In this document: positions 1 to 64,000 of the stretch, piece after piece
Layout: every line of letters begins with the position of its first letter
Numbering within the stretch: the stretch's first letter is position 1
DNA from: a marine actinobacterium MedAcidi-G1
GTDB taxonomy: Bacteria > Actinomycetota > Acidimicrobiia > Acidimicrobiales > MedAcidi-G1
Length of the DNA stretch: 64,000 nt
Direction of reading: 5' to 3'
NCBI GenBank assembly: GCA_000817085.1
Contig: JUEM01000006.1
Coordinates: 1 to 64,000, forward strand
Made by a program: the position numbers and the translations under genes
Notes under the pieces: generated by a model
Told to the model about the DNA's origin: nothing
What the model saw: the letters and a program-made list of their open reading frames with translations, nothing else
Database searches by the model: none

Positions 1-453
1 GCTGAACACATGGGTCTTATGAAACATCAGGCAATAATTGGCAACATTGGCCATTTTGACAACGAAATTGATATGGCTGGTTTGCAAAAAATGTCAGATG
101 TTAAACAAATTCCTATAAAACCGCAGGTAGATGAATTTGTTTTCCCAGACGGGCATTCGGTGATAATTCTGTCTGAAGGCCGGTTACTTAATCTCGGGAA
201 TGCCACTGGGCATCCAAGTTTTGTAATGTCAGCCAGTTTTTCAAACCAAGTTCTAGCCCAAATTGAGCTTCACGAAAAGGCAGAAGAATTTGGATTGGAT
301 GTATTTACGCTTGATAAAGAACTCGATGAAAAAGTTGCTCGTCTTCATCTTGATTCTCTAGGTGTCAGATTGACAGAATTAACTGAGGGGCAGGCTGACT
401 ACCTTGGAATCTCAGTTAGTGGACCCTATAAATCCCAACATTATAAATACTGA
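1..453 (+). CDS. ahcY: Adenosylhomocysteinase, C-terminal part (5' end outside window)
   Basis: S-adenosylhomocysteine hydrolase splits SAH into adenosine and homocysteine in the methyl cycle, using bound NAD. Only about the last 150 residues are present; the frame is open at base 1. Visible family motifs are [11 protein letters not shown] near the start, the conserved [12 protein letters not shown] stretch and the C-terminal tail [10 protein letters not shown], which in the family reaches into the neighbouring subunit's NAD site. The SAM synthetase gene metK, which serves the same cycle, lies far away at 43994. Identity is secure; only the upstream limit is unknown. Confidence 0.95.
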
Positions 454-491
454 TTAAATAGGCAAAATTTTATTCATAAAAGGCTATTCCC

Positions 492-1094
492 ATGAAAGTA
501 AAGTTTCTAGGTATTACAGGAGGTGCGGCTTCAGGAAAAACTACTGTTGCTGACCTGTTGTCAGAAGATCTTCATGGGCGAATTTCAGTTATACAGTTTG
601 ACAGATATTACCGTGACCAAGGGCATTTAGACGCAGAAGAAAGATCCTTGGTTAATTACGATCACCCAGATTCGTTAGACCACGAGTTACTTATCGAACA
701 CTTAGCTTCGTTAAGCGAAGGTGATTCAATAGACGCTCCGATTTATGATTTTGCAACTCATACTCGTTCGGAGCAAACCGAAAAGATAGAACCCAAAGAA
801 TTCATAGTAGTTGACGGAATTTTGATAATGGCTTTTGTGGAAATAGTTGAGCGTTTGACTTTTAAGATTTTTATTGACACTCCTGATGAAACAAGGCTTA
901 TAAGAAGAATAAAAAGAGATATGAGTGAGCGGGGCAGAACTGAAGAAAGTGTAAGAAAACAGTTTGAGGCTTCTGTACTGCCAATGCATAAGAAATTTGT
1001 TGAACCATTTAAAGATTTCACTGAGTTAATTATTAATGGCCTAGATGATCCCAGTAAATCAGCAGCAAAGGTGATTTCGTTTATAGATTCATGA
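492..1094 (+). CDS. udk: Uridine kinase
   Basis: A 200-residue P-loop kinase that phosphorylates uridine (and probably cytidine) in pyrimidine salvage. The Walker A motif GGAASGKTT sits at residues 10-18. A DRYYRD segment from residue 37 matches the family's substrate-side DxxY region, and the lid region RRIKRDMSERGR is well preserved. An AAAAGG ribosome-binding site lies about 8 bases before the ATG. It follows ahcY by 38 bases and may share its transcript. Phosphoribulokinase-like relatives exist, but length and motifs favour uridine kinase. Confidence 0.9.
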   Translation: MKVKFLGITGGAASGKTTVADLLSEDLHGRISVIQFDRYYRDQGHLDAEERSLVNYDHPDSLDHELLIEHLASLSEGDSIDAPIYDFATHTRSEQTEKIEPKEFIVVDGILIMAFVEIVERLTFKIFIDTPDETRLIRRIKRDMSERGRTEESVRKQFEASVLPMHKKFVEPFKDFTELIINGLDDPSKSAAKVISFIDS

Positions 1095-1113
1095 GTAATA
1101 GCGTTAGGGTTGA

Positions 1114-1614
1114 ATGATGAATGGTGAAATTAAAGACGAAGAAGTAACCGATGTGCTTCCAGATGACCTTGACGTTCATGGTTTTGTAGGCCCATACCAG
1201 TTTCCAGACAATAGTCGTCGACGAATACCAGGTTTTCTATATTTGTTTTTTTCAGTTGTTTTTTTCGTATTTTCAAAACTGTTTGATTCGTCTCCTTTCA
1301 CTAACTGGGGTTATGTTGCCGCAGCAATTACTTTGGCTTTAGTTGGTGCTTATCACCTCCAGGCTGGGTGGAGGCTTGACATCGATGAAACAGGTGCCTT
1401 AGTAGAAGCTGCCAAAACTGCAGGTTTCCCCGTAGGCCACGCTTCGGCTCAAATGGTTTGGCGGGGGATAAGAAGCCGGCCTGTATGGCGAGTTCTTTTG
1501 TACTCAAGTGAGTCACCACCAATTGAAAGAGGATTGGTGATGATCGATGCAGTGGACGGCTCAGTGTTAGAAAGTCATTTTGAGAAAAATCCTGAAACAT
1601 GGAAGGACCAGTAG
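1114..1614 (+). CDS. Small two-helix membrane protein of unknown function
   Basis: I do not recognise this 166-residue protein. It has an acidic N-terminus, then two hydrophobic segments at about residues 41-57 and 65-84. A roughly 80-residue soluble C-terminal part follows, containing short strands such as RPVWRVLLYS and RGLVMIDAVDG. The layout suggests an inner-membrane anchor with a small cytoplasmic or external domain. Two in-frame ATGs (1114, 1117) follow a weak AGGG ribosome-binding site. It sits between udk and the PIM lipid genes, so a cell-envelope role is possible but not shown. Confidence 0.6.
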   Translation: MMNGEIKDEEVTDVLPDDLDVHGFVGPYQFPDNSRRRIPGFLYLFFSVVFFVFSKLFDSSPFTNWGYVAAAITLALVGAYHLQAGWRLDIDETGALVEAAKTAGFPVGHASAQMVWRGIRSRPVWRVLLYSSESPPIERGLVMIDAVDGSVLESHFEKNPETWKDQ

Positions 1615-1732
1615 AGGTAATTTTCTTAATCATTTGATGAATTTGAGACCGTCTACTTATTTTTCCTAGTTCTCTCCTAAAATGTATTTTGTTCAAACGG
1701 GTCTTTATCCGTAGCGATTGAGGTGAAAAAAA

Positions 1733-2428
1733 TTGTTAGATGGGAATTGGCGCAACGTAGTTGATAGAGGTTTGAGTCCGATCGGAAAAAATTTACATAG
1801 AGCCGGCATAACAGCTGATGTGGTGACAATCATTGGCATAATCATGGCTATTGCAGCTTCCGTCTCTATAGCATTCGGTTCTTTGCGTCTAGGTTTTCTT
1901 CTCCTCATAATGACAGGTATTTCAGATGCACTTGATGGTCCTGTGGCAAAAGCATCAGGGGCTGCTTCTTTAAGGGGGGCATTTTTTGATTCGGTTTCTG
2001 ATCGTTTAACAGACGCTCTTCTATTAGGAGGTATTGCGTGGTTTTTGATTGGAGATAAACCTGGATACACGGTGATGCTTCCAGTATCTGTAATGTTCGT
2101 AAGTCTTCTGATTTCTTACCAGCGAGCTAAAGCTGAGTCTTTGGGTCTTGACGCTAAGGGTGGTCTTATGGAGAGGGCTGAAAGATTTATTGTTCTAGCA
2201 ATAGGTCTGCTTTTCTCAGAGGCACTAATAGTCATTTTGTGGATCATGCTAGTTCTTAGTTCCTTCACGGCAGCGCAAAGATTCGTCAAGGTTTGGAAGC
2301 AAGCGAGTGCAACGCGGGGAACAGCGCACCATCAGAATTCAGAGAGAAGACGTCAACTTCGTTTAGATCGTAGAAAAGAGCGCCGTCAGCGTTTGGCAGC
2401 GCGCCGATCTTCACAGCGTCAAGGGTGA
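1733..2428 (+). CDS. pgsA: CDP-alcohol phosphatidyltransferase (PgsA-like, probable phosphatidylinositol-phosphate synthase)
   Basis: An integral membrane enzyme that joins CDP-diacylglycerol to an alcohol, here probably inositol phosphate, as the first step toward phosphatidylinositol and its mannosides. The family signature runs from D65 to D90: D65, D68-G69, A72, K73, G82, D86, D90. The usual arginine after the alanine is lysine (K73). Several hydrophobic helices surround it, and the C-terminus is Arg-rich. The start is a TTG with an AGGTG ribosome-binding site 7 bases upstream. PatA and PimA follow directly, which supports the PI assignment over phosphatidylglycerol phosphate synthase. 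Confidence 0.85.
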   Translation: MLDGNWRNVVDRGLSPIGKNLHRAGITADVVTIIGIIMAIAASVSIAFGSLRLGFLLLIMTGISDALDGPVAKASGAASLRGAFFDSVSDRLTDALLLGGIAWFLIGDKPGYTVMLPVSVMFVSLLISYQRAKAESLGLDAKGGLMERAERFIVLAIGLLFSEALIVILWIMLVLSSFTAAQRFVKVWKQASATRGTAHHQNSERRRQLRLDRRKERRQRLAARRSSQRQG

Positions 2429-2431
2429 AAG

Positions 2432-3322
2432 TTGGCCTCCTCGGCCCTTTTCGGCTACAAGCTGGCAGCTTTATTGTCGCGAAAGCTCCCACGAAGGATT
2501 GGATTGGGAGTTGCATCTTTTTTGGGGCATATGGTCGCAAGAGTTGATAAAAAACGCAGAGATCAAGTAATCAGAAATGCTAATAGGTTAAGTGATTCCA
2601 AACTTTCAAGAAAAGAATTAAACGATTTCGTCGACCAGACTTTTGAATCGTATGCACACTACTGGCTAAACACCTTTCGGCTGGTTGACATGACTAAACA
2701 GGAGTTAGAAAGAACTTTTTCACACGATGGCTGGGAACTGATTGAAACGGCTATAAAAAAAGATTCTGGTGTGATTCTGGTTACGCCTCATTTAGGGGCT
2801 TGGGACTGGGGTGGGTTATGGATATCTAAAATCAAAGGTGTTTCGGTTAGTGCGGTAGTGGAACCGCTTGAGCCACCAGAATTATTTGAATGGTTTAAAC
2901 GCGGTCGAAATGCTTTAGGCATGGACATAATACCCGTAGGAACCGATGCGGGATCTCAAGTTCTTAAAGCCATATCTGACAAGCGACTTGTTGTTCTTGT
3001 TTCGGACCGCGATGTTGGAGGTTCTTCAGTAGAAGTTGAGTTCTTTGGAGAAAAAACGTCTTTGCCTGCGGGTCCTGCAACTCTTGCGTTAAGAACGGGG
3101 GCGACTGTGCTACCAGTAGCTATATATAACAAGGGTAATGGGTGTCATGGGGTTGTTCGACCAGCTATTTCTCTTGAAAGAAAGGGAAAATTTCGTTCTG
3201 ACGTGAAACGAATCACTCAAATAATTGCAGACGAGATGGAGTTATTGATCAGAAAAGCTCCGGAACAGTGGCATTTAATGCAACCAAACTGGCCTTCAGA
3301 CTCTCAACAGGAAAAAAGGTAG
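2432..3322 (+). CDS. patA: Phosphatidylinositol mannoside acyltransferase (PatA-like)
   Basis: A LpxL/HtrB-family acyltransferase of 296 residues. In actinobacteria the family member beside PimA acylates the mannose of phosphatidylinositol monomannoside at the cytoplasmic face of the membrane. The HX4D catalytic motif is HLGAWD at residues 120-125, and a conserved RGRNALGMDIIPVG-type segment follows. The start is a TTG three bases after the pgsA stop, with AAGGG upstream. It ends eight bases before pimA, so the three genes form one unit. LpxL-type lipid A acylation is unlikely in this context. Confidence 0.85.
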   Translation: MASSALFGYKLAALLSRKLPRRIGLGVASFLGHMVARVDKKRRDQVIRNANRLSDSKLSRKELNDFVDQTFESYAHYWLNTFRLVDMTKQELERTFSHDGWELIETAIKKDSGVILVTPHLGAWDWGGLWISKIKGVSVSAVVEPLEPPELFEWFKRGRNALGMDIIPVGTDAGSQVLKAISDKRLVVLVSDRDVGGSSVEVEFFGEKTSLPAGPATLALRTGATVLPVAIYNKGNGCHGVVRPAISLERKGKFRSDVKRITQIIADEMELLIRKAPEQWHLMQPNWPSDSQQEKR

Positions 3323-3330
3323 AATGTAGT

Positions 3331-4404
3331 ATGCGTATAGGTCTTATATGTCCTTACAGTTTGACAGTCCCAGGTGGGGTTCAAGGACAAGTTTTAGGTT
3401 TAGCGAAAACGCTAAGAAGCTTAGGACACCCTGTTAGAGTGCTTGGACCTTGTGACGGACCGCCGCCTGACACGGGGGTGACGCCTTTGGGCATGAGCAT
3501 ACCCACTACAGCAAATGGGTCAATCGCTCCAATCGCTCCTGATGTTCCCTGTGCATTAAGGACAATCAGAGCTTTACGTGATGAGTCGTTCGACATTCTC
3601 CATTTGCATGAACCATTAGCGCCCGGACCTACTTTGACTGCTCTGTTACTAGCTTCGGCTCCTATGTTGGGTACATTTCATGCAGCGGGTAAAAGTTTGG
3701 CATATGACCTACTAAAAGGACCAGTGAAGTGGTTACGGAATCGACTCGATCATACTGTTGCTGTTTCTGACGATGCAGCGAAAATGGCCCGCATAGCTCT
3801 CGGGGGAGAGTATGAGGTTCTTTTCAATGGAGTTGAAATAGATAAGTGCATCTCCGCAAATCCATGGCCAAAAGAAAATCCAACAATATTTTTTGTTGGT
3901 AGACATGAACCTCGAAAAGGTCTCAGTGTTTTACTTAACGCGATGTCTCATCTTCCACCAGATATCCAACTTTGGGTTGCAAGTGATGGGCCAGAGACGG
4001 CAGAACTTAAAGCTCAATCAGCGGGAGACCATAGAGTCAAGTGGTTAGGAAGAATAAGCGAAGAAGAGAAATTAGGGCGTATGAAAGCGGCGGACATACT
4101 TTGTGCGCCTTCACTACGTGGAGAATCTTTCGGAGTGGTTTTGTTAGAGGGAATGGCTTGTGGTACTCCAGTTGTAGCAAGCGACATTCCTGGTTACGCA
4201 AAGGTGGCTCGCCAAGGCAAGGATGCAGTTTTGGTGCCAGCGGGAGATTCAGAGGCTTTTGCCGGTGCGATTGAAAAGATTCTTAGAAATTCTGATCAAG
4301 CCGAAAAATTGTCAATTCAAGGAATGAAAAGGGTGGAATCTTTTTCAATGAAACGACTGGCGGAGAAGTATTTGGAATCTTATGAAGCGATCTTGACCAA
4401 TTGA
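3331..4404 (+). CDS. pimA: Phosphatidylinositol mannosyltransferase (PimA-like GT4)
   Basis: A GT-B fold, GT4-family glycosyltransferase expected to transfer mannose from GDP-mannose to phosphatidylinositol. The N-terminus MRIGLICPYSLTVPGGVQ is typical of PimA. Later come HEPLAPG, the donor-site segment GRHEPRKGL and the EX7E motif in GESFGVVLLEGMACGTP. An in-frame GTG at 3268 would overlap patA by 55 bases and add residues alien to the family. The ATG at 3331 has AAAAGG upstream and is chosen. It is the third gene of the pgsA-patA-pimA unit. Confidence 0.9.
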   Translation: MRIGLICPYSLTVPGGVQGQVLGLAKTLRSLGHPVRVLGPCDGPPPDTGVTPLGMSIPTTANGSIAPIAPDVPCALRTIRALRDESFDILHLHEPLAPGPTLTALLLASAPMLGTFHAAGKSLAYDLLKGPVKWLRNRLDHTVAVSDDAAKMARIALGGEYEVLFNGVEIDKCISANPWPKENPTIFFVGRHEPRKGLSVLLNAMSHLPPDIQLWVASDGPETAELKAQSAGDHRVKWLGRISEEEKLGRMKAADILCAPSLRGESFGVVLLEGMACGTPVVASDIPGYAKVARQGKDAVLVPAGDSEAFAGAIEKILRNSDQAEKLSIQGMKRVESFSMKRLAEKYLESYEAILTN

Positions 4405-4474
4405 CCACAGTTGACCCGAATAAATGCCTAACATGCCTAGACAGGGTAATAATTGTTTTCACACCTAGGTAAAA

Positions 4475-5203
4475 ATGAATAATTTAGACATACGTTCTCC
4501 AGTTTTTATTACATATTTGTTTCTTTCGTTGTTGGTTGGGGTTCCAGTTTTTCTTCTTTCAGGAAAATCTTTTGTTATACCTCTACTCATTGCTCTAGTT
4601 GGGTCTTTTTTATTGATTTTAATAATGATTCGTCTTGCTCCAGGTGCTGTCCTTAGGTCTTTCGGCAGCATCCCTGCGAACGAAAAACAGTTCCCACGTT
4701 TACACAATGCCCTTGAAGGTATTTGTGTTAATCATGGTCTAGACAAGCCGGATGTTTATGTTATAGATAATCCCAGAGGCAATGCAGCGGCTGTTGCTGA
4801 TAAACGGTCACAAGCAGTTGTTCTAACTACAGGAGCAATAGATTCATTAAATCTTATTGAGATTGAAGGTCTTTTAGCTCAATTGATTGCAAAGTGTACT
4901 GATAAGAAGTTGCCGAAAAAGACGGTGGAAGCATTTTTTCTCAGATTCCCTTTCACTCGAATTTTTACCGGGAATAAGAAATATAAAAATGATGTAGGAC
5001 TTGAAGATGCAAAAGGGGCAGAACTGACTCGGTACCCCCCAGGAGTTCAGAGGTCACTTATAGCTCTTAGGGATTTAGGAACAGAAATTGAAGATGCTCC
5101 TAGATCAACTTCTCACCTCTGGTTAATGAACCCAAAAGAGTTGAATGCTGAAGACACACACCCATCGATTGAAGAGAGAGTTTCAGCAATGGAGGAACTT
5201 TGA
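4475..5203 (+). CDS. M48/HtpX-like membrane protein lacking all zinc ligands (pseudoprotease)
   Basis: This 242-residue protein has the HtpX layout. Two N-terminal membrane helices (about 11-28 and 33-52) are followed by an M48-like domain: LTTGAIDSL, a GA segment near 181, HLWLMNP near 214-220 and THPSIEERVSAM at the end. The zinc motif HEXXH is replaced by QLIAK (136-140). The downstream glutamate ligand position aligns by eye with a valine (about 174). It therefore cannot be a zinc protease of the normal kind; a scaffold, adaptor or inhibitor role is inference. The last bases overlap the start of the next gene, a lipoprotein, so the two are translationally coupled. Confidence 0.7.
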   Translation: MNNLDIRSPVFITYLFLSLLVGVPVFLLSGKSFVIPLLIALVGSFLLILIMIRLAPGAVLRSFGSIPANEKQFPRLHNALEGICVNHGLDKPDVYVIDNPRGNAAAVADKRSQAVVLTTGAIDSLNLIEIEGLLAQLIAKCTDKKLPKKTVEAFFLRFPFTRIFTGNKKYKNDVGLEDAKGAELTRYPPGVQRSLIALRDLGTEIEDAPRSTSHLWLMNPKELNAEDTHPSIEERVSAMEEL

Positions 5204-6339
5204 ACATCAAAAAAAATTGTGAATTAAAAAGAATTTTTTTCATAGCCACTTTAGGGTTACTCTTTCTAGCTTCATGCGGAGGAAGTGAAAAAATTGCTAC
5301 TGAAGCTACCACTACTTCCTCATCTACTTCTTTATCAACAACTAGTTCAACGCTCGCGGTAACAACTACTACTCAAACTGTGATTGCAACGACGACAACA
5401 ATTGATCCAGAAGATTGGGTTGGTCCCAGACACCCCTTGACCGGTTTGCCAACTTCAGAAGGAATAATTCCTAGACCTGCTTTAGCAGTGAAGATAGGTA
5501 ACAACGATATAAATTCGCTTCCCCACGAAGGACTTGCAGAAGCTGATATTGTCTACGAGGCCCTGATAGAGGCGGGTAAAACCAGATTTTTAGGCATTTA
5601 CCAGAGTTCTCTGCCTGACCGCGTAGCCCCAGTCAGGTCTGCGCGATCTACTGATATAAGCCTCATTGGTAATCTAAGCAACCCGCATTTTGCATATTGG
5701 GGCAGCAATGAAGGAGTGGGGGTAGAAGTTGAAGAAGCAGAACGAAGTGGAACTTTTGTTAGACAGAGTGCTGAAACAAATTCCTCTGGGGCTTTTTCTC
5801 GCGACCCGTCAAGAGGCAACTCCCCCTACGACGGTGTTTTGAATCCTGCCTACCTGATTGGTGATATTCCAGCTTTAGCACCAACTGCAGTATTTGACTA
5901 TGGGGCACTACCGATTTCTGCAGTACCAACTTTCGGATTACGATGGGAAACCGAAGGCCGTGTCGTTGAGTACCTTTGGGACCAACAGTCTTTAAAATGG
6001 CAACGTTTTCAGGATGGCTCTCCTATGAATGACTCGAACGGCATCCAACTGGACTCAGAAAATGTCCTACTTCTTTATGTTGATTACTCCAGATCAAATG
6101 CTGATCCGAATTCTCCCCAAGCTCAAAGCACCGGCACAGGAGACGGGTGGCTTCTTCGAAACGGAAAAATTGTAGGGATAACATGGGATCGACAGTTTGA
6201 GGCTTTGAAATGGTCGTTATACGATGACGACACAGGAGAGGCAGTGAATCTTGATTATGGAAGAACATGGGTGGCTTTGGCACAACTGGGAGAAGCATCT
6301 TTGTTAACCCCCACAGAAGCGGCAGTTTTAGTTAAATAA
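5200..6339 (+). CDS. DUF3048 (YerB-like) lipoprotein
   Basis: A 379-residue exported lipoprotein. A signal sequence ends in a lipobox LASC with lipidated Cys at residue 26. A Ser/Thr-rich linker (about 33-70) precedes a DUF3048 domain. Typical motifs are HPLTGLP, RPALAVKIGN, ADIVYEALIEAG and RVAPVRSARSTD, followed by the C-terminal half with YDFG-like and WDRQ segments. The function of the family is unknown. The start is a TTG overlapping the upstream stop, with GGAGG four bases before it. A cell-surface partner role for the upstream membrane pseudoprotease is suggested only by coupling. Confidence 0.85.
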   Translation: MNIKKNCELKRIFFIATLGLLFLASCGGSEKIATEATTTSSSTSLSTTSSTLAVTTTTQTVIATTTTIDPEDWVGPRHPLTGLPTSEGIIPRPALAVKIGNNDINSLPHEGLAEADIVYEALIEAGKTRFLGIYQSSLPDRVAPVRSARSTDISLIGNLSNPHFAYWGSNEGVGVEVEEAERSGTFVRQSAETNSSGAFSRDPSRGNSPYDGVLNPAYLIGDIPALAPTAVFDYGALPISAVPTFGLRWETEGRVVEYLWDQQSLKWQRFQDGSPMNDSNGIQLDSENVLLLYVDYSRSNADPNSPQAQSTGTGDGWLLRNGKIVGITWDRQFEALKWSLYDDDTGEAVNLDYGRTWVALAQLGEASLLTPTEAAVLVK

Positions 6340-6391
6340 AATCAAAAGTTAACCATTTCAATTTTCGAAAGGTATCTCATCTAACCTCTTC

Positions 6392-6406
6392 TAGACTTAA
6401 ATCATG
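6392..6406 (+). promoter_or_regulatory. Probable -10 box of a leaderless pdxS promoter
   Basis: TAGACT at 6392-6397 ends six bases before the pdxS ATG, and no ribosome-binding site precedes the ATG. Transcription would start at or next to the A of the start codon. No clear -35 is seen. The same layout recurs at other operon heads in this window. Confidence 0.45.
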
Positions 6407-7294
6407 GAAGAACTTAATCATGATACGGGAACCCGTTTAGTTAAAAGAGGTCTTGCTGAAATGCTGAAAGGCGGCGTCATTATGGATGTCGTCGATGCAG
6501 AGCAAGCGAAAATTGCTGAAGATGCAGGAGCAACCGCAGTCATGGCATTAGAGAGAGTGCCAGCTGACATACGTCGCGATGGGGGCGTTGCAAGAATGTC
6601 TGACCCTGAAATGATTGAAGACATAAAAAAGTCCGTCACGGTTCCGGTTATGGCTAAAGCCAGGATAGGACATTTCGCCGAGGCGCAAGTTTTACAGTCT
6701 ATTGGAGTTGATTACATTGACGAAAGTGAAGTGCTAACCCCAGCGGATGAAGCACACCACATAGACAAATGGAAATTTGAGGCCCCCTTTGTGTGCGGCG
6801 CCACAAATTTAGGTGAAGCATTAAGAAGAATTTCAGAAGGAGCCTGTTTGATCCGTTCTAAAGGTGAAGCTGGCACTGGCAATATCGTCGAAGCGGTTCG
6901 GCATTTACGTTCTATTTTTGGAGACATAGGAAGAATTTCCCAGGCCGACTCTGCAGAACTTTTTGATTGGGCAAAACGGCTTCAAGCCCCCTTGCCATTG
7001 GTGCAGGAAGTTTCAGAAACAGGCGAATTACCTGTCCCTCTTTTTTGTGCAGGTGGTATAGCGACTCCTGCTGACGCTTCTCTAGTGATGCAGTTGGGCG
7101 CTCAGGCTGTTTTTGTAGGATCAGGAATATTCAAAAGTGAAGATCCAGCTCCGAGAGCTCGGGCAATAGTTGAAGCTACGACGAACTATTTAGACCCTTC
7201 AATTCTTGCAAAAGTTAGTAGAAAGCTAGGCGAACCAATGACAGGTATCGAAATGGATTCGATAGAAACTCGGTTAGCAGAGCGCGGTTGGTAA
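6404..7294 (+). CDS. pdxS: Pyridoxal 5'-phosphate synthase, lyase subunit PdxS
   Basis: The (beta/alpha)8 synthase subunit makes PLP from ribose 5-phosphate, glyceraldehyde 3-phosphate and ammonia delivered by PdxT. At 296 residues it is full length. D28 (in VIMDVV), the imine-forming K85 (in VMAKARIGH) and the second lysine K153 (in [10 protein letters not shown]) are all present. The C-terminal [11 protein letters not shown] and FVGSGIF phosphate-binding segments are intact. pdxT follows after three bases, forming the complete DXP-independent vitamin B6 pathway. Confidence 0.97.
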
Positions 7295-7297
7295 AGA

Positions 7298-7873
7298 GTG
7301 AAAGTTGGGGTTTTGGCGCTCCAAGGTGCTTTTAAGCTTCATGCAGAAGCCTTAGAAAGACTCGGAGTAGAAGCGCTAGAAGTTCGAAGTGTTGAAGATT
7401 TTAACTCTTCAGAAGCATTAATAATTCCCGGTGGTGAATCGACAACGATGTCTTTTTTACTTGAATCTTCTGGGATATTTGAGTCCCTTCAAGAACGTTC
7501 AATTGCTGGAATGCCAATTTTGGGCACTTGCGCAGGAATGATTCTACTCTCATCAAAAATTGCAGACGGTAGAAGTGATCAGAAGCCATTGAATTTAATA
7601 GATATTGAAGTTCGCCGTAATGGTTACGGAAGGCAGATTAATTCTTTCGAATCGGATCTTTTTATAGAAGGTTTCGAAAGCTCTTTCAGAGGAGTTTTTA
7701 TAAGAGCCCCCTTGGTTGAGGATGTCAGTGAAAAAGTAGAGGTTATAGCAGAGTTAAACGGAAGACCAGTTATGTGTAGACAAGATTCAACAATCGTCAC
7801 TTCTTTTCACCCCGAGTTAGCAGATGACGATCGAATACATGCAGAATTTTTAGAAATGGCTTCTAATAGTTGA
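7298..7873 (+). CDS. pdxT: Pyridoxal 5'-phosphate synthase, glutaminase subunit PdxT
   Basis: A class I glutamine amidotransferase subunit that releases ammonia from glutamine for PdxS. The motifs GGESTT (45-50), nucleophile C78 in GTCAG and the catalytic HPE in SFHPELADD are visible. It has 191 residues, normal for the family. The start is a GTG three bases after the pdxS stop, so expression is coupled. yebC follows, as in other actinobacteria. Confidence 0.96.
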   Translation: MKVGVLALQGAFKLHAEALERLGVEALEVRSVEDFNSSEALIIPGGESTTMSFLLESSGIFESLQERSIAGMPILGTCAGMILLSSKIADGRSDQKPLNLIDIEVRRNGYGRQINSFESDLFIEGFESSFRGVFIRAPLVEDVSEKVEVIAELNGRPVMCRQDSTIVTSFHPELADDDRIHAEFLEMASNS

Positions 7874-7904
7874 TGAGGCTTTGCTTTTTGAATAGGAGAA
7901 CTTG

Positions 7905-8648
7905 ATGTCGGGCCATTCTAAATGGGCAACCATAAAACATAAAAAAGGTGCAGCTGATAAAAAACGTGGAAAACTTTTTGCCAAACTGATAAAGCAGGTC
8001 GAAGTTGCAGCTCGTCAAGGCGGAGGGGATCTTGATGCCAATCCAACCTTGCGAACCATGTATCAAAAAGCACGTGACTCATCAGTACCCCTTGACACTA
8101 TTGAAAGGGCAATTAAGAGAGGCACTGGCGAATTAGAAGGAGTTGCCTATGAGAGTGTTACTTACGAAGGATACGCACCGCATGGAGTGGCTCTTTACGT
8201 AGAGACTTTGACTGACAATAGGAATCGAACCGCATCTGAAATTCGAACAATTTTAGCAAAAAATGGGGGCTCGTTAGCAGAGCCTGGATCTGTTGCTTGG
8301 CAATTCGAACGCAAAGGAATAGTTATTTTTTCAAACCCTATAGATGAAGAAGCGGTTATGGAGGCAACCCTAGAGCTTGGGGCTGAGGATCTTGTCAGAG
8401 AGGGCGAGAGTTGGCGATTGACTTGCTTACCAAGCGATTTGCCTGCACTTAGAGAAGCTTTGGAGAAAGCCCAAATTGCTTTCGAAAATGCTGATGTCAC
8501 AATGCTTGCAACATCAACTGTTGAAGTAAGTGACTCGCAAGAGGCCAAAGCGGTGTTGAAGCTTGTAGATCTTCTTGACGAAGACGATGATGTGCAGGAT
8601 GTTTATGCAAATTTTGATATACCCGATGAGGTTTTAGAAAACCTATAG
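7905..8648 (+). CDS. yebC: YebC/PmpR family protein (TACO1-type)
   Basis: A 247-residue member of the YebC family, described in different bacteria as a DNA-binding regulator or a translation factor acting at proline stretches. The N-terminus MSGHSKWATIKHKKGAADKKRGK is diagnostic, as are DTIERAIKRGTG and RNRTASEIR. The ATG at 7905 is chosen over a TTG three bases upstream because AGGAG (7894-7898) is well spaced from it. It lies between pdxT and ruvC, the usual neighbourhood. Confidence 0.95.
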   Translation: MSGHSKWATIKHKKGAADKKRGKLFAKLIKQVEVAARQGGGDLDANPTLRTMYQKARDSSVPLDTIERAIKRGTGELEGVAYESVTYEGYAPHGVALYVETLTDNRNRTASEIRTILAKNGGSLAEPGSVAWQFERKGIVIFSNPIDEEAVMEATLELGAEDLVREGESWRLTCLPSDLPALREALEKAQIAFENADVTMLATSTVEVSDSQEAKAVLKLVDLLDEDDDVQDVYANFDIPDEVLENL

Positions 8649-8693
8649 CTTTCGGAAGTTTGCAATAACCACACATCTAACCTGAGGTTCAGA

Positions 8694-8709
8694 TACAATC
8701 GTACATGTG
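8694..8709 (+). promoter_or_regulatory. Probable -10 box of a leaderless ruvCAB promoter
   Basis: TACAAT (8694-8699) lies seven bases before the GTG start of ruvC. The sequence between them carries no ribosome-binding site. No good -35 hexamer is present at 16-18 bases. Confidence 0.5.
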
Positions 8710-9201
8710 TTCGTTTTGGGAGTAGATCCGGGTTTGTCACGTTGTGGCTATGGGTTAGTAAGAAAAGAAGGACGCCAACTTACTGCAGAGGCTGCAGGAG
8801 TAATTAGAACGGATCCGAATGAAGAGCTTGCTAAGCGTCTGGCTGATCTACAATACGATATTCGTACTCTTATCGAGGAACAAAAACCAGATGCGATTGC
8901 TGTTGAGAGAGTTCTATTTCAAGTAAATGCTAAGACTGCCATGCAAACTAGTCACGCTTCAGGTGTGATTATGGCAGAAGGCGCAGCCTCAGGCTGCTCA
9001 GTAACTTTGTACTCACCTAATGAGGTAAAATTAGCTGTCGCAGGTTGGGGAGGTGCTGGAAAAGGTCAAATAGAAGCGATGGTCCAGACGCTGCTCAAAA
9101 TCAATTCGCCCTTAAAACCTGTAGATGCGGCCGATGCAGTCGCAATAGCTTTGTGTCATTTAGCAATGATTCCAGGACAATATAAGGCTGCAGCAGGATG
9201 A
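8707..9201 (+). CDS. ruvC: Crossover junction endodeoxyribonuclease RuvC
   Basis: Holliday-junction resolvase of the RuvABC recombination complex. The first acidic catalytic residue is D7 in GVDPGLSRCGYG, the glutamate lies in AVERVLFQVN, and the C-terminal acidic pair is in DAADAVAIALCH. It has 164 residues, the standard length. The GTG start is chosen from the family N-terminus and the upstream -10 box. It overlaps ruvA by four bases (ATGA). Confidence 0.97.
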   Translation: MFVLGVDPGLSRCGYGLVRKEGRQLTAEAAGVIRTDPNEELAKRLADLQYDIRTLIEEQKPDAIAVERVLFQVNAKTAMQTSHASGVIMAEGAASGCSVTLYSPNEVKLAVAGWGGAGKGQIEAMVQTLLKINSPLKPVDAADAVAIALCHLAMIPGQYKAAAG

Positions 9202-9800
9202 TTGGTTCGATTAGAGGTTTGCTTTTAGAGCGTTTCTCCGAAGGAGAAAAAGGCGAAATTCTCATCGAGACTGCAGGAATCGGTTACCGGATTATTGTTA
9301 CACCCACGACTGCTGTAAAAATTGGAGAAGAAGGAAGCGAAGTATTTGTATATACGTATCATTTGATTAGAGAAGCAGATCAAGCTCTTTACGGATTTTT
9401 AGATCGCTCCGAAAGAATCTGCTTCGAAGCACTTCTAACAGCTCATGGAGTGGGACCCTCTTTGGCACTAGCGGTTTTAGGTGTACATGGTCCAAACGAG
9501 CTATTTCAAGTAGTTAATAATGAAGACATTTCTTCTCTCTGTTTGGTGCCTGGAGTAGGTAAAAAAACAGCAACGAGACTTTTAGTCGAATTAAAAAGTG
9601 TTTTGAAAATGCCAATTGAAGGAATATCTCTCGGAACTGATAATTCAGGGATCGGAAGATCGGCGATATTAGAGGTGCAAGAAGCTCTAGATGGACTTGG
9701 TTATTCATCAGACGAGATACGTTCAGTTTTAGGCGATCTTGCTGGTGATGATTCCTCTATTTTACTCCGAGAAGCCCTCCAGAAACTAGCTACTGCTTAA
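9198..9800 (+). CDS. ruvA: Holliday junction branch-migration protein RuvA
   Basis: RuvA binds the four-way junction and loads the RuvB motor. The N-terminal OB-fold start MIGSIRGLLLE, the helix-hairpin-helix repeats around HGVGPSLALAVLG and LVPGVGKKTATRLLVEL, and the C-terminal RuvB-binding UBA-like segment (EALDGLGYSSDEI) are in order. It has 200 residues. The start overlaps ruvC and ruvB begins eight bases after its stop. Confidence 0.97.
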   Translation: MIGSIRGLLLERFSEGEKGEILIETAGIGYRIIVTPTTAVKIGEEGSEVFVYTYHLIREADQALYGFLDRSERICFEALLTAHGVGPSLALAVLGVHGPNELFQVVNNEDISSLCLVPGVGKKTATRLLVELKSVLKMPIEGISLGTDNSGIGRSAILEVQEALDGLGYSSDEIRSVLGDLAGDDSSILLREALQKLATA

Positions 9801-9808
9801 GGTCGATT

Positions 9809-10834
9809 ATGCGTGAAGAGTTACTTTCCCCCAACAAAGAACCGATAGAAAGTGAAATAGAAGTCGGCCTGCGACCCAAAGGTCTAGCTGAGTTCGTTGG
9901 TCAGACTGAATTGAAAGGTCACTTGAGAGTGATGTTAGAAGCGGCAAGAGAACGCGAGCAGCCTTCAGACCATTTTCTTTTCGCTGGCCCTCCGGGACTA
10001 GGTAAAACAACATTAGCTCATATTGTCGCTATGGAAATGGGAGCTGAACTTCATATCACTTCTGGTCCGGCTCTCGAAAGAGCAGGTGACTTGGCATCTA
10101 TTTTGACAAAACTAGAAATAGGTGACGTTCTGTTCATCGACGAAATTCACAGACTTGCAAGAGCCGTAGAAGAGGTTTTGTATCCAGCTATGGAAGATTT
10201 TGAACTAGATATCGTCTTGGGTAAAGGACCCGCAGCACGTTCAATCAGACTTGATTTACCACCGTTTACCCTGGTTGGGGCTACAACTCGTACGGGACTT
10301 ATTACTGGGCCGCTACGCGACAGATTTGGGCTTACGGCAAGGTTGGATTATTACGAATCTGAAGAATTACAGTCAATAGTCCAGAGAACTGCTGGAATAC
10401 TTGAAGTTGATATAGATGTTGATGGAGCCGCTGAAATAGCTAAACGCTCGAGAGGTACTCCCAGAATTGCAAATCGACTATTAAGACAGGTGCGTGACTT
10501 CGCTCAAGTTGAGAGAGAAGGAAAAATCAATGGAGATGTAGCACGTGATGGCCTTACATTTTTTGGAGTTGACGATCTTGGCTTGGATAAGGCTTCAAGG
10601 GCTATTTTGATTTCTTTATGTGAAAAATTTTCTGGGGGACCAGTTGGCATTAAAACGCTAGCCATCAGTGTTAGCGAACCAGAAGATACTGTTGAGGATG
10701 TTTACGAACCATATTTGATTCAACAAGGCTTACTCATTAGAACTCCCAAAGGCAGAGTGGCGACAGCGACCGCTTATGAACATTTAGGGTTAAGCGTCCC
10801 AACGAATAAAAAACAGTCATTATTTGGCAACTGA
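9809..10834 (+). CDS. ruvB: Holliday junction DNA helicase RuvB
   Basis: AAA+ ATPase motor of branch migration. Walker A is GPPGLGKTT (60-68) and Walker B is FIDEIHR (109-115). Sensor and arginine-finger regions (GATTRTGLITGPLRDRFG) and the C-terminal winged helix (GRVATATAYEHLG) are present. At 341 residues it is normal length. It is the last gene of the ruvCAB unit; a 33-base spacer with a new promoter separates it from queA. Confidence 0.98.
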   Translation: MREELLSPNKEPIESEIEVGLRPKGLAEFVGQTELKGHLRVMLEAAREREQPSDHFLFAGPPGLGKTTLAHIVAMEMGAELHITSGPALERAGDLASILTKLEIGDVLFIDEIHRLARAVEEVLYPAMEDFELDIVLGKGPAARSIRLDLPPFTLVGATTRTGLITGPLRDRFGLTARLDYYESEELQSIVQRTAGILEVDIDVDGAAEIAKRSRGTPRIANRLLRQVRDFAQVEREGKINGDVARDGLTFFGVDDLGLDKASRAILISLCEKFSGGPVGIKTLAISVSEPEDTVEDVYEPYLIQQGLLIRTPKGRVATATAYEHLGLSVPTNKKQSLFGN

Positions 10835-10853
10835 TAAAGAAATCAAAACCTTC

Positions 10854-10870
10854 TAAAATAATGATCAATG
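10854..10870 (+). promoter_or_regulatory. Probable -10 box of a leaderless or near-leaderless queA promoter
   Basis: TAAAAT (10854-10859) ends eight bases before the queA ATG. No ribosome-binding site lies between. The spacing fits transcription starting at or within two bases of the ATG. Confidence 0.4.
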
Positions 10871-11884
10871 CATCTTAACGAGTTTGACTACGACCTTCCT
10901 GACTCTGCAATAGCGCAGGAGCCATTGCCGATTAGGACAGACTCGCGCCTATTGATAGATATAGAAAACCAGATCCGGCACTCAAGAATTTTGGACTTTC
11001 CCGAAATTATAAAACCAGGTGACTTGATCGTAATGAACAATACGAGAGTCCTGCCTGCACGTTTCCACACACATAAACCAACTGGTGGAAAAGTAGAGAT
11101 TCTTTTATTAGAAGAAACTGGAAAAGAAAATCAATGGGAAGCATTGGTTAAACCAAGCCGAAAAATAGATCATGGAACTGTTTTTAAACTTGGTGAAGAT
11201 TTTGAAATTGAAGTAGAAGATGATCTTGGAGAGGGATTAAGGAAAGTTCGTTTAGACGTAAAAGGAGAATTTATTCCGACAATCGAGAAATATGGAGAAA
11301 TGCCCCTTCCTCCATATATAAAAACAAAACTAGAAGACAGAGATAGATATCAAACTGTTTATAGCGAAAAAGCAAAATCTGCTGCAGCTCCGACTGCAGG
11401 ACTTCACATGACCAAAGAATTGCTCGACAGATGTATTGGAAAAGGTGCAAAAATAGAATTTTTGGAACTTGTAGTTGGATTAGATACGTTCCGACCTCTA
11501 AATTCACAAAATATTGATGACCATAAAATGCATTCTGAGTTTTACAATGTGCCTGAAAATGTCATTGAAGCATGCGCACAAGCTGAGAGAGTGATAGCAG
11601 TAGGTACGACAACAGTAAGAGCTCTTGAAACAGCAGCATTAGGTAAATTAGAAGGAAGAACTAATATTTTTATAAAACGACCCTTTGATTTCAAAATTGT
11701 TGACCTCCTTTTAACTAATTTTCATCTCCCAAGATCAACTTTGCTTGTAATGCTCGACGCGTTCTTAGGGGAAAGATGGCAATCTCTGTATAGAGAGGCA
11801 CTACATGAAAATTACAGATTTCTTTCTTTTGGGGATGCGATGCTTGTGCAAAGGCAATTTCTCGGTAACTATGCTGGTCACTAA
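10868..11884 (+). CDS. queA: tRNA preQ1(34) S-adenosylmethionine ribosyltransferase-isomerase
   Basis: QueA moves the ribosyl part of SAM onto preQ1 at tRNA position 34, giving epoxyqueuosine. It has 338 residues with the family segments FDYDLPDSAIAQEP, MNNTRVLPAR, APTAGLHMT and the C-terminal NFHLPRSTLLVML. Its stop overlaps the tgt start by one base. Queuosine genes are missing from many actinobacteria such as mycobacteria, so the pair is informative about lineage. No other queuosine gene is in the window. Confidence 0.95.
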   Translation: MHLNEFDYDLPDSAIAQEPLPIRTDSRLLIDIENQIRHSRILDFPEIIKPGDLIVMNNTRVLPARFHTHKPTGGKVEILLLEETGKENQWEALVKPSRKIDHGTVFKLGEDFEIEVEDDLGEGLRKVRLDVKGEFIPTIEKYGEMPLPPYIKTKLEDRDRYQTVYSEKAKSAAAPTAGLHMTKELLDRCIGKGAKIEFLELVVGLDTFRPLNSQNIDDHKMHSEFYNVPENVIEACAQAERVIAVGTTTVRALETAALGKLEGRTNIFIKRPFDFKIVDLLLTNFHLPRSTLLVMLDAFLGERWQSLYREALHENYRFLSFGDAMLVQRQFLGNYAGH

Positions 11885-12993
11885 TGAGAGCTGATTTTGA
11901 TTTAGAAAATAAAGACGGAGAAGCAAGAACAGGTATTGTAAGACTTGCAACTGGCTCTTTCAAGACCCCTTGCTTCATGCCCGTGGGGACAAGGGGCTCC
12001 GTTAGACATTTATCTTCCTTGGATTTAAAAGACCTAGGAGCTCAGGTAGTTTTAGCGAATACTTACCATTTAATGCTCAGGCCAGGCGCAGAAATAGTGA
12101 AAAATGCCGGCGGTATCGGCTCGTTTGCGAATTGGAAAGGTTTAACATTAACCGACTCAGGTGGGTACCAGATATTTTCACTTGCTCCAAAAATAGATGA
12201 AGAGGGAGCGACGTTTAGATCCGTTTACGATGGTTCTTTTCATAAATTAACACCAGAAAGTTCTGCTGAGATACAAGCTGATATCGGTGCGGACATCCAA
12301 ATGGTTTTAGATATATGTCCGGCTTTGCCAGCACCAGAAGAGACTATAAAAGAGTCTGTAGAAATGACTGCCGCATGGGCTGAAAGAGGAAGAAAAACTT
12401 TTATCGATCATCCTGACGCTTCCTCCCGGCAAAGTCAGTTCGGAATAGTTCAGGGAGGAATTAATTCTGCATTAAGAATTGAAAGTGCGCGACGTACTTT
12501 AGAAATCGGTTTTGATGGTTATGCCATAGGAGGATTGAGTGTTGGTGAGGGTAGAGATGAAATGCTTGATTCAGTCTCAGTAGTAACTGATTTGATCCCT
12601 GAAAGTCAACCACGATACTTCATGGGGTTAGGTGATCCGGTTGGCTTAGTGAATGTCGTTGAAAGGGGAGTAGACATGTTTGATTGTGTTTTGCCAACCC
12701 GTTTAGCCCGACACGGTACTGTTTTAACTTCAGAGGGAAGAATCAATATTGGGAATGCGCGTTTTGCAAAAGACGACAAACCTCTTGATCCAGGATTTCC
12801 ACAAAGTCCTGGAAATCATTGGTCGAGATCGTATTTACGGCATCTAATGGCTACAGATGAACCGACCGGAGCACGTATTTTGACTTTACATAATCTTGCA
12901 TGGCTTTTTAACTTCGTTGAACGGATGAGAACTTCTATAAATGAGAATGAATTTGACAACTTTCGGAAAGAAACTTTAGATATTTGGTCTTGA
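11884..12993 (+). CDS. tgt: tRNA-guanine transglycosylase (bacterial Tgt) without the zinc cysteines
   Basis: Tgt exchanges guanine-34 for preQ1 in GUN-anticodon tRNAs. At 369 residues it is full length. The general acid/base D91 (LTDSGGYQIFSL), the nucleophile D267 (DMFDCVLPTR), the GLSVGEG loop and the histidine H336 (TLHNL) are all present. The CxCxxC zinc site normally found after PLDxE is absent: residues 304-310 read GFPQSPG, followed by NHWSRSYLRHL. Three of four zinc ligands are thus missing while the catalytic core is kept. Adjacent queA supports the queuosine role. Confidence 0.92.
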   Translation: MRADFDLENKDGEARTGIVRLATGSFKTPCFMPVGTRGSVRHLSSLDLKDLGAQVVLANTYHLMLRPGAEIVKNAGGIGSFANWKGLTLTDSGGYQIFSLAPKIDEEGATFRSVYDGSFHKLTPESSAEIQADIGADIQMVLDICPALPAPEETIKESVEMTAAWAERGRKTFIDHPDASSRQSQFGIVQGGINSALRIESARRTLEIGFDGYAIGGLSVGEGRDEMLDSVSVVTDLIPESQPRYFMGLGDPVGLVNVVERGVDMFDCVLPTRLARHGTVLTSEGRINIGNARFAKDDKPLDPGFPQSPGNHWSRSYLRHLMATDEPTGARILTLHNLAWLFNFVERMRTSINENEFDNFRKETLDIWS

Positions 12994-13072
12994 AGTCAGC
13001 AAGTTCGAACTTTAGTATCCTCACTCGGCGTAAGATATTGAGTGTAAATATCCCCTAAATTAGAGAGACCAA

Positions 13073-13369
13073 ATGTCATTTTTGCCACTCATAGTAATCA
13101 TGTTGTTGATGTATATGTTTCTTATACGTCCCCAGCAAAAACGCGCTAAAGAGCAGCAAGCTCTGGTGCGTTCTTTAGCGCCAGGAGATGAAGTGTTACT
13201 AAATTCAGGTATCCATGGTGTAGTTAAAGAAGTTGAGGAAGAGAATGGAGTGATATGGCTCGAAGTCGCTCAAGATCTTGAATTGAAAGTGCTCCGAACG
13301 GCTGTTGATCGAAAATTTCAAATAGATACAGATGAGAGTTCTTCAGAGGACTCGAGCCCCATCGACTAA
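13073..13369 (+). CDS. yajC: Sec translocase accessory protein YajC
   Basis: A 98-residue single-span membrane protein of the SecDF-YajC complex. The hydrophobic helix is at residues 2-19 and ends in RPQQKRAKEQQ, the family hallmark. A short beta-rich domain (LAPGDEVLLNSGIHGVV) and an acidic Ser-rich tail follow. It lies 18 bases upstream of secD, the standard operon order. In the 79-base spacer upstream, GATATT (13034-13039) can pair with AATATC; I see no clear promoter. Confidence 0.93.
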   Translation: MSFLPLIVIMLLMYMFLIRPQQKRAKEQQALVRSLAPGDEVLLNSGIHGVVKEVEEENGVIWLEVAQDLELKVLRTAVDRKFQIDTDESSSEDSSPID

Positions 13370-13387
13370 TTCCTACAGGCAAATAAA

Positions 13388-14902
13388 ATGCGTCGACAAC
13401 TAACTCTCCTCATAGGGATTCTTACAATAACTGTTGCTTCAATAGCAGGAACAGTACTTTGGGAGAATGAACCTCTTCTAGGTCTTGACCTTCAGGGGGG
13501 AGTTTCTGTTCGACTCATTGCCACCCAACCTGCAGATGAAGTCATGCTTGATCAGACTGTGGAAATAATCCGTAACCGGGTTGATGGTCTAGGAGTAGCA
13601 GAACCGGAAATATCGCGTATAGCAGGTGGAGTGATGGTATCGCTGCCGGGTGTCAAAGATCAAGATAGAGCACTCCAATTAGTTGGGACGACAGCTGAAA
13701 TGCGATTCCGTCCTGTTTGCAATGTATTTTCTTCTACAGGAAATCTGAACACAGAAAATAAAGGCAAAAACTATGAGGCTGCTCCTCTAGCATCTTGCGC
13801 CGGAGGAATAAACGGAGAAGTAGAACCAGTTACCGGTATTAGTGGATTAACTCCAAAGGAAGCTGACCAAGCCAATAATTTTGTGGTTTTAAGCTCACAG
13901 GATGATCCAGGAGCGAGATACCTTTTGGGTCCAAGTGTGTTAACAGGTGATGCACTTAGTGATGCAGGAGCGGATTTCTTCGACTATCAGTGGCAAATAA
14001 GTCTTGCTCTTAAAGCTGGTCAGAACGGCATTCAAGCTTTCAATTCAGTTTCCACACAATGTTATTTCGGGTCAGAGTCATGTCCACAACTCCCAGGATT
14101 CACAAATGGTCGTTTAGCGATTGTCTTAGATGGAAAAATCATTACAGCACCACAAATCAGGGCTCCTGAATTTCAAAGAGACGCAATTGTGATCTCAGGG
14201 GATTATGAAAAAGAAGAAGCTGAAAATGTTGCCTTAGCATTGAGATACGGTTCTCTTCCAGTTGAGTTGGAAGCGGAAAACACTCAAATTGTATCAGCAA
14301 CGATAGGAGAGGATTCACTCGATGCAGGAGTCAAAGCTGGGATTATAGGGCTTGCTCTTGTGGCTCTTTTCATGCTGTTTTATTACAGGCTTCTTGGTTT
14401 AGTGGCGTTATCGAGCTTGTTGGTTTCAGGGGCGCTTTTATGGGCGATAGTGGCTCATTTAGGCACGCAAGAAGGGCTTGCCCTGACACTCGCTGGTATA
14501 ACAGGAATAATTGTTGCAATAGGAGTCTCAGTTGATTCGAACATAGTTTATTTTGAACACCTGAAAGATGATGTACTTGATGGACGAACAGCTCGCTCAT
14601 CTGTTGATCGAGCTTTCCCAATTGCTTTTTCTACCATAGTGAAAGCGGATATGGCTTCATTGATAGGAGCAATTTTGCTTTGGTGGCTCACAGTTGGTGC
14701 TGTTAAGGGTTTTGCTTTTTACCTAGGTCTAGCGACTTTACTTGACTTAGTGGCAACGTATTTCTTTATGGGACCAATCGTAAAAGTGCTTGCCAAAACT
14801 GACTGGTTCGCAAATCATCCTAAAAGGTTTGGGCTACCAGCTATTGGGGCGGTAAATGAATCAAGATCAAAAGTTAGCTCACCGCTGGTGGAGACGATAT
14901 GA
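13388..14902 (+). CDS. secD: Protein translocase subunit SecD
   Basis: SecD and SecF use the proton gradient to pull exported proteins across the membrane. The 504-residue protein has an N-terminal helix, then the LGLDLQGGVSVRL signature. A large extracytoplasmic domain contains two Cys pairs (about residues 112-137 and 223-230) that could form disulfides. Five C-terminal helices carry GxxxSVDSNIVYFEHLKDD. It overlaps secF by four bases. Confidence 0.96.
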   Translation: MRRQLTLLIGILTITVASIAGTVLWENEPLLGLDLQGGVSVRLIATQPADEVMLDQTVEIIRNRVDGLGVAEPEISRIAGGVMVSLPGVKDQDRALQLVGTTAEMRFRPVCNVFSSTGNLNTENKGKNYEAAPLASCAGGINGEVEPVTGISGLTPKEADQANNFVVLSSQDDPGARYLLGPSVLTGDALSDAGADFFDYQWQISLALKAGQNGIQAFNSVSTQCYFGSESCPQLPGFTNGRLAIVLDGKIITAPQIRAPEFQRDAIVISGDYEKEEAENVALALRYGSLPVELEAENTQIVSATIGEDSLDAGVKAGIIGLALVALFMLFYYRLLGLVALSSLLVSGALLWAIVAHLGTQEGLALTLAGITGIIVAIGVSVDSNIVYFEHLKDDVLDGRTARSSVDRAFPIAFSTIVKADMASLIGAILLWWLTVGAVKGFAFYLGLATLLDLVATYFFMGPIVKVLAKTDWFANHPKRFGLPAIGAVNESRSKVSSPLVETI

Positions 14903-15999
14903 AAACTTTGAAGAGTCTCTACTTAGGGGAAAACCCTGTGAACTTTCCAAATTTATGGAAGCGAGCTTTCATCGCTTCAATGGTTGTTTTGATTATAGGA
15001 ATAGGTTCTTTCGCATTTCGTGGTCTTAATTTAGGGCTTGACTTCGAGGGAGGGACTTCTTACGAAGTCCGTTCTTCGAGCGCGACTGTTCCTGAAACCA
15101 GAGAGGTTCTTTCAAGTGTTGGAGCAGCTGATTCGAGAGTGCAGAAAGTAGGTGATGATATTATCCGGATTAGATCTGATATAGATGACTCTCAAAAAGC
15201 TAATGAACTTCGGGAATTGCTAGAAAATGAAATAGGCGAGGTTGAGACATTTGAACAGGTTGGTCCAACTTGGGGATCGGACGTAACAAATAAAGCTATA
15301 AAAGCATTACTTGTATTTTTTGTTGTAGTAGCCATGTACCTTACGATCCGTCTTGAATGGAAAATGGCGCTTGGAGCGTTAGTAGCAGTAGTGCACGACA
15401 TTATTATAAGTGTTGGTGTCTACTCATTTTTCCAATTTGAAATAACTCCTGCCACAGTGGTTGCCTTCCTCACAATCATGGGGTATTCCTTGTACGACAC
15501 AATTGTTGTTTATGACAAAGTCAGAGAGATCACAGGAAGATTGGGTGCTACCGAAAAATATTCATATACAGAGATGATGAATTTAGCACTTAACAGAGTG
15601 GCAATGAGGTCGATAAATACGAGTATTTCTTCAGCTCTACCTGTGCTTTCATTGCTTGTAATCGGTGCTTTCATAATGGGTGCAACTACTTTGCAGGAAT
15701 TTAGTGTTGCATTATTGGTTGGGATATTGGTTGGTTCATATTCTTCGATTTTTCTAGCGTCCTCGTTAGTTTCTTTACTCAAGGAACGAGAGGAAAGATG
15801 GCAGCAGGTAAGAAATAGGCTTGAACAAAAGGGAATTAAGTTTGAGACAGTTCGAAAAATTGAGAGGCAAGAAGCGTCTAAACCAGACTTGAAGAAGAAA
15901 GAACGTATCGAAGGGGTTCGAGGTCCGGCACGAGGGCGCCCCACTCCCATGCAGAACTCTGGATCAATTCCTCCTAGACCCCGTAAGAAGCGCCGATAA
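14899..15999 (+). CDS. secF: Protein translocase subunit SecF
   Basis: Partner of SecD in the translocase. It has 366 residues with the LGLDFEGGTSYEV signature, six predicted helices, the YSLYDTIVVYDKVRE motif and the NTSISSALPVLSLL segment. A basic cytoplasmic tail (roughly the last 70 residues, ending in RPRKKRR) is longer than in many homologues. The rsh gene starts on the very next base after its stop, so the two are probably co-transcribed. Confidence 0.96.
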   Translation: MKTLKSLYLGENPVNFPNLWKRAFIASMVVLIIGIGSFAFRGLNLGLDFEGGTSYEVRSSSATVPETREVLSSVGAADSRVQKVGDDIIRIRSDIDDSQKANELRELLENEIGEVETFEQVGPTWGSDVTNKAIKALLVFFVVVAMYLTIRLEWKMALGALVAVVHDIIISVGVYSFFQFEITPATVVAFLTIMGYSLYDTIVVYDKVREITGRLGATEKYSYTEMMNLALNRVAMRSINTSISSALPVLSLLVIGAFIMGATTLQEFSVALLVGILVGSYSSIFLASSLVSLLKEREERWQQVRNRLEQKGIKFETVRKIERQEASKPDLKKKERIEGVRGPARGRPTPMQNSGSIPPRPRKKRR

Positions 16000-18246
16000 A
16001 TGGTGGCGGCACGTCGAGTTGTTCCATGGCGCCGTCGAGCTTCAGGAAAAAGTGACGAAACAACGGCTTTAATAGATGTTTACTTAGAACGTCATCCAAG
16101 AGGTGACGTTGAACTAATAGAACGGGCATATAAAACAGCTGTACTTGCGCATGAAGGGCAAACCCGTAAGTCTGGAGAACCTTATGTCCATCATCCTTTA
16201 GCCGTAGCTACTATCGTCGCTCACCAAGGCCTTGATGATGTAACGATAGGGGCAGCTTTACTCCATGATTCGATAGAAGACACGGAGATAGATTTAGTAG
16301 ATCTTGAAAGAGATTTTGGACCTGAGGTTGCGAGCATAGTTGATGGTGTTACAAAACTAGACAGAATCAATTTTGATTCTCGTGAGGATCAACAAGCAGC
16401 AAGTATGAGAAAGATGCTTGTAGCTGTAGCAAAAGATTTGAGAGTCTTAGTGATAAAACTTGCTGATCGTTTGCATAACATGCGAACTCTTGCGGCTTTA
16501 CCTGAATTTAAGCAAGAAAGAACAGCCAGGGAAACTCTTGATATATACGCGCCACTAGCTAATCGATTAGGAATGCAAGATGTGAAAGTTCAGCTAGAGG
16601 ATCTTTCCTTAGCGACACTCCACCCAAAGCGCTATAGCGAAATTGCGCAAATGGTTCAGGATCGTGCTCCGGAAAGAGATATGTACCTTATGCAGCTAGT
16701 AGCAAATGTTAAAGAACGTTTTAGTGACATGGGTATCAAAGCGGATGTGTCTGGAAGACCCAAGCACCTCTGGAGCATTTATGAAAAAATGATTGTTAAA
16801 GGAAGACCATTTGAAGAAATATATGACCTTGTAGGAATACGAGTGATAGTTGAAAATGTAGGAGATTGCTACGCAGCTCTCGGAACTATTCACGCAACGT
16901 GGAAGCCTGTACAGGGACGCTTCAAAGATTACATAGCAATGCCAAAATTTAATCTCTATCAATCTTTGCACACCACAGTTATTGGTCCTCAAGCAAAGCA
17001 GGCAGAATTTCAGATCCGGACCCGAGAAATGCACCAACGAGCAGAGTTTGGAATTGCTTCACATTGGGACTACAAAATAAAAAGCCCTTCAGATGAAATG
17101 GAGTGGCTAGGACGAATGGTGGAATGGCAAGAAGAAACAGCTGATCCTAATGCATTCATGGCAAATCTTAAGACAGACCTGGAACAGGATGAGGTTTATA
17201 TTTTCACCCCTAAGGGAGATGTTGTAGCACTTCCCATTGGAGCAACTCCAGTTGATTTTGCATATTCGATACATACAGAAGTTGGTCATAGATGTGTGGG
17301 GGCAAAAGTAGAAGGTCGCCTAGTGCCTCTCAACACTAGATTGGCTTCTGGACAGACCGTTGAAATAGTGGCATCGAAGCAGAGTGAAGCTGCCCCTAGT
17401 AAAGATTGGCTTCAGTTCGTAGCTTCACACCGATCGGCAAGCAAAATTAGACAGTGGTATTCACAGGAGCGGCGTAGTGAAGCGATTGATACGGGACACG
17501 ATGACCTTGTTAAAGAACTACGGAGGGCCGATTTGCCTGTCAAAGAAACGTTAGATGGTGAAACACTTGCAACAGTCGCTAATGACCTCAACTATTCAGA
17601 CCTTGATGCTCTGTTTGCTGCAATTGGCGAGCATCATGTTTCGGCTGTTTCAGTAATAGGAAAAATTGAAAAAGCACTGGATGAACTGGAACCAGGACGT
17701 TTTAAGGAACAGGCAACAGTTTTTCATCCGCAAAGAGAACGAAGAGATTCATCAAAAGTAGGCGTCCATGTCGAGGGGTTCAGCGACCTCATGATTCGTT
17801 TATCAAGGTGCTGCACTCCAGTGCCACCAGATGAAGTTATTGGTTTCGTAACAAAGGGGCGTGGGGTATCTGTACATCGAAATGACTGTGCAAACGCTTC
17901 ATCGTTATCGTTTGATCAACCAGATCGATTAATAGAAGTCGAATGGGATGACCATTTAGAAGGTTATTTTGTGGCCTCAGTCGAAATAAAAGCTCTTGAT
18001 AGACCTGGATTATTGCGAGATGTAGGCGATGTGATGTCAGAAAATCAGGTGAATGTAATAGGAGTTGAAACTTCAACAAATATTTCTGACCGAGTAGCGC
18101 GCATGCGTTTCGATTTTGAAATAAGTGACCCAACACATCTCAATAGGCTTATGTATGCAATACGTGAAATTGATTCTGTGTATGACATATATCGAGTTGT
18201 TCCTGGGGGAGATGAACAAGAAATTTTAAGTAGCAGTGACAACTAA
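16000..18246 (+). CDS. rel: Bifunctional (p)ppGpp synthetase/hydrolase (RelA/SpoT homologue)
   Basis: Makes and degrades the stringent-response alarmone. Domains in order: HD hydrolase (LLHDSIEDTE, H89-D90 and E93-D94 intact), synthetase (RPKHLWSIYEKM, R307-F-K-D, YQSLHTTVIGP, QIRTREMHQRAEFGIASHW), TGS (EVYIFTPKGDVVALP), the zinc-finger-type region with RCCTPVPPDEVIGF, and a C-terminal ACT domain. At 748 residues it is a normal long RSH. The RFKD motif is the RXKD type found in bifunctional enzymes. It directly abuts secF; actinobacteria keep rsh close to secDF. Confidence 0.96.
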   Translation: MVAARRVVPWRRRASGKSDETTALIDVYLERHPRGDVELIERAYKTAVLAHEGQTRKSGEPYVHHPLAVATIVAHQGLDDVTIGAALLHDSIEDTEIDLVDLERDFGPEVASIVDGVTKLDRINFDSREDQQAASMRKMLVAVAKDLRVLVIKLADRLHNMRTLAALPEFKQERTARETLDIYAPLANRLGMQDVKVQLEDLSLATLHPKRYSEIAQMVQDRAPERDMYLMQLVANVKERFSDMGIKADVSGRPKHLWSIYEKMIVKGRPFEEIYDLVGIRVIVENVGDCYAALGTIHATWKPVQGRFKDYIAMPKFNLYQSLHTTVIGPQAKQAEFQIRTREMHQRAEFGIASHWDYKIKSPSDEMEWLGRMVEWQEETADPNAFMANLKTDLEQDEVYIFTPKGDVVALPIGATPVDFAYSIHTEVGHRCVGAKVEGRLVPLNTRLASGQTVEIVASKQSEAAPSKDWLQFVASHRSASKIRQWYSQERRSEAIDTGHDDLVKELRRADLPVKETLDGETLATVANDLNYSDLDALFAAIGEHHVSAVSVIGKIEKALDELEPGRFKEQATVFHPQRERRDSSKVGVHVEGFSDLMIRLSRCCTPVPPDEVIGFVTKGRGVSVHRNDCANASSLSFDQPDRLIEVEWDDHLEGYFVASVEIKALDRPGLLRDVGDVMSENQVNVIGVETSTNISDRVARMRFDFEISDPTHLNRLMYAIREIDSVYDIYRVVPGGDEQEILSSSDN

Positions 18247-18257
18247 GCCAACAATAG

Positions 18258-18273
18258 TAACCTCGTTTTTGTG
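18258..18273 (+). promoter_or_regulatory. Possible -10 box of a leaderless hisS promoter
   Basis: TAACCT (18258-18263) lies seven bases upstream of the hisS GTG, with a T-rich gap and no ribosome-binding site. Confidence 0.35.
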
Positions 18274-19530
18274 AAGAATTCTGTTTACCGTGCTCCTAAA
18301 GGCACCAGAGATTTAGTTTGGCCAGATTCCGAACGACGACGATCGTTTATAGATCTTTTTTCAGCAATTGCAGGTAGCGCCGGCTATGCAGAAATTGTTC
18401 TACCAATGTTTGAACATATAGAAGTTTTTCAACGCCTAGGTGATGGTACAGATGTGGTTAGTAAAGAAATGTACGATTTTGAAGACAAAGGTGGAAGAAA
18501 TTTAGCTTTAAGGCCGGAACAAACAGCCTCGATTGTCCGTTCCTATGCAGAGCATCGGCCATCGTTACCATGGAAAGTTTGGTATGCAGGACCCAATTTT
18601 CGATATGAAAGAGCTCAAAAAGGGAGATTTAGGCAGTTTGATCAAGTAGGTATCGAAGCACTGGGGACAGAAGATGCATATTTAGATGTAGAAGTGATAG
18701 CTATCGCATGGAGATTTTACGAATCTTTAGGGCTCAAACAAGTTGATCTTTTATTGAATTCTGTAGGAACTCTTCAGGATCGGATTAGATATATAGAAGC
18801 TCTAAGTGAGTACTTTGAAAAACAAAAGAATGGCCTATCAACTGAGGCACAAGAGACTCTTATTTCTAATCCACTAAGAGTTTTAGATTCGAAACGTGAC
18901 GAAGATATCAAAGTAGTTTCTGAAGCTCCAAGTATTCTCGAATACTTATCTGATGAAGCAAAAAACCATTTTAACAAGGTTCAAGAAGGTTTAAATAAAT
19001 TAAAAATACCCTACTCGGTAAAGCCAAATCTCGTTAGAGGTCTTGACTATTACGTTCAAACTACTTTTGAATTCACAACCAAAAGTATTGATGCTGCACA
19101 AGATGCAATTGGTGGCGGAGGTCGTTATGACGGTTTAGCCGCAGAGATGGGAGCTCCTGCAACACCTGGAGTCGGTTTTGCTTTAGGTCTAGATAGAACC
19201 TTGATGGCTTGTGAAGCAGAAAAAACTTTTATAGGGCCAGGGCAGTTCTTGCAGGTTTATGTTGTGGATACAACTGGTGGAGAAAATTCACTAGTCATCA
19301 CAGATGAACTTAGGCAAAAAGGTTTTAAAGTTGATCGATCTTTTGGGAATCGTTCAATGAAAGCTCAGATGAAAGCTGCGGATAAAAGTGGAGCAAAAAT
19401 TGCATTAATTATTGGAGAGGATGAAGTGGAAAAAGGAGTTGTTACGATTCGAGACCTAAGAGGTGAAGAAGGTCAAGAGGAAATTGCCTCAGATTCAGTA
19501 ATTGCCAATCTCGAAAAGAGGCTCGGATGA
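18271..19530 (+). CDS. hisS: Histidine-tRNA ligase
   Basis: Class II aminoacyl-tRNA synthetase for histidine, 419 residues. Motif 1 lies after the start YRAPKGTRDL. Motif 2 contains NFRYERAQKGRFRQFDQVG, the histidine-A loop is LVRGLDYYVQTTFE, and motif 3 is PGVGFALGLDRT. The C-terminal anticodon-binding domain begins near VYVVDTTGG. It overlaps aspS by four bases, the conserved hisS-aspS pair. Confidence 0.97.
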   Translation: MKNSVYRAPKGTRDLVWPDSERRRSFIDLFSAIAGSAGYAEIVLPMFEHIEVFQRLGDGTDVVSKEMYDFEDKGGRNLALRPEQTASIVRSYAEHRPSLPWKVWYAGPNFRYERAQKGRFRQFDQVGIEALGTEDAYLDVEVIAIAWRFYESLGLKQVDLLLNSVGTLQDRIRYIEALSEYFEKQKNGLSTEAQETLISNPLRVLDSKRDEDIKVVSEAPSILEYLSDEAKNHFNKVQEGLNKLKIPYSVKPNLVRGLDYYVQTTFEFTTKSIDAAQDAIGGGGRYDGLAAEMGAPATPGVGFALGLDRTLMACEAEKTFIGPGQFLQVYVVDTTGGENSLVITDELRQKGFKVDRSFGNRSMKAQMKAADKSGAKIALIIGEDEVEKGVVTIRDLRGEEGQEEIASDSVIANLEKRLG

Positions 19531-21266
19531 CAAACTATGAAACTTCTATGCGGTCCCACAGGTGCGGTGATCTTCGAGTTGATGATGTAGGAAAAGAAGT
19601 GATCGTATGTGGCTGGGTTGATCGACGCAGAGAACATGGCGAGCATCTCGCTTTTATAGATTTACGAGACCGGAGTGGAGTTATTCAAGTCGTGGTTCAA
19701 GGGGCTTCAGATTTACGCTCAGAGTACGTTCTTCAAGTAAAAGGAAAGGTCAGAGAAAGACCAACTGAAACTGTAAATGATTCTTTGGACACAGGCGGAA
19801 TAGAAATTGAAGGTTCTGAAATCATAGTTCTAGCGAAAGCCGAACCCCCACCCTTCCCAATAGATGACAGAACAGATGTAGATGAGGTTTTACGCCTTAG
19901 GCATAGGTATGTGGATTTGAGAAGAAACAGACTTCAAAATAATTTACAATCACGCGCCCTAGTAACGAGCTCTGTTCGAAAAGCAATGGAGGAGCAAGGT
20001 TTCATGGAAGTTGAGACGCCAATGCTTGTAGCCAGCACCCCTGAAGGGGCCAGAGATTTTGTAGTTCCATCGCGTAAAGATCCGGGTTCTTTTTATGCTC
20101 TTCCACAAAGCCCACAGATTTTTAAACAACTTTGCATGCTCGGAGGTTTAGATAGGTACTACCAGATAGCTAGATGTCTTAGAGATGAAGACCTAAGAGC
20201 CGACAGGCAGTATGAGTTTATGCAACTAGATATTGAAGCAAGTTTTGTGAATGGTGAAGATATCAGAAACATAGTTTCATCAGCAGTAACTGTTGCGACA
20301 GAGGCTGTTACTGGAGAAAAAATAAACACAATTCCATCAATAACATGGCAAGAAGCGATGGAGCGCTTCGGTTCAGATAAACCAGACACGAGATTTGGTC
20401 TCGAACTAACTGAGCTCACTGAGCTTTTCAAAAGTACTGAATTCAGAGCTTTTCAAGCTCCTTGCATAAAGGGAATACGTGTTCCTGGTGGCGCAGAATA
20501 TTCTAGAAGTCAACTAGACGAACTAACTAACAAATCTCAGAATTGGGGAGCTAAGGGCCTGGCTTGGATAAAAATAGAAGACTCTGAAATGGTTTCACCC
20601 ATAGCGAAGTTTCTTTCTGAGGAAGAAAAAATCCATCTTAAATCAGAAATGTCTGGCGAAGAGGGCGACCTTTTACTTTTAGTAGCTGATGAATGGTCTA
20701 CCGTTTGTCATGTTCTAGGTCTAGTAAGATTAGAAATAGGTAGGCCACCAATAAATGAAGGTGGGTTCCATTTCTTATGGGTTATAGATTTTCCATTATT
20801 TGAAGGCACTGACGAAAATGGAAATCCATCTTCTTCACATCACCCATTTACAATGCCACACGAAGAAGATCTAGCTCTTTTAGAAGATGGAGAAACACAG
20901 GGTATTCGTTCACTCGCCTATGACTTGGTTTTGAATGGCTGGGAGCTCGGATCCGGAAGTGTCAGGATACACAGAGAAGATATTCAACAAAGAATCTTTA
21001 CTGCACTCGGGATAGAACCAGAGGAAGCAAGGAAGCGTTTTGGTTTCTTATTGGATGCATTTAAATTTGGAGCCCCACCACACGCTGGTTTTGCTGTTGG
21101 TTTAGATCGATTAACAGCAATTCTTGTAGGGGAAGAGAATATTCGTGAAGTTATTGCTTTTCCTAAGACTCAATCCGGTTCAGATCCTCTTACTAACGCA
21201 CCATTACCTATAGATGATCAACATTTGAAAGAACTTGGCTTGAAAGTTTTACCCTCATCCACATGA
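19527..21266 (+). CDS. aspS: Aspartate-tRNA ligase (bacterial type)
   Basis: Class II synthetase of 579 residues. An N-terminal OB-fold anticodon domain (VCGWVDRRREHGEHLAFIDLRDRSG) is followed by motif 2 (YYQIARCLRDEDLRADRQYEF), the bacterial GAD insertion and motif 3 (HAGFAVGLDRL). No gatCAB genes are in the window, so whether it also charges tRNA-Asn cannot be judged here. It overlaps hisS by four bases. Confidence 0.97.
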   Translation: MTNYETSMRSHRCGDLRVDDVGKEVIVCGWVDRRREHGEHLAFIDLRDRSGVIQVVVQGASDLRSEYVLQVKGKVRERPTETVNDSLDTGGIEIEGSEIIVLAKAEPPPFPIDDRTDVDEVLRLRHRYVDLRRNRLQNNLQSRALVTSSVRKAMEEQGFMEVETPMLVASTPEGARDFVVPSRKDPGSFYALPQSPQIFKQLCMLGGLDRYYQIARCLRDEDLRADRQYEFMQLDIEASFVNGEDIRNIVSSAVTVATEAVTGEKINTIPSITWQEAMERFGSDKPDTRFGLELTELTELFKSTEFRAFQAPCIKGIRVPGGAEYSRSQLDELTNKSQNWGAKGLAWIKIEDSEMVSPIAKFLSEEEKIHLKSEMSGEEGDLLLLVADEWSTVCHVLGLVRLEIGRPPINEGGFHFLWVIDFPLFEGTDENGNPSSSHHPFTMPHEEDLALLEDGETQGIRSLAYDLVLNGWELGSGSVRIHREDIQQRIFTALGIEPEEARKRFGFLLDAFKFGAPPHAGFAVGLDRLTAILVGEENIREVIAFPKTQSGSDPLTNAPLPIDDQHLKELGLKVLPSST

Positions 21267-21295
21267 GATGCACTAATTGATCGATAGAACTCAAC

Positions 21296-21311
21296 TAGGT
21301 TCTAGTGGGTG
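21296..21311 (+). promoter_or_regulatory. Possible -10 box of a leaderless rarA promoter
   Basis: TAGGTT (21296-21301) ends seven bases before the rarA GTG. A TTGATC (21277-21282) lies upstream, but only 13 bases away, so it is not a normal -35. Confidence 0.35.
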
Positions 21312-22634
21312 ACCGAAAATCTTTTTACACACGTAGCAAAAGAGCGTTTGAAAAATAGAGGACCTTTAGCAGATCGCTTAAGACCGTTATTGATAGATGA
21401 TGTAGTTGGCCAGAAGCATCTGATTGGTAAAGATCAACCTCTCCGCCAGCTGATTGAAACAGACAAGCTTTCCTCCTTAATACTTTGGGGACCTCCCGGT
21501 ACTGGCAAAACAACAATAGCGAGGGTGATAGCACGAGTTACGCAACAAGACTTTCATGAGATGTCAGCCGTTTCTGCAAGTGTGAAAGACGTGCGCGAAC
21601 TAGTAACAGTTGCAGAAAAACGATTGGGTGAGATTGGAGTGGGCACAATACTTTTTTTAGATGAAGTGCATCGTTTTAACAAATCTCAACAAGACGCTTT
21701 ACTACCCTCAGTTGAATCTGGTCTAATCGTACTGATAGGCGCCACAACCGAGAATCCATATTTCGAAGTAAACGCTCCTTTACTTTCACGATCGACGTTA
21801 TTTCGTCTTGAACCTTTAGATAGAGACTCAATAATAGAACTACTGATGAAAGGCGCAGAGGAAGAAGGAGTGAAAGCTGATTCAGAAGCTTTGGATTTGT
21901 TAGCAGACCGTTCCGTAGGAGATGGTAGACAAGCTTTGACCAGTCTTGAAGTTGCTTCAGCGATAGCGATTGGAAGAGGCGAAAAAAAAATTACGTTAAA
22001 AGATGTCGAAGCATCTCTAGGGGCTAAAGCCATCCGTTATGGAAGAGATGAGCATTACGACATAATTAGTGCCTTCATAAAAAGTATCCGGGGGTCTGAT
22101 GCCGATTCAGGTCTCTACTGGCTAGCTCGCATGTTAAAAGCAGGTGAAGACCCAAGATTTATAGCCCGTCGCTTAGTTATTTTGGCAAGTGAGGATATTG
22201 GTATGGCAGATCCGACGAGTTTACTCATAGCGGACGCGGCAGCACGCGCAGTAGAGTTCGTGGGTCTTCCTGAAGCTCAACTTAATTTAGCTCAAGCAGT
22301 AGTTCATTTATCTACAGCTCCAAAATCTAATCGAGTAACACTTGCCCTGACTACAGCCATGCAGGATATTTCTTCGGCAGGCGAAGGACGCGTTCCCCCA
22401 CATTTGAGGGACGCTCATTACAGTGGAGCTTCAGGCATTGGACATGGAGAAGGTTATGAGTACCCGCATAACTATCCAAAAGGTTGGATTGAGCAAAAAT
22501 ATAGACCTGCAGAGGTTGAATCAAATATTTATTATGAACCTTCAACACACGGATTTGAAAATCAGGTAATCGAGAGAATGATTGAACTAAGAGAAACTAA
22601 GAATGTGGAAGTTGTTCCAGAGGAAGAAAACTAA
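21309..22634 (+). CDS. rarA: Replication-associated recombination protein A (RarA/MgsA)
   Basis: AAA+ ATPase of the clamp-loader family acting at stalled forks, 441 residues. Walker A is GPPGTGKTT (61-69), Walker B is LFLDEVHRFNKSQQDALL, and sensor 1 is IGATTENPYFEVN. The C-terminal tetramerisation region has the typical ending YEYPHNYPKGW followed by EQKYRP. The GTG start matches the family N-terminus. The next gene begins on the last base of its stop. Confidence 0.95.
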   Translation: MTENLFTHVAKERLKNRGPLADRLRPLLIDDVVGQKHLIGKDQPLRQLIETDKLSSLILWGPPGTGKTTIARVIARVTQQDFHEMSAVSASVKDVRELVTVAEKRLGEIGVGTILFLDEVHRFNKSQQDALLPSVESGLIVLIGATTENPYFEVNAPLLSRSTLFRLEPLDRDSIIELLMKGAEEEGVKADSEALDLLADRSVGDGRQALTSLEVASAIAIGRGEKKITLKDVEASLGAKAIRYGRDEHYDIISAFIKSIRGSDADSGLYWLARMLKAGEDPRFIARRLVILASEDIGMADPTSLLIADAAARAVEFVGLPEAQLNLAQAVVHLSTAPKSNRVTLALTTAMQDISSAGEGRVPPHLRDAHYSGASGIGHGEGYEYPHNYPKGWIEQKYRPAEVESNIYYEPSTHGFENQVIERMIELRETKNVEVVPEEEN

Positions 22635-22942
22635 TGCGAAGACGTTTATTTTGGCTGCTTTTGGGTTGGGCTTTGGGCGTTTTAGCGTCAAATTGGATGG
22701 AGAATCGTTTTCGTCAAACAGTAAATAGGTATGTGCGTAATACCCTTTCCAAACTTGAATTTACACCAGAGGGAATGTTAGACAAAAGAAGCGAATTGAT
22801 TAAAAGATTCCGAAAAAGGGTTACTGGCCGAGAATTTGATTTTGGTACAAAAAGTACGAAAAATTTTAACTCGCCTCTTAACCAGCAAGAGAGTTATTCG
22901 AGACGACAACACAGACCAGTAAGACCCCAAAAGCATAATTGA
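22634..22942 (+). CDS. Small single-span membrane protein (possibly DUF6167-like)
   Basis: A 102-residue protein with one N-terminal helix (about residues 4-20: RLFWLLLGWALGVLAS). A very basic cytoplasmic tail follows, rich in Arg, Lys and Gln. Its ATG overlaps the rarA stop (TAATG), so it is translationally coupled. Small membrane proteins of this shape sit between rarA and alaS in other actinobacteria and resemble DUF6167; the family match is by eye only. No function is known. Confidence 0.65.
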   Translation: MRRRLFWLLLGWALGVLASNWMENRFRQTVNRYVRNTLSKLEFTPEGMLDKRSELIKRFRKRVTGREFDFGTKSTKNFNSPLNQQESYSRRQHRPVRPQKHN

Positions 22943-22977
22943 GCCTGGACCTACCTATTTGCCCCACTTCACAGCGC

Positions 22978-22992
22978 TAGGCTTGTTTTATG
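22978..22992 (+). promoter_or_regulatory. Probable -10 box of a leaderless alaS promoter
   Basis: TAGGCT (22978-22983) ends exactly six bases before the alaS ATG, with only TGTTTT between and no ribosome-binding site. Confidence 0.45.
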
Positions 22993-25569
22993 GGCAAGTT
23001 ACCATCAACAGCAAAAGCAATTCGTAACGAATTCACAGATTTCTTTTCCAGTCGCGAACATGAAAAAGTTTCATCAGGAAGTCTGATACCTCATGATCCG
23101 ACATTACTTTTCACTGTGGCTGGAATGGTTCCGTTCAAGCCCTATTTGATAGGCGAACAGCCTGCCCCATGGCCGCGCGCTGTAACCGTCCAAAAATGTG
23201 TGAGAGCTGGTGGGAAACACAATGATCTGGACGAAGTTGGAAGAACGAGTCGGCACTTAACCTTTTTTGAGATGATGGGAAATTTCAGTTTTGGAGATTA
23301 TTTTAAATCTGATGCTTGTTCTTATGCGTGGGAATTTGTAACAGAAAATCTTGATCTAGACCCCGAAAGACTATGGGTAACGGTTCATGAAAGCGATGAT
23401 GAAGCTGAGACGATTTGGATAAATGAAGTAGGCGTATCCCCTGACAAGATCCAACGGTTAGGGGAAGATAACTATTGGAAGATGGCTGAAACTGGCCCAT
23501 GCGGTCCATGTTCAGAAATTTTTTGGGATAAGGGGCCAGAATTTGGCGCTGACGGTGGACCAGCTCATGGGGACGAAGAGCGTTTTGTCGAAATTTGGAA
23601 CCTTGTTTTTATGCAATTCGAACAACATCCAGATGGTTCTACGACTCCACTGCCTTCTCCGGCCATAGACACAGGTTTGGGCTTAGAAAGAATCTTGACA
23701 GTAATGCAAGGAGTTGATTCTGTTTGGGAAACCGACGAAATTTCAAGGATCATTAAAGAAATCGGAGAACTTGCGGGGGTCTCCTACGGCAAAGAGGAAA
23801 GATCAGACATCTCAATGAGAATTATTGCCGATCATGCTCGCTCTTCCACATTTTTGATAAGCGATGGAGTCTTTCCAAGCAACGAAGACAGAGGCTATGT
23901 GCTTAGGCGGATTATACGTCGATCTGTAAGACACGCATGGCTACTAGGACTTGAAGACTCTGTTATGCCTTTACTAGCAGAATCGGTTATAGAAATTATG
24001 GGATCTGATTATCCAGAACTCAAACAAAATCTCGATTTTATACAGGAGGTCCTGAACAGAGAAGAAGATAGGTTCCGCGAAACATTAAAATCTGGATTAC
24101 TAATTCTTGATGAAGCAATATCAGACCTTGGAAAAAATAAAACACTCAGTGGCGAAGTATCTTTCAAGCTGCACGACACTTATGGATTTCCTCTTGAACT
24201 GACTGAGGAAATTTGTGCAGAAAGATCAATTGAGGTCGACATTGAAGGATTTGAAGAAGCAATGAGAAGCCAACAAGAGAGAGCTCGTTCAGCGCGAAAA
24301 GACGCAATAAATGCTGACGAGACAGGAGAGTTGAAGAAGGTTCTTGACGAAAAAGGTCCAACTAGTTTTGTAGGGTATGACAAAACTAGTTCTAATTCAA
24401 CAGTCTCATATTTTGATGAAAATCTAATCATTCTTGATGAAACACCGTTCTATGCTGAGTCAGGCGGCCAGATAGGTGACACAGGAATAATGTCCACAGC
24501 AACTGGCAAAATCAGGATTGTTGACACGACTCTTGCCTTAGACACAATACATGTACATCAATATGAATTGTTAGAAGGACATTTAGAGTTGGGTCAACAG
24601 GCAAGCGCTGAAGTCCACCTTGAAAGACGATCGCGAATTCGACGTAACCATACAGCTACACACTTAATCCATTCGGCCTTAAGGGAAGTTTTGGGAGATC
24701 ATGTTAAGCAACAAGGTTCATATGTGGGTTCAGATCGTTTACGTTTTGATTTCAGTCATTTTGAAGCGTTGACTGATGAGCAGATTTCCTCTGTCGAAGA
24801 TCTAGTTAATTCTGAAATACTAAATAACCCCGAATGTCGTCATGAAGAAATGACGCGTGAGGAAGCTGAAGAAAAAGGTGCAATAGCTTTTTTCGGTGAC
24901 AAATATGGGGAAACCGTCAGAGTTTTACAGGCAGGCGAAAAGTCTCTTGAGTTTTGTGGTGGAACGCATGTTTCGGCATTGGGTGACATTGGATTAGTGA
25001 AAATCGTTTCCGAAGGTTCTATAGGCTCCAACATTCGACGATTGGAAGCAGTCACCGGCACATCTTCTATTGAAAATTTGAGAGAAGCTGAGAGTTTCAT
25101 TTCGAGCGCAGCAGACCTAGTAGGGGTGCCACTTGAAGACTTATTAGAAGGAATTCAGAGAAAAATGGATGAGCTTAAGTCTTTAAAAAGTGAAGTTAAA
25201 AATTTGAAACGTAAAGAAGCATTAGGGATGGTTAAAGAGCTTGCAGAAAACGCCGAAGATGGAATAGTCGTTTCAATAATTGAAAGTATAGATAGAGAAA
25301 GTTTGAGAGAGTTGGCAGTTGCCGTACGAGACCAAGAAGAGGTTAAAGCTGTGATACTAGGAACTGCACCAACTGATGGAGGCGCTGCTTTAATCGCTGC
25401 TGTTAAGGTCGATAGTGGTTTGAACGCTGGAACTATTTTGACTGAAGCGGCGAAAACAATAGGTGGTGGAGGAAGATCAAATGCTGAACTCACAGTAGTT
25501 GGTGGCAAAAGTCCAGAAAATCTTGAAGAAGCATTAGAGCAAGCTAGAGCAGTCGCCCACGCAGGTTGA
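22990..25569 (+). CDS. alaS: Alanine-tRNA ligase
   Basis: Class II synthetase with an editing domain, 859 residues. The aminoacylation core shows FTVAGMVPFKPY, VQKCVRAGGKHNDLDEVG, GNFSFGDYFK and GPCSEIFWD. The editing site has HTATH (near residue 555) and the CxxxH of FCGGTHV (near 656), which with HxxxH bind zinc. The C-terminal DHHA1 region ends with GGGGRSNAELTVVGGK. It heads a run leading to ruvX, mltG and the aro genes, the order seen across actinobacteria. Confidence 0.98.
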   Translation: MGKLPSTAKAIRNEFTDFFSSREHEKVSSGSLIPHDPTLLFTVAGMVPFKPYLIGEQPAPWPRAVTVQKCVRAGGKHNDLDEVGRTSRHLTFFEMMGNFSFGDYFKSDACSYAWEFVTENLDLDPERLWVTVHESDDEAETIWINEVGVSPDKIQRLGEDNYWKMAETGPCGPCSEIFWDKGPEFGADGGPAHGDEERFVEIWNLVFMQFEQHPDGSTTPLPSPAIDTGLGLERILTVMQGVDSVWETDEISRIIKEIGELAGVSYGKEERSDISMRIIADHARSSTFLISDGVFPSNEDRGYVLRRIIRRSVRHAWLLGLEDSVMPLLAESVIEIMGSDYPELKQNLDFIQEVLNREEDRFRETLKSGLLILDEAISDLGKNKTLSGEVSFKLHDTYGFPLELTEEICAERSIEVDIEGFEEAMRSQQERARSARKDAINADETGELKKVLDEKGPTSFVGYDKTSSNSTVSYFDENLIILDETPFYAESGGQIGDTGIMSTATGKIRIVDTTLALDTIHVHQYELLEGHLELGQQASAEVHLERRSRIRRNHTATHLIHSALREVLGDHVKQQGSYVGSDRLRFDFSHFEALTDEQISSVEDLVNSEILNNPECRHEEMTREEAEEKGAIAFFGDKYGETVRVLQAGEKSLEFCGGTHVSALGDIGLVKIVSEGSIGSNIRRLEAVTGTSSIENLREAESFISSAADLVGVPLEDLLEGIQRKMDELKSLKSEVKNLKRKEALGMVKELAENAEDGIVVSIIESIDRESLRELAVAVRDQEEVKAVILGTAPTDGGAALIAAVKVDSGLNAGTILTEAAKTIGGGGRSNAELTVVGGKSPENLEEALEQARAVAHAG

Positions 25570-25573
25570 GAAA

Positions 25574-25987
25574 ATGAGAGCTTTAGGGATAGACCTTGGA
25601 GGCAAAAGGATCGGGATTGCAATCAGCGACAACGATGGAAAAGTGGCAACTCCTCTTCAAGTCTTAACGCGTTCAAAAAACACCAAAGAAGATCACAAAA
25701 AAATTAATGACCTAGTATCAGAATGGGAAGCAGAGTTTGTCGTAGTTGGGATGCCTTATTCACTAAATGGGGATAAAGGTCCAGCAGCTAAGGCAGTCGA
25801 GAAAGAAGTTGAAGAGCTGGCCTCTGTCGTATCAGTCCCGGTAGATGTACATGACGAGCGTTTGACAACGGTGATAGCAGCTCAGGAGTTGTCTTTGCAG
25901 GGTCTCGACAATAAGAGACAACGTAAAGTTATTGATCAGGTTGCTGCATCAGTGATTCTACAATCATGGTTAGACAACCGAGCTTGA
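25574..25987 (+). CDS. ruvX: Putative pre-16S rRNA nuclease YqgF/RuvX
   Basis: A 137-residue RNase H-fold protein thought to finish the 5' end of 16S rRNA. The start MRALGIDLGGKRIGIAISD carries the first acidic residue. VVVGMPYSLNGDKGPAAKAV and DERLTTVIA are the other conserved blocks, and the C-terminal DQVAASVILQ includes the last Asp. It starts four bases after alaS and is followed by mltG. Confidence 0.92.
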   Translation: MRALGIDLGGKRIGIAISDNDGKVATPLQVLTRSKNTKEDHKKINDLVSEWEAEFVVVGMPYSLNGDKGPAAKAVEKEVEELASVVSVPVDVHDERLTTVIAAQELSLQGLDNKRQRKVIDQVAASVILQSWLDNRA

Positions 25988-25994
25988 ACGGAGA

Positions 25995-27218
25995 ATGGTG
26001 ACAGACGAAACACCAATCGAAAAGCCCTATGAAGAAGAAAGTGACTTCGAAGAGTTTCACCTAGGCGACGACGACTATGAAATAAGATCTGATGTTCGAT
26101 GGGTTCGCTACCGACCTCCCATGGGACCCATAGTTCGTTGGGGTTTAGTTGTTCTGGTTGTGCTCATCGTTTTTTTCAGTGGGTGGAGCAGACTTGAAAA
26201 TTGGATTGATGATCAGGTTCAGCCAAGTCAAATATCAGGAATAGAAATCGAATTTTCAATAGAAGATGGGTGGACTACAAACGATGTGATAGCGACTTTG
26301 GGTGATCTGGAAATAATCGACAGCCCAACGATGTTCAGGCAATGGATGAGATGTCCTAGCGTGCTGAAAAGGTTTTTGAATTGTAATACAGGTGAAGACT
26401 ATTCTTTTCAAGCAGGGCGATACCTGCTGAGAGAACACTCAAGTTTCCAAGACACAGTGGCAGAACTCAGAAAAGGTCCAATACCGGAAGAAGTTATAAG
26501 AGTAACGGTTCCTGAAGGGTTGACTGTAGATCAGATTACCAAACGTTTGCTAGAGGCATTGCCAACTTTCAACGAAGAGGAACTTCGGATTTCACTCCTA
26601 GACGATCGCTTAAAATGGGAGCACTATCCGTCTAATCTTTCATTTCTTTTAGCGGAAGGTTTATTATTTCCAGATACTTATCAATTAGACGAAGCTACAG
26701 TTTCAGATGAAATGGGTCTTTTGTTGCGGATGCATCGACAATTTTTGAGAGTTATTGAAGAAGAAGAAATAGAGAAAAAAACGCAAAGTCTTGGTATTAC
26801 CCCGTATGAAGCTCTAATAATCGCATCATTAATTGAAGAAGAAGCACAACTAGCGAAAGAGAGACCAATGATATCGAGAGTGATCTACAACCGACTGCAA
26901 AGAGGATGGAGATTAGGTATCGATGCAACTTCTCGTTACGCCGTTGGTAAAACCGCAGGACAGGAACTTAGCATTGAGGACCTGGAATATGACTCTCCAT
27001 GGAATACACGTGTTTCGCTGGGACTTCCACCAACGGCTATTTCGGCGCCTGGTAGAGCTTCAATTCAAGCAGCTCTCAACCCAGTGAAAGGCGAGTGGCT
27101 TTATTACGTTAGAACTGATCAAAATGGAGTAATAGGTGCTCACACATTTGCTATAACTTCAGAGGACTTTGAAAAAGCACGGAAAATATGTGTAAATAAA
27201 GATCTAGGATGCGGTTAG
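25995..27218 (+). CDS. mltG: Endolytic murein transglycosylase MltG (YceG)
   Basis: Membrane-anchored lytic transglycosylase that cuts nascent glycan strands and so sets their length. An acidic cytoplasmic tail of about 47 residues precedes a single helix (about 48-64). The YceG domain has a LysM-like part (VTVPEGLTVDQITKRL) and the catalytic glutamate E281 in ASLIEEEAQ. YNRLQRGWRLGIDATSRYAVG follows; the usual LQSDPT is LGIDAT here. The ATG at 25995 crowds GGAG; the GTG at 25998 is equally likely as start. It has 407 residues. Confidence 0.93.
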   Translation: MVTDETPIEKPYEEESDFEEFHLGDDDYEIRSDVRWVRYRPPMGPIVRWGLVVLVVLIVFFSGWSRLENWIDDQVQPSQISGIEIEFSIEDGWTTNDVIATLGDLEIIDSPTMFRQWMRCPSVLKRFLNCNTGEDYSFQAGRYLLREHSSFQDTVAELRKGPIPEEVIRVTVPEGLTVDQITKRLLEALPTFNEEELRISLLDDRLKWEHYPSNLSFLLAEGLLFPDTYQLDEATVSDEMGLLLRMHRQFLRVIEEEEIEKKTQSLGITPYEALIIASLIEEEAQLAKERPMISRVIYNRLQRGWRLGIDATSRYAVGKTAGQELSIEDLEYDSPWNTRVSLGLPPTAISAPGRASIQAALNPVKGEWLYYVRTDQNGVIGAHTFAITSEDFEKARKICVNKDLGCG

Positions 27219-27224
27219 ATCTGC

Positions 27225-27239
27225 GATAATTTTGGTATG
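27225..27239 (+). promoter_or_regulatory. Possible -10 box of a leaderless aroE promoter
   Basis: GATAAT (27225-27230) ends six bases before the aroE ATG, and no ribosome-binding site is present. The first base departs from the TAnnnT pattern of the other sites. Confidence 0.3.
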
Positions 27240-28091
27240 AGTATCAGCGGTTCAACAATTTTGGTGGGAGTAATTGGAAGCCCGGTAAAGCATTCTTTAT
27301 CGCCTGTAATACTTAATGCTGCTTTTAAAGAAGCAAAAATGGACTGGGTATACACAGCTTTTGAAACACCGGAAGAAGAGCTTACAGATGCCATCAAAGG
27401 GGTCAGAGCTTTGGGCATAGCCGGCCTTTCTGTAACGATGCCACACAAAGTTAAAGTCTGTGCTTTGCTTGATGAAATTAGTGATAGTGCGCAAACTTTG
27501 GAGGCTGTTAACTGCATCGTTAACGAAGGAGGGAAACTAAAAGGACACAACACAGACGGAGATGGTTTCATAGATGCCGTGAAGCATGATGCGGGCTTGG
27601 ATGTAGCTGACAAAAAAGTTTTAATAATTGGATCAGGAGGATCAGCAAGATCAATAATCCATTCACTTGGCGAAGCAGGTGCAAGAGAAATAGCGGTCAT
27701 TAATAGGACTAAAAAGAAAGCTCTTGATGCACTTGAGTTGGCTGGTTCAGTTGGAAGGCTTATATCAGAGGACAAAATTTCTGAAGCAGCTGAAGAAGCT
27801 GATTTGGTCATTAACGCGACGCCAATTGGCATGGCAGATACTGAGGAAACAACAAACTTTCCTATAGAACCAAATTTATTATCGAAAGGTCAGCTAGCTG
27901 TGGATCTGATCTATCACCCTATTTCAACTCCGTGGATGGAAGCTCTTAAAAATAGAAAAGTAGAAACCTACGGGGGTCTATCAATGTTGATTTTTCAAGC
28001 TGCAAAATCATTCAAACTCTGGACCGGCGAGGAGGCTCCAGTGGAGGCTATGAGAAAAGCAGCTTTGGATAAAATCGAAAAAAAGACATAA
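27237..28091 (+). CDS. aroE: Shikimate dehydrogenase (NADP+)
   Basis: Reduces 3-dehydroshikimate to shikimate. SPVKHSLSP (15-23) binds substrate, the catalytic lysine is K71 in VTMPHKVKV, and the partner aspartate is D107 in HNTDGDGF. The NADP-binding glycine loop is IGSGGSARS, followed by INRTKKKA. The GGLSMLIFQAAKSF block near the C-terminus is intact. It has 284 residues. It heads the shikimate run aroE-aroK-aroB-aroQ. Confidence 0.95.
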   Translation: MSISGSTILVGVIGSPVKHSLSPVILNAAFKEAKMDWVYTAFETPEEELTDAIKGVRALGIAGLSVTMPHKVKVCALLDEISDSAQTLEAVNCIVNEGGKLKGHNTDGDGFIDAVKHDAGLDVADKKVLIIGSGGSARSIIHSLGEAGAREIAVINRTKKKALDALELAGSVGRLISEDKISEAAEEADLVINATPIGMADTEETTNFPIEPNLLSKGQLAVDLIYHPISTPWMEALKNRKVETYGGLSMLIFQAAKSFKLWTGEEAPVEAMRKAALDKIEKKT

Positions 28092-28149
28092 AAGAAAACA
28101 TTTAACTAATCGTTTCAGTTGCTCGCCAGTAAATAGGTAATCTAAAGAG

Positions 28150-28695
28150 ATGCCTAAAGAAAAATTACATCATGTTACTTTGGTTGGTCACATGGGTTCG
28201 GGTAAATCCACGATTGGGTCGTTACTCGGAAATTTGATGAACTGTGATCACGCTGATCTTGATTTAGTAATAGCAAATCAAGCAGGACGAAGCATAGGTG
28301 TAATTTTTGCAGAAAAAGGTGAGAATTTTTTTCGTGATCTTGAAGAAGAAGCTCTTAAAGCAAAACTTTTGACACTAGACCCTTTGGTTATTTCAACAGG
28401 TGGTGGGATTGTCGAAAGATCTTCAAATCGAATTCTTTTGCAAGAAAAGTCTTTTGTAATTTGGCTTCGTACAGATATAAAAACCTTAGCCAAGCGTGTA
28501 AGTAGACGTTCCTCCAGACCGCTTTTAAAAGGAAAAGATCCGTTAGAAGTGCTAACCAAACTCGATAAAGAAAGAGCAGGCCTTTACAAAGAAATAGCAG
28601 ACTTGACTATAGATACCAACAATATGAAAGCTTCAAATGTTTCTGAATCGTTGTTCGATAGTTTAAAGTTGCGCTTAGGTGTAGAAAATGAATGA
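28150..28695 (+). CDS. aroK: Shikimate kinase
   Basis: Phosphorylates shikimate at the 3-OH. Walker A is GHMGSGKST (13-21), DLDLVIANQAGRS binds shikimate, and TGGGIVERSSN and the lid RRSSRPLL are conserved. It has 181 residues. It overlaps aroB by eight bases. The 58-base gap after aroE shows no terminator or clear promoter. Confidence 0.94.
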   Translation: MPKEKLHHVTLVGHMGSGKSTIGSLLGNLMNCDHADLDLVIANQAGRSIGVIFAEKGENFFRDLEEEALKAKLLTLDPLVISTGGGIVERSSNRILLQEKSFVIWLRTDIKTLAKRVSRRSSRPLLKGKDPLEVLTKLDKERAGLYKEIADLTIDTNNMKASNVSESLFDSLKLRLGVENE

Positions 28696-29692
28696 AGTAA
28701 AACTAGAGCTACCCAGCGGAATTTCATATCCGGTCATTATTGACAATGGGGCATTGAATAGGTTGCCGACTCTTATACCTTCTGGAGCCCGTCGCGCTGC
28801 AATCGTCACTCAATCAAAAATCGGAATAACCGTAGAACCCGGGATCGAACATAAAGTTTTCGAAATTGAAGATGGCGAGAAAGCCAAAACTTTAACAACA
28901 ATAGGGGAACTTTGTAGTGCTTTTGCTTCGTGGGGTTTAACAAGATCTGACGTAATTGTAGGAGTAGGAGGAGGGGTAGTTACCGATGTTGCAGGATTTG
29001 CCGCTGCCACATACCACAGGGGAGTTTCCGTAATTCATGTAGCTACAACTCTTTTAGCTCAGATCGACGCCGCCATAGGTGGAAAAACAGGGGTAAATCT
29101 TCCGGAAGGAAAAAATTTAATAGGGTCCTTCTGGCAACCTAAAGGTGTTATTTGTGACCTTGATGCTTTGGACACACTTCCTGAAAGTGAACTGCGCTCA
29201 GGTATGGGCGAGTTAGCTAAGTACCATTTTTTGACTGGTGATCTACTTATTCAAATGGAGCTAAAAGATAGAGTTTCAAGGGCGGTGGAGATAAAAGCCG
29301 AGATCGTTGCCCAAGATGAAAAAGAGCAAGGTAAAAGGGCCTTGCTTAATTATGGCCATACTTTAGGCCATGCTATTGAAAATATTGGCAACTATGAAAT
29401 TAAACACGGAGAAGCAGTGGCCATAGGACTTATTTATGCCGCCGAACTCGCTCATACTTTAGAACGTATAGGTCATGAAAGAGTTTTGGAGCATCGTCAA
29501 GTAGTGGAAAGCTATGGTCTTTCTAGTTCTTTACCTTCCTCAATGAGCAATGAGGATTTACTATTTGCAATGACAAGAGATAAAAAAGCAGTTGAAGGTT
29601 TTACCTTCGTTTTAGATGGCCCAAAAGGTTTAGAAGTAGTAAAAGGTATAGAAGAAATTCTTATAAAAGAAACTCTTGAAAAAGTTCGATGA
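28688..29692 (+). CDS. aroB: 3-dehydroquinate synthase
   Basis: Converts DAHP to 3-dehydroquinate using NAD and a metal. The NAD loop GVGGGVVTDVAGFAAATYHRG and VATTLLAQIDAAIGGKTGVN are diagnostic. Metal ligands include the glutamate in MGELAKY and histidines in LNYGHTLGHAIE and IKHGEAVAIG. At 334 residues it is slightly short of the 360 often seen. It overlaps aroK at its start. Confidence 0.96.
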   Translation: MNEVKLELPSGISYPVIIDNGALNRLPTLIPSGARRAAIVTQSKIGITVEPGIEHKVFEIEDGEKAKTLTTIGELCSAFASWGLTRSDVIVGVGGGVVTDVAGFAAATYHRGVSVIHVATTLLAQIDAAIGGKTGVNLPEGKNLIGSFWQPKGVICDLDALDTLPESELRSGMGELAKYHFLTGDLLIQMELKDRVSRAVEIKAEIVAQDEKEQGKRALLNYGHTLGHAIENIGNYEIKHGEAVAIGLIYAAELAHTLERIGHERVLEHRQVVESYGLSSSLPSSMSNEDLLFAMTRDKKAVEGFTFVLDGPKGLEVVKGIEEILIKETLEKVR

Positions 29693-29717
29693 TTTTGACA
29701 AGGAAATGGAGGAAAAT

Positions 29718-30161
29718 ATGAGTGAGCCAATTTTATTACTTCTATCTGGACCGAACTTAAATCTTCTTGGAGAAAGAGAACCTGAGATTTACGGGGACGA
29801 GACCCTAGAAGATCACGTAGAAGCAGCTAAAAGTAAAGCGGCAGAAATTGGATTTTTGATTGAGCATTTTCAATCAAATCATGAAGGTGAACTTGTTGAC
29901 TCGATCCACGATGCTCGAAACAGATGTTCAGGAATAATTATTAATCCGGGGGCTTTCACCCACTATGCATGGTCTATACATGATGCCTTGGCCAGCTTTG
30001 AAGGTCCGATCATAGAGCTACATATTTCTAATCCAGCATCAAGAGAGCCATGGAGACACACCTCTGTCGTGGCGCCGGTAAGCTCAGGTACCATCGCCGG
30101 TTTCGGGACAAAGGGTTATCAAATGGCAATTGACGCCATAGTAGGCATGATTAAAGAATGA
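29718..30161 (+). CDS. aroQ: Type II 3-dehydroquinate dehydratase
   Basis: Dehydrates 3-dehydroquinate to 3-dehydroshikimate by the type II (dodecamer) mechanism. GPNLNLLGEREPEIYG carries the catalytic Tyr25. HFQSNHEGELVD, IINPGAFTHYAW and the histidine block IELHISNP follow. The ATG at 29718 is chosen because GGAGG (29708-29712) lies five bases before it and it gives 147 residues, the normal length. An in-frame TTG at 29676 would overlap aroB. Confidence 0.95.
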   Translation: MSEPILLLLSGPNLNLLGEREPEIYGDETLEDHVEAAKSKAAEIGFLIEHFQSNHEGELVDSIHDARNRCSGIIINPGAFTHYAWSIHDALASFEGPIIELHISNPASREPWRHTSVVAPVSSGTIAGFGTKGYQMAIDAIVGMIKE

Positions 30162-31255
30162 AAAATAATTTAAATTCAGATTTCGATATGCGAGGTCGAC
30201 TTTTGAGACTTTCCGAAAAATTTGAATCAGCGGGATGTGAAGCACTGTTAGTTACTTCACTTACGAACATTTACTACCTTTCAGGATTTACAGGTTCTGC
30301 AGGTCTGCTTTGGATTGACTCAGATAAAGCTTTACTTTTAGTTGATGGACGTTACGGAGAGCAGGCAGTTGAAGAGGTAGAAAAATCAGGTGCTCAGATT
30401 GAAGTTGAAATGGTTGGTTCGCAGCAGGCTAAAAGACTTAAGACTATTTCTAGAGCGACTAATCGTGTTGGACTTGAAGCTCAATCAGTTACATGGGCGA
30501 AGATGAAGAATTTAGAAGGTGTTTTTGAGAATTCAGAGTTGGTGTTCACCGAAGGTCTTGTAGAAGATCTAAGACAGATAAAAGATAAAGGTGAGATCTC
30601 TTTAATGAAAACAGCAGCAGAAATAGCTGACAAAGCACTAGCCAGTATTTGGCCGATGCTTGAAACTGGAGTCACCGAAAAAGAAGTTTCTACGGCCTTA
30701 GATGAAATGATGATAAATCATGGAGCTGAAGGAAATGCTTTCGAAACAATTATTGCCGCGGGCCCCAATAGTGCACGTCCGCATGCAAGACCTGGTGACA
30801 GGATCCTGTCAGAAGGAGACCTAGTGGTCTGCGATATGGGGGCTCTTTACAAGAGCTACAGATCCGATATGACCCGCTCGACTCGGATAGGTGGTATCGG
30901 AACGGGTAAGCCAGCTGAAATGCTTGAGGTTGTTTTAGAAGCACAAAAAGCAGGATTAAAAATAGTAAAAGAAGGCGTACCAAATGCAGACGTTGATTCT
31001 GCGTGCAGGGAAGTACTAAAAGAAGCTGGTTTAGCGGAAGCATTTACTCATGGAACGGGCCACGGGGTCGGACTTGATATTCATGAGGCGCCCACGCTTT
31101 CTGGACTTACCACTGATACTCTTCGCTCAGGGCAAGTGGTGACAGTTGAACCGGGAGTTTATTTACCTGATGTCGGTGGTGTCAGATGGGAAGACACTGT
31201 GATAGTCACTGAAGAAGGTTGCGAGTTGTTAACCCACTCGCCGAAAATAATTTAA
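30158..31255 (+). CDS. pepQ: M24 family metallopeptidase (Xaa-Pro peptidase, PepQ/PepP-like)
   Basis: A cytoplasmic aminopeptidase or prolidase of 365 residues. The N-terminal creatinase domain begins LRLSEKFESAGCEALLVTS. The pita-bread domain has the metal ligands: Asp in VVCDMGALYKSYRSDMTRS (two), His in GTGHGVGLDIHE, Glu in VTVEPGVY and Glu in VRWEDTV. It sits between aroQ and efp, exactly as in mycobacteria, and overlaps aroQ by four bases. Proline specificity is inferred from the family. Confidence 0.9.
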   Translation: MKNNLNSDFDMRGRLLRLSEKFESAGCEALLVTSLTNIYYLSGFTGSAGLLWIDSDKALLLVDGRYGEQAVEEVEKSGAQIEVEMVGSQQAKRLKTISRATNRVGLEAQSVTWAKMKNLEGVFENSELVFTEGLVEDLRQIKDKGEISLMKTAAEIADKALASIWPMLETGVTEKEVSTALDEMMINHGAEGNAFETIIAAGPNSARPHARPGDRILSEGDLVVCDMGALYKSYRSDMTRSTRIGGIGTGKPAEMLEVVLEAQKAGLKIVKEGVPNADVDSACREVLKEAGLAEAFTHGTGHGVGLDIHEAPTLSGLTTDTLRSGQVVTVEPGVYLPDVGGVRWEDTVIVTEEGCELLTHSPKII

Positions 31256-31271
31256 TTACAAAAAGAAAAAA

Positions 31272-31835
31272 ATGCCAGTTATAACAACAAATGACCTAAA
31301 AAATGGAATGACGCTTGAGTTAGAAAAAGAGTTGTATCAAGTTGTTGAGTTCCAACATGTGAAACCAGGAAAAGGTCACGCTTTCGTGCGAACTAAGTTA
31401 AGAGGCCTACAAAATGGTGTAGTAGTTGACAGGACTTTTAGAGCTGGAGAAAAAGTAGAACGAGCGATTATCGATAAACGCTCTATGCAGCTCTTATACA
31501 GAGATGGCAATGATTATGTATTCATGGATTCCGAATCTTTTGAACAGTTATCTATAGAGCCAAAAACTCTTGGCGATTCGGTCAATTATTTAGCAGAGCA
31601 AAGTGAAGCACAGATGTTAATGTTCGGAAGCGAAATTGTAGGAGTCGAATTACCGGCAGCGGTTGAACTGAAAATCGCTGAAACTGAACCTGGAGTTCAA
31701 GGTGACAGAGTTTCTGGAGCTAGAAAGCCTGCGACTCTTGAGACAGGACTAGTTGTTCAGGTGCCACTTTTTGTAGAACCAAATGAACAAGTGAAAATTG
31801 ATACTAGAACTGGCGAATATCTAAGTCGTGTTTAA
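31272..31835 (+). CDS. efp: Elongation factor P
   Basis: Rescues ribosomes stalled at polyproline. It has 187 residues in three beta-barrel domains. The loop that reaches the peptidyl-transferase centre reads KPGKG with Lys34 at its tip, so this is the lysine-type EF-P. No modification genes (epmA/epmB or deoxyhypusine-like) are in the window. The C-terminal signature GVVVQVPLF-like and IDTRTGEYLSR blocks are present. It is followed by nusB. Confidence 0.97.
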   Translation: MPVITTNDLKNGMTLELEKELYQVVEFQHVKPGKGHAFVRTKLRGLQNGVVVDRTFRAGEKVERAIIDKRSMQLLYRDGNDYVFMDSESFEQLSIEPKTLGDSVNYLAEQSEAQMLMFGSEIVGVELPAAVELKIAETEPGVQGDRVSGARKPATLETGLVVQVPLFVEPNEQVKIDTRTGEYLSRV

Positions 31836-31866
31836 CAATAACTACTGTCACCAAGAGGTTTGAGCA

Positions 31867-32280
31867 ATGACATCAGGGGTTAGTAGCGGTTTTGGATCTA
31901 GACGTGAAGACAGGGAGACAGTGTTAGGAATTCTTTACGCAGCGGAAACCCAAGGAAGAGAAAATTTAGAAGTTCTGAATGAACAGCCAGTCGGTTCCGA
32001 GAGTTACGTTCATGATTTGATCGAGGGAATAGCATCAAAACGAGAGGAAATAGACTCACTCATCGAAAATAACGCTGAAGAATGGCGCTTAGAGCGGATG
32101 CCAGTTGTAGATCGAGCTGTATTGAGAGTAGCGGTACTTGAATTAATTAACTTTCCAGAAACGTCAATAGCTACAGTTATTAATGAGGCAGTAGAACTTG
32201 TCGGAGAATACTCAACGGAGAATTCCAAACGTTTTGTAAACGGACTACTTTCTCAAATAGCTGATCAAGTCAGACGATAG
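31867..32280 (+). CDS. nusB: Transcription antitermination factor NusB
   Basis: RNA-binding antitermination factor for rRNA operons, 137 residues, all-helical. The start region SRREDRETVLGILYAAE, RMPVVDRAVLRVAVLEL and TVINEAVELVGEYSTENSKRFVNGLL blocks are typical. A GAGG ribosome-binding site lies about six bases before the ATG. It ends the efp-nusB run; the pyr leader follows. Confidence 0.95.
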   Translation: MTSGVSSGFGSRREDRETVLGILYAAETQGRENLEVLNEQPVGSESYVHDLIEGIASKREEIDSLIENNAEEWRLERMPVVDRAVLRVAVLELINFPETSIATVINEAVELVGEYSTENSKRFVNGLLSQIADQVRR

Positions 32281-32430
32281 AAATTTTTTAGATCATTTGA
32301 TAAATGAGGATCATAAAATAAATTTCTTCTAAGCATTAATATGCAAACACCCTGCATACGCGTATATGGTAGTGCTTGGCCGTCAAATGAGTCCCAGTGA
32401 GGCTCATACGGATCAAGGAGATAAGGGCCT
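32281..32430 (+). promoter_or_regulatory. pyr operon leader region with a PyrR-type RNA hairpin
   Basis: ATGAG (32387-32391) pairs with CTCAT (32403-32407). CC (32393-32394) pairs with GG (32401-32402), leaving T32392 bulged. The hexaloop CAGTGA (32395-32400) fits the CNGNGA loop of known PyrR-binding RNAs. AAGGAG (32415-32420) follows eight bases later and serves the ATG at 32431. A possible -10 is TATGGT (32365-32370) without a clear -35. It overlaps the end of a perfect palindrome ATACGCGTAT (32356-32365). The bases just after nusB are AT-rich and show no terminator. Confidence 0.7.
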
Positions 32431-32997
32431 ATGGCCGATCGAGAAAGACGTATGACGCCCCCCTTTGGGGGCGTTTTTGTTGCAAGCGCTCGTGTAATGA
32501 CTCGAGACGACATGAGAAGAGCGATAAGACGCATGGCTCATGAAGTGATTGAAAGAAACCAAGGCTCTGAAGACATTCTTGTAGTCGGTCTGCAGACAGG
32601 TGGGGTCAAAGTAGCAAAAAGTCTTGTAAATGCACTAGAAGAGATTGAAGAAAGAAGAATTGAATACGGCTGTTTAGATGTTGCTTTGCATAGAGACGAT
32701 ATCGGTCTGAGACCGGTCGTTCCGGAAGCAGTCACAAAGTTGCCAGATCGGATAGATAGCAAAATAGTTGTAATTGTGGATGACGTTCTTTTTACAGGAA
32801 GAACGATCAGAGCTTCTCTTGACGCCATTTGCCATTTTGGTCGTCCTCGCTCAATTCAACTAGCGGTGATGGTTGATAGGGGTCATCGAGAATTACCTAT
32901 AAGACCTGACTATGTAGGCAAAAATTTACCCACAAGGATTGATGAAGTAGTAGATGTGAGCGAAAAAGGGGTAGACCTCGGGGTGATGAGAAAATGA
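32431..32997 (+). CDS. pyrR: Bifunctional pyr operon regulator / uracil phosphoribosyltransferase PyrR
   Basis: PyrR binds pyr leader RNA when UMP/UTP is high and has phosphoribosyltransferase activity. The PRPP loop VIVDDVLFTGRTIRA, YRDD-like HRDDIGL and RPRSIQLAVMVDRGHRELPIRPDYVGKN are diagnostic. The ATG at 32431 has AAGGAG ten bases upstream and gives 188 residues, but its first 22 residues span a terminator-like hairpin. Family similarity clearly begins near residue 22, so the ATGs at 32497 or 32512 are alternatives, though without good ribosome-binding sites. It heads pyrR-pyrB-pyrC-carA-carB-pyrD-pyrF. Confidence 0.92.
   Translation: MADRERRMTPPFGGVFVASARVMTRDDMRRAIRRMAHEVIERNQGSEDILVVGLQTGGVKVAKSLVNALEEIEERRIEYGCLDVALHRDDIGLRPVVPEAVTKLPDRIDSKIVVIVDDVLFTGRTIRASLDAICHFGRPRSIQLAVMVDRGHRELPIRPDYVGKNLPTRIDEVVDVSEKGVDLGVMRK
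32455..32478 (+). terminator. Intrinsic terminator / attenuator inside the 5' end of pyrR
   Basis: ACGCCCCC (32455-32462) pairs perfectly with GGGGGCGT (32467-32474) around the loop CTTT, followed by TTTT (32475-32478). It is the strongest Rho-independent terminator shape I saw in the window. It lies at codons 9-16 of the frame starting at 32431 and before the alternative pyrR starts. It is 48 bases after the PyrR-type hairpin, so it is very likely the pyr attenuator. Confidence 0.75.
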
Positions 32998-33959
32998 GTC
33001 TAGATATTGGAACTCCTCCAATGTTGAGCAAACATCTTCTCGGGATAGAAGGGACGACTAGAGAGCAACTTGAGTCAATTCTCGAATTGACTGATCGATT
33101 TGCGGAAATAGGGAAAAGGCCTATTCCTAAGGTTCCGGCATTAAGAGGAAGAACAGTAGCTTCAGTATTTTTTGAAGATTCGACTAGAACAAGGCTCTCA
33201 TTTGAAGCTGCAGCGCGTCGCCTATCAGCAGACACACTAACATTTTCAGCGGGTTCATCTTCGCTTTCAAAAGGTGAAAGCCTCCGTGACACAGTGGAAG
33301 TAATAAGTTCTTATGGGGCGGATGTTTTGATAGTCAGACACAATATGGCGGGAACCGCTAAAAGAGTTTCAGAATGGACTGACGCTTCTGTCGTAAATGC
33401 AGGAGATGGGTGCCATGAACACCCGACACAAGCGTTACTAGACTGTTATACATTAAAACAACAACGAGGATCGTTAGAAGGAATGTCGATTGGCATAGTA
33501 GGCGATATTAGGCATTCCCGTGTTGCCAGATCAAACATCTTAGCTTTTTCATCTTTGGGAGCAAAAGTCACACTTATTGCTCCACAGACCCTCTTGCCCT
33601 CATCGATAGAAAAATGGCCGGTTGATGTTTCAAATGTTTTGGATGATGTAATTTCTGATCTGGATGCCTGCTACTTGCTCAGGATGCAGTCTGAGAGACA
33701 CAGAAAAGGTCTGGTACCTTCTTTGCGAGAGTATGCGAAAGATTTTGGTTTAAATGCAAGAAGGTGTGAAATGCTTTCGAAAGATGCATTAATACTTCAC
33801 CCAGGTCCTACGAATCAAGGAGTAGAAATTACTGCTGAAGTGTCAACGGACTCAAGGTCCATAATTCTTGACCAAGTAACAAATGGAGTTTCCTTAAGAA
33901 TGGCAGTTCTTTTTATGCTTCTGGGACAGTATGAAACATCCCAACAGGATGAGGTGTAG
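32994..33959 (+). CDS. pyrB: Aspartate carbamoyltransferase catalytic subunit
   Basis: Joins carbamoyl phosphate and aspartate, the committed pyrimidine step. It has 321 residues. Carbamoyl-phosphate binders FFEDSTRTRLSFE and SLSKGESLRDT, then HEHPTQALLD and GDIRHSRVARSN, are in order. The aspartate loop reads HPGPTNQGVEI, with Gln where many homologues have Arg. No pyrI regulatory gene is present, and pyrC is next, as in the ATCase-DHOase pairs of Gram-positive lineages. It overlaps pyrR by four bases. Confidence 0.96.
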   Translation: MSLDIGTPPMLSKHLLGIEGTTREQLESILELTDRFAEIGKRPIPKVPALRGRTVASVFFEDSTRTRLSFEAAARRLSADTLTFSAGSSSLSKGESLRDTVEVISSYGADVLIVRHNMAGTAKRVSEWTDASVVNAGDGCHEHPTQALLDCYTLKQQRGSLEGMSIGIVGDIRHSRVARSNILAFSSLGAKVTLIAPQTLLPSSIEKWPVDVSNVLDDVISDLDACYLLRMQSERHRKGLVPSLREYAKDFGLNARRCEMLSKDALILHPGPTNQGVEITAEVSTDSRSIILDQVTNGVSLRMAVLFMLLGQYETSQQDEV

Positions 33960-33961
33960 AA

Positions 33962-35254
33962 ATGGGCCTCGTTTTAAAGGGAGGAAAGATTCTTGATAGA
34001 AAAGGTGAAAGATCTCTAGATGTGTCTATCGGTTCAGACGGAAAAATTTTAGATACTGGGAAAAAATTAGAAGGAGATATTGAAGTTGACTGTTCAGGTT
34101 GTGTAATCACATCTGGACTAGTGGATCTTCATGTGCATCTTCGAGAACCGGGAGATGAAGAAGCAGAGACTATAGAAACAGGTGCGCGGTCAGGGGCAAT
34201 GGGAGGTTTTACGGCGCTTGTTGCAATGCCAAATACCGAGCCTGCAACTGATTGTCTTGCGGTAGTTGAACAAATTAAAACTCTTGGAAAAAAATCGTCT
34301 TGTGAAATTATCCCATCTGCTGCAATGACGGTAGGGCGAAAAGGTAAAGAAATGGTTCAGATGGGAGAACTAGTAGATAATGGAATTGGAATATTTACCG
34401 ACGATGGAACAGGCGTGCAAGATCCGCAACTTATGCGCCGTTTGATGGAATACAGCACAGGTCTTGAGTCTCGACTAGGCAGACCCGTAGTCTTAGCTCA
34501 ACATTGTGAAGTTCATGAACTAGCTGAAGGTGGCCATATGCATGAAGGGGAATGGTCTTCGTTTTTGGGAATACCCGGGCAACCTTCAGAGGCTGAAGAA
34601 TTGATGGTCCTACGCGATATAGCATTGTCAAAAATGACAGGAGCAAGAATCCATTTTCAACACCTTTCAACGTTGGGTTCAGTGCAAATGGTGAGAGAAG
34701 CTAAAGCCGCTGGTCTTCCCGTTACAGCTGAAGCAACCACACATCATTTCACCCTTACAGACTCCGCATGTAGCTGCTACGACCCTGTTTTTAAGGTTCA
34801 TCCTCCTCTGAGAACAGAATCCGACGTAAGAGCGGTAAAAGAAGGGCTTGCGGACGGAACTATTGATGCAATCGCAACAGACCATGCACCTCATAGCCAA
34901 CACTCCAAGGAAATGTCATTTGATCAAGCTCCACCTGGGATGCTTGGACTGGAAACAGCACTATCTCTTTCTCTTGAACACAGTGGACTCGATTTACCAG
35001 AAGTACTGGGACTGCTTTCTTGGCAGCCAGCGAAAATAGCTGGGGTAGATGATCGTCACGGGATGACAGTTGAGAGAAACAACTCAGCGAACCTTTGCGT
35101 AATTGACCTAGATGAGAAATGGACAGTTTCAGGGAAAGAAATGTTGAGCAGGAGCTCAAACACGCCATATGAAGGATGGAACTTAAGAGGACGCGTCCGC
35201 CACACCATAAATAACGGACGTCTAGTTGTTTTTGATGGAGAATCTATCAAGTGA
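33962..35254 (+). CDS. pyrC: Dihydroorotase
   Basis: Closes carbamoyl aspartate to dihydroorotate. It is a type I amidohydrolase of 430 residues. Metal ligands are H57 and H59 in DLHVHLREPG, an Asp at 147-148 in FTDDG taking the place of the carboxy-lysine, H181 (AQHCE), H234 (QHLST) and D307 (IATDHAPH). All active-site residues are present, so it is an active enzyme and not the ATCase-bound pseudo form. It starts two bases after pyrB and ends in a four-base overlap with carA. Confidence 0.96.
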   Translation: MGLVLKGGKILDRKGERSLDVSIGSDGKILDTGKKLEGDIEVDCSGCVITSGLVDLHVHLREPGDEEAETIETGARSGAMGGFTALVAMPNTEPATDCLAVVEQIKTLGKKSSCEIIPSAAMTVGRKGKEMVQMGELVDNGIGIFTDDGTGVQDPQLMRRLMEYSTGLESRLGRPVVLAQHCEVHELAEGGHMHEGEWSSFLGIPGQPSEAEELMVLRDIALSKMTGARIHFQHLSTLGSVQMVREAKAAGLPVTAEATTHHFTLTDSACSCYDPVFKVHPPLRTESDVRAVKEGLADGTIDAIATDHAPHSQHSKEMSFDQAPPGMLGLETALSLSLEHSGLDLPEVLGLLSWQPAKIAGVDDRHGMTVERNNSANLCVIDLDEKWTVSGKEMLSRSSNTPYEGWNLRGRVRHTINNGRLVVFDGESIK

Positions 35255-36357
35255 AGAAAGACAAAGACAAAGACAAATTAGTTGAAGCACATTTAGTTCT
35301 TGCAGATGGAACGATTTTTAAGGGAGAGATGGTCGGGACTGCACCTGAAGCAGGACTTGTTTCAGGAGAAGTCGTATTCAACACGGTTCTAAGTGGATAT
35401 CAAGAAGTGATAACAGACCCTTCATACGCTGGGCAGATAATTACTTTCACTTATCCACATATCGGTAATTATGGTGTTAACGCCGATGATAATGAAAGTT
35501 CTAAACCTTTCTGTAGAGGCATAGTGGTAAGAGATTTGAGCAGAAGACACAGTAATTGGAGAGCGACTCAAAGTCTCGATGAAATGCTTACTTCAAGGGG
35601 AATAGCTGGAATAACTGGTATAGACACTCGTCGGTTAACCCGGCATATAAGAAACCTAGGTGCTATGCCAGGCGCGTTTGGGACTGTTGATATTGAAAAA
35701 TTAAAACTTGCTGCAATAGAAGAACCAGGAACCGACAACATAGATCTAGTAAAAACAGTGACTTGTCGCGAAATGTACAAAGTTTCTTCGACTGGAGGTA
35801 AGAGGAAAATTGTCGCCTATGACTTTGGTATAAAATCGACCATTCTTCGTCACTTATCAAATCTGGGTGAAATTACAGTAGTGCCTGCGGACACCACGTC
35901 TGAAGTTGTTTTAGATATGAAGCCGGATGGAGTTTTTCTATCGAATGGACCTGGGGATCCAGAACCTTTGGATTATGTCAGAGAAAATATAAAAAAGATT
36001 CTTGGAAAGGTGCCTATCTTTGGGATTTGCTTAGGTCATCAACTTTTAGCGGAAACTTTAGGAGCCGAAATTTTCAAGCTCCCATTCGGGCACCACGGAG
36101 GCAATCACCCGGTAAGGAATGTAAAAACTGGCATGGTCGAGATAACCAGCCAAAACCATAACTACTGCGTCGTAGAAAGTTCCATTCAAGATGCGGAAGT
36201 GACTCACATTAATTTAAACGATGGAACTATAGCTGGTATTAACTGTCTTAAAGCTCCAGCTTTCAGTGTGCAGTACCATCCTGAAGCTGGGCCTGGGCCT
36301 CACGATAGTAGTTATCTTTTTGAACAATTCGAAGATCTTTTGGGTAGAGCGGGATAA
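35251..36357 (+). CDS. carA: Carbamoyl-phosphate synthase small subunit
   Basis: Glutaminase subunit feeding ammonia to CarB. It has 368 residues: the N-terminal CPSase domain ([25 protein letters not shown]) and the amidotransferase domain. The nucleophile is C260 in GICLGHQ, and GHHGGNHPV and the catalytic His-Glu of [10 protein letters not shown] follow. The GTG start leads into a Lys-Asp repeat from three AAAGAC units; the family-like sequence begins at about residue 13. It overlaps pyrC by four bases. Confidence 0.97.
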
Positions 36358-36362
36358 ATCTG

Positions 36363-39300
36363 ATGCCCAGAAGAGAAGACATAAACAGCATTCTTCTAAT
36401 CGGATCAGGTCCAATAGTGATTGGGCAGGCATGCGAATTTGACTATTCAGGGACTCAAGCATGCCGTGTCCTAAAAGAGGAAGGGTACCGAGTAATACTT
36501 GCTAATTCGAATCCAGCAACGATTATGACAGACCCAGATTTCGCTGATGCCACTTACATAGAACCTTTAAGAATAGATGTAATAAAGAGAATTATTGAAA
36601 AAGAAAATCCTGATGCTTTATTGCCAACACTTGGCGGTCAGACAGCTCTAAACCTTGCTCGCGAACTAGCAGAAGAGGGGATCCTGGAAAAAAATAATGT
36701 CGAACTCATTGGTGCAGATGCAGATGCAATCGCAACTGCAGAAGACCGAGAAAAATTTAAAATAGCAATGACAGAAATTGGACTTGGAGTTCCGGCTTCA
36801 GGAGTTGCCCGAAACATAGAAGAAGCACGTGAAATTGCTAAAAAAGTTGGTTTACCTTTGATAATTAGACCCGCCTACATTCTGGGGGGCAAAGGCACAG
36901 GCATAGCTTCAACAAACGAAGAGTTTGAACAAATAGCAAAACGAGGTATCGAAGCCAGCCCTATCGATGAAATCCTAATTGAGAAATCAATAGCAGGTTG
37001 GAAAGAATTCGAACTCGAGGTGATGCGTGACAGGGCAGATAATTGTGTTGTCATATGTTCAATCGAAAATTTAGACCCGATGGGTGTACACACCGGTGAC
37101 TCTATAACAGTTGCTCCTGCACAAACACTTACTGATATCGAGTATCAAGTAATGAGAGATGCGGCGTTCGCGTGTTTGCGTCGTGTTGGAGTAGAAACAG
37201 GTGGTTCCAACGTTCAGTTTGCTGTAAATCCAAATACTGGGGAACAAGTAGTTATAGAAATGAATCCCAGAGTAAGTAGATCTTCAGCTTTAGCTTCGAA
37301 GGCAACAGGTTTCCCAATTGCAAAAATTGCTACTCAATTAGCTATTGGATACACACTGGATGAGATAACCAACGATATAACAAAAGAAACTCCTGCAGCG
37401 TTCGAGCCAAGCATCGATTATGTAGTTACAAAAATTCCACGATGGACTTTTGAAAAATTTCCTGGTTCGTCAGGAGTTTTGGGAACATCAATGCAATCTG
37501 TAGGAGAAGTGATGTCTATTGGTAGGACTTTCCCAGAGTCTTTACAAAAAGGTATGAGGTCGCTCGAAAATGGGCGTCAAGGACTTAACGCTGATCCAGG
37601 TGAGCAAAAATTTTCAGAAATAGAAGATGAAATTCTGATCAAAAAAGTAGCTATCCCGACACCGGAGCGTCTCTTCCAGCTCGAAGCATTACTTCAGCGA
37701 GGTTATTCAGTGGAGAGGATTCATGAAGAAACATTTATAGACCCATGGTTTATTGACCAGATATCAATAATTACAGAAGAAAGAATGGCTCTTGAGAAAC
37801 GAACACCAGAAGAACTAACGCCAACTGAATGGAAAAGAGCAAAACAGATAGGTTTCTCAGATGCACAACTTTCATACATCTGGAGAAGCACATCACAAAA
37901 AGTAAGAGAATTTCGGGAAAAAGCTGGTGTATGGCCAACATATAAAACAGTAGATACATGTGCGGCAGAGTTCTCTTCTGAAACCCCATATCACTACTCA
38001 ACTTGGGAAGATGAAAATGAAGTATCACCTTCAGAAAGACCTAAAGTAATTATTTTAGGAGCTGGTCCAAATCGAATCGGCCAAGGAATCGAATTTGACT
38101 ACTGCTGTGTTCACGCAAGTTTTGCCTTAAGTGAAGCTGGTTATGAGACGGTAATGGTAAATTGCAACCCAGAGACAGTCTCGACGGATTATGACACCAG
38201 TGATCGACTTTATTTCGAACCACTGACTTATGAAGACGTAAAAAACATAATCGATGTAGAAAAGCCTGAAGCAATAATTGTTTCCTTAGGCGGTCAAACT
38301 CCTCTTAAATTAGCAGGACTTCTCCCTCCAGAATTAGTTGCGGGTACAAGTCCTGAATCAATTGATCGAGCGGAGGATCGAGAAAACTGGAACCATCTTT
38401 GCGAGGATCTGGGAATTCTCCAACCACCAGGAGGAACCGCAAAGAATTTTAAAGAGGCTCTTCAAGTAACTAAAAAAGTTGACTATCCAGTTTTGGTTAG
38501 ACCCTCTTACGTTTTAGGGGGCAGAGCGATGGAGATCGTATACGACGATGACCAGCTTAAAAAAACTATGGAAGAAATGAAGCGTTTCGGAAGTTTGGGG
38601 ATAGAAGGAGGCTTATCAGCCGAAAGGCCAGTTCTTATTGATCGATTTCTTGAAGATGCAACTGAGGTAGATGTTGATGCTGTGCGTGATCATGAAGGAG
38701 ATGTTCTTATTGGTGCCGTAATGGAACATGTTGAAGAAGCGGGCATACATAGCGGAGATAGCGCTTGTGTGATACCACCTCCGAATCTTAAAGAAGAAAT
38801 AGTGACACTTATAGAAAGCCACACCAAGAAAATTGCAGACGCTCTCGATGTGAAAGGCTTAATAAACGTTCAGTATGCGGTAAAAGACAATGAAGTCTAC
38901 GTAATCGAAGCTAATCCGAGAGCTTCACGAACAGTTCCTTTCGTGGCTAAAGCTACAGGAATCCCCCTTGCAAAAATCGCCAGTCGAGTGATGATGCGTA
39001 CTTCGTTGAAAAAATTACGTGAAGAAGGTCTTCTACAAGAAGCAGTCAAGGGTGATCACGTTTCGGTCAAAGAAGCTGTCTTGCCTTTCAATCGTTTTCC
39101 TGAAGCAGATCCGGTCTTAGGACCCGAGATGCGCTCCACAGGCGAAGTAATGGGAATTGATCTTACCCCTGGATTAGCTTTTGCAAAATCACAGATAGCA
39201 GCTGGAGGAGCACTCCCAACTGAAGGAACAGTTTTTATGTCTCTTGCTGACCGTGATAAAAGTTCAGGATTAGAAGCAGCTAAAGGCTTTTTAAGACTTG

Positions 39301-39653
39301 GTTTGGAAATAGTAGCTACTAGAGGAACAGCAGATTATCTAGAGGAAAATGGAATACATATCACTGACCGAGTAGCAAAGATAGGAGAAGAAGGAACCGA
39401 CGCTGTCCGTTTGATCAGATCGGGCAAAATTCAACTTGTAGTAAATAGTCCTCGTGGACGAGGCCCAAGAACAGATGGTGATCATATAAGAGGTGCTGCC
39501 GCAGCGGAAGACATACCCCTACTAACGACGGTTGCAGCTGCGCTTGCTGCTGTGAAAGGCTTAATGGATTGGAATGACTATCCTCTCTCCGTTAGATCTC
39601 TTCAGGAATACCATCGAGGAGTTTTCAAATCAGAAGTGACGGAAAATGAGTAA
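36363..39653 (+). CDS. carB: Carbamoyl-phosphate synthase large subunit
   Basis: Makes carbamoyl phosphate for pyrimidines and arginine. It has 1096 residues with two ATP-grasp halves. The first begins [21 protein letters not shown] and the second [19 protein letters not shown]. Oligomerisation and C-terminal MGS-like allosteric regions ([17 protein letters not shown]) are complete. As arginine genes also lie in this window, the single carAB must serve both pathways unless a second copy exists elsewhere. It shares one base with pyrD. Confidence 0.98.
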
Positions 39654-40585
39654 TGAAAACAACTAAAGCAAATATAGATTTGACGACTAATTTAGGATCT
39701 GTAACTCTGCCAAACCCCGTAATGACAGCTTCAGGAACAGCAGGTTATGGAAGTGAATTATCTGAATATATGGATTTGCAAGAAATTGGGGCAATAGTAG
39801 TTAAGTCGCTTCATGCAGATAAATGGGAAGGTAACGCATCACCGAGACTTCATCCAACATCATCAGGCATGTTGAATAGCGTTGGGCTCCAAGGTCCCGG
39901 AGTTAAGGCTTGGGTAGAGGAAAAGTTGCCCTCGTTAAAGAACTCTAATACTCGTATAGTCGCAAGTATTTGGGGTTCGACGGTAAGAGAGTTTACTGAA
40001 GCGGCTTTTCTTTTGCGAAATGCGCCCCCCGAAGTTGTAGCAATAGAAGTCAACGCTTCGTGTCCTAACTTGGAAGATCGAAGAAAACTATTTTCACATT
40101 CCATCCAAGGCATAACGGAAGTAGTTGAAGCAGCAAATGTTGTGGAAAAACCTCTTTGGGCAAAACTCAGTCCCAATACACCTGAATTGCCAGATATTGC
40201 AGAAGCAGCCCATAAGGCAGGAGCCGAAGCTGTCGTAATAGCAAACACCGTTCTAGGGATGGCAATTGATGTTGAATCACGAAAACCAATTTTAGGAGCT
40301 AAGCGGGGAGGTCTATCAGGTCCAGCAATAAAGCCAATTGCTATTCGAGCAGTTTATGACACTCACGAGGCACATCCCGAATTACCGATTATCGGTGTCG
40401 GTGGTATTAACAGCGCTAAAGATGCATTGGAATTTATTCTCGCAGGAGCAACAGGATTGCAGATAGGTACAGCAATTTTTAGAGACCCAAGAATTTGTAA
40501 AAAAGTTATAGAAGGACTTTCAAAATGGTGTGAACTTAACAAAGTTAAAAAAATCAGCGACTTGATTGGAGGCGCACATGACTGA
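39653..40585 (+). CDS. pyrD: Dihydroorotate dehydrogenase, class 1B type
   Basis: FMN enzyme oxidising dihydroorotate to orotate, 310 residues. The class 1 cysteine C137 (EVNASCPN) replaces the serine of class 2 quinone-linked enzymes. PNPVMTASGTAGYG, GMLNSVGLQGPGV and ANTVLGMAID match class 1B. That class normally works with the Fe-S/FAD subunit PyrK, whose gene is not beside it here. The absence from the operon is seen; whether pyrK lies elsewhere is unknown. It overlaps the pyrF start. Confidence 0.92.
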   Translation: MKTTKANIDLTTNLGSVTLPNPVMTASGTAGYGSELSEYMDLQEIGAIVVKSLHADKWEGNASPRLHPTSSGMLNSVGLQGPGVKAWVEEKLPSLKNSNTRIVASIWGSTVREFTEAAFLLRNAPPEVVAIEVNASCPNLEDRRKLFSHSIQGITEVVEAANVVEKPLWAKLSPNTPELPDIAEAAHKAGAEAVVIANTVLGMAIDVESRKPILGAKRGGLSGPAIKPIAIRAVYDTHEAHPELPIIGVGGINSAKDALEFILAGATGLQIGTAIFRDPRICKKVIEGLSKWCELNKVKKISDLIGGAHD

Positions 40586-41342
40586 TAAATATGAGTCATT
40601 AGACGAATTATTCGAAGACGAAGAATTCGAAATTAGTGAAGAGTCAGAAGACAATGTTCCGCTAGAGATAAAAAGCCGTCTTGCTTTGGCACTAGACGTC
40701 GACGATTTGATCGATGCTAGACGCCTTGCCGGCTCCCTATTTGATTTTTTTGGGACAGTAAAAGTTGGTTTGGAACTATATACAGCATCGGGGCCTGATT
40801 CAGTAGGAGTCTTCACTGAGGCGGGTTTTGATGTTTTTTGCGATTTAAAACTACATGATATCCCGACAACAGTTCATAAGGCAGCTCGTGTTGTTGGTTC
40901 AGTAGGGGCACGGTGGGTAACAGTGCATGCTGCAGGAGGAGAAGAAATGCTCAAAGCGGCGGTAGACGGTTTAAGAGAAGGAGCAGAAAGTGTAGGTCTG
41001 CCGAATCCTGGTGTTTTAGGAGTTACAGTTTTGACTAGTGACTCTATAAAAAATGAAGAGACGATAATTTCACGCTGTGAAAATGCTTTAAACGCAGGTT
41101 GTGAAGGAATTATTTGTGCTGCTCCTGACCTTGAAGCCACATCCAGATTCTCCGACAATCTAATCAGAGTTGTTCCAGGTCTGAGAATGCCCGGTGGTGA
41201 TAATCATGACCAAGTGAGGGTAGCCACACCTATAGAGGCAATTAGTGCTGGAGCTGACATGTTGGTGATAGGACGGATGGTGACGGAGGCCGAAAATCCT
41301 ATAGAGGCTTCTGAAGAATTAGTAAGTGAGCTTTTAGGCTAA
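40578..41342 (+). CDS. pyrF: Orotidine 5'-phosphate decarboxylase with acidic N-terminal extension
   Basis: Decarboxylates OMP to UMP. The short-form core starts at SRLALALDVDD, and the catalytic Lys-Asp motif is FCDLKLHDIPTTVH. PGLRMPGGDNHDQ and DMLVIGR bind phosphate. The ATG at 40578 has GGAGG (40567-40571) six bases upstream and is preferred to the TTG at 40566. This leaves a 35-residue, strongly acidic N-terminal extension not usual for the family. It ends the pyr operon; pyrE is absent. Confidence 0.93.
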   Translation: MTDKYESLDELFEDEEFEISEESEDNVPLEIKSRLALALDVDDLIDARRLAGSLFDFFGTVKVGLELYTASGPDSVGVFTEAGFDVFCDLKLHDIPTTVHKAARVVGSVGARWVTVHAAGGEEMLKAAVDGLREGAESVGLPNPGVLGVTVLTSDSIKNEETIISRCENALNAGCEGIICAAPDLEATSRFSDNLIRVVPGLRMPGGDNHDQVRVATPIEAISAGADMLVIGRMVTEAENPIEASEELVSELLG

Positions 41343-41384
41343 AAAATTTTGCTTCTGCAAAATGCAAATTTTTCAAAGATTGCC

Positions 41385-41402
41385 TACTATGGTCATCCCA
41401 TG
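41385..41402 (+). promoter_or_regulatory. Possible -10 box upstream of the mIHF gene
   Basis: TACTAT (41385-41390) lies nine bases before the ATG at 41400, and no ribosome-binding site intervenes. This would give a leader of at most about two bases. Confidence 0.35.
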
Positions 41403-41729
41403 AACCGTCCTCCACTACTCACAGATGAACAGAGACGCCAAGCCCTGATAAAGGCAGCAGAAGCTAGAAGATTACGCGCTGAGATTAAAGAACTTCTAAA
41501 AACGGGATCTTTGTCTCTGGAAGATTTGTTGGAACGTTCCGACGCTGATGAAAGTCTGGGTCGAATGAAAGTTCTTACAGTTTTGGAGTCATTGCCCCGA
41601 CTCGGCAAAGTAAAAGCGCGCAGGACTATGGAAGAGATAGGCATAAGTGAAAGTCGTCGATTACGTGGTTTAGGTGCTCAACAACGAGCTTTACTTTTAT
41701 CACGTTTTGCGATCAACCGTGACACCTGA
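41400..41729 (+). CDS. mihF: Actinobacterial integration host factor (mIHF)
   Basis: A small nucleoid-associated DNA-binding protein confined to Actinomycetota, unrelated to IHF alpha/beta. It has 109 residues: long helix with ALIKAAEARRLRAEIKELLK, then a helix-two-turn-helix region LESLPRLGKVKARRTMEEIGISESRRLRGLGAQQR, the family signature. The ATG at 41400 matches the family start; a TTG at 41349 would add 17 odd residues. gmk and rpoZ follow, as in Mycobacterium. Confident lineage marker. Confidence 0.93.
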   Translation: MNRPPLLTDEQRRQALIKAAEARRLRAEIKELLKTGSLSLEDLLERSDADESLGRMKVLTVLESLPRLGKVKARRTMEEIGISESRRLRGLGAQQRALLLSRFAINRDT

Positions 41730-41744
41730 AGGAACGAAGACACT

Positions 41745-42269
41745 TTGATTATTGTGATATCAGGCCCCGGAGGCGTAGGCAAGGGAACGATAGTGCGTGA
41801 GTTATGTGAACGAGACTCGAAACTTGCGGTAAGCAGGTCATGGACAACGAGAAAACCTCGTGTGGATGATAAAGATGACTCATATTTTTTTGTCAATGAT
41901 GAAGGGTTCAATAAACACAAAGACAAGGGTGGCTTTATCGAATGGAATGAGTTTTTGGGATTCATGTATGGCACCCCTATGCCTGACTTTAATGATGCAA
42001 GAGACTTGATTTTAGAAATAGATGTTTCAGGAGGACGTCAAATAATAGAGAAACATCCAGAAGCAATTTTAATATTTGTCGATGTTGAGAATTCGGAATT
42101 ACGTAAACGGTTATCAGGAAGAGGCGATAAATCTGATGAAATAGAGAAACGTTTATTGGAAGCAGAAAGAGAAAGAAAAGAAGCAAAAGAAATTAATTAT
42201 AAAATTGTTTTGAATGACGACCTTGCAAAAGCTACGGAAGAAATATATAAGATCATCCGGAAAGTTTGA
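41745..42269 (+). CDS. gmk: Guanylate kinase
   Basis: Phosphorylates GMP to GDP. The P-loop is SGPGGVGKGT (6-15). The GMP-binding SRSWTTRKPR, the YxFV-like SYFFVND block and MYGTPMPDF follow. LEIDVSGGRQI and the lid RGDKSDEIEKRL are conserved. At 174 residues it is at the short end for the family because the N-terminus begins directly at the P-loop strand. The start is TTG with AAGGAA about ten bases upstream. Confidence 0.93.
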   Translation: MIIVISGPGGVGKGTIVRELCERDSKLAVSRSWTTRKPRVDDKDDSYFFVNDEGFNKHKDKGGFIEWNEFLGFMYGTPMPDFNDARDLILEIDVSGGRQIIEKHPEAILIFVDVENSELRKRLSGRGDKSDEIEKRLLEAERERKEAKEINYKIVLNDDLAKATEEIYKIIRKV

Positions 42270-42304
42270 CTTTAAGCTAACCGTAGGGAAGTTACTCTCA
42301 TCCT

Positions 42305-42348
42305 GATACCTTGGAGATGCTGCAGGAACCCCCTGCAATAGTGGTATT
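42305..42348 (+). promoter_or_regulatory. Structured leader hairpin upstream of rpoZ
   Basis: TGCAGG (42321-42326) pairs with CCTGCA (42332-42337) around AACCC. An outer stem joins ATACC (42306-42310) to GGTAT (42343-42347) across an internal loop. No T run follows, so it is not a standard terminator. The AGAGGAG ribosome-binding site of rpoZ starts a few bases later. Confidence 0.35.
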
Positions 42349-42366
42349 TCTTCTAGAGGAGTCGCA

Positions 42367-42720
42367 ATGCGACGATATGACACTTTGATGAACCCAGATA
42401 TAGAAGGTCTTTTAGACACGACTGAATCTAAGTTTGGTCTTGTAGTTTTAGGGGCTAGAAGGGCTCGGCAAATAACTTCCTACTTTGGTCAGTTAGGTGA
42501 AGGTCTCGGAGCTTCAGTTCCACCTCAGATAACTTCAACTTCAAGAAAACCTTTGTCAATAGCCTTTGAAGAGGTATCGGTTGAGAAAATCGTCCCTATA
42601 GAGCTTCCAGATGAACCTGAAATTGAAGAAGTTGTTGACATTGAGGCAGAAGTTCTAGCAGAGGTTTTGGTTGACGAAGAGTCAGGTGAAACTTTTACTG
42701 AAGACGACGAGAGCGCTTAG
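42367..42720 (+). CDS. rpoZ: DNA-directed RNA polymerase omega subunit
   Basis: Small subunit that helps assemble RNA polymerase on beta-prime. It has 117 residues. The core is the first about 75: NPDIEGLLDTTESKFGLVVLGARRARQI matches the omega signature, and KPLSIAFEEV is the end of the fold. The rest is a very acidic Glu/Asp/Val tail. AGAGGAG precedes the ATG by about five bases. gmk precedes it and coaBC follows, the standard actinobacterial order. Confidence 0.92.
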   Translation: MRRYDTLMNPDIEGLLDTTESKFGLVVLGARRARQITSYFGQLGEGLGASVPPQITSTSRKPLSIAFEEVSVEKIVPIELPDEPEIEEVVDIEAEVLAEVLVDEESGETFTEDDESA

Positions 42721-42737
42721 CCTCGTTTATATCCCAA

Positions 42738-43976
42738 ATGGGTGAGCTTGACGGTCGTAGGATCGTTCTAGGAATTACAGGTGGAATAGCCGCTTACAAG
42801 GCTATAGAAGTATGTCGGCGACTTACTGATGCAGGAGCCTATGTCTCGCCAGTAATGACAAAAGGAGCACTTCGTTTTGTTGGAAAGTCAACCTTTGATG
42901 CTTTAGGGTCTGAAAAAACACAGGTTTCCTTGTGGGATGAGGAGCATGCAATTCCACATACAAGACTGGGTCAAGGAGCTGACTTGATTATTGTTTGCCC
43001 CGCTACAGCTCGACTCATATCAGATTATCGAAATGGACGATCAGGAGATTTGTTGACAGCAACTCTTTTAGCGACACGTGCGCAAGTGATGATTTGCCCA
43101 GCGATGCATGCAGAGATGTGGGAACAAGTCTCGGTAATTGAAAATGTTTCTGCACTTAGAGATAGAGGTGTCCAAATAGTTGGACCGGTCGAAGGGAAAC
43201 TAGCTGGAGGAGATAGTGGTCTTGGACGGTTAGCGGAACCAGAAGATGTAGTCGACTCTGTTTTAAAACTTTTAGGCAAGAGTGGCAAACATCAACCTGG
43301 CGATCTTGCGGGTTTAACGGTTTTAGTCACAGCGGGTGGCACACGAGAGCCAATAGGGCCAGTTCGTTATATCGGAAATCGATCATCAGGTAAACAAGGT
43401 CATGCGTTAGCGAGTGAAGCAGCATTAAGGGGAGCGAAAGTAGTTTGCATCACAACAGAGACTGAAACAGCACCAGATGAATTAGGGGTTGAAGTGATAG
43501 GAGTCGCAACAGCTCAGGAAATGCATGATTCGGTGATGGAAAATGCTTCAAAAGTAGATTGGATATTCATGTCTGCCGCTGTGGCAGATTTCAGACCTAA
43601 AAAAGTTGCTAGCCAAAAAATAAAAAAAGAAGAAGGAATTCCTGAAATATTACTAGAGCCAACAGTAGATATTTTGAAAGCTTTAGATAAAGCTAAAAAA
43701 AGAAATCAACTGATTATTGGCTTCGCAGCCGAAACAAAGAATTTAGTTGAGAACGCTTCTAAGAAGCTAGAGAGTAAAAATCTTGATTTTATTGTTGCGA
43801 ATGATGTTTCCGCTCCGGGAGTTGGATTTGGGTATGATACAAATTCAGTTTCTATAATTGATAGGAATGGAGCATCAACAGAAATTTCGTTATGCGACAA
43901 AAGAGAAATAGCAAGAAACATAATAGATATAGTCTCTGAATCATGGTCTATGCAGGGAACTGATCCTAAGATTTAA
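42738..43976 (+). CDS. coaBC: Bifunctional phosphopantothenoylcysteine decarboxylase / phosphopantothenate-cysteine ligase
   Basis: Two steps of coenzyme A synthesis. The CoaC flavoprotein half (about 1-185) begins [18 protein letters not shown] and has the histidine in [21 protein letters not shown] and PAMHAEMWE. The CoaB half starts [23 protein letters not shown], with [10 protein letters not shown] and the substrate lysines of KIKK. It has 412 residues. The PAMH in place of PAMN is, as I recall, also seen in mycobacterial homologues. Confidence 0.95.
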
Positions 43977-43993
43977 TAAAAGGAAGAGATAAA

Positions 43994-45190
43994 GTGTCGC
44001 GAAAGTGGAGTTTTACATCAGAGTCCGTTACGGAAGGTCACCCAGACAAAATGGCGGACCAGATTTCTGATGCGATTCTGGACGCTCTTTTAGAAGAAGA
44101 CCCTAATTCCAGAGTCGCTTGCGAAACAATGGTGACTACTGGTATTTGTGTTGTGTCGGGTGAGATAACAACTTCGGGATACGTAGATATACCAGAGATA
44201 GTTCGCCAGACCATCCGAGAAATTGGATACGACAGAGAAGACTACGGTTTTGATGGGAGCACCTGCGGAGTGATGGTAACTCTTGATTCTCAGTCAGATG
44301 ATATAAGTAGAGGTATTAATAGTTCTGAAGAGATTCGCTCCGGGACGTCAGACAACGAGGATGAATTAGATCGACAGGGAGCTGGAGATCAAGGAATGAT
44401 GTTTGGTTATGCTTGCGATGAAACGGAAGCTCTGATGCCCTTACCTATTCAAGTTGCTAATCGTATGGCAGAAAGACACGCAGAAATAAGAAAAGCTGGC
44501 AATATTCCATATCTGAGACCTGATGGAAAAACGCAGGTGACGTTCGACTACGAAGACAACAAGCCTGTACGTTTAAATACTGTTTTGGTGTCAACTCAAC
44601 ATAATGATGGAATTGATAGGGACACAATGATACGTCCAGATCTGATTGAACATGTGATAAGACCCACGGTTCCTGAAGAGTATCGCGAAGACAATTACAC
44701 GGTTTTAGTTAACCCAACTGGGCGTTTTGTCGTTGGAGGTCCTGTAGGAGATGCAGGGTTGACTGGAAGAAAGATTATTGTCGATACCTACGGAGGAATT
44801 GCCAGACATGGGGGTGGTGCATTTTCAGGTAAAGACCCAAGCAAGGTAGATCGATCAGCAGCATATGCAACGCGATGGGTCGCAAAGAATTTGGTTGCAG
44901 CCGGGGCTGCATCAAGATGCGAAGTGCAAGTCGCGTACGCAATTGGAATGGCAAGACCAGTATCAATACTGGTCGAAACTTTCGGAACTGAAAAAGTTGA
45001 CCCTATTAAAATCGAAGATGCTATCCAAGAAATTTTTGATCTAAGACCAGCAGCAATAATCAGAGATCTTGATTTGAGGAGACCGATCTATAAGTCAACT
45101 GCAGCATATGGTCACTTCGGTCGCGAGGAGTTCCCATGGGAACAGATCAATCGTGTTGACGATGTGCGTTCCCACTTAGGTCTAAACTGA
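43994..45190 (+). CDS. metK: S-adenosylmethionine synthetase
   Basis: Makes SAM from methionine and ATP, 398 residues. [16 protein letters not shown] binds ATP and metal. The flexible loop [12 protein letters not shown] and [18 protein letters not shown] are intact, and the C-terminal [12 protein letters not shown] is typical. The start is GTG with AGGAAGAG about seven bases upstream. It supplies SAM for queA, rsmB and the other methyltransferases here. Confidence 0.98.
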
Positions 45191-45205
45191 TCTTCTAGGG
45201 CCACT

Positions 45206-47053
45206 ATGAATGCCCGAAATAAAAATGATCAGCTGACTTTTGAATCATCGCTTGAATTTACTGAAGATAATGAATCTAAAATTTTTACTTCTAATGAAGC
45301 TACGTCGCGATTGTGGGCAGTAAGAGTTCTTCCTGATGTTCCAGCTGTCGATAAATCATTCGACTATTCCGTTCCGGAAGCATGGATTGAAGATGGAAAA
45401 GCTGATCAAATAGCAGTCGGGACCATGGTCAGAGTGCCTTTTAATGGAAGGCAGGTAAATGGTTGGGTATTAGAGATTAATGTCCAACCTGAAGAAGGAA
45501 TAAATCTACTTCCGTTATCCAAATATAGAGGTGTTGGGCCTTCTCAGGAAGTGATAGATCTGGCTCGTTGGGCAGCGCGTCGTTGGGCAGGTCGACTTAA
45601 TAGGTTTTTGACTACGGCTTCACCACCAAAGAATGTTCCATCGTTGAAACAAGTTCAACCCGGTTTAGAAAAAACAAATGCTCCCGAACACCAAAAAGTT
45701 TGGTTCCAAGAAATAGTAAAACGAAAAGAGGTTGTTCTTAGACTGCCACCATCAGAGGACAATGTCGCAATAGCATCTGAATTTGTATGCAGGGGCAATA
45801 CCCTGATCCTCTTTCCTTCAATTTCGGGTGCACAGAAACTTGCTGCGGGGTTAAAGAGAAAGGGATTACAGGTTTCAGTAGTCCCCGAACAATGGCAAAA
45901 TGCTGCCGTTGGAGGTTCTGTAGTGGGAAGCCGGTCCGCAGTATTCTCTCCAATAGTCGACCCTCAGGCAATTGTTGTGTTTGATGAACACGACGCTTCC
46001 TATCAAGAAGAACGTACTCCAACATGGAATGCACGTGACATAGCTATAGAACGTGCAAAAAGAAAAGAAATACCTTGTGTCTTAGTTTCTGCAATTCCCA
46101 CGTTGGAAGCGATTTCATGGGGTCATCAAATAAAGCCTTCGCGTAAAGAAGAACGAGATGGTTGGCCAATAGTTGAAATAATCGATAGAAGAGTTGATGA
46201 TCCGATACGGTCCGGTCTTTTAAGTCAGAAACTTACTCCAATTTTAAGAGATGAAACAGGTCCTATTGTTTGCATTTTGAATAGAAAAGGTCGTTCACGG
46301 TTATTGGCATGCAACCGATGCGGTTCTCTCGCAAGATGTGAAAAACATCTTATTCCTTTGAGTCAAAAAGAAGATCATACACTTGAGTGCTCATCTGGTT
46401 GCAAGGATCGTCCGGTCGTATGCGATTCTTGTGGATCAACAAAATTCAAAAACTTACGTGCAGGGATAGCAAGGCTTAGAGAAGAATTAGAAGCACTATC
46501 TAAGAGAGAAGTCGTAGAGATAAGTTCAGATTCAAAGGGAAAAATCCCTTATTCAGATATTTATATTGGCACTGAAGCAGCCCTTCATAGAGTGGAAAGA
46601 GCATCTCATATAGTTTTCTTAGAATTTGATCAAGAACTATTGGCACAAAGGTTTCGAGCGGCTGAGCAGGCAGCCTCTCTATTAATTAGATCTGCTCGGA
46701 TAATAGGTAAAAGGGATGATGGAGGCAGATTAATAGTTCAAACTCGGCAACCAGATCACGAAGTTTTACAAGCTGTTCTTCACGCAAATCCAGAAAAATT
46801 AATCGAAACGGAATCTGAGAGACGAAAGTTGTTGCAATTGCCGCCTTACAGTGCTTTGGCTCAAATTTCGGGGGCTTCGGCTTCTGAAATGGTCAAATCT
46901 CTTAGTCAAATTTCTGGTATTGAAATTATGGGCCCACGCGATGATCGTTGGCTAATTCGTGCTGCTGATAATCATGAGTTATCAAAAGCTATTTCGAGCG
47001 TGGGCCGACCAAAGGGAAAAATTCGAATAGAAATTGACCCCAGAAGGGCTTGA
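45206..47053 (+). CDS. priA: Primosomal protein N' (PriA), actinobacterial form without helicase motifs
   Basis: A PriA homologue of 615 residues. The N-terminal DNA-binding region begins VRVLPDVPAVDKSFDYSVPE. Where active PriA has GVTGSGKTEVY there is VVLRLPPSEDNVA, so Walker A is absent. The DEEH box reads FDEHDASYQEER. The zinc region (CNRCGSLARCEKH, then ECSSGC and VCDSCGS) is retained. The C-terminal RFRAAEQAASLL block is also recognisable. Helicase-dead PriA is known from actinobacteria; a structural restart role is inferred. Confidence 0.9.
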   Translation: MNARNKNDQLTFESSLEFTEDNESKIFTSNEATSRLWAVRVLPDVPAVDKSFDYSVPEAWIEDGKADQIAVGTMVRVPFNGRQVNGWVLEINVQPEEGINLLPLSKYRGVGPSQEVIDLARWAARRWAGRLNRFLTTASPPKNVPSLKQVQPGLEKTNAPEHQKVWFQEIVKRKEVVLRLPPSEDNVAIASEFVCRGNTLILFPSISGAQKLAAGLKRKGLQVSVVPEQWQNAAVGGSVVGSRSAVFSPIVDPQAIVVFDEHDASYQEERTPTWNARDIAIERAKRKEIPCVLVSAIPTLEAISWGHQIKPSRKEERDGWPIVEIIDRRVDDPIRSGLLSQKLTPILRDETGPIVCILNRKGRSRLLACNRCGSLARCEKHLIPLSQKEDHTLECSSGCKDRPVVCDSCGSTKFKNLRAGIARLREELEALSKREVVEISSDSKGKIPYSDIYIGTEAALHRVERASHIVFLEFDQELLAQRFRAAEQAASLLIRSARIIGKRDDGGRLIVQTRQPDHEVLQAVLHANPEKLIETESERRKLLQLPPYSALAQISGASASEMVKSLSQISGIEIMGPRDDRWLIRAADNHELSKAISSVGRPKGKIRIEIDPRRA

Positions 47054-47079
47054 TGGTCAAACCAAAAGACTTCTGCCGA

Positions 47080-47094
47080 TAACCTTTCATAATG
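47080..47094 (+). promoter_or_regulatory. Possible -10 box of a leaderless def promoter
   Basis: TAACCT (47080-47085) ends exactly six bases before the ATG at 47092. There is no ribosome-binding site in the gap. Confidence 0.3.
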
Positions 47095-47634
47095 GGTATG
47101 AATGCAATAAGAGTCATAGGAGATCCTGTACTTAGAGTTAAGGCAACAGAGATAACAGAAATAACAGAAAACCTAGCTCGTTTGACGCAAGACATGTTGT
47201 CAACGATGTATTCAGCTCCCGGAATAGGTTTGGCAGCACCCCAAGTAGGAGTTCAGAAAAGACTTTTCGTTTATGATTGGGGTTCAGGTCCTGGAGTGTT
47301 GATAAATCCTGAGATAAAAGATGCCGATGGGGAGTGGGTTTTTGAAGAAGGTTGTTTGTCGATCCCAGGTCTTTCATGGGAATTATTGAGACCCAAACAG
47401 GTCCATATAGTGGGAGTGGATTTAGAGGGTAAAGAAGTTTCTTTCGAAGCGGATGAATTAGAATCTCGATTGTTTCAACATGAAATGGATCATCTAGATG
47501 GAGTGTTGCTTGTCGATCACTTAGATGAAGACCAAAGACGTGAGGCTAATAAAACACTAATGGGCATCGGTGATTCAATAGGTCCTCCGCTCCCTATCGT
47601 GAGAGAAAATCTTGGACTTTCACAAAGTGACTAA
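47092..47634 (+). CDS. def: Peptide deformylase
   Basis: Removes the formyl group from new proteins. The three motifs are GIGLAAPQVG (44-53), EEGCLSIPG with metal ligand C88, and QHEMDHLDG with H130, E131 and H134. It has 180 residues. Two ATGs (47092 and 47098) are possible; the first fits the -10 spacing. The end overlaps the start of fmt, pairing deformylation with formylation. Confidence 0.96.
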   Translation: MGMNAIRVIGDPVLRVKATEITEITENLARLTQDMLSTMYSAPGIGLAAPQVGVQKRLFVYDWGSGPGVLINPEIKDADGEWVFEEGCLSIPGLSWELLRPKQVHIVGVDLEGKEVSFEADELESRLFQHEMDHLDGVLLVDHLDEDQRREANKTLMGIGDSIGPPLPIVRENLGLSQSD

Positions 47635-48508
47635 TAGTCGCAAGAGGCTGGCTTTTATAGGAACTCCTGAGTTGTCAGTTCCTTTCATGAAAAATTTATA
47701 TTCATCCGGATATGACATTGGAGTGGTAGTAACCGGTGAAGATCTGAGAAGAGGAAGAGGTGAAGAACCTTCACCTTCTCCTGTGAAACGAGCTGCTGTG
47801 GAAATGGGCATATCTGTTATTCACAAGATAGAGGACATCGAAAATTACGAAATTGATTTTGCAGTTGTGGTAGCTTACGGAAGTTTTATTCCCATTGGCC
47901 TCCTTAAAAAAGTGCCAATGATAAATGTTCATTTTTCACTGCTTCCAAGGTGGAGAGGACCTGCCCCTATAGAAAGAGCGATTCTTGCTGGCGATACAAG
48001 AAGTGGTGTCTGCGTAATGGAAATAGGCGAAGAGTTTGATATTGGAGGTGTTTTTACTCGGCAGGAAGTAGAAATTTTAGCTCGTGACACTACAGAAACC
48101 CTTAGAGAGCGGTTGATTGAAGCGGGATGCAAACTCTTAGTGTCGACACTTGATGATGGACTTGGTGAACCGACACCTCAGACAGGTGAGATAGTTTGGG
48201 CTGAAAAAGTAACCCCTCAAGAGCGTGAAATCGATTGGAGAATAGAGGCGGAAAAAATTGACCGATTAGTCAGAATTGGTGGGGCATGGACAACACTTGC
48301 AGGTAAACGTATCAAAATATGGGAGGCTGAATCAAACGTCCAGGAGATTCAAGGTTCACCCGGTCAACTAGTTGGAGATCAGGTTATTACTGGTAAAGGA
48401 GCATTGCGATTAGTTGAAGTTCAATCACAAAATCGGGCCCGACAAGCATTCGAATCGTGGAAGCTAGGCGCGCGTTTAGAAGAAAATAACGTATTCGGAG
48501 ATGACTGA
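47627..48508 (+). CDS. fmt: Methionyl-tRNA formyltransferase
   Basis: Formylates initiator Met-tRNA using 10-formyl-THF. RLAFIGTPELSVPFMK, the GRGEEPSPSPVKR stretch and NVHFSLLPRWRGPAPIERAIL hold the active-site Asn and His. TGEIVWAEKVTPQEREIDW and the C-terminal OB-fold (GSPGQLVGDQ) follow. The GTG at 47627 gives 293 residues and overlaps def by eight bases; a TTG at 47612 is an alternative. It overlaps rsmB by eight bases. Confidence 0.94.
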   Translation: MTNSRKRLAFIGTPELSVPFMKNLYSSGYDIGVVVTGEDLRRGRGEEPSPSPVKRAAVEMGISVIHKIEDIENYEIDFAVVVAYGSFIPIGLLKKVPMINVHFSLLPRWRGPAPIERAILAGDTRSGVCVMEIGEEFDIGGVFTRQEVEILARDTTETLRERLIEAGCKLLVSTLDDGLGEPTPQTGEIVWAEKVTPQEREIDWRIEAEKIDRLVRIGGAWTTLAGKRIKIWEAESNVQEIQGSPGQLVGDQVITGKGALRLVEVQSQNRARQAFESWKLGARLEENNVFGDD

Positions 48509-49628
48509 AAACAACGAGGCACGTGCTCTAGCCGTAAAAGTGCTTGGTCGGATAGAAAAAGATTCAGCATTCGCTAATTTAGTATTACGACCTGCCTTGG
48601 ATGCCGCTGGATTAGATGAAAGAGATAAAGCATTAGTTACTGAACTGGTCTATGGCGTTACAAGAATGCGCAGAGCATGTGATTTTTTGATTGATCGATT
48701 CATAAGTAAAAAATTGCATCCAGATGTTCGTACGATTCTACGTTTAGGCACCTACCAGCTTCATTGGACGAATATACCTGACCATGCTGCTGTGAACGGT
48801 TCAGTTTCTTTAGCTCCTAAATGGGCAACAGGATTATGCAACGCCGTGCTGCGCAAAGTTGCTAAAGAAACCGTTGATTGGCCCACAAAAGCGGTTGAAT
48901 ACAGCTATCCAGATTGGATCGTGGAGAGACTCGAGTCTGACCTTGGAGAAGCTGAAGCTAGAGAAGCACTTAAGTGTATGAATAGTTCAAAATCAGCGAT
49001 TCCTCGTGAAGATGGCTATTTTCAAGATTCAGCTTCACAACTGGTATCAGATCTTTTGATGCAGGAAGGGAACTGGGGGAAAGGTCCAGTAATTGATATG
49101 TGTGCAGCTCCAGGCGGTAAAGCTAGTTCAGCTGTTTCAGCAGGATTTCCTGTAATCGCAGCAGATGTATCTTTAAAAAGACTGAAATTAGTGAGATCAA
49201 ACTCTTTGAAACTCAATATAAAACTTCCACTGGTTGTCTCTGACGGAACAAATTCACCATTCAGAAAAGGTGAGGCTTCAAGAGTCATAGTTGATGCTCC
49301 TTGCAGTGGACTTGGTGTTTTAAGAAGAAGGGCAGACGCTAGGTGGAGAATTAAAGAAGAAGATTTAATTGTTTTATCGGATCTTCAGTTAAAACTACTG
49401 TGTTCAGCTTTGCCCTTGGTCAAATCTGGAGGGTTGCTTATTTACAGCGTCTGCACACTAACTAATTTAGAGACTATTGGAGTTGATGAAAAATTTCGAA
49501 ACATTGTGGATGTTGAAGAAATAGGTGACTTGCCCCACCCTTGGCGAAAACATGGAAGAGGTGGAATAATTCTTCCTCAAGATCTGGATAGCGAAGGAAT
49601 GTCTGTGTTTTGTTACAGAGCACCTTGA
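48501..49628 (+). CDS. rsmB: 16S rRNA m5C methyltransferase (RsmB/Fmu-like), shortened
   Basis: A SAM-dependent cytosine-5 methyltransferase. The N-terminal NusB-like domain (about 1-140) is complete: ALAVKVLGRIEKDSAFANL and LRLGTYQLHW. The catalytic domain has DMCAAPGGKAS, the PCS cysteine in VDAPCSGLGVLRRR and the second cysteine in YSVCTLT. The linker segment between them, which in E. coli and mycobacterial homologues holds a ferredoxin-like RNA-binding part, is almost gone: only about ten residues separate ALKCMN from GYFQDSASQLV. At 375 residues it is shorter than the usual 430-450. Confidence 0.88.
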   Translation: MTENNEARALAVKVLGRIEKDSAFANLVLRPALDAAGLDERDKALVTELVYGVTRMRRACDFLIDRFISKKLHPDVRTILRLGTYQLHWTNIPDHAAVNGSVSLAPKWATGLCNAVLRKVAKETVDWPTKAVEYSYPDWIVERLESDLGEAEAREALKCMNSSKSAIPREDGYFQDSASQLVSDLLMQEGNWGKGPVIDMCAAPGGKASSAVSAGFPVIAADVSLKRLKLVRSNSLKLNIKLPLVVSDGTNSPFRKGEASRVIVDAPCSGLGVLRRRADARWRIKEEDLIVLSDLQLKLLCSALPLVKSGGLLIYSVCTLTNLETIGVDEKFRNIVDVEEIGDLPHPWRKHGRGGIILPQDLDSEGMSVFCYRAP

Positions 49629-49632
49629 TGTT

Positions 49633-50427
49633 TTAAACAATAACCAACTTTTCTTTGAAATGATCAAGAACCAGTTTCATAGCTTCGAAAGTTGGATGCC
49701 CTGGTTCATCGACAAACTCTTCGGTAAGCACAGAATGAGCACGTGTGCTAATCCCATGAGCGTTGCCGGGTGACGAATCAATCTCAACAGCTATAAACCC
49801 TTCTCCAAATTCTTCATGGAGTCTTGCAAAACGTTCATTAGGAGTCATTGAATCATTAGAAAATCTAAGACCCAGAATGCAAACGCCATCATCGACACGA
49901 CTTTTAGCTACCTCGAGGTCAGCTTTGGAAATGCCAATTGATTTCTTTCGTTTGTTTCCGAAAGGAAGGGGCAAACTTGGTTGACTTAGAACAGGCGCTA
50001 CAAGTCGTTCATCCAGCATCATCCCTAAGGCGAAACCTCCTGTGAAACACATTCCTACCGCTCCGACTCCTGGGCCTCCACAGCGTCCGTGTTCAAAAGC
50101 AGCGAGTGCTCGCAACCAATCAGTGATTGGAGATGTTTTCCGAGTCATGAGAGCAGTAAATTCTCTTGAGATGCAAGCTTTTTTAAGCACTCGAACTGAG
50201 TTCCCAAGTGCAGGCTTTTTCCCGGGAACTCCAAAAAGTGAGGGGAGAATTGCGGTACAGCCTATTTCGGCAACTTTTCTGCCAAATTCGGCGACTTTAG
50301 GAGTGATTCCAGGAATTTCTGCCATGACTATTACAGCAGGACCTGAACCGGTACGCAGAACTGTTTTACTTTTACGGTTATGTTCAAATTCGCTTATCTC
50401 GTAGCCATCTAGAGCACTTAATTCCAT
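49633..50427 (-). CDS. Dienelactone hydrolase family protein
   Basis: An alpha/beta hydrolase of 264 residues. The nucleophile is C127 in GMCFTGG, as in dienelactone hydrolases, and PAVIVMAEIPGI is the usual oxyanion-side strand. An Asp in RFSNDSMTP and a His in STRAHSVLTEEF complete the likely triad. Substrate is unknown. It is one of only two clear minus-strand genes, convergent with rsmB (four-base gap, no terminator seen) and divergent from the MoaB-like gene. A general esterase role is equally possible. Confidence 0.8.
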   Translation of the reverse strand: MELSALDGYEISEFEHNRKSKTVLRTGSGPAVIVMAEIPGITPKVAEFGRKVAEIGCTAILPSLFGVPGKKPALGNSVRVLKKACISREFTALMTRKTSPITDWLRALAAFEHGRCGGPGVGAVGMCFTGGFALGMMLDERLVAPVLSQPSLPLPFGNKRKKSIGISKADLEVAKSRVDDGVCILGLRFSNDSMTPNERFARLHEEFGEGFIAVEIDSSPGNAHGISTRAHSVLTEEFVDEPGHPTFEAMKLVLDHFKEKLVIV

Positions 50428-50501
50428 TTCCAGACCTTATCGGAAGTTATGAGCAGAGAAGTCCGTAGTTATGCTTGTCATTTGAACGAAAAAGGCAAAC
50501 T

Positions 50502-50984
50502 GTGGAAAAAGAAATAAAAGTAAAAATTTTGACTGTTTCAGATGGAGTCGCACACGGAGTGCGTGAAAACAAATCAAGTAAGGCATTGGTAGAACGTGTT
50601 TCTAATGAAGGATGGACTATTGAGGGTACCTCGGTGACACCTGATGGTGAAGACGAAGTAGCAAAAGCTCTATTGGCTTTGGCGCATGATTTTCATGGAC
50701 TAATTGTCACAACGGGAGGGACAGGCTTTGGTCCGCGCGACCAAACACCAGAGGGCACGTTGAAGGTAATAGAACGTGAAGCCCCAGGATTAGCTGAAGC
50801 GATGAGGTTGATCAACCCTTTGGGGAGGCTTTCTCGGGGTGTTGCAGGAACTATTGGAATGACGCTTGTTATAAATACACCCGGCTCAGAAAAGGGAAGC
50901 ATTGAATGCTTGGAAGCAATCATGGATGTTATTCCACATGCGGTTGGGCTTCTATCTGATAACAGCGACCCACATCCGGTCTGA
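50502..50984 (+). CDS. MoaB/Mog family molybdenum cofactor protein
   Basis: A 160-residue protein with the MPT-binding fold that adenylates molybdopterin. TVSDGVAHGVRENKS, IVTTGGTGFGPRDQTPEGT and the C-terminal NTPGSEKGSIECLEAIMDVIPHAV are typical. The GTG at 50502 is preferred to the TTG at 50475 because AAAAGG lies about five bases upstream. No other molybdenum cofactor gene is in the window. It is divergent from the hydrolase and two bases upstream of ribD. Confidence 0.85.
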   Translation: MEKEIKVKILTVSDGVAHGVRENKSSKALVERVSNEGWTIEGTSVTPDGEDEVAKALLALAHDFHGLIVTTGGTGFGPRDQTPEGTLKVIEREAPGLAEAMRLINPLGRLSRGVAGTIGMTLVINTPGSEKGSIECLEAIMDVIPHAVGLLSDNSDPHPV

Positions 50985-50986
50985 TT

Positions 50987-52045
50987 ATGAGCTCAGAAGA
51001 TGATGCGAAGTTCATGGCTGAGGCTATTGAGGTCGCAGAAAAAGCCAGATTTCGATCTTCGCCTAATCCTTGGGTTGGGGTAGTAGTTGTTGCTAATGGG
51101 CAGGTGGTAGGTAAAGGCTTCACGGAGCCTTTTAGTGTGGTTGGATTAGCAGGAAATCTAGAAGAGTCAACGGTGCTTGAAGAAAGATTTGAGCCAAGAG
51201 CTGGAATTCATGCAGAAATAAAAGCTCTTGCAGAGGCGGGAGAATTAGCAAACGGTGCAACTCTTTACACGACTCTTGAGCCTTGCAATCATTACGGGCG
51301 TACAGGTCCGTGCACTGACGCTATTATCGAATCAGGAATTAAAAGAGTTGTTGTATCACTAATCGATCCTGACGAAAGAGTTTCTGGGTCTGGCGTAGAA
51401 GCACTTAGATCTGCCGGAATTAAAGTGGATGTAGGTCAAAACGCTGTTGAAGCAGGTCAGCAATTAACCCCTTACCTTCATCACAGACGCACAGGTAATC
51501 CTTATGTGCTTCTTAAACTAGCTGCAACGTTAGATGGTCGTATTGCTGCACCTGATGGATCGAGTACTTGGATTACAGGTGAAGAAGCAAGAACTGATGT
51601 TCATAAGTTGCGAGCAGAAAGTGACGCTATTTGTGTCGGCGCAGGCACAATTCGAAATGACGATCCAAGACTCACCGTAAGGTCGATTAATTTCGTTACA
51701 GACGAAGATCCTCGCCGAATTGTGATAGGTGAGATACCAGAAGGTGCTCAAGTCGAACCTGCTGAGTCATGGAAAGGACCTCTAAGAGATTTGATTCAAA
51801 AATTGGGAGATGAAGGAGTATTGCAACTACTAGTCGAAGGAGGAGCTGATTTAGCTGGACAGTTGCACAGGGAGGGGCTAGTCGACCGTTATGTGATTTA
51901 TATTTCTCCATCGATTATGGGAGGCGATGATGGTAAACCTTTATTAAGTGGAGCGGGAGCCATGACTATGAATTCTGTCAGTCGAGGAAAGTTCGTTAAT
52001 GTTACCCAATTAGGTGAAGACGTTAGATTGGATTTAGTCCTTTAG
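50987..52045 (+). CDS. ribD: Bifunctional diaminohydroxyphosphoribosylaminopyrimidine deaminase / reductase (RibD) with an insertion
   Basis: Riboflavin pathway enzyme with an N-terminal cytidine-deaminase-like domain and a C-terminal DHFR-like reductase, 352 residues. Zinc ligands are the His in GIHAEIKAL and the two Cys of LEPCNHYGRTGPC. Between GKGFTEP and the HAE motif there are about 22 extra residues (FSVVGLAGNLEESTVLEERF) compared with E. coli, where GEGYHQRAGEPHAE is continuous. The reductase has LKLAATLDGRIA, STWITGEEAR and LLVEGGADLAG. No other rib gene is nearby. Confidence 0.9.
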   Translation: MSSEDDAKFMAEAIEVAEKARFRSSPNPWVGVVVVANGQVVGKGFTEPFSVVGLAGNLEESTVLEERFEPRAGIHAEIKALAEAGELANGATLYTTLEPCNHYGRTGPCTDAIIESGIKRVVVSLIDPDERVSGSGVEALRSAGIKVDVGQNAVEAGQQLTPYLHHRRTGNPYVLLKLAATLDGRIAAPDGSSTWITGEEARTDVHKLRAESDAICVGAGTIRNDDPRLTVRSINFVTDEDPRRIVIGEIPEGAQVEPAESWKGPLRDLIQKLGDEGVLQLLVEGGADLAGQLHREGLVDRYVIYISPSIMGGDDGKPLLSGAGAMTMNSVSRGKFVNVTQLGEDVRLDLVL

Positions 52046-52089
52046 TGAAAGTTATTTAAAATCAACACACTTGTGGGTCACCCAGTGGC

Positions 52090-52104
52090 TAAGTTTGTAC
52101 TGTG
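52090..52104 (+). promoter_or_regulatory. Probable -10 box of a leaderless hisG promoter
   Basis: TAAGTT (52090-52095) ends six bases before the hisG GTG. Just upstream is the inverted repeat TGGG-TCA-CCCA (52074-52084), which could be an operator or chance. Confidence 0.4.
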
Positions 52105-52977
52105 CTAAAAATTGTTTTACCAAAAGGTTCCCTAGAGCAAGCGACTTTGGAATTGTTTGACTCTGCTGACCTATCAGTTATTCGTTCTTCAAAAGTTGAC
52201 TATAAAGCTAATATTGACGACCCAAGAATTGACGAAGTCAGAATCCTGAGGCCACAAGAGATCCCCACTTACATTGCCGATGGTTTGTTCGATATAGGAA
52301 TAACAGGACGCGACTGGATCGAAGAAACCGAAAGTGACGTGACCTCATTAGGTAAATTGCACTATTCCAAAGCCACGGCAAGACCAGTAAAAATTGTTGT
52401 TGCTGTCCCTGAGGACTCGCCTTATGAAAAAGTTCAAGATTTACCCTCAGGTGTAAAAGTTTCTACTGAGTATCCAAACTTGACGAAAAACTTTTTTTCT
52501 GCACAAGGTGTTGATGCAGACATACATCTTAGCTATGGGGCTACTGAAGCTAAGGCTCCAGACATAGTCGATGCTGTGGTAGATCTAACTGAGACAGGCA
52601 GAGCTTTAAAAGCTGCAGGTTTGAAAATTATTGACACGATATTGACAAGTCATACTGAATTGGTAGCAAATCGTGAGTCAGCTGAAAATCCTGAACTACG
52701 TCATGCTATGGAACAAATTCACACACTCTTGGAAGGAACTCTAGAAGCAAGGGGCAAAGTTCTTGTGAAAATGAATGTTGCCACGACCCAGTTGCAGAGT
52801 GTTCTCGATGTCATACCGTCTATGAAGGCTCCGACAGTTAATGAACTTGCTAAGGGTGAAGGTTATGCTGTTGAAACGGTTGTAGCAAAAACTGAGATAA
52901 ATATATTGATTCCAGAGCTTAGAGATAAGGGCGCTTCCGACATTATTGAACTCCCTTTGTCTAAGATCGTTCATTAA
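52102..52977 (+). CDS. hisG: ATP phosphoribosyltransferase, long form (HisG)
   Basis: First enzyme of histidine synthesis, joining ATP and PRPP. At 291 residues it is the long form with a C-terminal ACT-like regulatory domain, so it should work without HisZ and be inhibited by histidine. KIVLPKGSLEQATLELF, GLFDIGITGRDWIEE and the PRPP loop DAVVDLTETGRALKAAGL are conserved. The C-terminal domain runs from about residue 210 (KMNVATTQLQSVLDVIP). No other his biosynthesis gene is in the window. Confidence 0.96.
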   Translation: MLKIVLPKGSLEQATLELFDSADLSVIRSSKVDYKANIDDPRIDEVRILRPQEIPTYIADGLFDIGITGRDWIEETESDVTSLGKLHYSKATARPVKIVVAVPEDSPYEKVQDLPSGVKVSTEYPNLTKNFFSAQGVDADIHLSYGATEAKAPDIVDAVVDLTETGRALKAAGLKIIDTILTSHTELVANRESAENPELRHAMEQIHTLLEGTLEARGKVLVKMNVATTQLQSVLDVIPSMKAPTVNELAKGEGYAVETVVAKTEINILIPELRDKGASDIIELPLSKIVH

Positions 52978-52993
52978 CACTAATTCAAAAGAA

Positions 52994-53392
52994 CTACTCT
53001 TCTTCCGTGCTGTCTTGTTGATTGCCAAGTTGGACAAAGGCAAGACGAATTTGATGCAAAGCATCTTTTAGGGTTCCTTCAGCTTCCCCTAACCTTCCTG
53101 CTAAAGAATCTAAAACTGCCGACATGGCATCGATGGCCAGAGAAGCCTCGTCCATTCTTGGCGGCTGTTGAGAAAGATGTATTGCCCCAAGTTCATACAA
53201 ACCCATTAGGTGATTAGCGACAACAATTTCAGCAGGTGCTTCAGCTAGCTGTTCACGTACTGCATTCATCTCTGCTGCTAATGCTTCAGCCTGTTCTTGT
53301 TCCTCTTGGGAGAGTTCAGAAAACTCAGAAGGCATTGTTTCTTGCTCTGGTTCAACACTGTGTTCTCCATCCGGGGTCCATAAACTATTCAT
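52994..53392 (-). CDS. DUF1844 family protein
   Basis: A 132-residue protein of unknown function. The N-terminal half is acidic and coiled-coil-like (SQEEQEQAEALAAEMNAVREQLAEAP). The DUF1844 core follows: EIVVANHLMGLYELGAIHLSQQPP, then AIDAMSAVLDSLAGRLG. A DUF1844 gene next to infC on the other strand is a common actinobacterial arrangement. GGAGG precedes its ATG by about five bases. It converges with hisG with 16 bases between. Confidence 0.85.
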   Translation of the reverse strand: MNSLWTPDGEHSVEPEQETMPSEFSELSQEEQEQAEALAAEMNAVREQLAEAPAEIVVANHLMGLYELGAIHLSQQPPRMDEASLAIDAMSAVLDSLAGRLGEAEGTLKDALHQIRLAFVQLGNQQDSTEEE

Positions 53393-53658
53393 TATTCCTC
53401 CAATTTATAAAATATTTTCTGATTCACTCTGCATTGCTTTAGTTCTATGTTGGTACTCTAGAGGGCAGAAAAAAATATAAAGCGGGTTCCCACCCCACCA
53501 GACCACTCTAAGTGAGTTTTGGTTTTTACGGCGGGCCCCCTCTTTTAGTGCCCGCATTTATTCTTTATATGGTTGTAGAAAGCCTAAGAGGTAATTGCAG
53601 GTAGAAAATGTAACCAACCACGGAGGAAAAACTACGTGCCACACAGGAGTGACGAACA
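53393..53658 (+). promoter_or_regulatory. infC leader: candidate promoter and competing hairpins
   Basis: A possible promoter is TTCACT (53423-53428), 17 bases, TATGTT (53446-53451), giving a leader of about 200 bases. GCGGGC (53531-53536) pairs with GCCCGC (53550-53555). A second GCGGG (53482-53486) could pair with the same CCCGC, so two folds compete. ACTC/GAGT (around 53505-53517) makes a small hairpin between them. A ribosome-binding site GGAG is at 53646-53649. Autoregulatory leaders before infC-rpmI-rplT are known in other phyla; this fold is my own reading. Confidence 0.45.
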
Positions 53659-54339
53659 ATAGCTAATCCAACTGAAGAAGAACCGAGAGTTAATGAGGAC
53701 ATTCGTGTAGACAATGTCCGACTGGTTTCCGCTGATGGGGAACAGGTAGGAATTAAACCAATTTCAGAGGCTCTTCGTTTCGCACAAGAAGCAGGACTAG
53801 ATTTAGTAGAAGTTGCCAACCAGGCAGACCCTCCAGTTTGTCGTGTAATGGACTATGGGAAGTTCAAGTACGAACAATCTCAGAAAGCCAAGGAATCAAG
53901 AAAAAAAGCAACCCATATCCTTGTGAAGGAAATGAAATATCGGCCAAAAATTGGATCGGGTGATTTTGAAACAAAAACTCGACGGGTAGAAAAGTTTTTA
54001 ACAGAAGGAAGTAAAGTCAAAGTGACCATCATGTTTAGAGGGCGAGAAATCCAATATCCGCAACTCGGGCGTAAAATCTTAGATGATGTAGCCGAATCCA
54101 TTTCACACGTTGGAAGAGTTGAGGTTTACCCTGAACAAGAGGGTCGAAATATGACAATGCTATTAACTCCTGGCAAGGCAACACGGAGACAACGCGAGGC
54201 TATTGAAGCTTTACAAGCGGAAGCACTTGAAATGGAAGAAGCTTCAGCAGAGGCAGAGGCAGAGGCTTCGTCTGTGACCGATGAAGAGCAGACAAGTGAC
54301 GAAACTTTAGAACTAGAACAAGACTTAGAAACTGAATAG
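53659..54339 (+). CDS. infC: Translation initiation factor IF-3, starting at a rare ATA codon
   Basis: IF-3 keeps 30S subunits free and checks the start codon. The N-domain is encoded upstream of the first ATG: NEDIRVDNVRLVSADGEQVG and ALRFAQEAGLDLVEVA, then MDYGKFKYEQSQKAKE. The frame is closed by TGA at 53650, so only CGA, ACA and ATA precede GCT. ATA (53659) with AGGAG nine bases upstream is the start, giving 226 residues. Starting at ATG 53848 would remove the whole N-domain. The last about 40 residues are an acidic Glu/Ala tail. rpmI and rplT follow. Confidence 0.93.
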   Translation: MANPTEEEPRVNEDIRVDNVRLVSADGEQVGIKPISEALRFAQEAGLDLVEVANQADPPVCRVMDYGKFKYEQSQKAKESRKKATHILVKEMKYRPKIGSGDFETKTRRVEKFLTEGSKVKVTIMFRGREIQYPQLGRKILDDVAESISHVGRVEVYPEQEGRNMTMLLTPGKATRRQREAIEALQAEALEMEEASAEAEAEASSVTDEEQTSDETLELEQDLETE

Positions 54340-54363
54340 AACTTAAAACAAGCAGGAGAAATT

Positions 54364-54558
54364 ATGCCAAAAATGAAAACCCATAGGGGTGCTGCCAAGA
54401 GAGTAAAAGTTACAGGGAGTGGACGGTTACGGCGCCGTAATGCAAACAAAAATCACATACTTGAGAAAAAGAGTTCCACTCGTAAGCGTCGCTTGGGGAA
54501 AATGAGTGAAGTAGACGGAGCTAACAGTAAAGCAATACGAAAACAATTAGGTATTTAA
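54364..54558 (+). CDS. rpmI: 50S ribosomal protein bL35
   Basis: Small basic large-subunit protein of 64 residues. [19 protein letters not shown] and the [23 protein letters not shown] block are diagnostic. AGGAG lies about seven bases before the ATG. It is the middle gene of infC-rpmI-rplT, 24 bases after infC. Confidence 0.98.
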
Positions 54559-54605
54559 TAACACTAAAGTCCTCATTAAGAGGTCTCCAATAAAAGGAGT
54601 TAAAG

Positions 54606-54962
54606 ATGGCCAGAGTCAAAAGAGCTGTCCACAGCAAAAAGAAACATAAGGCAGTTTTAAAACAGGCTAGGGGTTACTACGGAAATAAAAGCCGTAGTTT
54701 CAGAGCTGCGAACGAACAGCTTATGCATTCAGGAAACTATGCATTTAGAGACCGTCGTGCAAAAAAAGGACAATTCAGACGTCTTTGGATTCAACGAATT
54801 AATGCAGCGTGTCGAATTCACGGTACGAGCTACAGCGTATTTATTGCAGGGCTTAAAAATGCTGGTATAGAAGTTGATAGAAAAGTTTTAGCTGATGTAG
54901 CGGTAACTGATCCTGACGCATTCGAAAAACTGGTAGAAATTTCATTAAACGCCAACAATTGA
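54606..54962 (+). CDS. rplT: 50S ribosomal protein bL20
   Basis: Assembly protein of the large subunit, 118 residues, with an N-terminal basic tail ([24 protein letters not shown]). The globular part has [23 protein letters not shown] and [22 protein letters not shown] precedes the ATG. L20 represses its own operon in several bacteria; whether it does so here is unknown. Confidence 0.98.
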
Positions 54963-55019
54963 TGATGCTTAGCGGGTTTTCGTTGATTAGAGAATCTCAG
55001 AATAGTTTGAATTCATAAA

Positions 55020-55799
55020 ATGTCGTTCAATAGTCAGCGTATTCGGAGAATGCGCCGCTTAGCAAGAGATACTCAAGTCCGAGAGCTGGAAAGACTTTTT
55101 GTAGTCGAAGGTCCACGACTTGTTGAAGAAGCGATAAAAGCAAACCTCAAAATTGACGAGGTTATTTTGCCTGAAGATGAAGTAGACCATGATCTGGTCA
55201 CGGTTCTAAGCCAGGAAAAAATTCAGTTCCATTTGGTTGCCCGAAAAATCTTTGATGGTTTAACAACTTTGCGGAATCCTCAGGCTGCTATAGCATCTGT
55301 TCATCAACATGGGCTTGAGTTGGGTGATCTAGTTCAAAAAAAAGGCTTACTACTTGTCTTGTCGGGCGTTTCTGATCCTGGCAACTGTGGCAATTTGATT
55401 AGGACAGCGGAAGCATTTGGTGCCTCAGGAATTCTCTTTCATGGAGGTGTAGATCCCTACAACCCAAAGGTAGTCAGGTCATCTGCAGGTTCATTTTTTA
55501 GAATGAGATTTGCAGCTCTTAAAGAAGAACTTTCTCATAAAAAATTATTCGAAGAACTGAAAAAGTCTGATTATAGATCTGTAGCTACTGCACCATCTGG
55601 AGGAATAGCCCCTGAAGATGTTGCCGGTGATAGTCCAATAGCGGTGATTCTAGGAAACGAACCCAGGGGTTTACCAAAGGAAATAGAAGCTCTATGTGAC
55701 GACATTGTTACAGTACCGATCGAAGACACGGTTGAGTCTCTGAATGTAGCCACTGCAGGAGCCGTTATTCTCTATGGAATTAAAAGATCTCTTATTTAG
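55020..55799 (+). CDS. TrmH/SpoU family rRNA 2'-O-methyltransferase
   Basis: A SPOUT methyltransferase of 259 residues. An N-terminal L30e-like RNA-binding domain (LERLFVVEGPRLVEEAIKANL) is followed by the knotted SAM-binding domain. It has SGVSDPGNCGNLIRTAEAFGASG, ILGNEPRGLPKEI and VPIEDTVESLNVATAGAVILY. The family includes RlmB and TsnR; the exact nucleotide cannot be told. It lies between rplT and pheS, as in other actinobacteria. The 88-base gap to pheS shows no terminator; TAACCT (55841-55846) could be a -10. Confidence 0.9.
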   Translation: MSFNSQRIRRMRRLARDTQVRELERLFVVEGPRLVEEAIKANLKIDEVILPEDEVDHDLVTVLSQEKIQFHLVARKIFDGLTTLRNPQAAIASVHQHGLELGDLVQKKGLLLVLSGVSDPGNCGNLIRTAEAFGASGILFHGGVDPYNPKVVRSSAGSFFRMRFAALKEELSHKKLFEELKKSDYRSVATAPSGGIAPEDVAGDSPIAVILGNEPRGLPKEIEALCDDIVTVPIEDTVESLNVATAGAVILYGIKRSLI

Positions 55800-55887
55800 T
55801 GTTTAAGTAAAATAACCCTTATAAGCCTATTTATATGGCGTAACCTTCGGTAAACGAATTTGAAAAGATTACAACTGGTATTTAGAA

Positions 55888-56886
55888 ATGAATCAAGATT
55901 ATGACCTCCATTTAGAAGAGGCAAAAGGAAAGATAGAAGGGTCTTTTGATCTGGAAGCCTTGAAAAAGGTGGAAGTTGAACTTTTGGGTAAAAAGTCAGT
56001 GACTACCCAGGCAAAACGCTCTTTGGGTGGTCTGGAGCCAGAAGAACGTCGAGAACTGGGACTCATCCTTAATGAGACACGTGCGAAACTCGAAGAGATG
56101 CTTAAAACGACGAGAATGAAGCTCGAGTCAGAGGTTAAGGGTGAGCAGTTAGAAAATGAACGACTGGATCTGACTGAGTTTGACAGCGGTCACCGTCTTG
56201 GTCACCGACATGTGGTTACACAAACATGGGAAAGATTAGAAGATCTTTTTATCGGGATGGGGTATACGGTTTCGGAAGGACCAGAGATAGAAGACGAATG
56301 GCATAATTTCGGTGCCTTGAATTTCCCGCTTGGACACCCTGCACGTGATATGTACGACACTCTTTATGTCGAGTATGGAGATCCCATGAGCACTCTTTTA
56401 AGAACCCATACGTCACCAGTGCAGATCAGGGTAATGGAAGAAGAAGAACCACCAATTTATTCAATTATGCCAGGAAGAGTTTTTAGAAGCGATACAGCAG
56501 ATGCAACTCATATGCCTGTTTTCCATCAAATTGAGGCACTGGTAGTGGATAGAGATATCACTTTCGGGGATTTAGCGGGGACCATCGAGGTTTTCACTAG
56601 CGCGTATTTTGGAAAAGATTTTGAATCCAGGCTTCGGCCATCTTATTTTCCTTTCACTGAACCTTCTGCAGAATTTGATATACGTCACCCAGGGGGTAAA
56701 TGGTTGGAATTGGGTGGTTGCGGGATGGTTCACCCAGAGGTCTTAAAAGCTGGAGGTTTAGATCCTGAAGAGTGGCAAGGTTTTGCATTTGGGTTTGGTC
56801 TCGATCGATTGGCTCTTATGCGCCATGAAATTGACGATCTGCGTGAGTTATTTCGGAACGATTATCGATTCTTGGCGCAATTCTGA
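55888..56886 (+). CDS. pheS: Phenylalanine-tRNA ligase alpha subunit
   Basis: Catalytic subunit of the (alpha-beta)2 enzyme, 332 residues. An N-terminal coiled-coil (about 1-85) binds tRNA. The core has HRHVVTQTWERLEDLFIGMGY, LRTHTSPVQIR, FRSDTADATHMPVFHQIE and the motif 3 GFAFGFGLDRLALM. pheT follows after 46 bases. Confidence 0.97.
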   Translation: MNQDYDLHLEEAKGKIEGSFDLEALKKVEVELLGKKSVTTQAKRSLGGLEPEERRELGLILNETRAKLEEMLKTTRMKLESEVKGEQLENERLDLTEFDSGHRLGHRHVVTQTWERLEDLFIGMGYTVSEGPEIEDEWHNFGALNFPLGHPARDMYDTLYVEYGDPMSTLLRTHTSPVQIRVMEEEEPPIYSIMPGRVFRSDTADATHMPVFHQIEALVVDRDITFGDLAGTIEVFTSAYFGKDFESRLRPSYFPFTEPSAEFDIRHPGGKWLELGGCGMVHPEVLKAGGLDPEEWQGFAFGFGLDRLALMRHEIDDLRELFRNDYRFLAQF

Positions 56887-56932
56887 TGCGAAATCTAAAG
56901 GCTTGCTTGAATACTGAAAGTGCTTTGGGATT

Positions 56933-59284
56933 ATGAAAGTTCTACTCTCTTGGTTGAAAGAGTTTGCTCCTATTGACGGAGAACCAGATTTAATAGGTGA
57001 GCAGTTAAGTGAATTAGGTTTGGCCGTTGAGAATATGGTTAGAACCGGAGAACATCTTGAGGGTGTTGTCGTGGCGAAGATTTTAGATTTAAGACCTCAT
57101 CCTGATGCAGATCGTATCCAAATAGTGGAAGTTGATAGTGGCGACGGTCAGCCGTTGCAGATTTGCTGTGGGGCATTCAATATGTCTCCCGGTGATTTTG
57201 TTCCACTTGCGACCATCGGGACAATAATGCCTAACGGAATGGAAATAAGCCGCCGAAAATTACGTGGCGAATGGTCAAATGGGATGCTTTGCTCGGGCGC
57301 GGAAATAGATCTAGGTGATGATCATGATGGAATTCTAATTTTAGGAAGTGAGAGTGAACAGGGGACCCCGTTAGCTGATTCATTGGGAATTGAATCAGAT
57401 GTTCTTTACGACCTTGAAGTTAATCCTAACCGGCCAGATGCTATGGCCGTAGCTGGGGTAGCGCGTGATCTGGCTGCGTACCAAAAAGTACCTTTCAAAA
57501 TCCCTGTTCCAAAAGTTTCTGAAAAAGGAAAAGACGTCTCTGAAATATTGAAAGCTGAGATTATTTCTCCAGATCTTTGTGGCCGCTTCGCAGTGAGGGT
57601 AATTGACGGAATTTCAATTCAAGATTCTCCTCAATGGTTGAAAAATAGAATAACCGCTTTAGGCATGAGGCCAGTCAACAATGTTGTAGATGTGTCTAAT
57701 TATGTGATGCTGGAACTGGGTCAGCCGAGTCACACTTTTGATTTGGGTTGTGTAACAGGTTCAGAATTTAAAGTCAGGTGGGCTGCAGATGGAGAGGAAA
57801 TAGTAACTCTTGATGGAGTGGCAAGGAGTTTGACAGAACAAGATGGTGTTGTGGCTGATGGTTCAGATTTGCCGATTGGGATTGCCGGTGTGATGGGAGG
57901 CGTCTCAACAGAGATAAGTGAAAGCACTTCAACTGTTGCTTTGGAAATGGCTTGGTGGAATCCTGCAGCAATAGCAAAGACTTCTAGAAGGCTTGGTTTG
58001 AGAAGCGAGGCTTCAGCTCGTTTTGAAAGAGGAACTGATCCGGAAATAATCGACATGGCTATGCAAAGATTTTGTGAATTATTAGGACCTGAAGCTTTTT
58101 TATCCCCAGGCATAATTGACACGAAAGGGCACCTGCCCGCAGGAGATAAAATTAAAGTTCGTGTCTCTAGGGTTAACGGTATTCTCGGAACAGACCTTGA
58201 CCAAAAAGATATTCTTAGGATACTTGACCCCATAGGTTTCAAAGGTGAATCTGTCGATCAGGATATTGATGTGAAGGTCCCAAGTTTTCGCCCTGATACT
58301 TCCTCAGAGATCGATGTGATCGAAGAGATTGCAAGAATTTATGGTTACGAAAGAATTGTGAAAACAGTTCCAAAGTCTAAAACATTCGGTTCTCTCACAC
58401 TGAAACAGAGTGACTGTCGTTTGATTAGAACAACGATGGTGGGTTTAGGTTTAGACGAAGCGATGCCGATACCTTTTCTAGCTCCAGGAGAACTAGAAAA
58501 TGCAGGACTTGAATCCGACGGAATAAAAGTAGCGAATCCTCTAGTAGCGGAGGAGTCGATAATGCGCTCTTCTTTGCGACCTGGCTTACTGAAAACTTTG
58601 GCTTACAATGAGTCACATAGGCTTACTGGACTAAGACTTTTTGAACTTGGCCATGTGTATAGGCAACCTGACAAATTTCAAGCATTGCCAGATGAGAGGG
58701 AGCAACTTGTTTCTATTCTTGCTGGGAGTGAAGCTGGGGAAATTGTTAAGATCTGGTCGGCCTTGGCTGATGCATTGGGCTTTGATGATTACGAACTACT
58801 CACTGACTCGCCACCAGGATTTCACGCTACTAGAACATCAAGAATTGAGGTTCAAGGTGTAACAGTTGGTTTCTTGGGGGAAATTGACCCATCGGTTCTT
58901 TCTTTGTTTGAGGTGAATGAGAGAGTTGCATGTCTTGAAGTTGATATTGATGACCTTTTGTCAATACCTCATGGTCACCGTTCGTATGCACCGTTTAGTC
59001 GTTATCCATCATCAGATATAGATTTAGCATTCGAAGTTGACGAAGGTGTCTCATCTAACGAAGTGAAAAAATGCTTACAAGAACAAGCTGGACCGCTGCT
59101 AGTTGGTATTCACCTTTTTGATATTTTTAGAGGGGAACCTGTTGCAGAAGGTCGAAGAAGTCTTGCATTCAAGTTGAGGCTTCAAGCTGATGACAGAACG
59201 CTTACAAACGTGGAGGTGGCGGAAGTGCACGGAGAGTGCATTAAATCTGTAGAGAAAAAGTTTTCCGCAAAACTCCGAAGTTGA
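56933..59284 (+). CDS. pheT: Phenylalanine-tRNA ligase beta subunit
   Basis: Large subunit of 783 residues. It has the N-terminal tRNA-binding OB domain (VVVAKILDLRPHPDADRIQIVEV, NGMEISRRKLRGEWSNGML), the B3/B4 editing domain (VNNVVDVSNYVMLELGQPSHTFD) and B5 (VPSFRPDTSSEIDVIEEIARIYGY). The catalytic-like core follows, and the C-terminal anticodon-binding FDX-ACB ends FKLRLQADDRTLTNVEV. All domains are present. Confidence 0.97.
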   Translation: MKVLLSWLKEFAPIDGEPDLIGEQLSELGLAVENMVRTGEHLEGVVVAKILDLRPHPDADRIQIVEVDSGDGQPLQICCGAFNMSPGDFVPLATIGTIMPNGMEISRRKLRGEWSNGMLCSGAEIDLGDDHDGILILGSESEQGTPLADSLGIESDVLYDLEVNPNRPDAMAVAGVARDLAAYQKVPFKIPVPKVSEKGKDVSEILKAEIISPDLCGRFAVRVIDGISIQDSPQWLKNRITALGMRPVNNVVDVSNYVMLELGQPSHTFDLGCVTGSEFKVRWAADGEEIVTLDGVARSLTEQDGVVADGSDLPIGIAGVMGGVSTEISESTSTVALEMAWWNPAAIAKTSRRLGLRSEASARFERGTDPEIIDMAMQRFCELLGPEAFLSPGIIDTKGHLPAGDKIKVRVSRVNGILGTDLDQKDILRILDPIGFKGESVDQDIDVKVPSFRPDTSSEIDVIEEIARIYGYERIVKTVPKSKTFGSLTLKQSDCRLIRTTMVGLGLDEAMPIPFLAPGELENAGLESDGIKVANPLVAEESIMRSSLRPGLLKTLAYNESHRLTGLRLFELGHVYRQPDKFQALPDEREQLVSILAGSEAGEIVKIWSALADALGFDDYELLTDSPPGFHATRTSRIEVQGVTVGFLGEIDPSVLSLFEVNERVACLEVDIDDLLSIPHGHRSYAPFSRYPSSDIDLAFEVDEGVSSNEVKKCLQEQAGPLLVGIHLFDIFRGEPVAEGRRSLAFKLRLQADDRTLTNVEVAEVHGECIKSVEKKFSAKLRS

Positions 59285-59323
59285 ACTGATTCTAGAAATA
59301 GAAAAAATTGAAAGGATCTATTA

Positions 59324-60304
59324 ATGAAAGCATGGCAAATACATGAGTTGGGAGAGCCAAAAGAATCTTTAAAGGTTCATGAGATGGACACCCCAGAGCC
59401 TATGACTGGCCAACTATTGATAGAAGTAGACGCTGTCGGTTTGGCTTTTCCCGACGTGCTTCAATGTCGAGGGGAGTATCAAGTTAAGCCACCTTTGCCG
59501 TTTACGCCTGGGGGTGAAACAGCGGGGCGGGTAATAGCTGTAGGTGAAGGAGTAGAAGATTTCAGCGTGGGTCAGAAAGTTATTTCATTAGGAGGGGGTT
59601 TATCTGAGCAAGCTTTAGTGCATGCGCAAATGTCTTTTGGTATACCTGATTCGATGGATCAAGTTAAAGCTGCTGCTTTACCAATGAATTATGGAACAAC
59701 TTGGTTCGCTTTGCACGACCGTGCCTTGATAAAGAGTGGAGAATCTTTGTTGGTGACCGGTGCGTCAGGTGGAACTGGTTCTGCAGCAATACAGTTGGGA
59801 TTGGCAGCCGGAGCAAGAGTCATTGCGGTGGCAGGCGGTAAAGAGAAAGTTGAAGCTTGCAGGGCACTCGGTGCGGATGTAGTAATTGACCACAGGGAAG
59901 AAGAAGATCTTGTCGAGAGAGTCAGAGAAGTTACGAATAATGAAGGTGTAGATGTCGCATATGATCCAGTTGGTGGAGAAATATTCCAAAAAGTAAGAAG
60001 ATGCATGGCATGGAATGGCCGTTTGCTAGTCATTGGGTTTGTAGCCGGAATACCGGAAATAGCTACGAATCATGTACTGCTAAAAAATTATTCAGTGGTT
60101 GGAGTTCATTGGGGAGCCTCTTTAGGAAGAGATCCGAGTTCTTTTAAACAGCAGATGTCTTCGGTCGTCGAGTTGAGCGGAAGCGGAGAAGTGGATCCTT
60201 TATTACATCCAATCTATGGATTCGAATCCGCAAATCAAGCCCTACAAGACATAGCGGACCGCAAAGTTGTAGGAAAAGTTGTGATAGATCTAAATAAAAC
60301 TTAG
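59324..60304 (+). CDS. NADPH:quinone oxidoreductase family protein (zinc-free MDR)
   Basis: A medium-chain dehydrogenase/reductase of 326 residues. FTPGGETAGRVIAVGEGV is the GroES-like part. The coenzyme-binding loop is LVTGASGGTGSAAIQL. YDPVGGEIFQKVRRCMAWNGRLLVIGF and KVVGKVVIDL end the fold. No zinc-ligand cysteines are seen, so a quinone or enoyl reductase type is likely; the substrate is unknown. GAAAGGA lies before the ATG. It is not obviously linked to pheT or to the arg genes. Confidence 0.85.
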   Translation: MKAWQIHELGEPKESLKVHEMDTPEPMTGQLLIEVDAVGLAFPDVLQCRGEYQVKPPLPFTPGGETAGRVIAVGEGVEDFSVGQKVISLGGGLSEQALVHAQMSFGIPDSMDQVKAAALPMNYGTTWFALHDRALIKSGESLLVTGASGGTGSAAIQLGLAAGARVIAVAGGKEKVEACRALGADVVIDHREEEDLVERVREVTNNEGVDVAYDPVGGEIFQKVRRCMAWNGRLLVIGFVAGIPEIATNHVLLKNYSVVGVHWGASLGRDPSSFKQQMSSVVELSGSGEVDPLLHPIYGFESANQALQDIADRKVVGKVVIDLNKT

Positions 60305-60309
60305 AAATA

Positions 60310-60347
60310 TTGAATTTTTATACATAAAACTGTATGATGATACTATG
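60310..60347 (+). promoter_or_regulatory. Promoter of the arg operon, leaderless
   Basis: TTGAAT (60310-60315), a 17-base spacer and TATGAT (60333-60338) form a near-consensus sigma-70-type promoter. The argC ATG starts six bases after the -10, so the transcript should begin at or beside the start codon. I see no clear ARG-box repeat. Confidence 0.6.
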
Positions 60348-61391
60348 TTTTCAGTAGGAATTATTGGGGCTTCAGGTTACACCGGTGCCGAATTACTAAG
60401 AATTTGCTCACAGCACCCGAACTTTGAAGTTAAAACAGCTGTTGCCTCGACGCATGCTGGAACAGCTATCTCCGATGTTCATTCGCATCTTTCACTCGAA
60501 TTTCCGGAAATGCTGTTTGAAGGTAAAGACTCAGCGCCATTGAATGAATGTGAAGTCATTTTCACAGGGTTGCCTCACGGAGCATCACAAAAAGTAATTC
60601 CAGAATTTCTAGAGTCCTCAAAACTAATTGTTGACTTGGGGGCTGACTTTCGCCTCAAAAACACTGAAATATATCGGCAATGGTATGAAGAAGATCACAC
60701 AGCTCCTCAACTTCTTAATTCTGCGTCTTATGGTTTGCCTGAACTTTTTAGAGATGGACTCGAAAATGCTTCTCTAGTAGCCGCTCCCGGTTGTTATCCA
60801 ACCGCTTCATCTCTGGCCTTGGCTCCTTTTATGAGGGCAGGAGTGATTGAATCTGACGGAATCATAATTGATGCAGCGAGTGGTGCCTCGGGAGCGGGAA
60901 AAACCCCCCAACCTAACAGTTTATTTTGTGCTGTTGATGAGAATTTTGCTGCTTATGGTTTACTTTCGCACCGGCATACTCCTGAAATTGAACAAGCGCT
61001 TAGCACTGGAGCAGATGGAAATTCGATAGGTAATGCATCAGTGCTGTTCACGCCACATTTAGCTCCGATGAATAGAGGGATTCTTGCCACTTGCTATGGC
61101 AGAGTCAAAGGTGAACTCAATACGGATGATGCTCTCCAAATTTTGACTGAAACATACTCTGACATGCCTTTTATTGTTGTTAATGATAAATCTCCAAACA
61201 CAAAATCGACTTTTGGATCAAATGCTGCTCACTTGACTGCAAGAGTCGATCCAAGAACAGGTTTACTTGTTGTATTTTGTGCAATAGACAATTTGGGTAA
61301 AGGTGCTTCGGGTCAGGCAGTTCAGTGTGCAAATATAGTACTAGGACTTGACGAGTGTGATGGTCTGAGCAAAATCGGAATAAGCCCATGA
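60345..61391 (+). CDS. argC: N-acetyl-gamma-glutamyl-phosphate reductase
   Basis: Third step of arginine synthesis, reducing the acyl phosphate with NADPH. GIIGASGYTGAELLRI binds NADP. The nucleophile is C150 in AAPGCYPTASSLAL, and HRHTPEIEQAL and the HLAPMNRGILATCYGR block are conserved. It has 348 residues. It overlaps argJ by four bases and heads argC-argJ-argB-argD. Confidence 0.97.
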   Translation: MFSVGIIGASGYTGAELLRICSQHPNFEVKTAVASTHAGTAISDVHSHLSLEFPEMLFEGKDSAPLNECEVIFTGLPHGASQKVIPEFLESSKLIVDLGADFRLKNTEIYRQWYEEDHTAPQLLNSASYGLPELFRDGLENASLVAAPGCYPTASSLALAPFMRAGVIESDGIIIDAASGASGAGKTPQPNSLFCAVDENFAAYGLLSHRHTPEIEQALSTGADGNSIGNASVLFTPHLAPMNRGILATCYGRVKGELNTDDALQILTETYSDMPFIVVNDKSPNTKSTFGSNAAHLTARVDPRTGLLVVFCAIDNLGKGASGQAVQCANIVLGLDECDGLSKIGISP

Positions 61392-62551
61392 CGGTTACTA
61401 ACGTAGAAGGCTTTTCGGCAAGCGGCGTGGCCAGTGGAATTAAAAGCAATAAAGAACTGGACCTAGCACTGGTTGCAACTGAAGATAGAAAACCGGTTTC
61501 AGCAGCGGGTGTTTTTACGTCAAATAAGATGACAGCGGCACCGGTTTTGGTAACCATTAAACATTTGCAAGCAACTGGCGGTTTTGCTTCTGCCGTGGTT
61601 CTCAATAGCGGAAATGCAAATGCAGCTACAGGGACCCAAGGTTTAATAGATGCTGAACGGATGTGCCAGTTGACAGCGCAAGATCTCGGATGCGAATCGA
61701 GTGAAGTTCTAGTTTGCTCAACAGGGTGGATCGGTTATCCCCTTCCGATGGAAGCGGTTACTTACGGAATTAAAAATGCAATTGATTCCCTTGGTAGTGA
61801 GCAAGGAACGACAGCAGCAAAAGCAATCATGACTACTGACACAGTTCCTAAAAATACTTTTGTTGAAGCGAAAGGTTTTTCGGTTGGAGGTATATCTAAA
61901 GGGGCGGCGATGCTTCAGCCCAATATGGCGACAATGCTTTCAGTGCTTACCACAGATGCTGTTGTGCATCCGAAGGAAGCTACAAGACTCTTGCAGCAAG
62001 CAGTCTCAGTTTCATTTAATTGCCTAACAGTAGACGGAGCAGAATCGACTAATGACACGGTTATTCTTTTAGCAAATGGAAAGTCAGGAGTAGAAGACTC
62101 GACTCTCCTCGGAGAGTCTCTGATTGAAGCGTGTAAAGATTTGGCTGTGCAAATGGCCGATGATGCTGAGGGCTCAACAAAAACGGTCTTTCTTTGTGTG
62201 ACTGGAGCCAAAAATGATACTGAGGCGGAATTGGCTGCTAGGAGTACAGCCAATAGTCAGTTGATTAAATGTTCATGGTATGGAGAAGATCCTTACTGGG
62301 GCAGAATAGCAGCCCAAATAGGTGCATCTGGAATTCAATTTGATCCTGAGACAATCTCAGTTTCTTATGGGGGTCAAACCGTTTACGCTCAAGGAAAAAT
62401 CCAAAAAGTAGATTCTGATGCTCTTGAGAAACACATGTCTCAAAGGCGTTTAGAGTTGCATGTTGACCTGGGACAAGGCGAGGGTGAATCGGATGTAGTA
62501 ACAACAGATTTAACTCACGCATATATCGATGAAAATATGAGGACTTCGTGA
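61388..62551 (+). CDS. argJ: Glutamate N-acetyltransferase / amino-acid acetyltransferase (ArgJ)
   Basis: Recycles the acetyl group from N-acetylornithine to glutamate; some members also use acetyl-CoA. It is made as a precursor that cuts itself before Thr182 in PNMATMLSVL. VVLNSGNANAATG, VLVCSTGWIGYPLP and GRIAAQIGASG are conserved. It has 387 residues. Its presence means arginine synthesis is of the cyclic type. It overlaps argB by four bases. Confidence 0.96.
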   Translation: MTVTNVEGFSASGVASGIKSNKELDLALVATEDRKPVSAAGVFTSNKMTAAPVLVTIKHLQATGGFASAVVLNSGNANAATGTQGLIDAERMCQLTAQDLGCESSEVLVCSTGWIGYPLPMEAVTYGIKNAIDSLGSEQGTTAAKAIMTTDTVPKNTFVEAKGFSVGGISKGAAMLQPNMATMLSVLTTDAVVHPKEATRLLQQAVSVSFNCLTVDGAESTNDTVILLANGKSGVEDSTLLGESLIEACKDLAVQMADDAEGSTKTVFLCVTGAKNDTEAELAARSTANSQLIKCSWYGEDPYWGRIAAQIGASGIQFDPETISVSYGGQTVYAQGKIQKVDSDALEKHMSQRRLELHVDLGQGEGESDVVTTDLTHAYIDENMRTS

Positions 62552-63498
62552 TGGAAGATAAAAATTTTGACCTTAAAGAAGAGCCGGTGTTTTCACCTGA
62601 GAGAAGGGCAGGAGTTTTGGTAGAAACTCTTCCCTACATAACCAGATTCGCTGGGAGGGTTGTAGTCGTAAAATTTGGTGGAAATGCTATGGAAAGTGAT
62701 GAGCTAGCCGACCAATTCGCTCAAGACATTGTTTTAATGCACTCAGTAGGTATCAAACCTGTAGTCGTTCACGGAGGTGGACCTCAAATCGGTGACCTGT
62801 TAGAGAGGTTAGGTTTGAGCACAGAATTCAAAGATGGCCAGCGGGTAACTGATAAAGAAACTTTAGAAATAGCCCAAATGGTTCTTGTTGGAAAAGTTAA
62901 TACAGACATCGTGTCGAATATCAATGTTCATTCTCCAGTAGCTGTAGGGCTATCAGGTGGAGATTCAAATTTGATTGAAGCAACCCAAAGAGACTCGTCG
63001 CTTGGTTACGTAGGAGATGTCGTAAAAATAAATCCGTCGATATTGGAATGTCTTATGGGAGAAAACCTCATTCCCGTGATATCTACCATAGGAACAGATT
63101 CAAAAGGACAGGCTTACAACATAAATTCAGACGCTGTGGCATCTGCTTTAGCTGGTTCTCTTAAAGCTGAAAGGTTGCTCTATCTTACTGATGTAGAGGG
63201 GCTTTTAGAAGATGTATCGGACCCAGCAAGTAAGATCTCAAAGATTGGCATCTCAAGCTTGAGTGATTTGATTAACGAAGGAACTGTTAAGTCTGGAATG
63301 ATTCCTAAAGCACAAGCATGCATTGACGCAATTAAAAAGGGTGTGGCTTCGGCCCATATGGTTGATGGTCGGATCCCCCACGTTTTACTTCTTGAACTGT
63401 TTACAGATGCTGGAATAGGAACGATGGTTCTCCCAGAAAACGTATTGGGCTTATCTAAGTCTGAAAATCAGGATGGGGTCAGCAATGAGCTGGTCTGA
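62548..63498 (+). CDS. argB: Acetylglutamate kinase
   Basis: Phosphorylates N-acetylglutamate. VVVKFGGNAMES and VVVHGGGPQIGDLLERLG hold the phosphate-binding glycines and lysine. Later blocks are NINSDAVASALAGSLKAERLLYLTDVEG and SGMIPKAQACIDAI. It has 316 residues with an N-terminal helix of the kind that makes hexameric, arginine-inhibited enzymes. It overlaps argD by 14 bases. Confidence 0.97.
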   Translation: MMEDKNFDLKEEPVFSPERRAGVLVETLPYITRFAGRVVVVKFGGNAMESDELADQFAQDIVLMHSVGIKPVVVHGGGPQIGDLLERLGLSTEFKDGQRVTDKETLEIAQMVLVGKVNTDIVSNINVHSPVAVGLSGGDSNLIEATQRDSSLGYVGDVVKINPSILECLMGENLIPVISTIGTDSKGQAYNINSDAVASALAGSLKAERLLYLTDVEGLLEDVSDPASKISKIGISSLSDLINEGTVKSGMIPKAQACIDAIKKGVASAHMVDGRIPHVLLLELFTDAGIGTMVLPENVLGLSKSENQDGVSNELV

Positions 63499-64000
63499 AT
63501 TGTTAATGCCCAATTATGGCACACCATCGGTCACCTTTGTTAAAGGTTCCGGAACGGAACTTTTCGATAAAGATGGGAAAAGGTATTTAGATTTCTTATG
63601 TGGCATAGCAGTAACTGGTTTAGGACACAGTCACCCAAGAATAGCTGATGCCATATCAGAACAGGCAAACACGCTTCTGCATGTTTCAAATCTTTTCATT
63701 ACAGAACCACAACTAGAAGTAGCAGAAACTTTGGACAGACTTATAGGTAAAGGGAATAGCCAATCAGGAAAAATCTTATTTCAAAATTCCGGAGCTGAAG
63801 CAAACGAAGCTGCTATGAAGCTTGCCAGAAAATACCAAGGTCTAGGAAAACACGGGGTTGTTTCGGCTTATAAATCTTTTCATGGTAGGACTTTGGCTAC
63901 TTTGGCTGCTACCGGTCAACCGGAGAAACATGAACCGTTCGCTCCTCTACCAGAGGGGTTTCGACATGCCGAGTGGAACAATTTAGATTCTTTTGAAGAA
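63485..64000 (+). CDS. argD: Acetylornithine aminotransferase, N-terminal part (3' end outside window)
   Basis: PLP-dependent aminotransferase making N-acetylornithine. The first 172 codons are present and stay open to the right edge. They read MSWSELLMPNYGTPSVTFVKG at the start, then YLDFLCGIAVTGLGHSHP, FQNSGAEANEAAMKLARKY and SFHGRTLATLAATG, all class III signatures. The PLP lysine lies beyond the window. The ATG overlaps the argB end. The order argC-argJ-argB-argD supports acetylornithine over other substrates. Confidence 0.95.
   Translation, partial: MSWSELLMPNYGTPSVTFVKGSGTELFDKDGKRYLDFLCGIAVTGLGHSHPRIADAISEQANTLLHVSNLFITEPQLEVAETLDRLIGKGNSQSGKILFQNSGAEANEAAMKLARKYQGLGKHGVVSAYKSFHGRTLATLAATGQPEKHEPFAPLPEGFRHAEWNNLDSFEE

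Follow-up and report, generated by a model that had tools for sequence, protein, structure and literature searches.

Bacterial tRNA-guanine(34) transglycosylase (Tgt) supplies tRNA with the modified base from which queuosine is made, and a zinc ion normally holds the enzyme together. The zinc domain has been called a hallmark of TGTs in the structural literature (PMC6165067). Here, we describe a Tgt encoded in a window of 64,000 nucleotides, the first part of contig JUEM01000006.1 of the marine actinobacterium MedAcidi-G1. This protein shares with the bacterial enzymes of Zymomonas mobilis (PDB 1pud/1q65) and Escherichia coli (PDB 10fa-10fc) the fold, the catalytic aspartates, the preQ1 pocket, the dimer hot spot and queA as a neighbour. 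It differs from both at the Cys3His structural zinc site, where all three Cys ligands are gone and F, Q and G stand in their place within a hydrophobic, proline-containing loop.

The window Tgt scores 414.9 bits against the TIGR00430 equivalog model, above the cut-off of 306.75, and 432 bits against PF01702. It is the sole Tgt copy in the genome; no second, zinc-bearing Tgt was found elsewhere in this 1.68 Mb draft (84% complete). Identity as an archaeal TgtA was rejected, as the score of 111 bits is below that equivalog cut-off (350). Residues 300-320 read PLDPGFPQSPGNHWSRSYLRH, and the corresponding stretch of zinc-bearing Tgts reads PLDPxCxCxxCxxYSRAYLRH. Because the two stretches are equal in length, with no insertion or deletion, F305, Q307 and G310 occupy the three Cys ligand positions. 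The preliminary description of this DNA had placed GFPQSPG at residues 304-310, listed D91, D267 and H336 as retained and noted the adjacent queA, and all of these observations agree with the gap-free alignment and gene coordinates (Table 1). QueA, the next enzyme of the queuosine pathway, is well above the cut-offs of both of its models (379 bits versus 324 for NF001140; 331 versus 267 for TIGR00113). Adjacency of queA and tgt is common to both types of Tgt, being seen at 57/64 zincless and 71/98 zinc-bearing loci with room to see it.

Table 1. Features of the queA-tgt locus, in window positions.
Feature	Position	Strand	Basis
queA, next queuosine-pathway enzyme; 1-base overlap with tgt start	10868..11884	+	NF001140, TIGR00113
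tgt, tRNA-guanine(34) transglycosylase, zinc-site-less, 369 aa	11884..12993	+	ORF, TIGR00430, PF01702
D91, general acid/base (Z. mobilis D102)	12154..12156	+	invariant in alignment
D267, catalytic nucleophile (Z. mobilis D280)	12682..12684	+	invariant in alignment
GFPQSPG (residues 304-310) in place of xCxCxxC	12793..12813	+	gap-free alignment
F305, first Cys ligand position	12796-12798	+	gap-free alignment
Q307, second Cys ligand position	12802-12804	+	gap-free alignment
G310, third Cys ligand position	12811-12813	+	gap-free alignment
W313, Y317, H320 (Z. mobilis W326, Y330, H333), dimer-interface hot spot, kept	12820..12843	+	alignment
H336, fourth (histidine) zinc ligand, kept	12889..12891	+	alignment

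Because the window lies in an incomplete draft genome (84%), a sequencing error, a frameshift or a decaying gene might be suspected behind the missing ligands, and error had been raised as a concern in the preliminary description. However, a Cys-free GFP-type loop is present in 8/8 sampled congeners, which come from separate assemblies and are 86-94% identical, and the loop is likewise Cys-free in the 22 further family members collected. The frames are free of stops, and dN/dS for tgt is 0.03-0.05 in the six congener comparisons that allowed its calculation; the figure is rough, as most pairs have a dS close to 1 or higher. By this measure the gene is under strong purifying selection, and error or decay is ruled out for practical purposes, its probability being negligible. 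In a different genome (G217, contig C13, 36201-37276), two Tgt match pieces lie two bases apart in different frames, which suggests an assembly frameshift in that sequence.

To place the loop in context, we used 314 Tgt proteins from named genomes, from relatives, from samples of the order, class and phylum, and from regions taken from these; the named genomes were chosen by similarity to the query, so the set is no balanced census. Of these, 213 have the ligand trio CCC, 6 have HCC and 95 have a broken site, so the site is not near-universal, contrary to what had been supposed. Broken sites retain no Cys in 78 cases and one Cys in 17, giving a two-peaked distribution in which exactly two of the three Cys occur only in the six HCC proteins. 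Within the window's order, 15 of the 45 sampled families are wholly zincless, 30 are wholly zinc-bearing and none is mixed. The intact CxCxxC is missing from all near relatives but present elsewhere in the order, so the refuting condition named earlier, relatives with an intact motif, has a mixed outcome. Beyond this order, the sampled Tgts of the class are zinc-bearing, and so are those of the remaining classes of the phylum. We found no description of the zincless clade in the open-access literature searched, although absence there is no proof.

Outside the phylum, a broken site is found in Caulobacterales, Hyphomicrobiales, one of two Sphingomonadales, one Verrucomicrobiales and one Balneolaceae genome. 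Tgts of Rhizobiales and Caulobacterales (Sinorhizobium meliloti L333, Mesorhizobium L014, Caulobacter L019) lack the zinc site as the window Tgt does, but represent a separate loss: their loop is S-x-C-P-A-S/T, with one Cys left, and in Rhizobiales the histidine ligand is gone as well. The HCC proteins, all from actinobacterial family f104 (L283, L296, L300, L302, L304, L308), depart from CxCxxC like the window Tgt. However, with His at the first Cys position four ligands are still possible, so this is no loss, and a Cys2His2 site is likely from the residues present. It should also be noted that one acidimicrobial-type Tgt in the collection (L002, CAMCTW010000008.1) is titled as a Bifidobacterium breve MAG; it is 93% identical to L004, from Acidimicrobiales, and the bin is probably mislabelled.

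A Tgt tree of 279 rows, with the loop columns left out, requires at least 8 changes of zinc-site state, 7 of them forced by well supported branches. The alphaproteobacterial, Balneolota, Verrucomicrobiota and acidimicrobial zincless Tgts are separate cases in this tree, which points to four or more independent losses among bacteria, although counts of state changes cannot separate loss from regain or transfer. Within the order, an IQ-TREE analysis needs 7 state changes (3 forced by well supported branches). Constraining all zincless rows of the order together was not rejected (AU p = 0.127), and a single loss within Acidimicrobiia is neither shown nor rejected by these trees.

Functional evidence comes from one of the other lineages. 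The S. meliloti Tgt (CP090106, L333) scores 479 bits against TIGR00430 and reads PLDEQSSCPATRDYSRAYLHH...SWNN, its four ligand positions being occupied by Ser, Cys, Thr and Asn. The record from which it was taken (CP090106.1) is called S. meliloti plasmid pSymB, but is 3.7 Mb long and carries tgt, which in strain 1021 is on the main chromosome; it is probably a mislabelled chromosome. In S. meliloti 1021, queC, queF and tgt mutants have the same phenotypes, and added preQ1 rescues the queC and queF mutants but not tgt or queA (PMC3568095). These phenotypes are genetic evidence that the site-less Tgt functions downstream of preQ1 in vivo. So a Tgt without the zinc site works in a living cell, on the strength of genetic phenotypes from strain 1021 and a sequence from strain Ak57, in a lineage whose replacement loop is unlike the acidimicrobial one.

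An AlphaFold2 model of the window Tgt has a mean pLDDT of 92.6 (93-96 over residues 301-320), and its closest PDB match is the Z. mobilis TGT (TM 0.96, 1.3 A), so the TIM-barrel Tgt fold is retained. Helices are predicted at 309-312, 315-323 and 327-353. The model of the zinc-bearing relative L004 has the same helices, shifted by its own numbering, and matches Z. mobilis TGT equally (TM 0.96, 1.5 A). AlphaFold does not model metal and often yields the folds of metal sites without it; the model thus supports the fold, and does not speak to the absence of zinc or to stability without it.

The residues that have replaced the ligands in zincless Acidimicrobiia follow a pattern. The Cys1 position is F in 66%, L in 12% and W in 5% of these proteins; the Cys3 position is A in 62%, V in 12%, S in 9% and T in 9%; position 309 is P in 81%; and the Cys2 position is unconstrained. 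The preliminary description had suggested that the fold might be stabilised by a loop rich in Pro, His and Trp. The Pro part of that suggestion stands, whereas H312 is conserved in only 5% of zincless Acidimicrobiia and W313 is a normal dimer-interface position that is found in zinc-bearing relatives too. Stabilisation by other means is nevertheless supported by the confident, unchanged fold, the purifying selection and the clade-specific hydrophobic and proline consensus. The segment that runs from the PLDP stretch to the C-terminal helix, usually tied by zinc, would instead be held by packing, with the Cys1 position filled by a hydrophobic residue (Phe, Leu or Trp), the Cys3 position by a small one (Ala, Gly, Val or Ser) and Pro309 beginning the short helix. 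In the window Tgt, F305 would then be packed into the vacated site, and bound zinc would be absent.

The catalytic, pocket and dimer residues are conserved. D91, D143, C145, Q190, G217, V220, E222, D267, R273, Y317 and H320 are identical in 100% of the 95 zincless Tgts. D143, C145, Q190, G217, V220 and E222 are the residues of the preQ1 pocket (Z. mobilis D156, C158, Q203, G230, V233 and E235); C145 and V220 correspond to C158 and V233, which together set the specificity for preQ1 versus queuine (PMC3660597). F81, W313, Y317 and H320 correspond to F92, W326, Y330 and H333, which form the aromatic hot spot at the Z. mobilis dimer interface (PMC5395182); this hot spot is retained in all or nearly all zincless Tgts (n = 95). 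With both sets kept, the determinants of substrate and dimerisation are those of an ordinary bacterial Tgt. The window Tgt is expected to be catalytically active: D267 would attack C1' of G34 in GUN tRNAs so that guanine is swapped for preQ1, after which QueA and then QueG would complete queuosine. QueG is encoded elsewhere in the same genome (G000, contig C18; 251.7 bits versus 200).

In the genus, no QueF was found in 9/9 sampled genomes (G000 and congeners G001-G008), and although these are drafts of 68-84% completeness, a nine-fold absence is telling. QueC had no convincing match in 8/9 of the same 68-84% complete drafts, only marginal fragments; strong matches occur in G001 alone and are perhaps contamination. 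De novo supply through QueC and QueF was thus not seen in the genus, and neither were the transporter families YhhQ and QueT. As none of the four is recognisable, the genus probably salvages preQ1 through an unrecognised carrier, for which no candidate emerged. Across the order, QueF matches fall into a strong group of about 98-118 bits and a weak group of 38-81 bits, and among zincless families most show a weak match or no match; the weak form is possibly a divergent QueF subfamily.

We considered whether the zinc site was lost along with an old function, the enzyme having changed its substrate or partner (another 7-deazaguanine, another tRNA or a heterodimer). The lack of QueF, YhhQ and QueT and of a convincing QueC in the genus would fit such a change, as would the contrast within the order, where QueF above 85 bits is found in 1/15 zincless versus 20/30 zinc-bearing families (hand tally; Fisher p = 0.00013). 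However, this correlation is confounded by shared descent, which alone could produce it. QueA and QueG are present and both require preQ1-tRNA, C145, V220 and the aromatic hot spot are kept throughout or nearly so, and with a single Tgt per genome there is no paralogue to pair with. The earlier suggestion of changed partners or substrate is therefore not supported, every catalytic, pocket and hot-spot residue being in place, and we regard it as quite unlikely. The same low standing applies to a more specific version, in which acidimicrobial zinc loss went alongside loss or divergence of QueF and salvage, with the C-terminal region acquiring an altered tRNA range, partner or salvaged base.

A different metal site, built from other residues, might have replaced the Cys3His site. 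H336 is kept in 100% of zincless Acidimicrobiia, a possible sign that this residue still has a role, old or new, and the HxCxxC of family f104 indicates that ligand swaps occur. However, no C/H/D/E column near the site reaches fixation in the zincless clade; gains of such residues, at positions 42, 175, 176, 229, 325 and 343, are partial (43-59%). H312 is not conserved, Rhizobiales do without the histidine too, and a replacement site is accordingly very unlikely. Economy of zinc, with a zinc-poor habitat trimming zinc proteins in general, is in keeping with the small genomes of the genus and with zinc-independent replacements known for other proteins, including QueD (PMC2770081). Against this, zincless families span genomes of 1.3 to about 5 Mb, the zincless Tgt is fixed rather than a second regulated copy, and, in a check covering three proteins, L36 of the genus is still of the zinc type (Cys/His set) and the zinc motifs of the window's AlaS and PriA are intact; we consider general zinc economy improbable. 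The PriA-like protein (45206-47053) has paired zinc-type cysteines (CNRC, CDSC); the 3' DNA-binding domain, at residues 41-140, gives its single Pfam match, and its helicase domains are not recognised.

Very probably, then, the window encodes an ordinary, working, preQ1-specific homodimeric Tgt in which nothing but the structural zinc site has been lost, with the segment held by packing. As for the cause of the loss, the best fit would be that a dispensable structural metal was replaced neutrally or nearly so and the change then became fixed. The two-peaked ligand counts, together with the histidine having followed in Rhizobiales, suggest that once one ligand is gone the others may drift quickly. 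Zinc-free (C-minus) ribosomal proteins and other zinc-independent paralogues offer a parallel, in that a structural zinc is replaced by packing, as we propose for the window Tgt. However, C-minus forms are usually second, zinc-regulated copies, whereas this Tgt is the only copy and its type is fixed across whole families.

Taken together, we favour a known enzyme in a genuine variant form that spans the clade, stabilised another way, over one with a changed partner or substrate. As site-less Tgts score as equivalogs, the comparison of sequences shows the Cys3His site to be usual but not defining for bacterial Tgt, and CxCxxC is unsafe as an annotation marker of a functional enzyme. Four or more lineages have lost the ligands, nearly always in full and with no loss of catalytic, pocket or dimer residues, a clean natural experiment in giving up a structural metal. 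Zinc in Tgt seems to be dispensable scaffolding and no part of the machine, and zincless Tgts provide material for asking whether the metal matters in dimerisation or tRNA binding.
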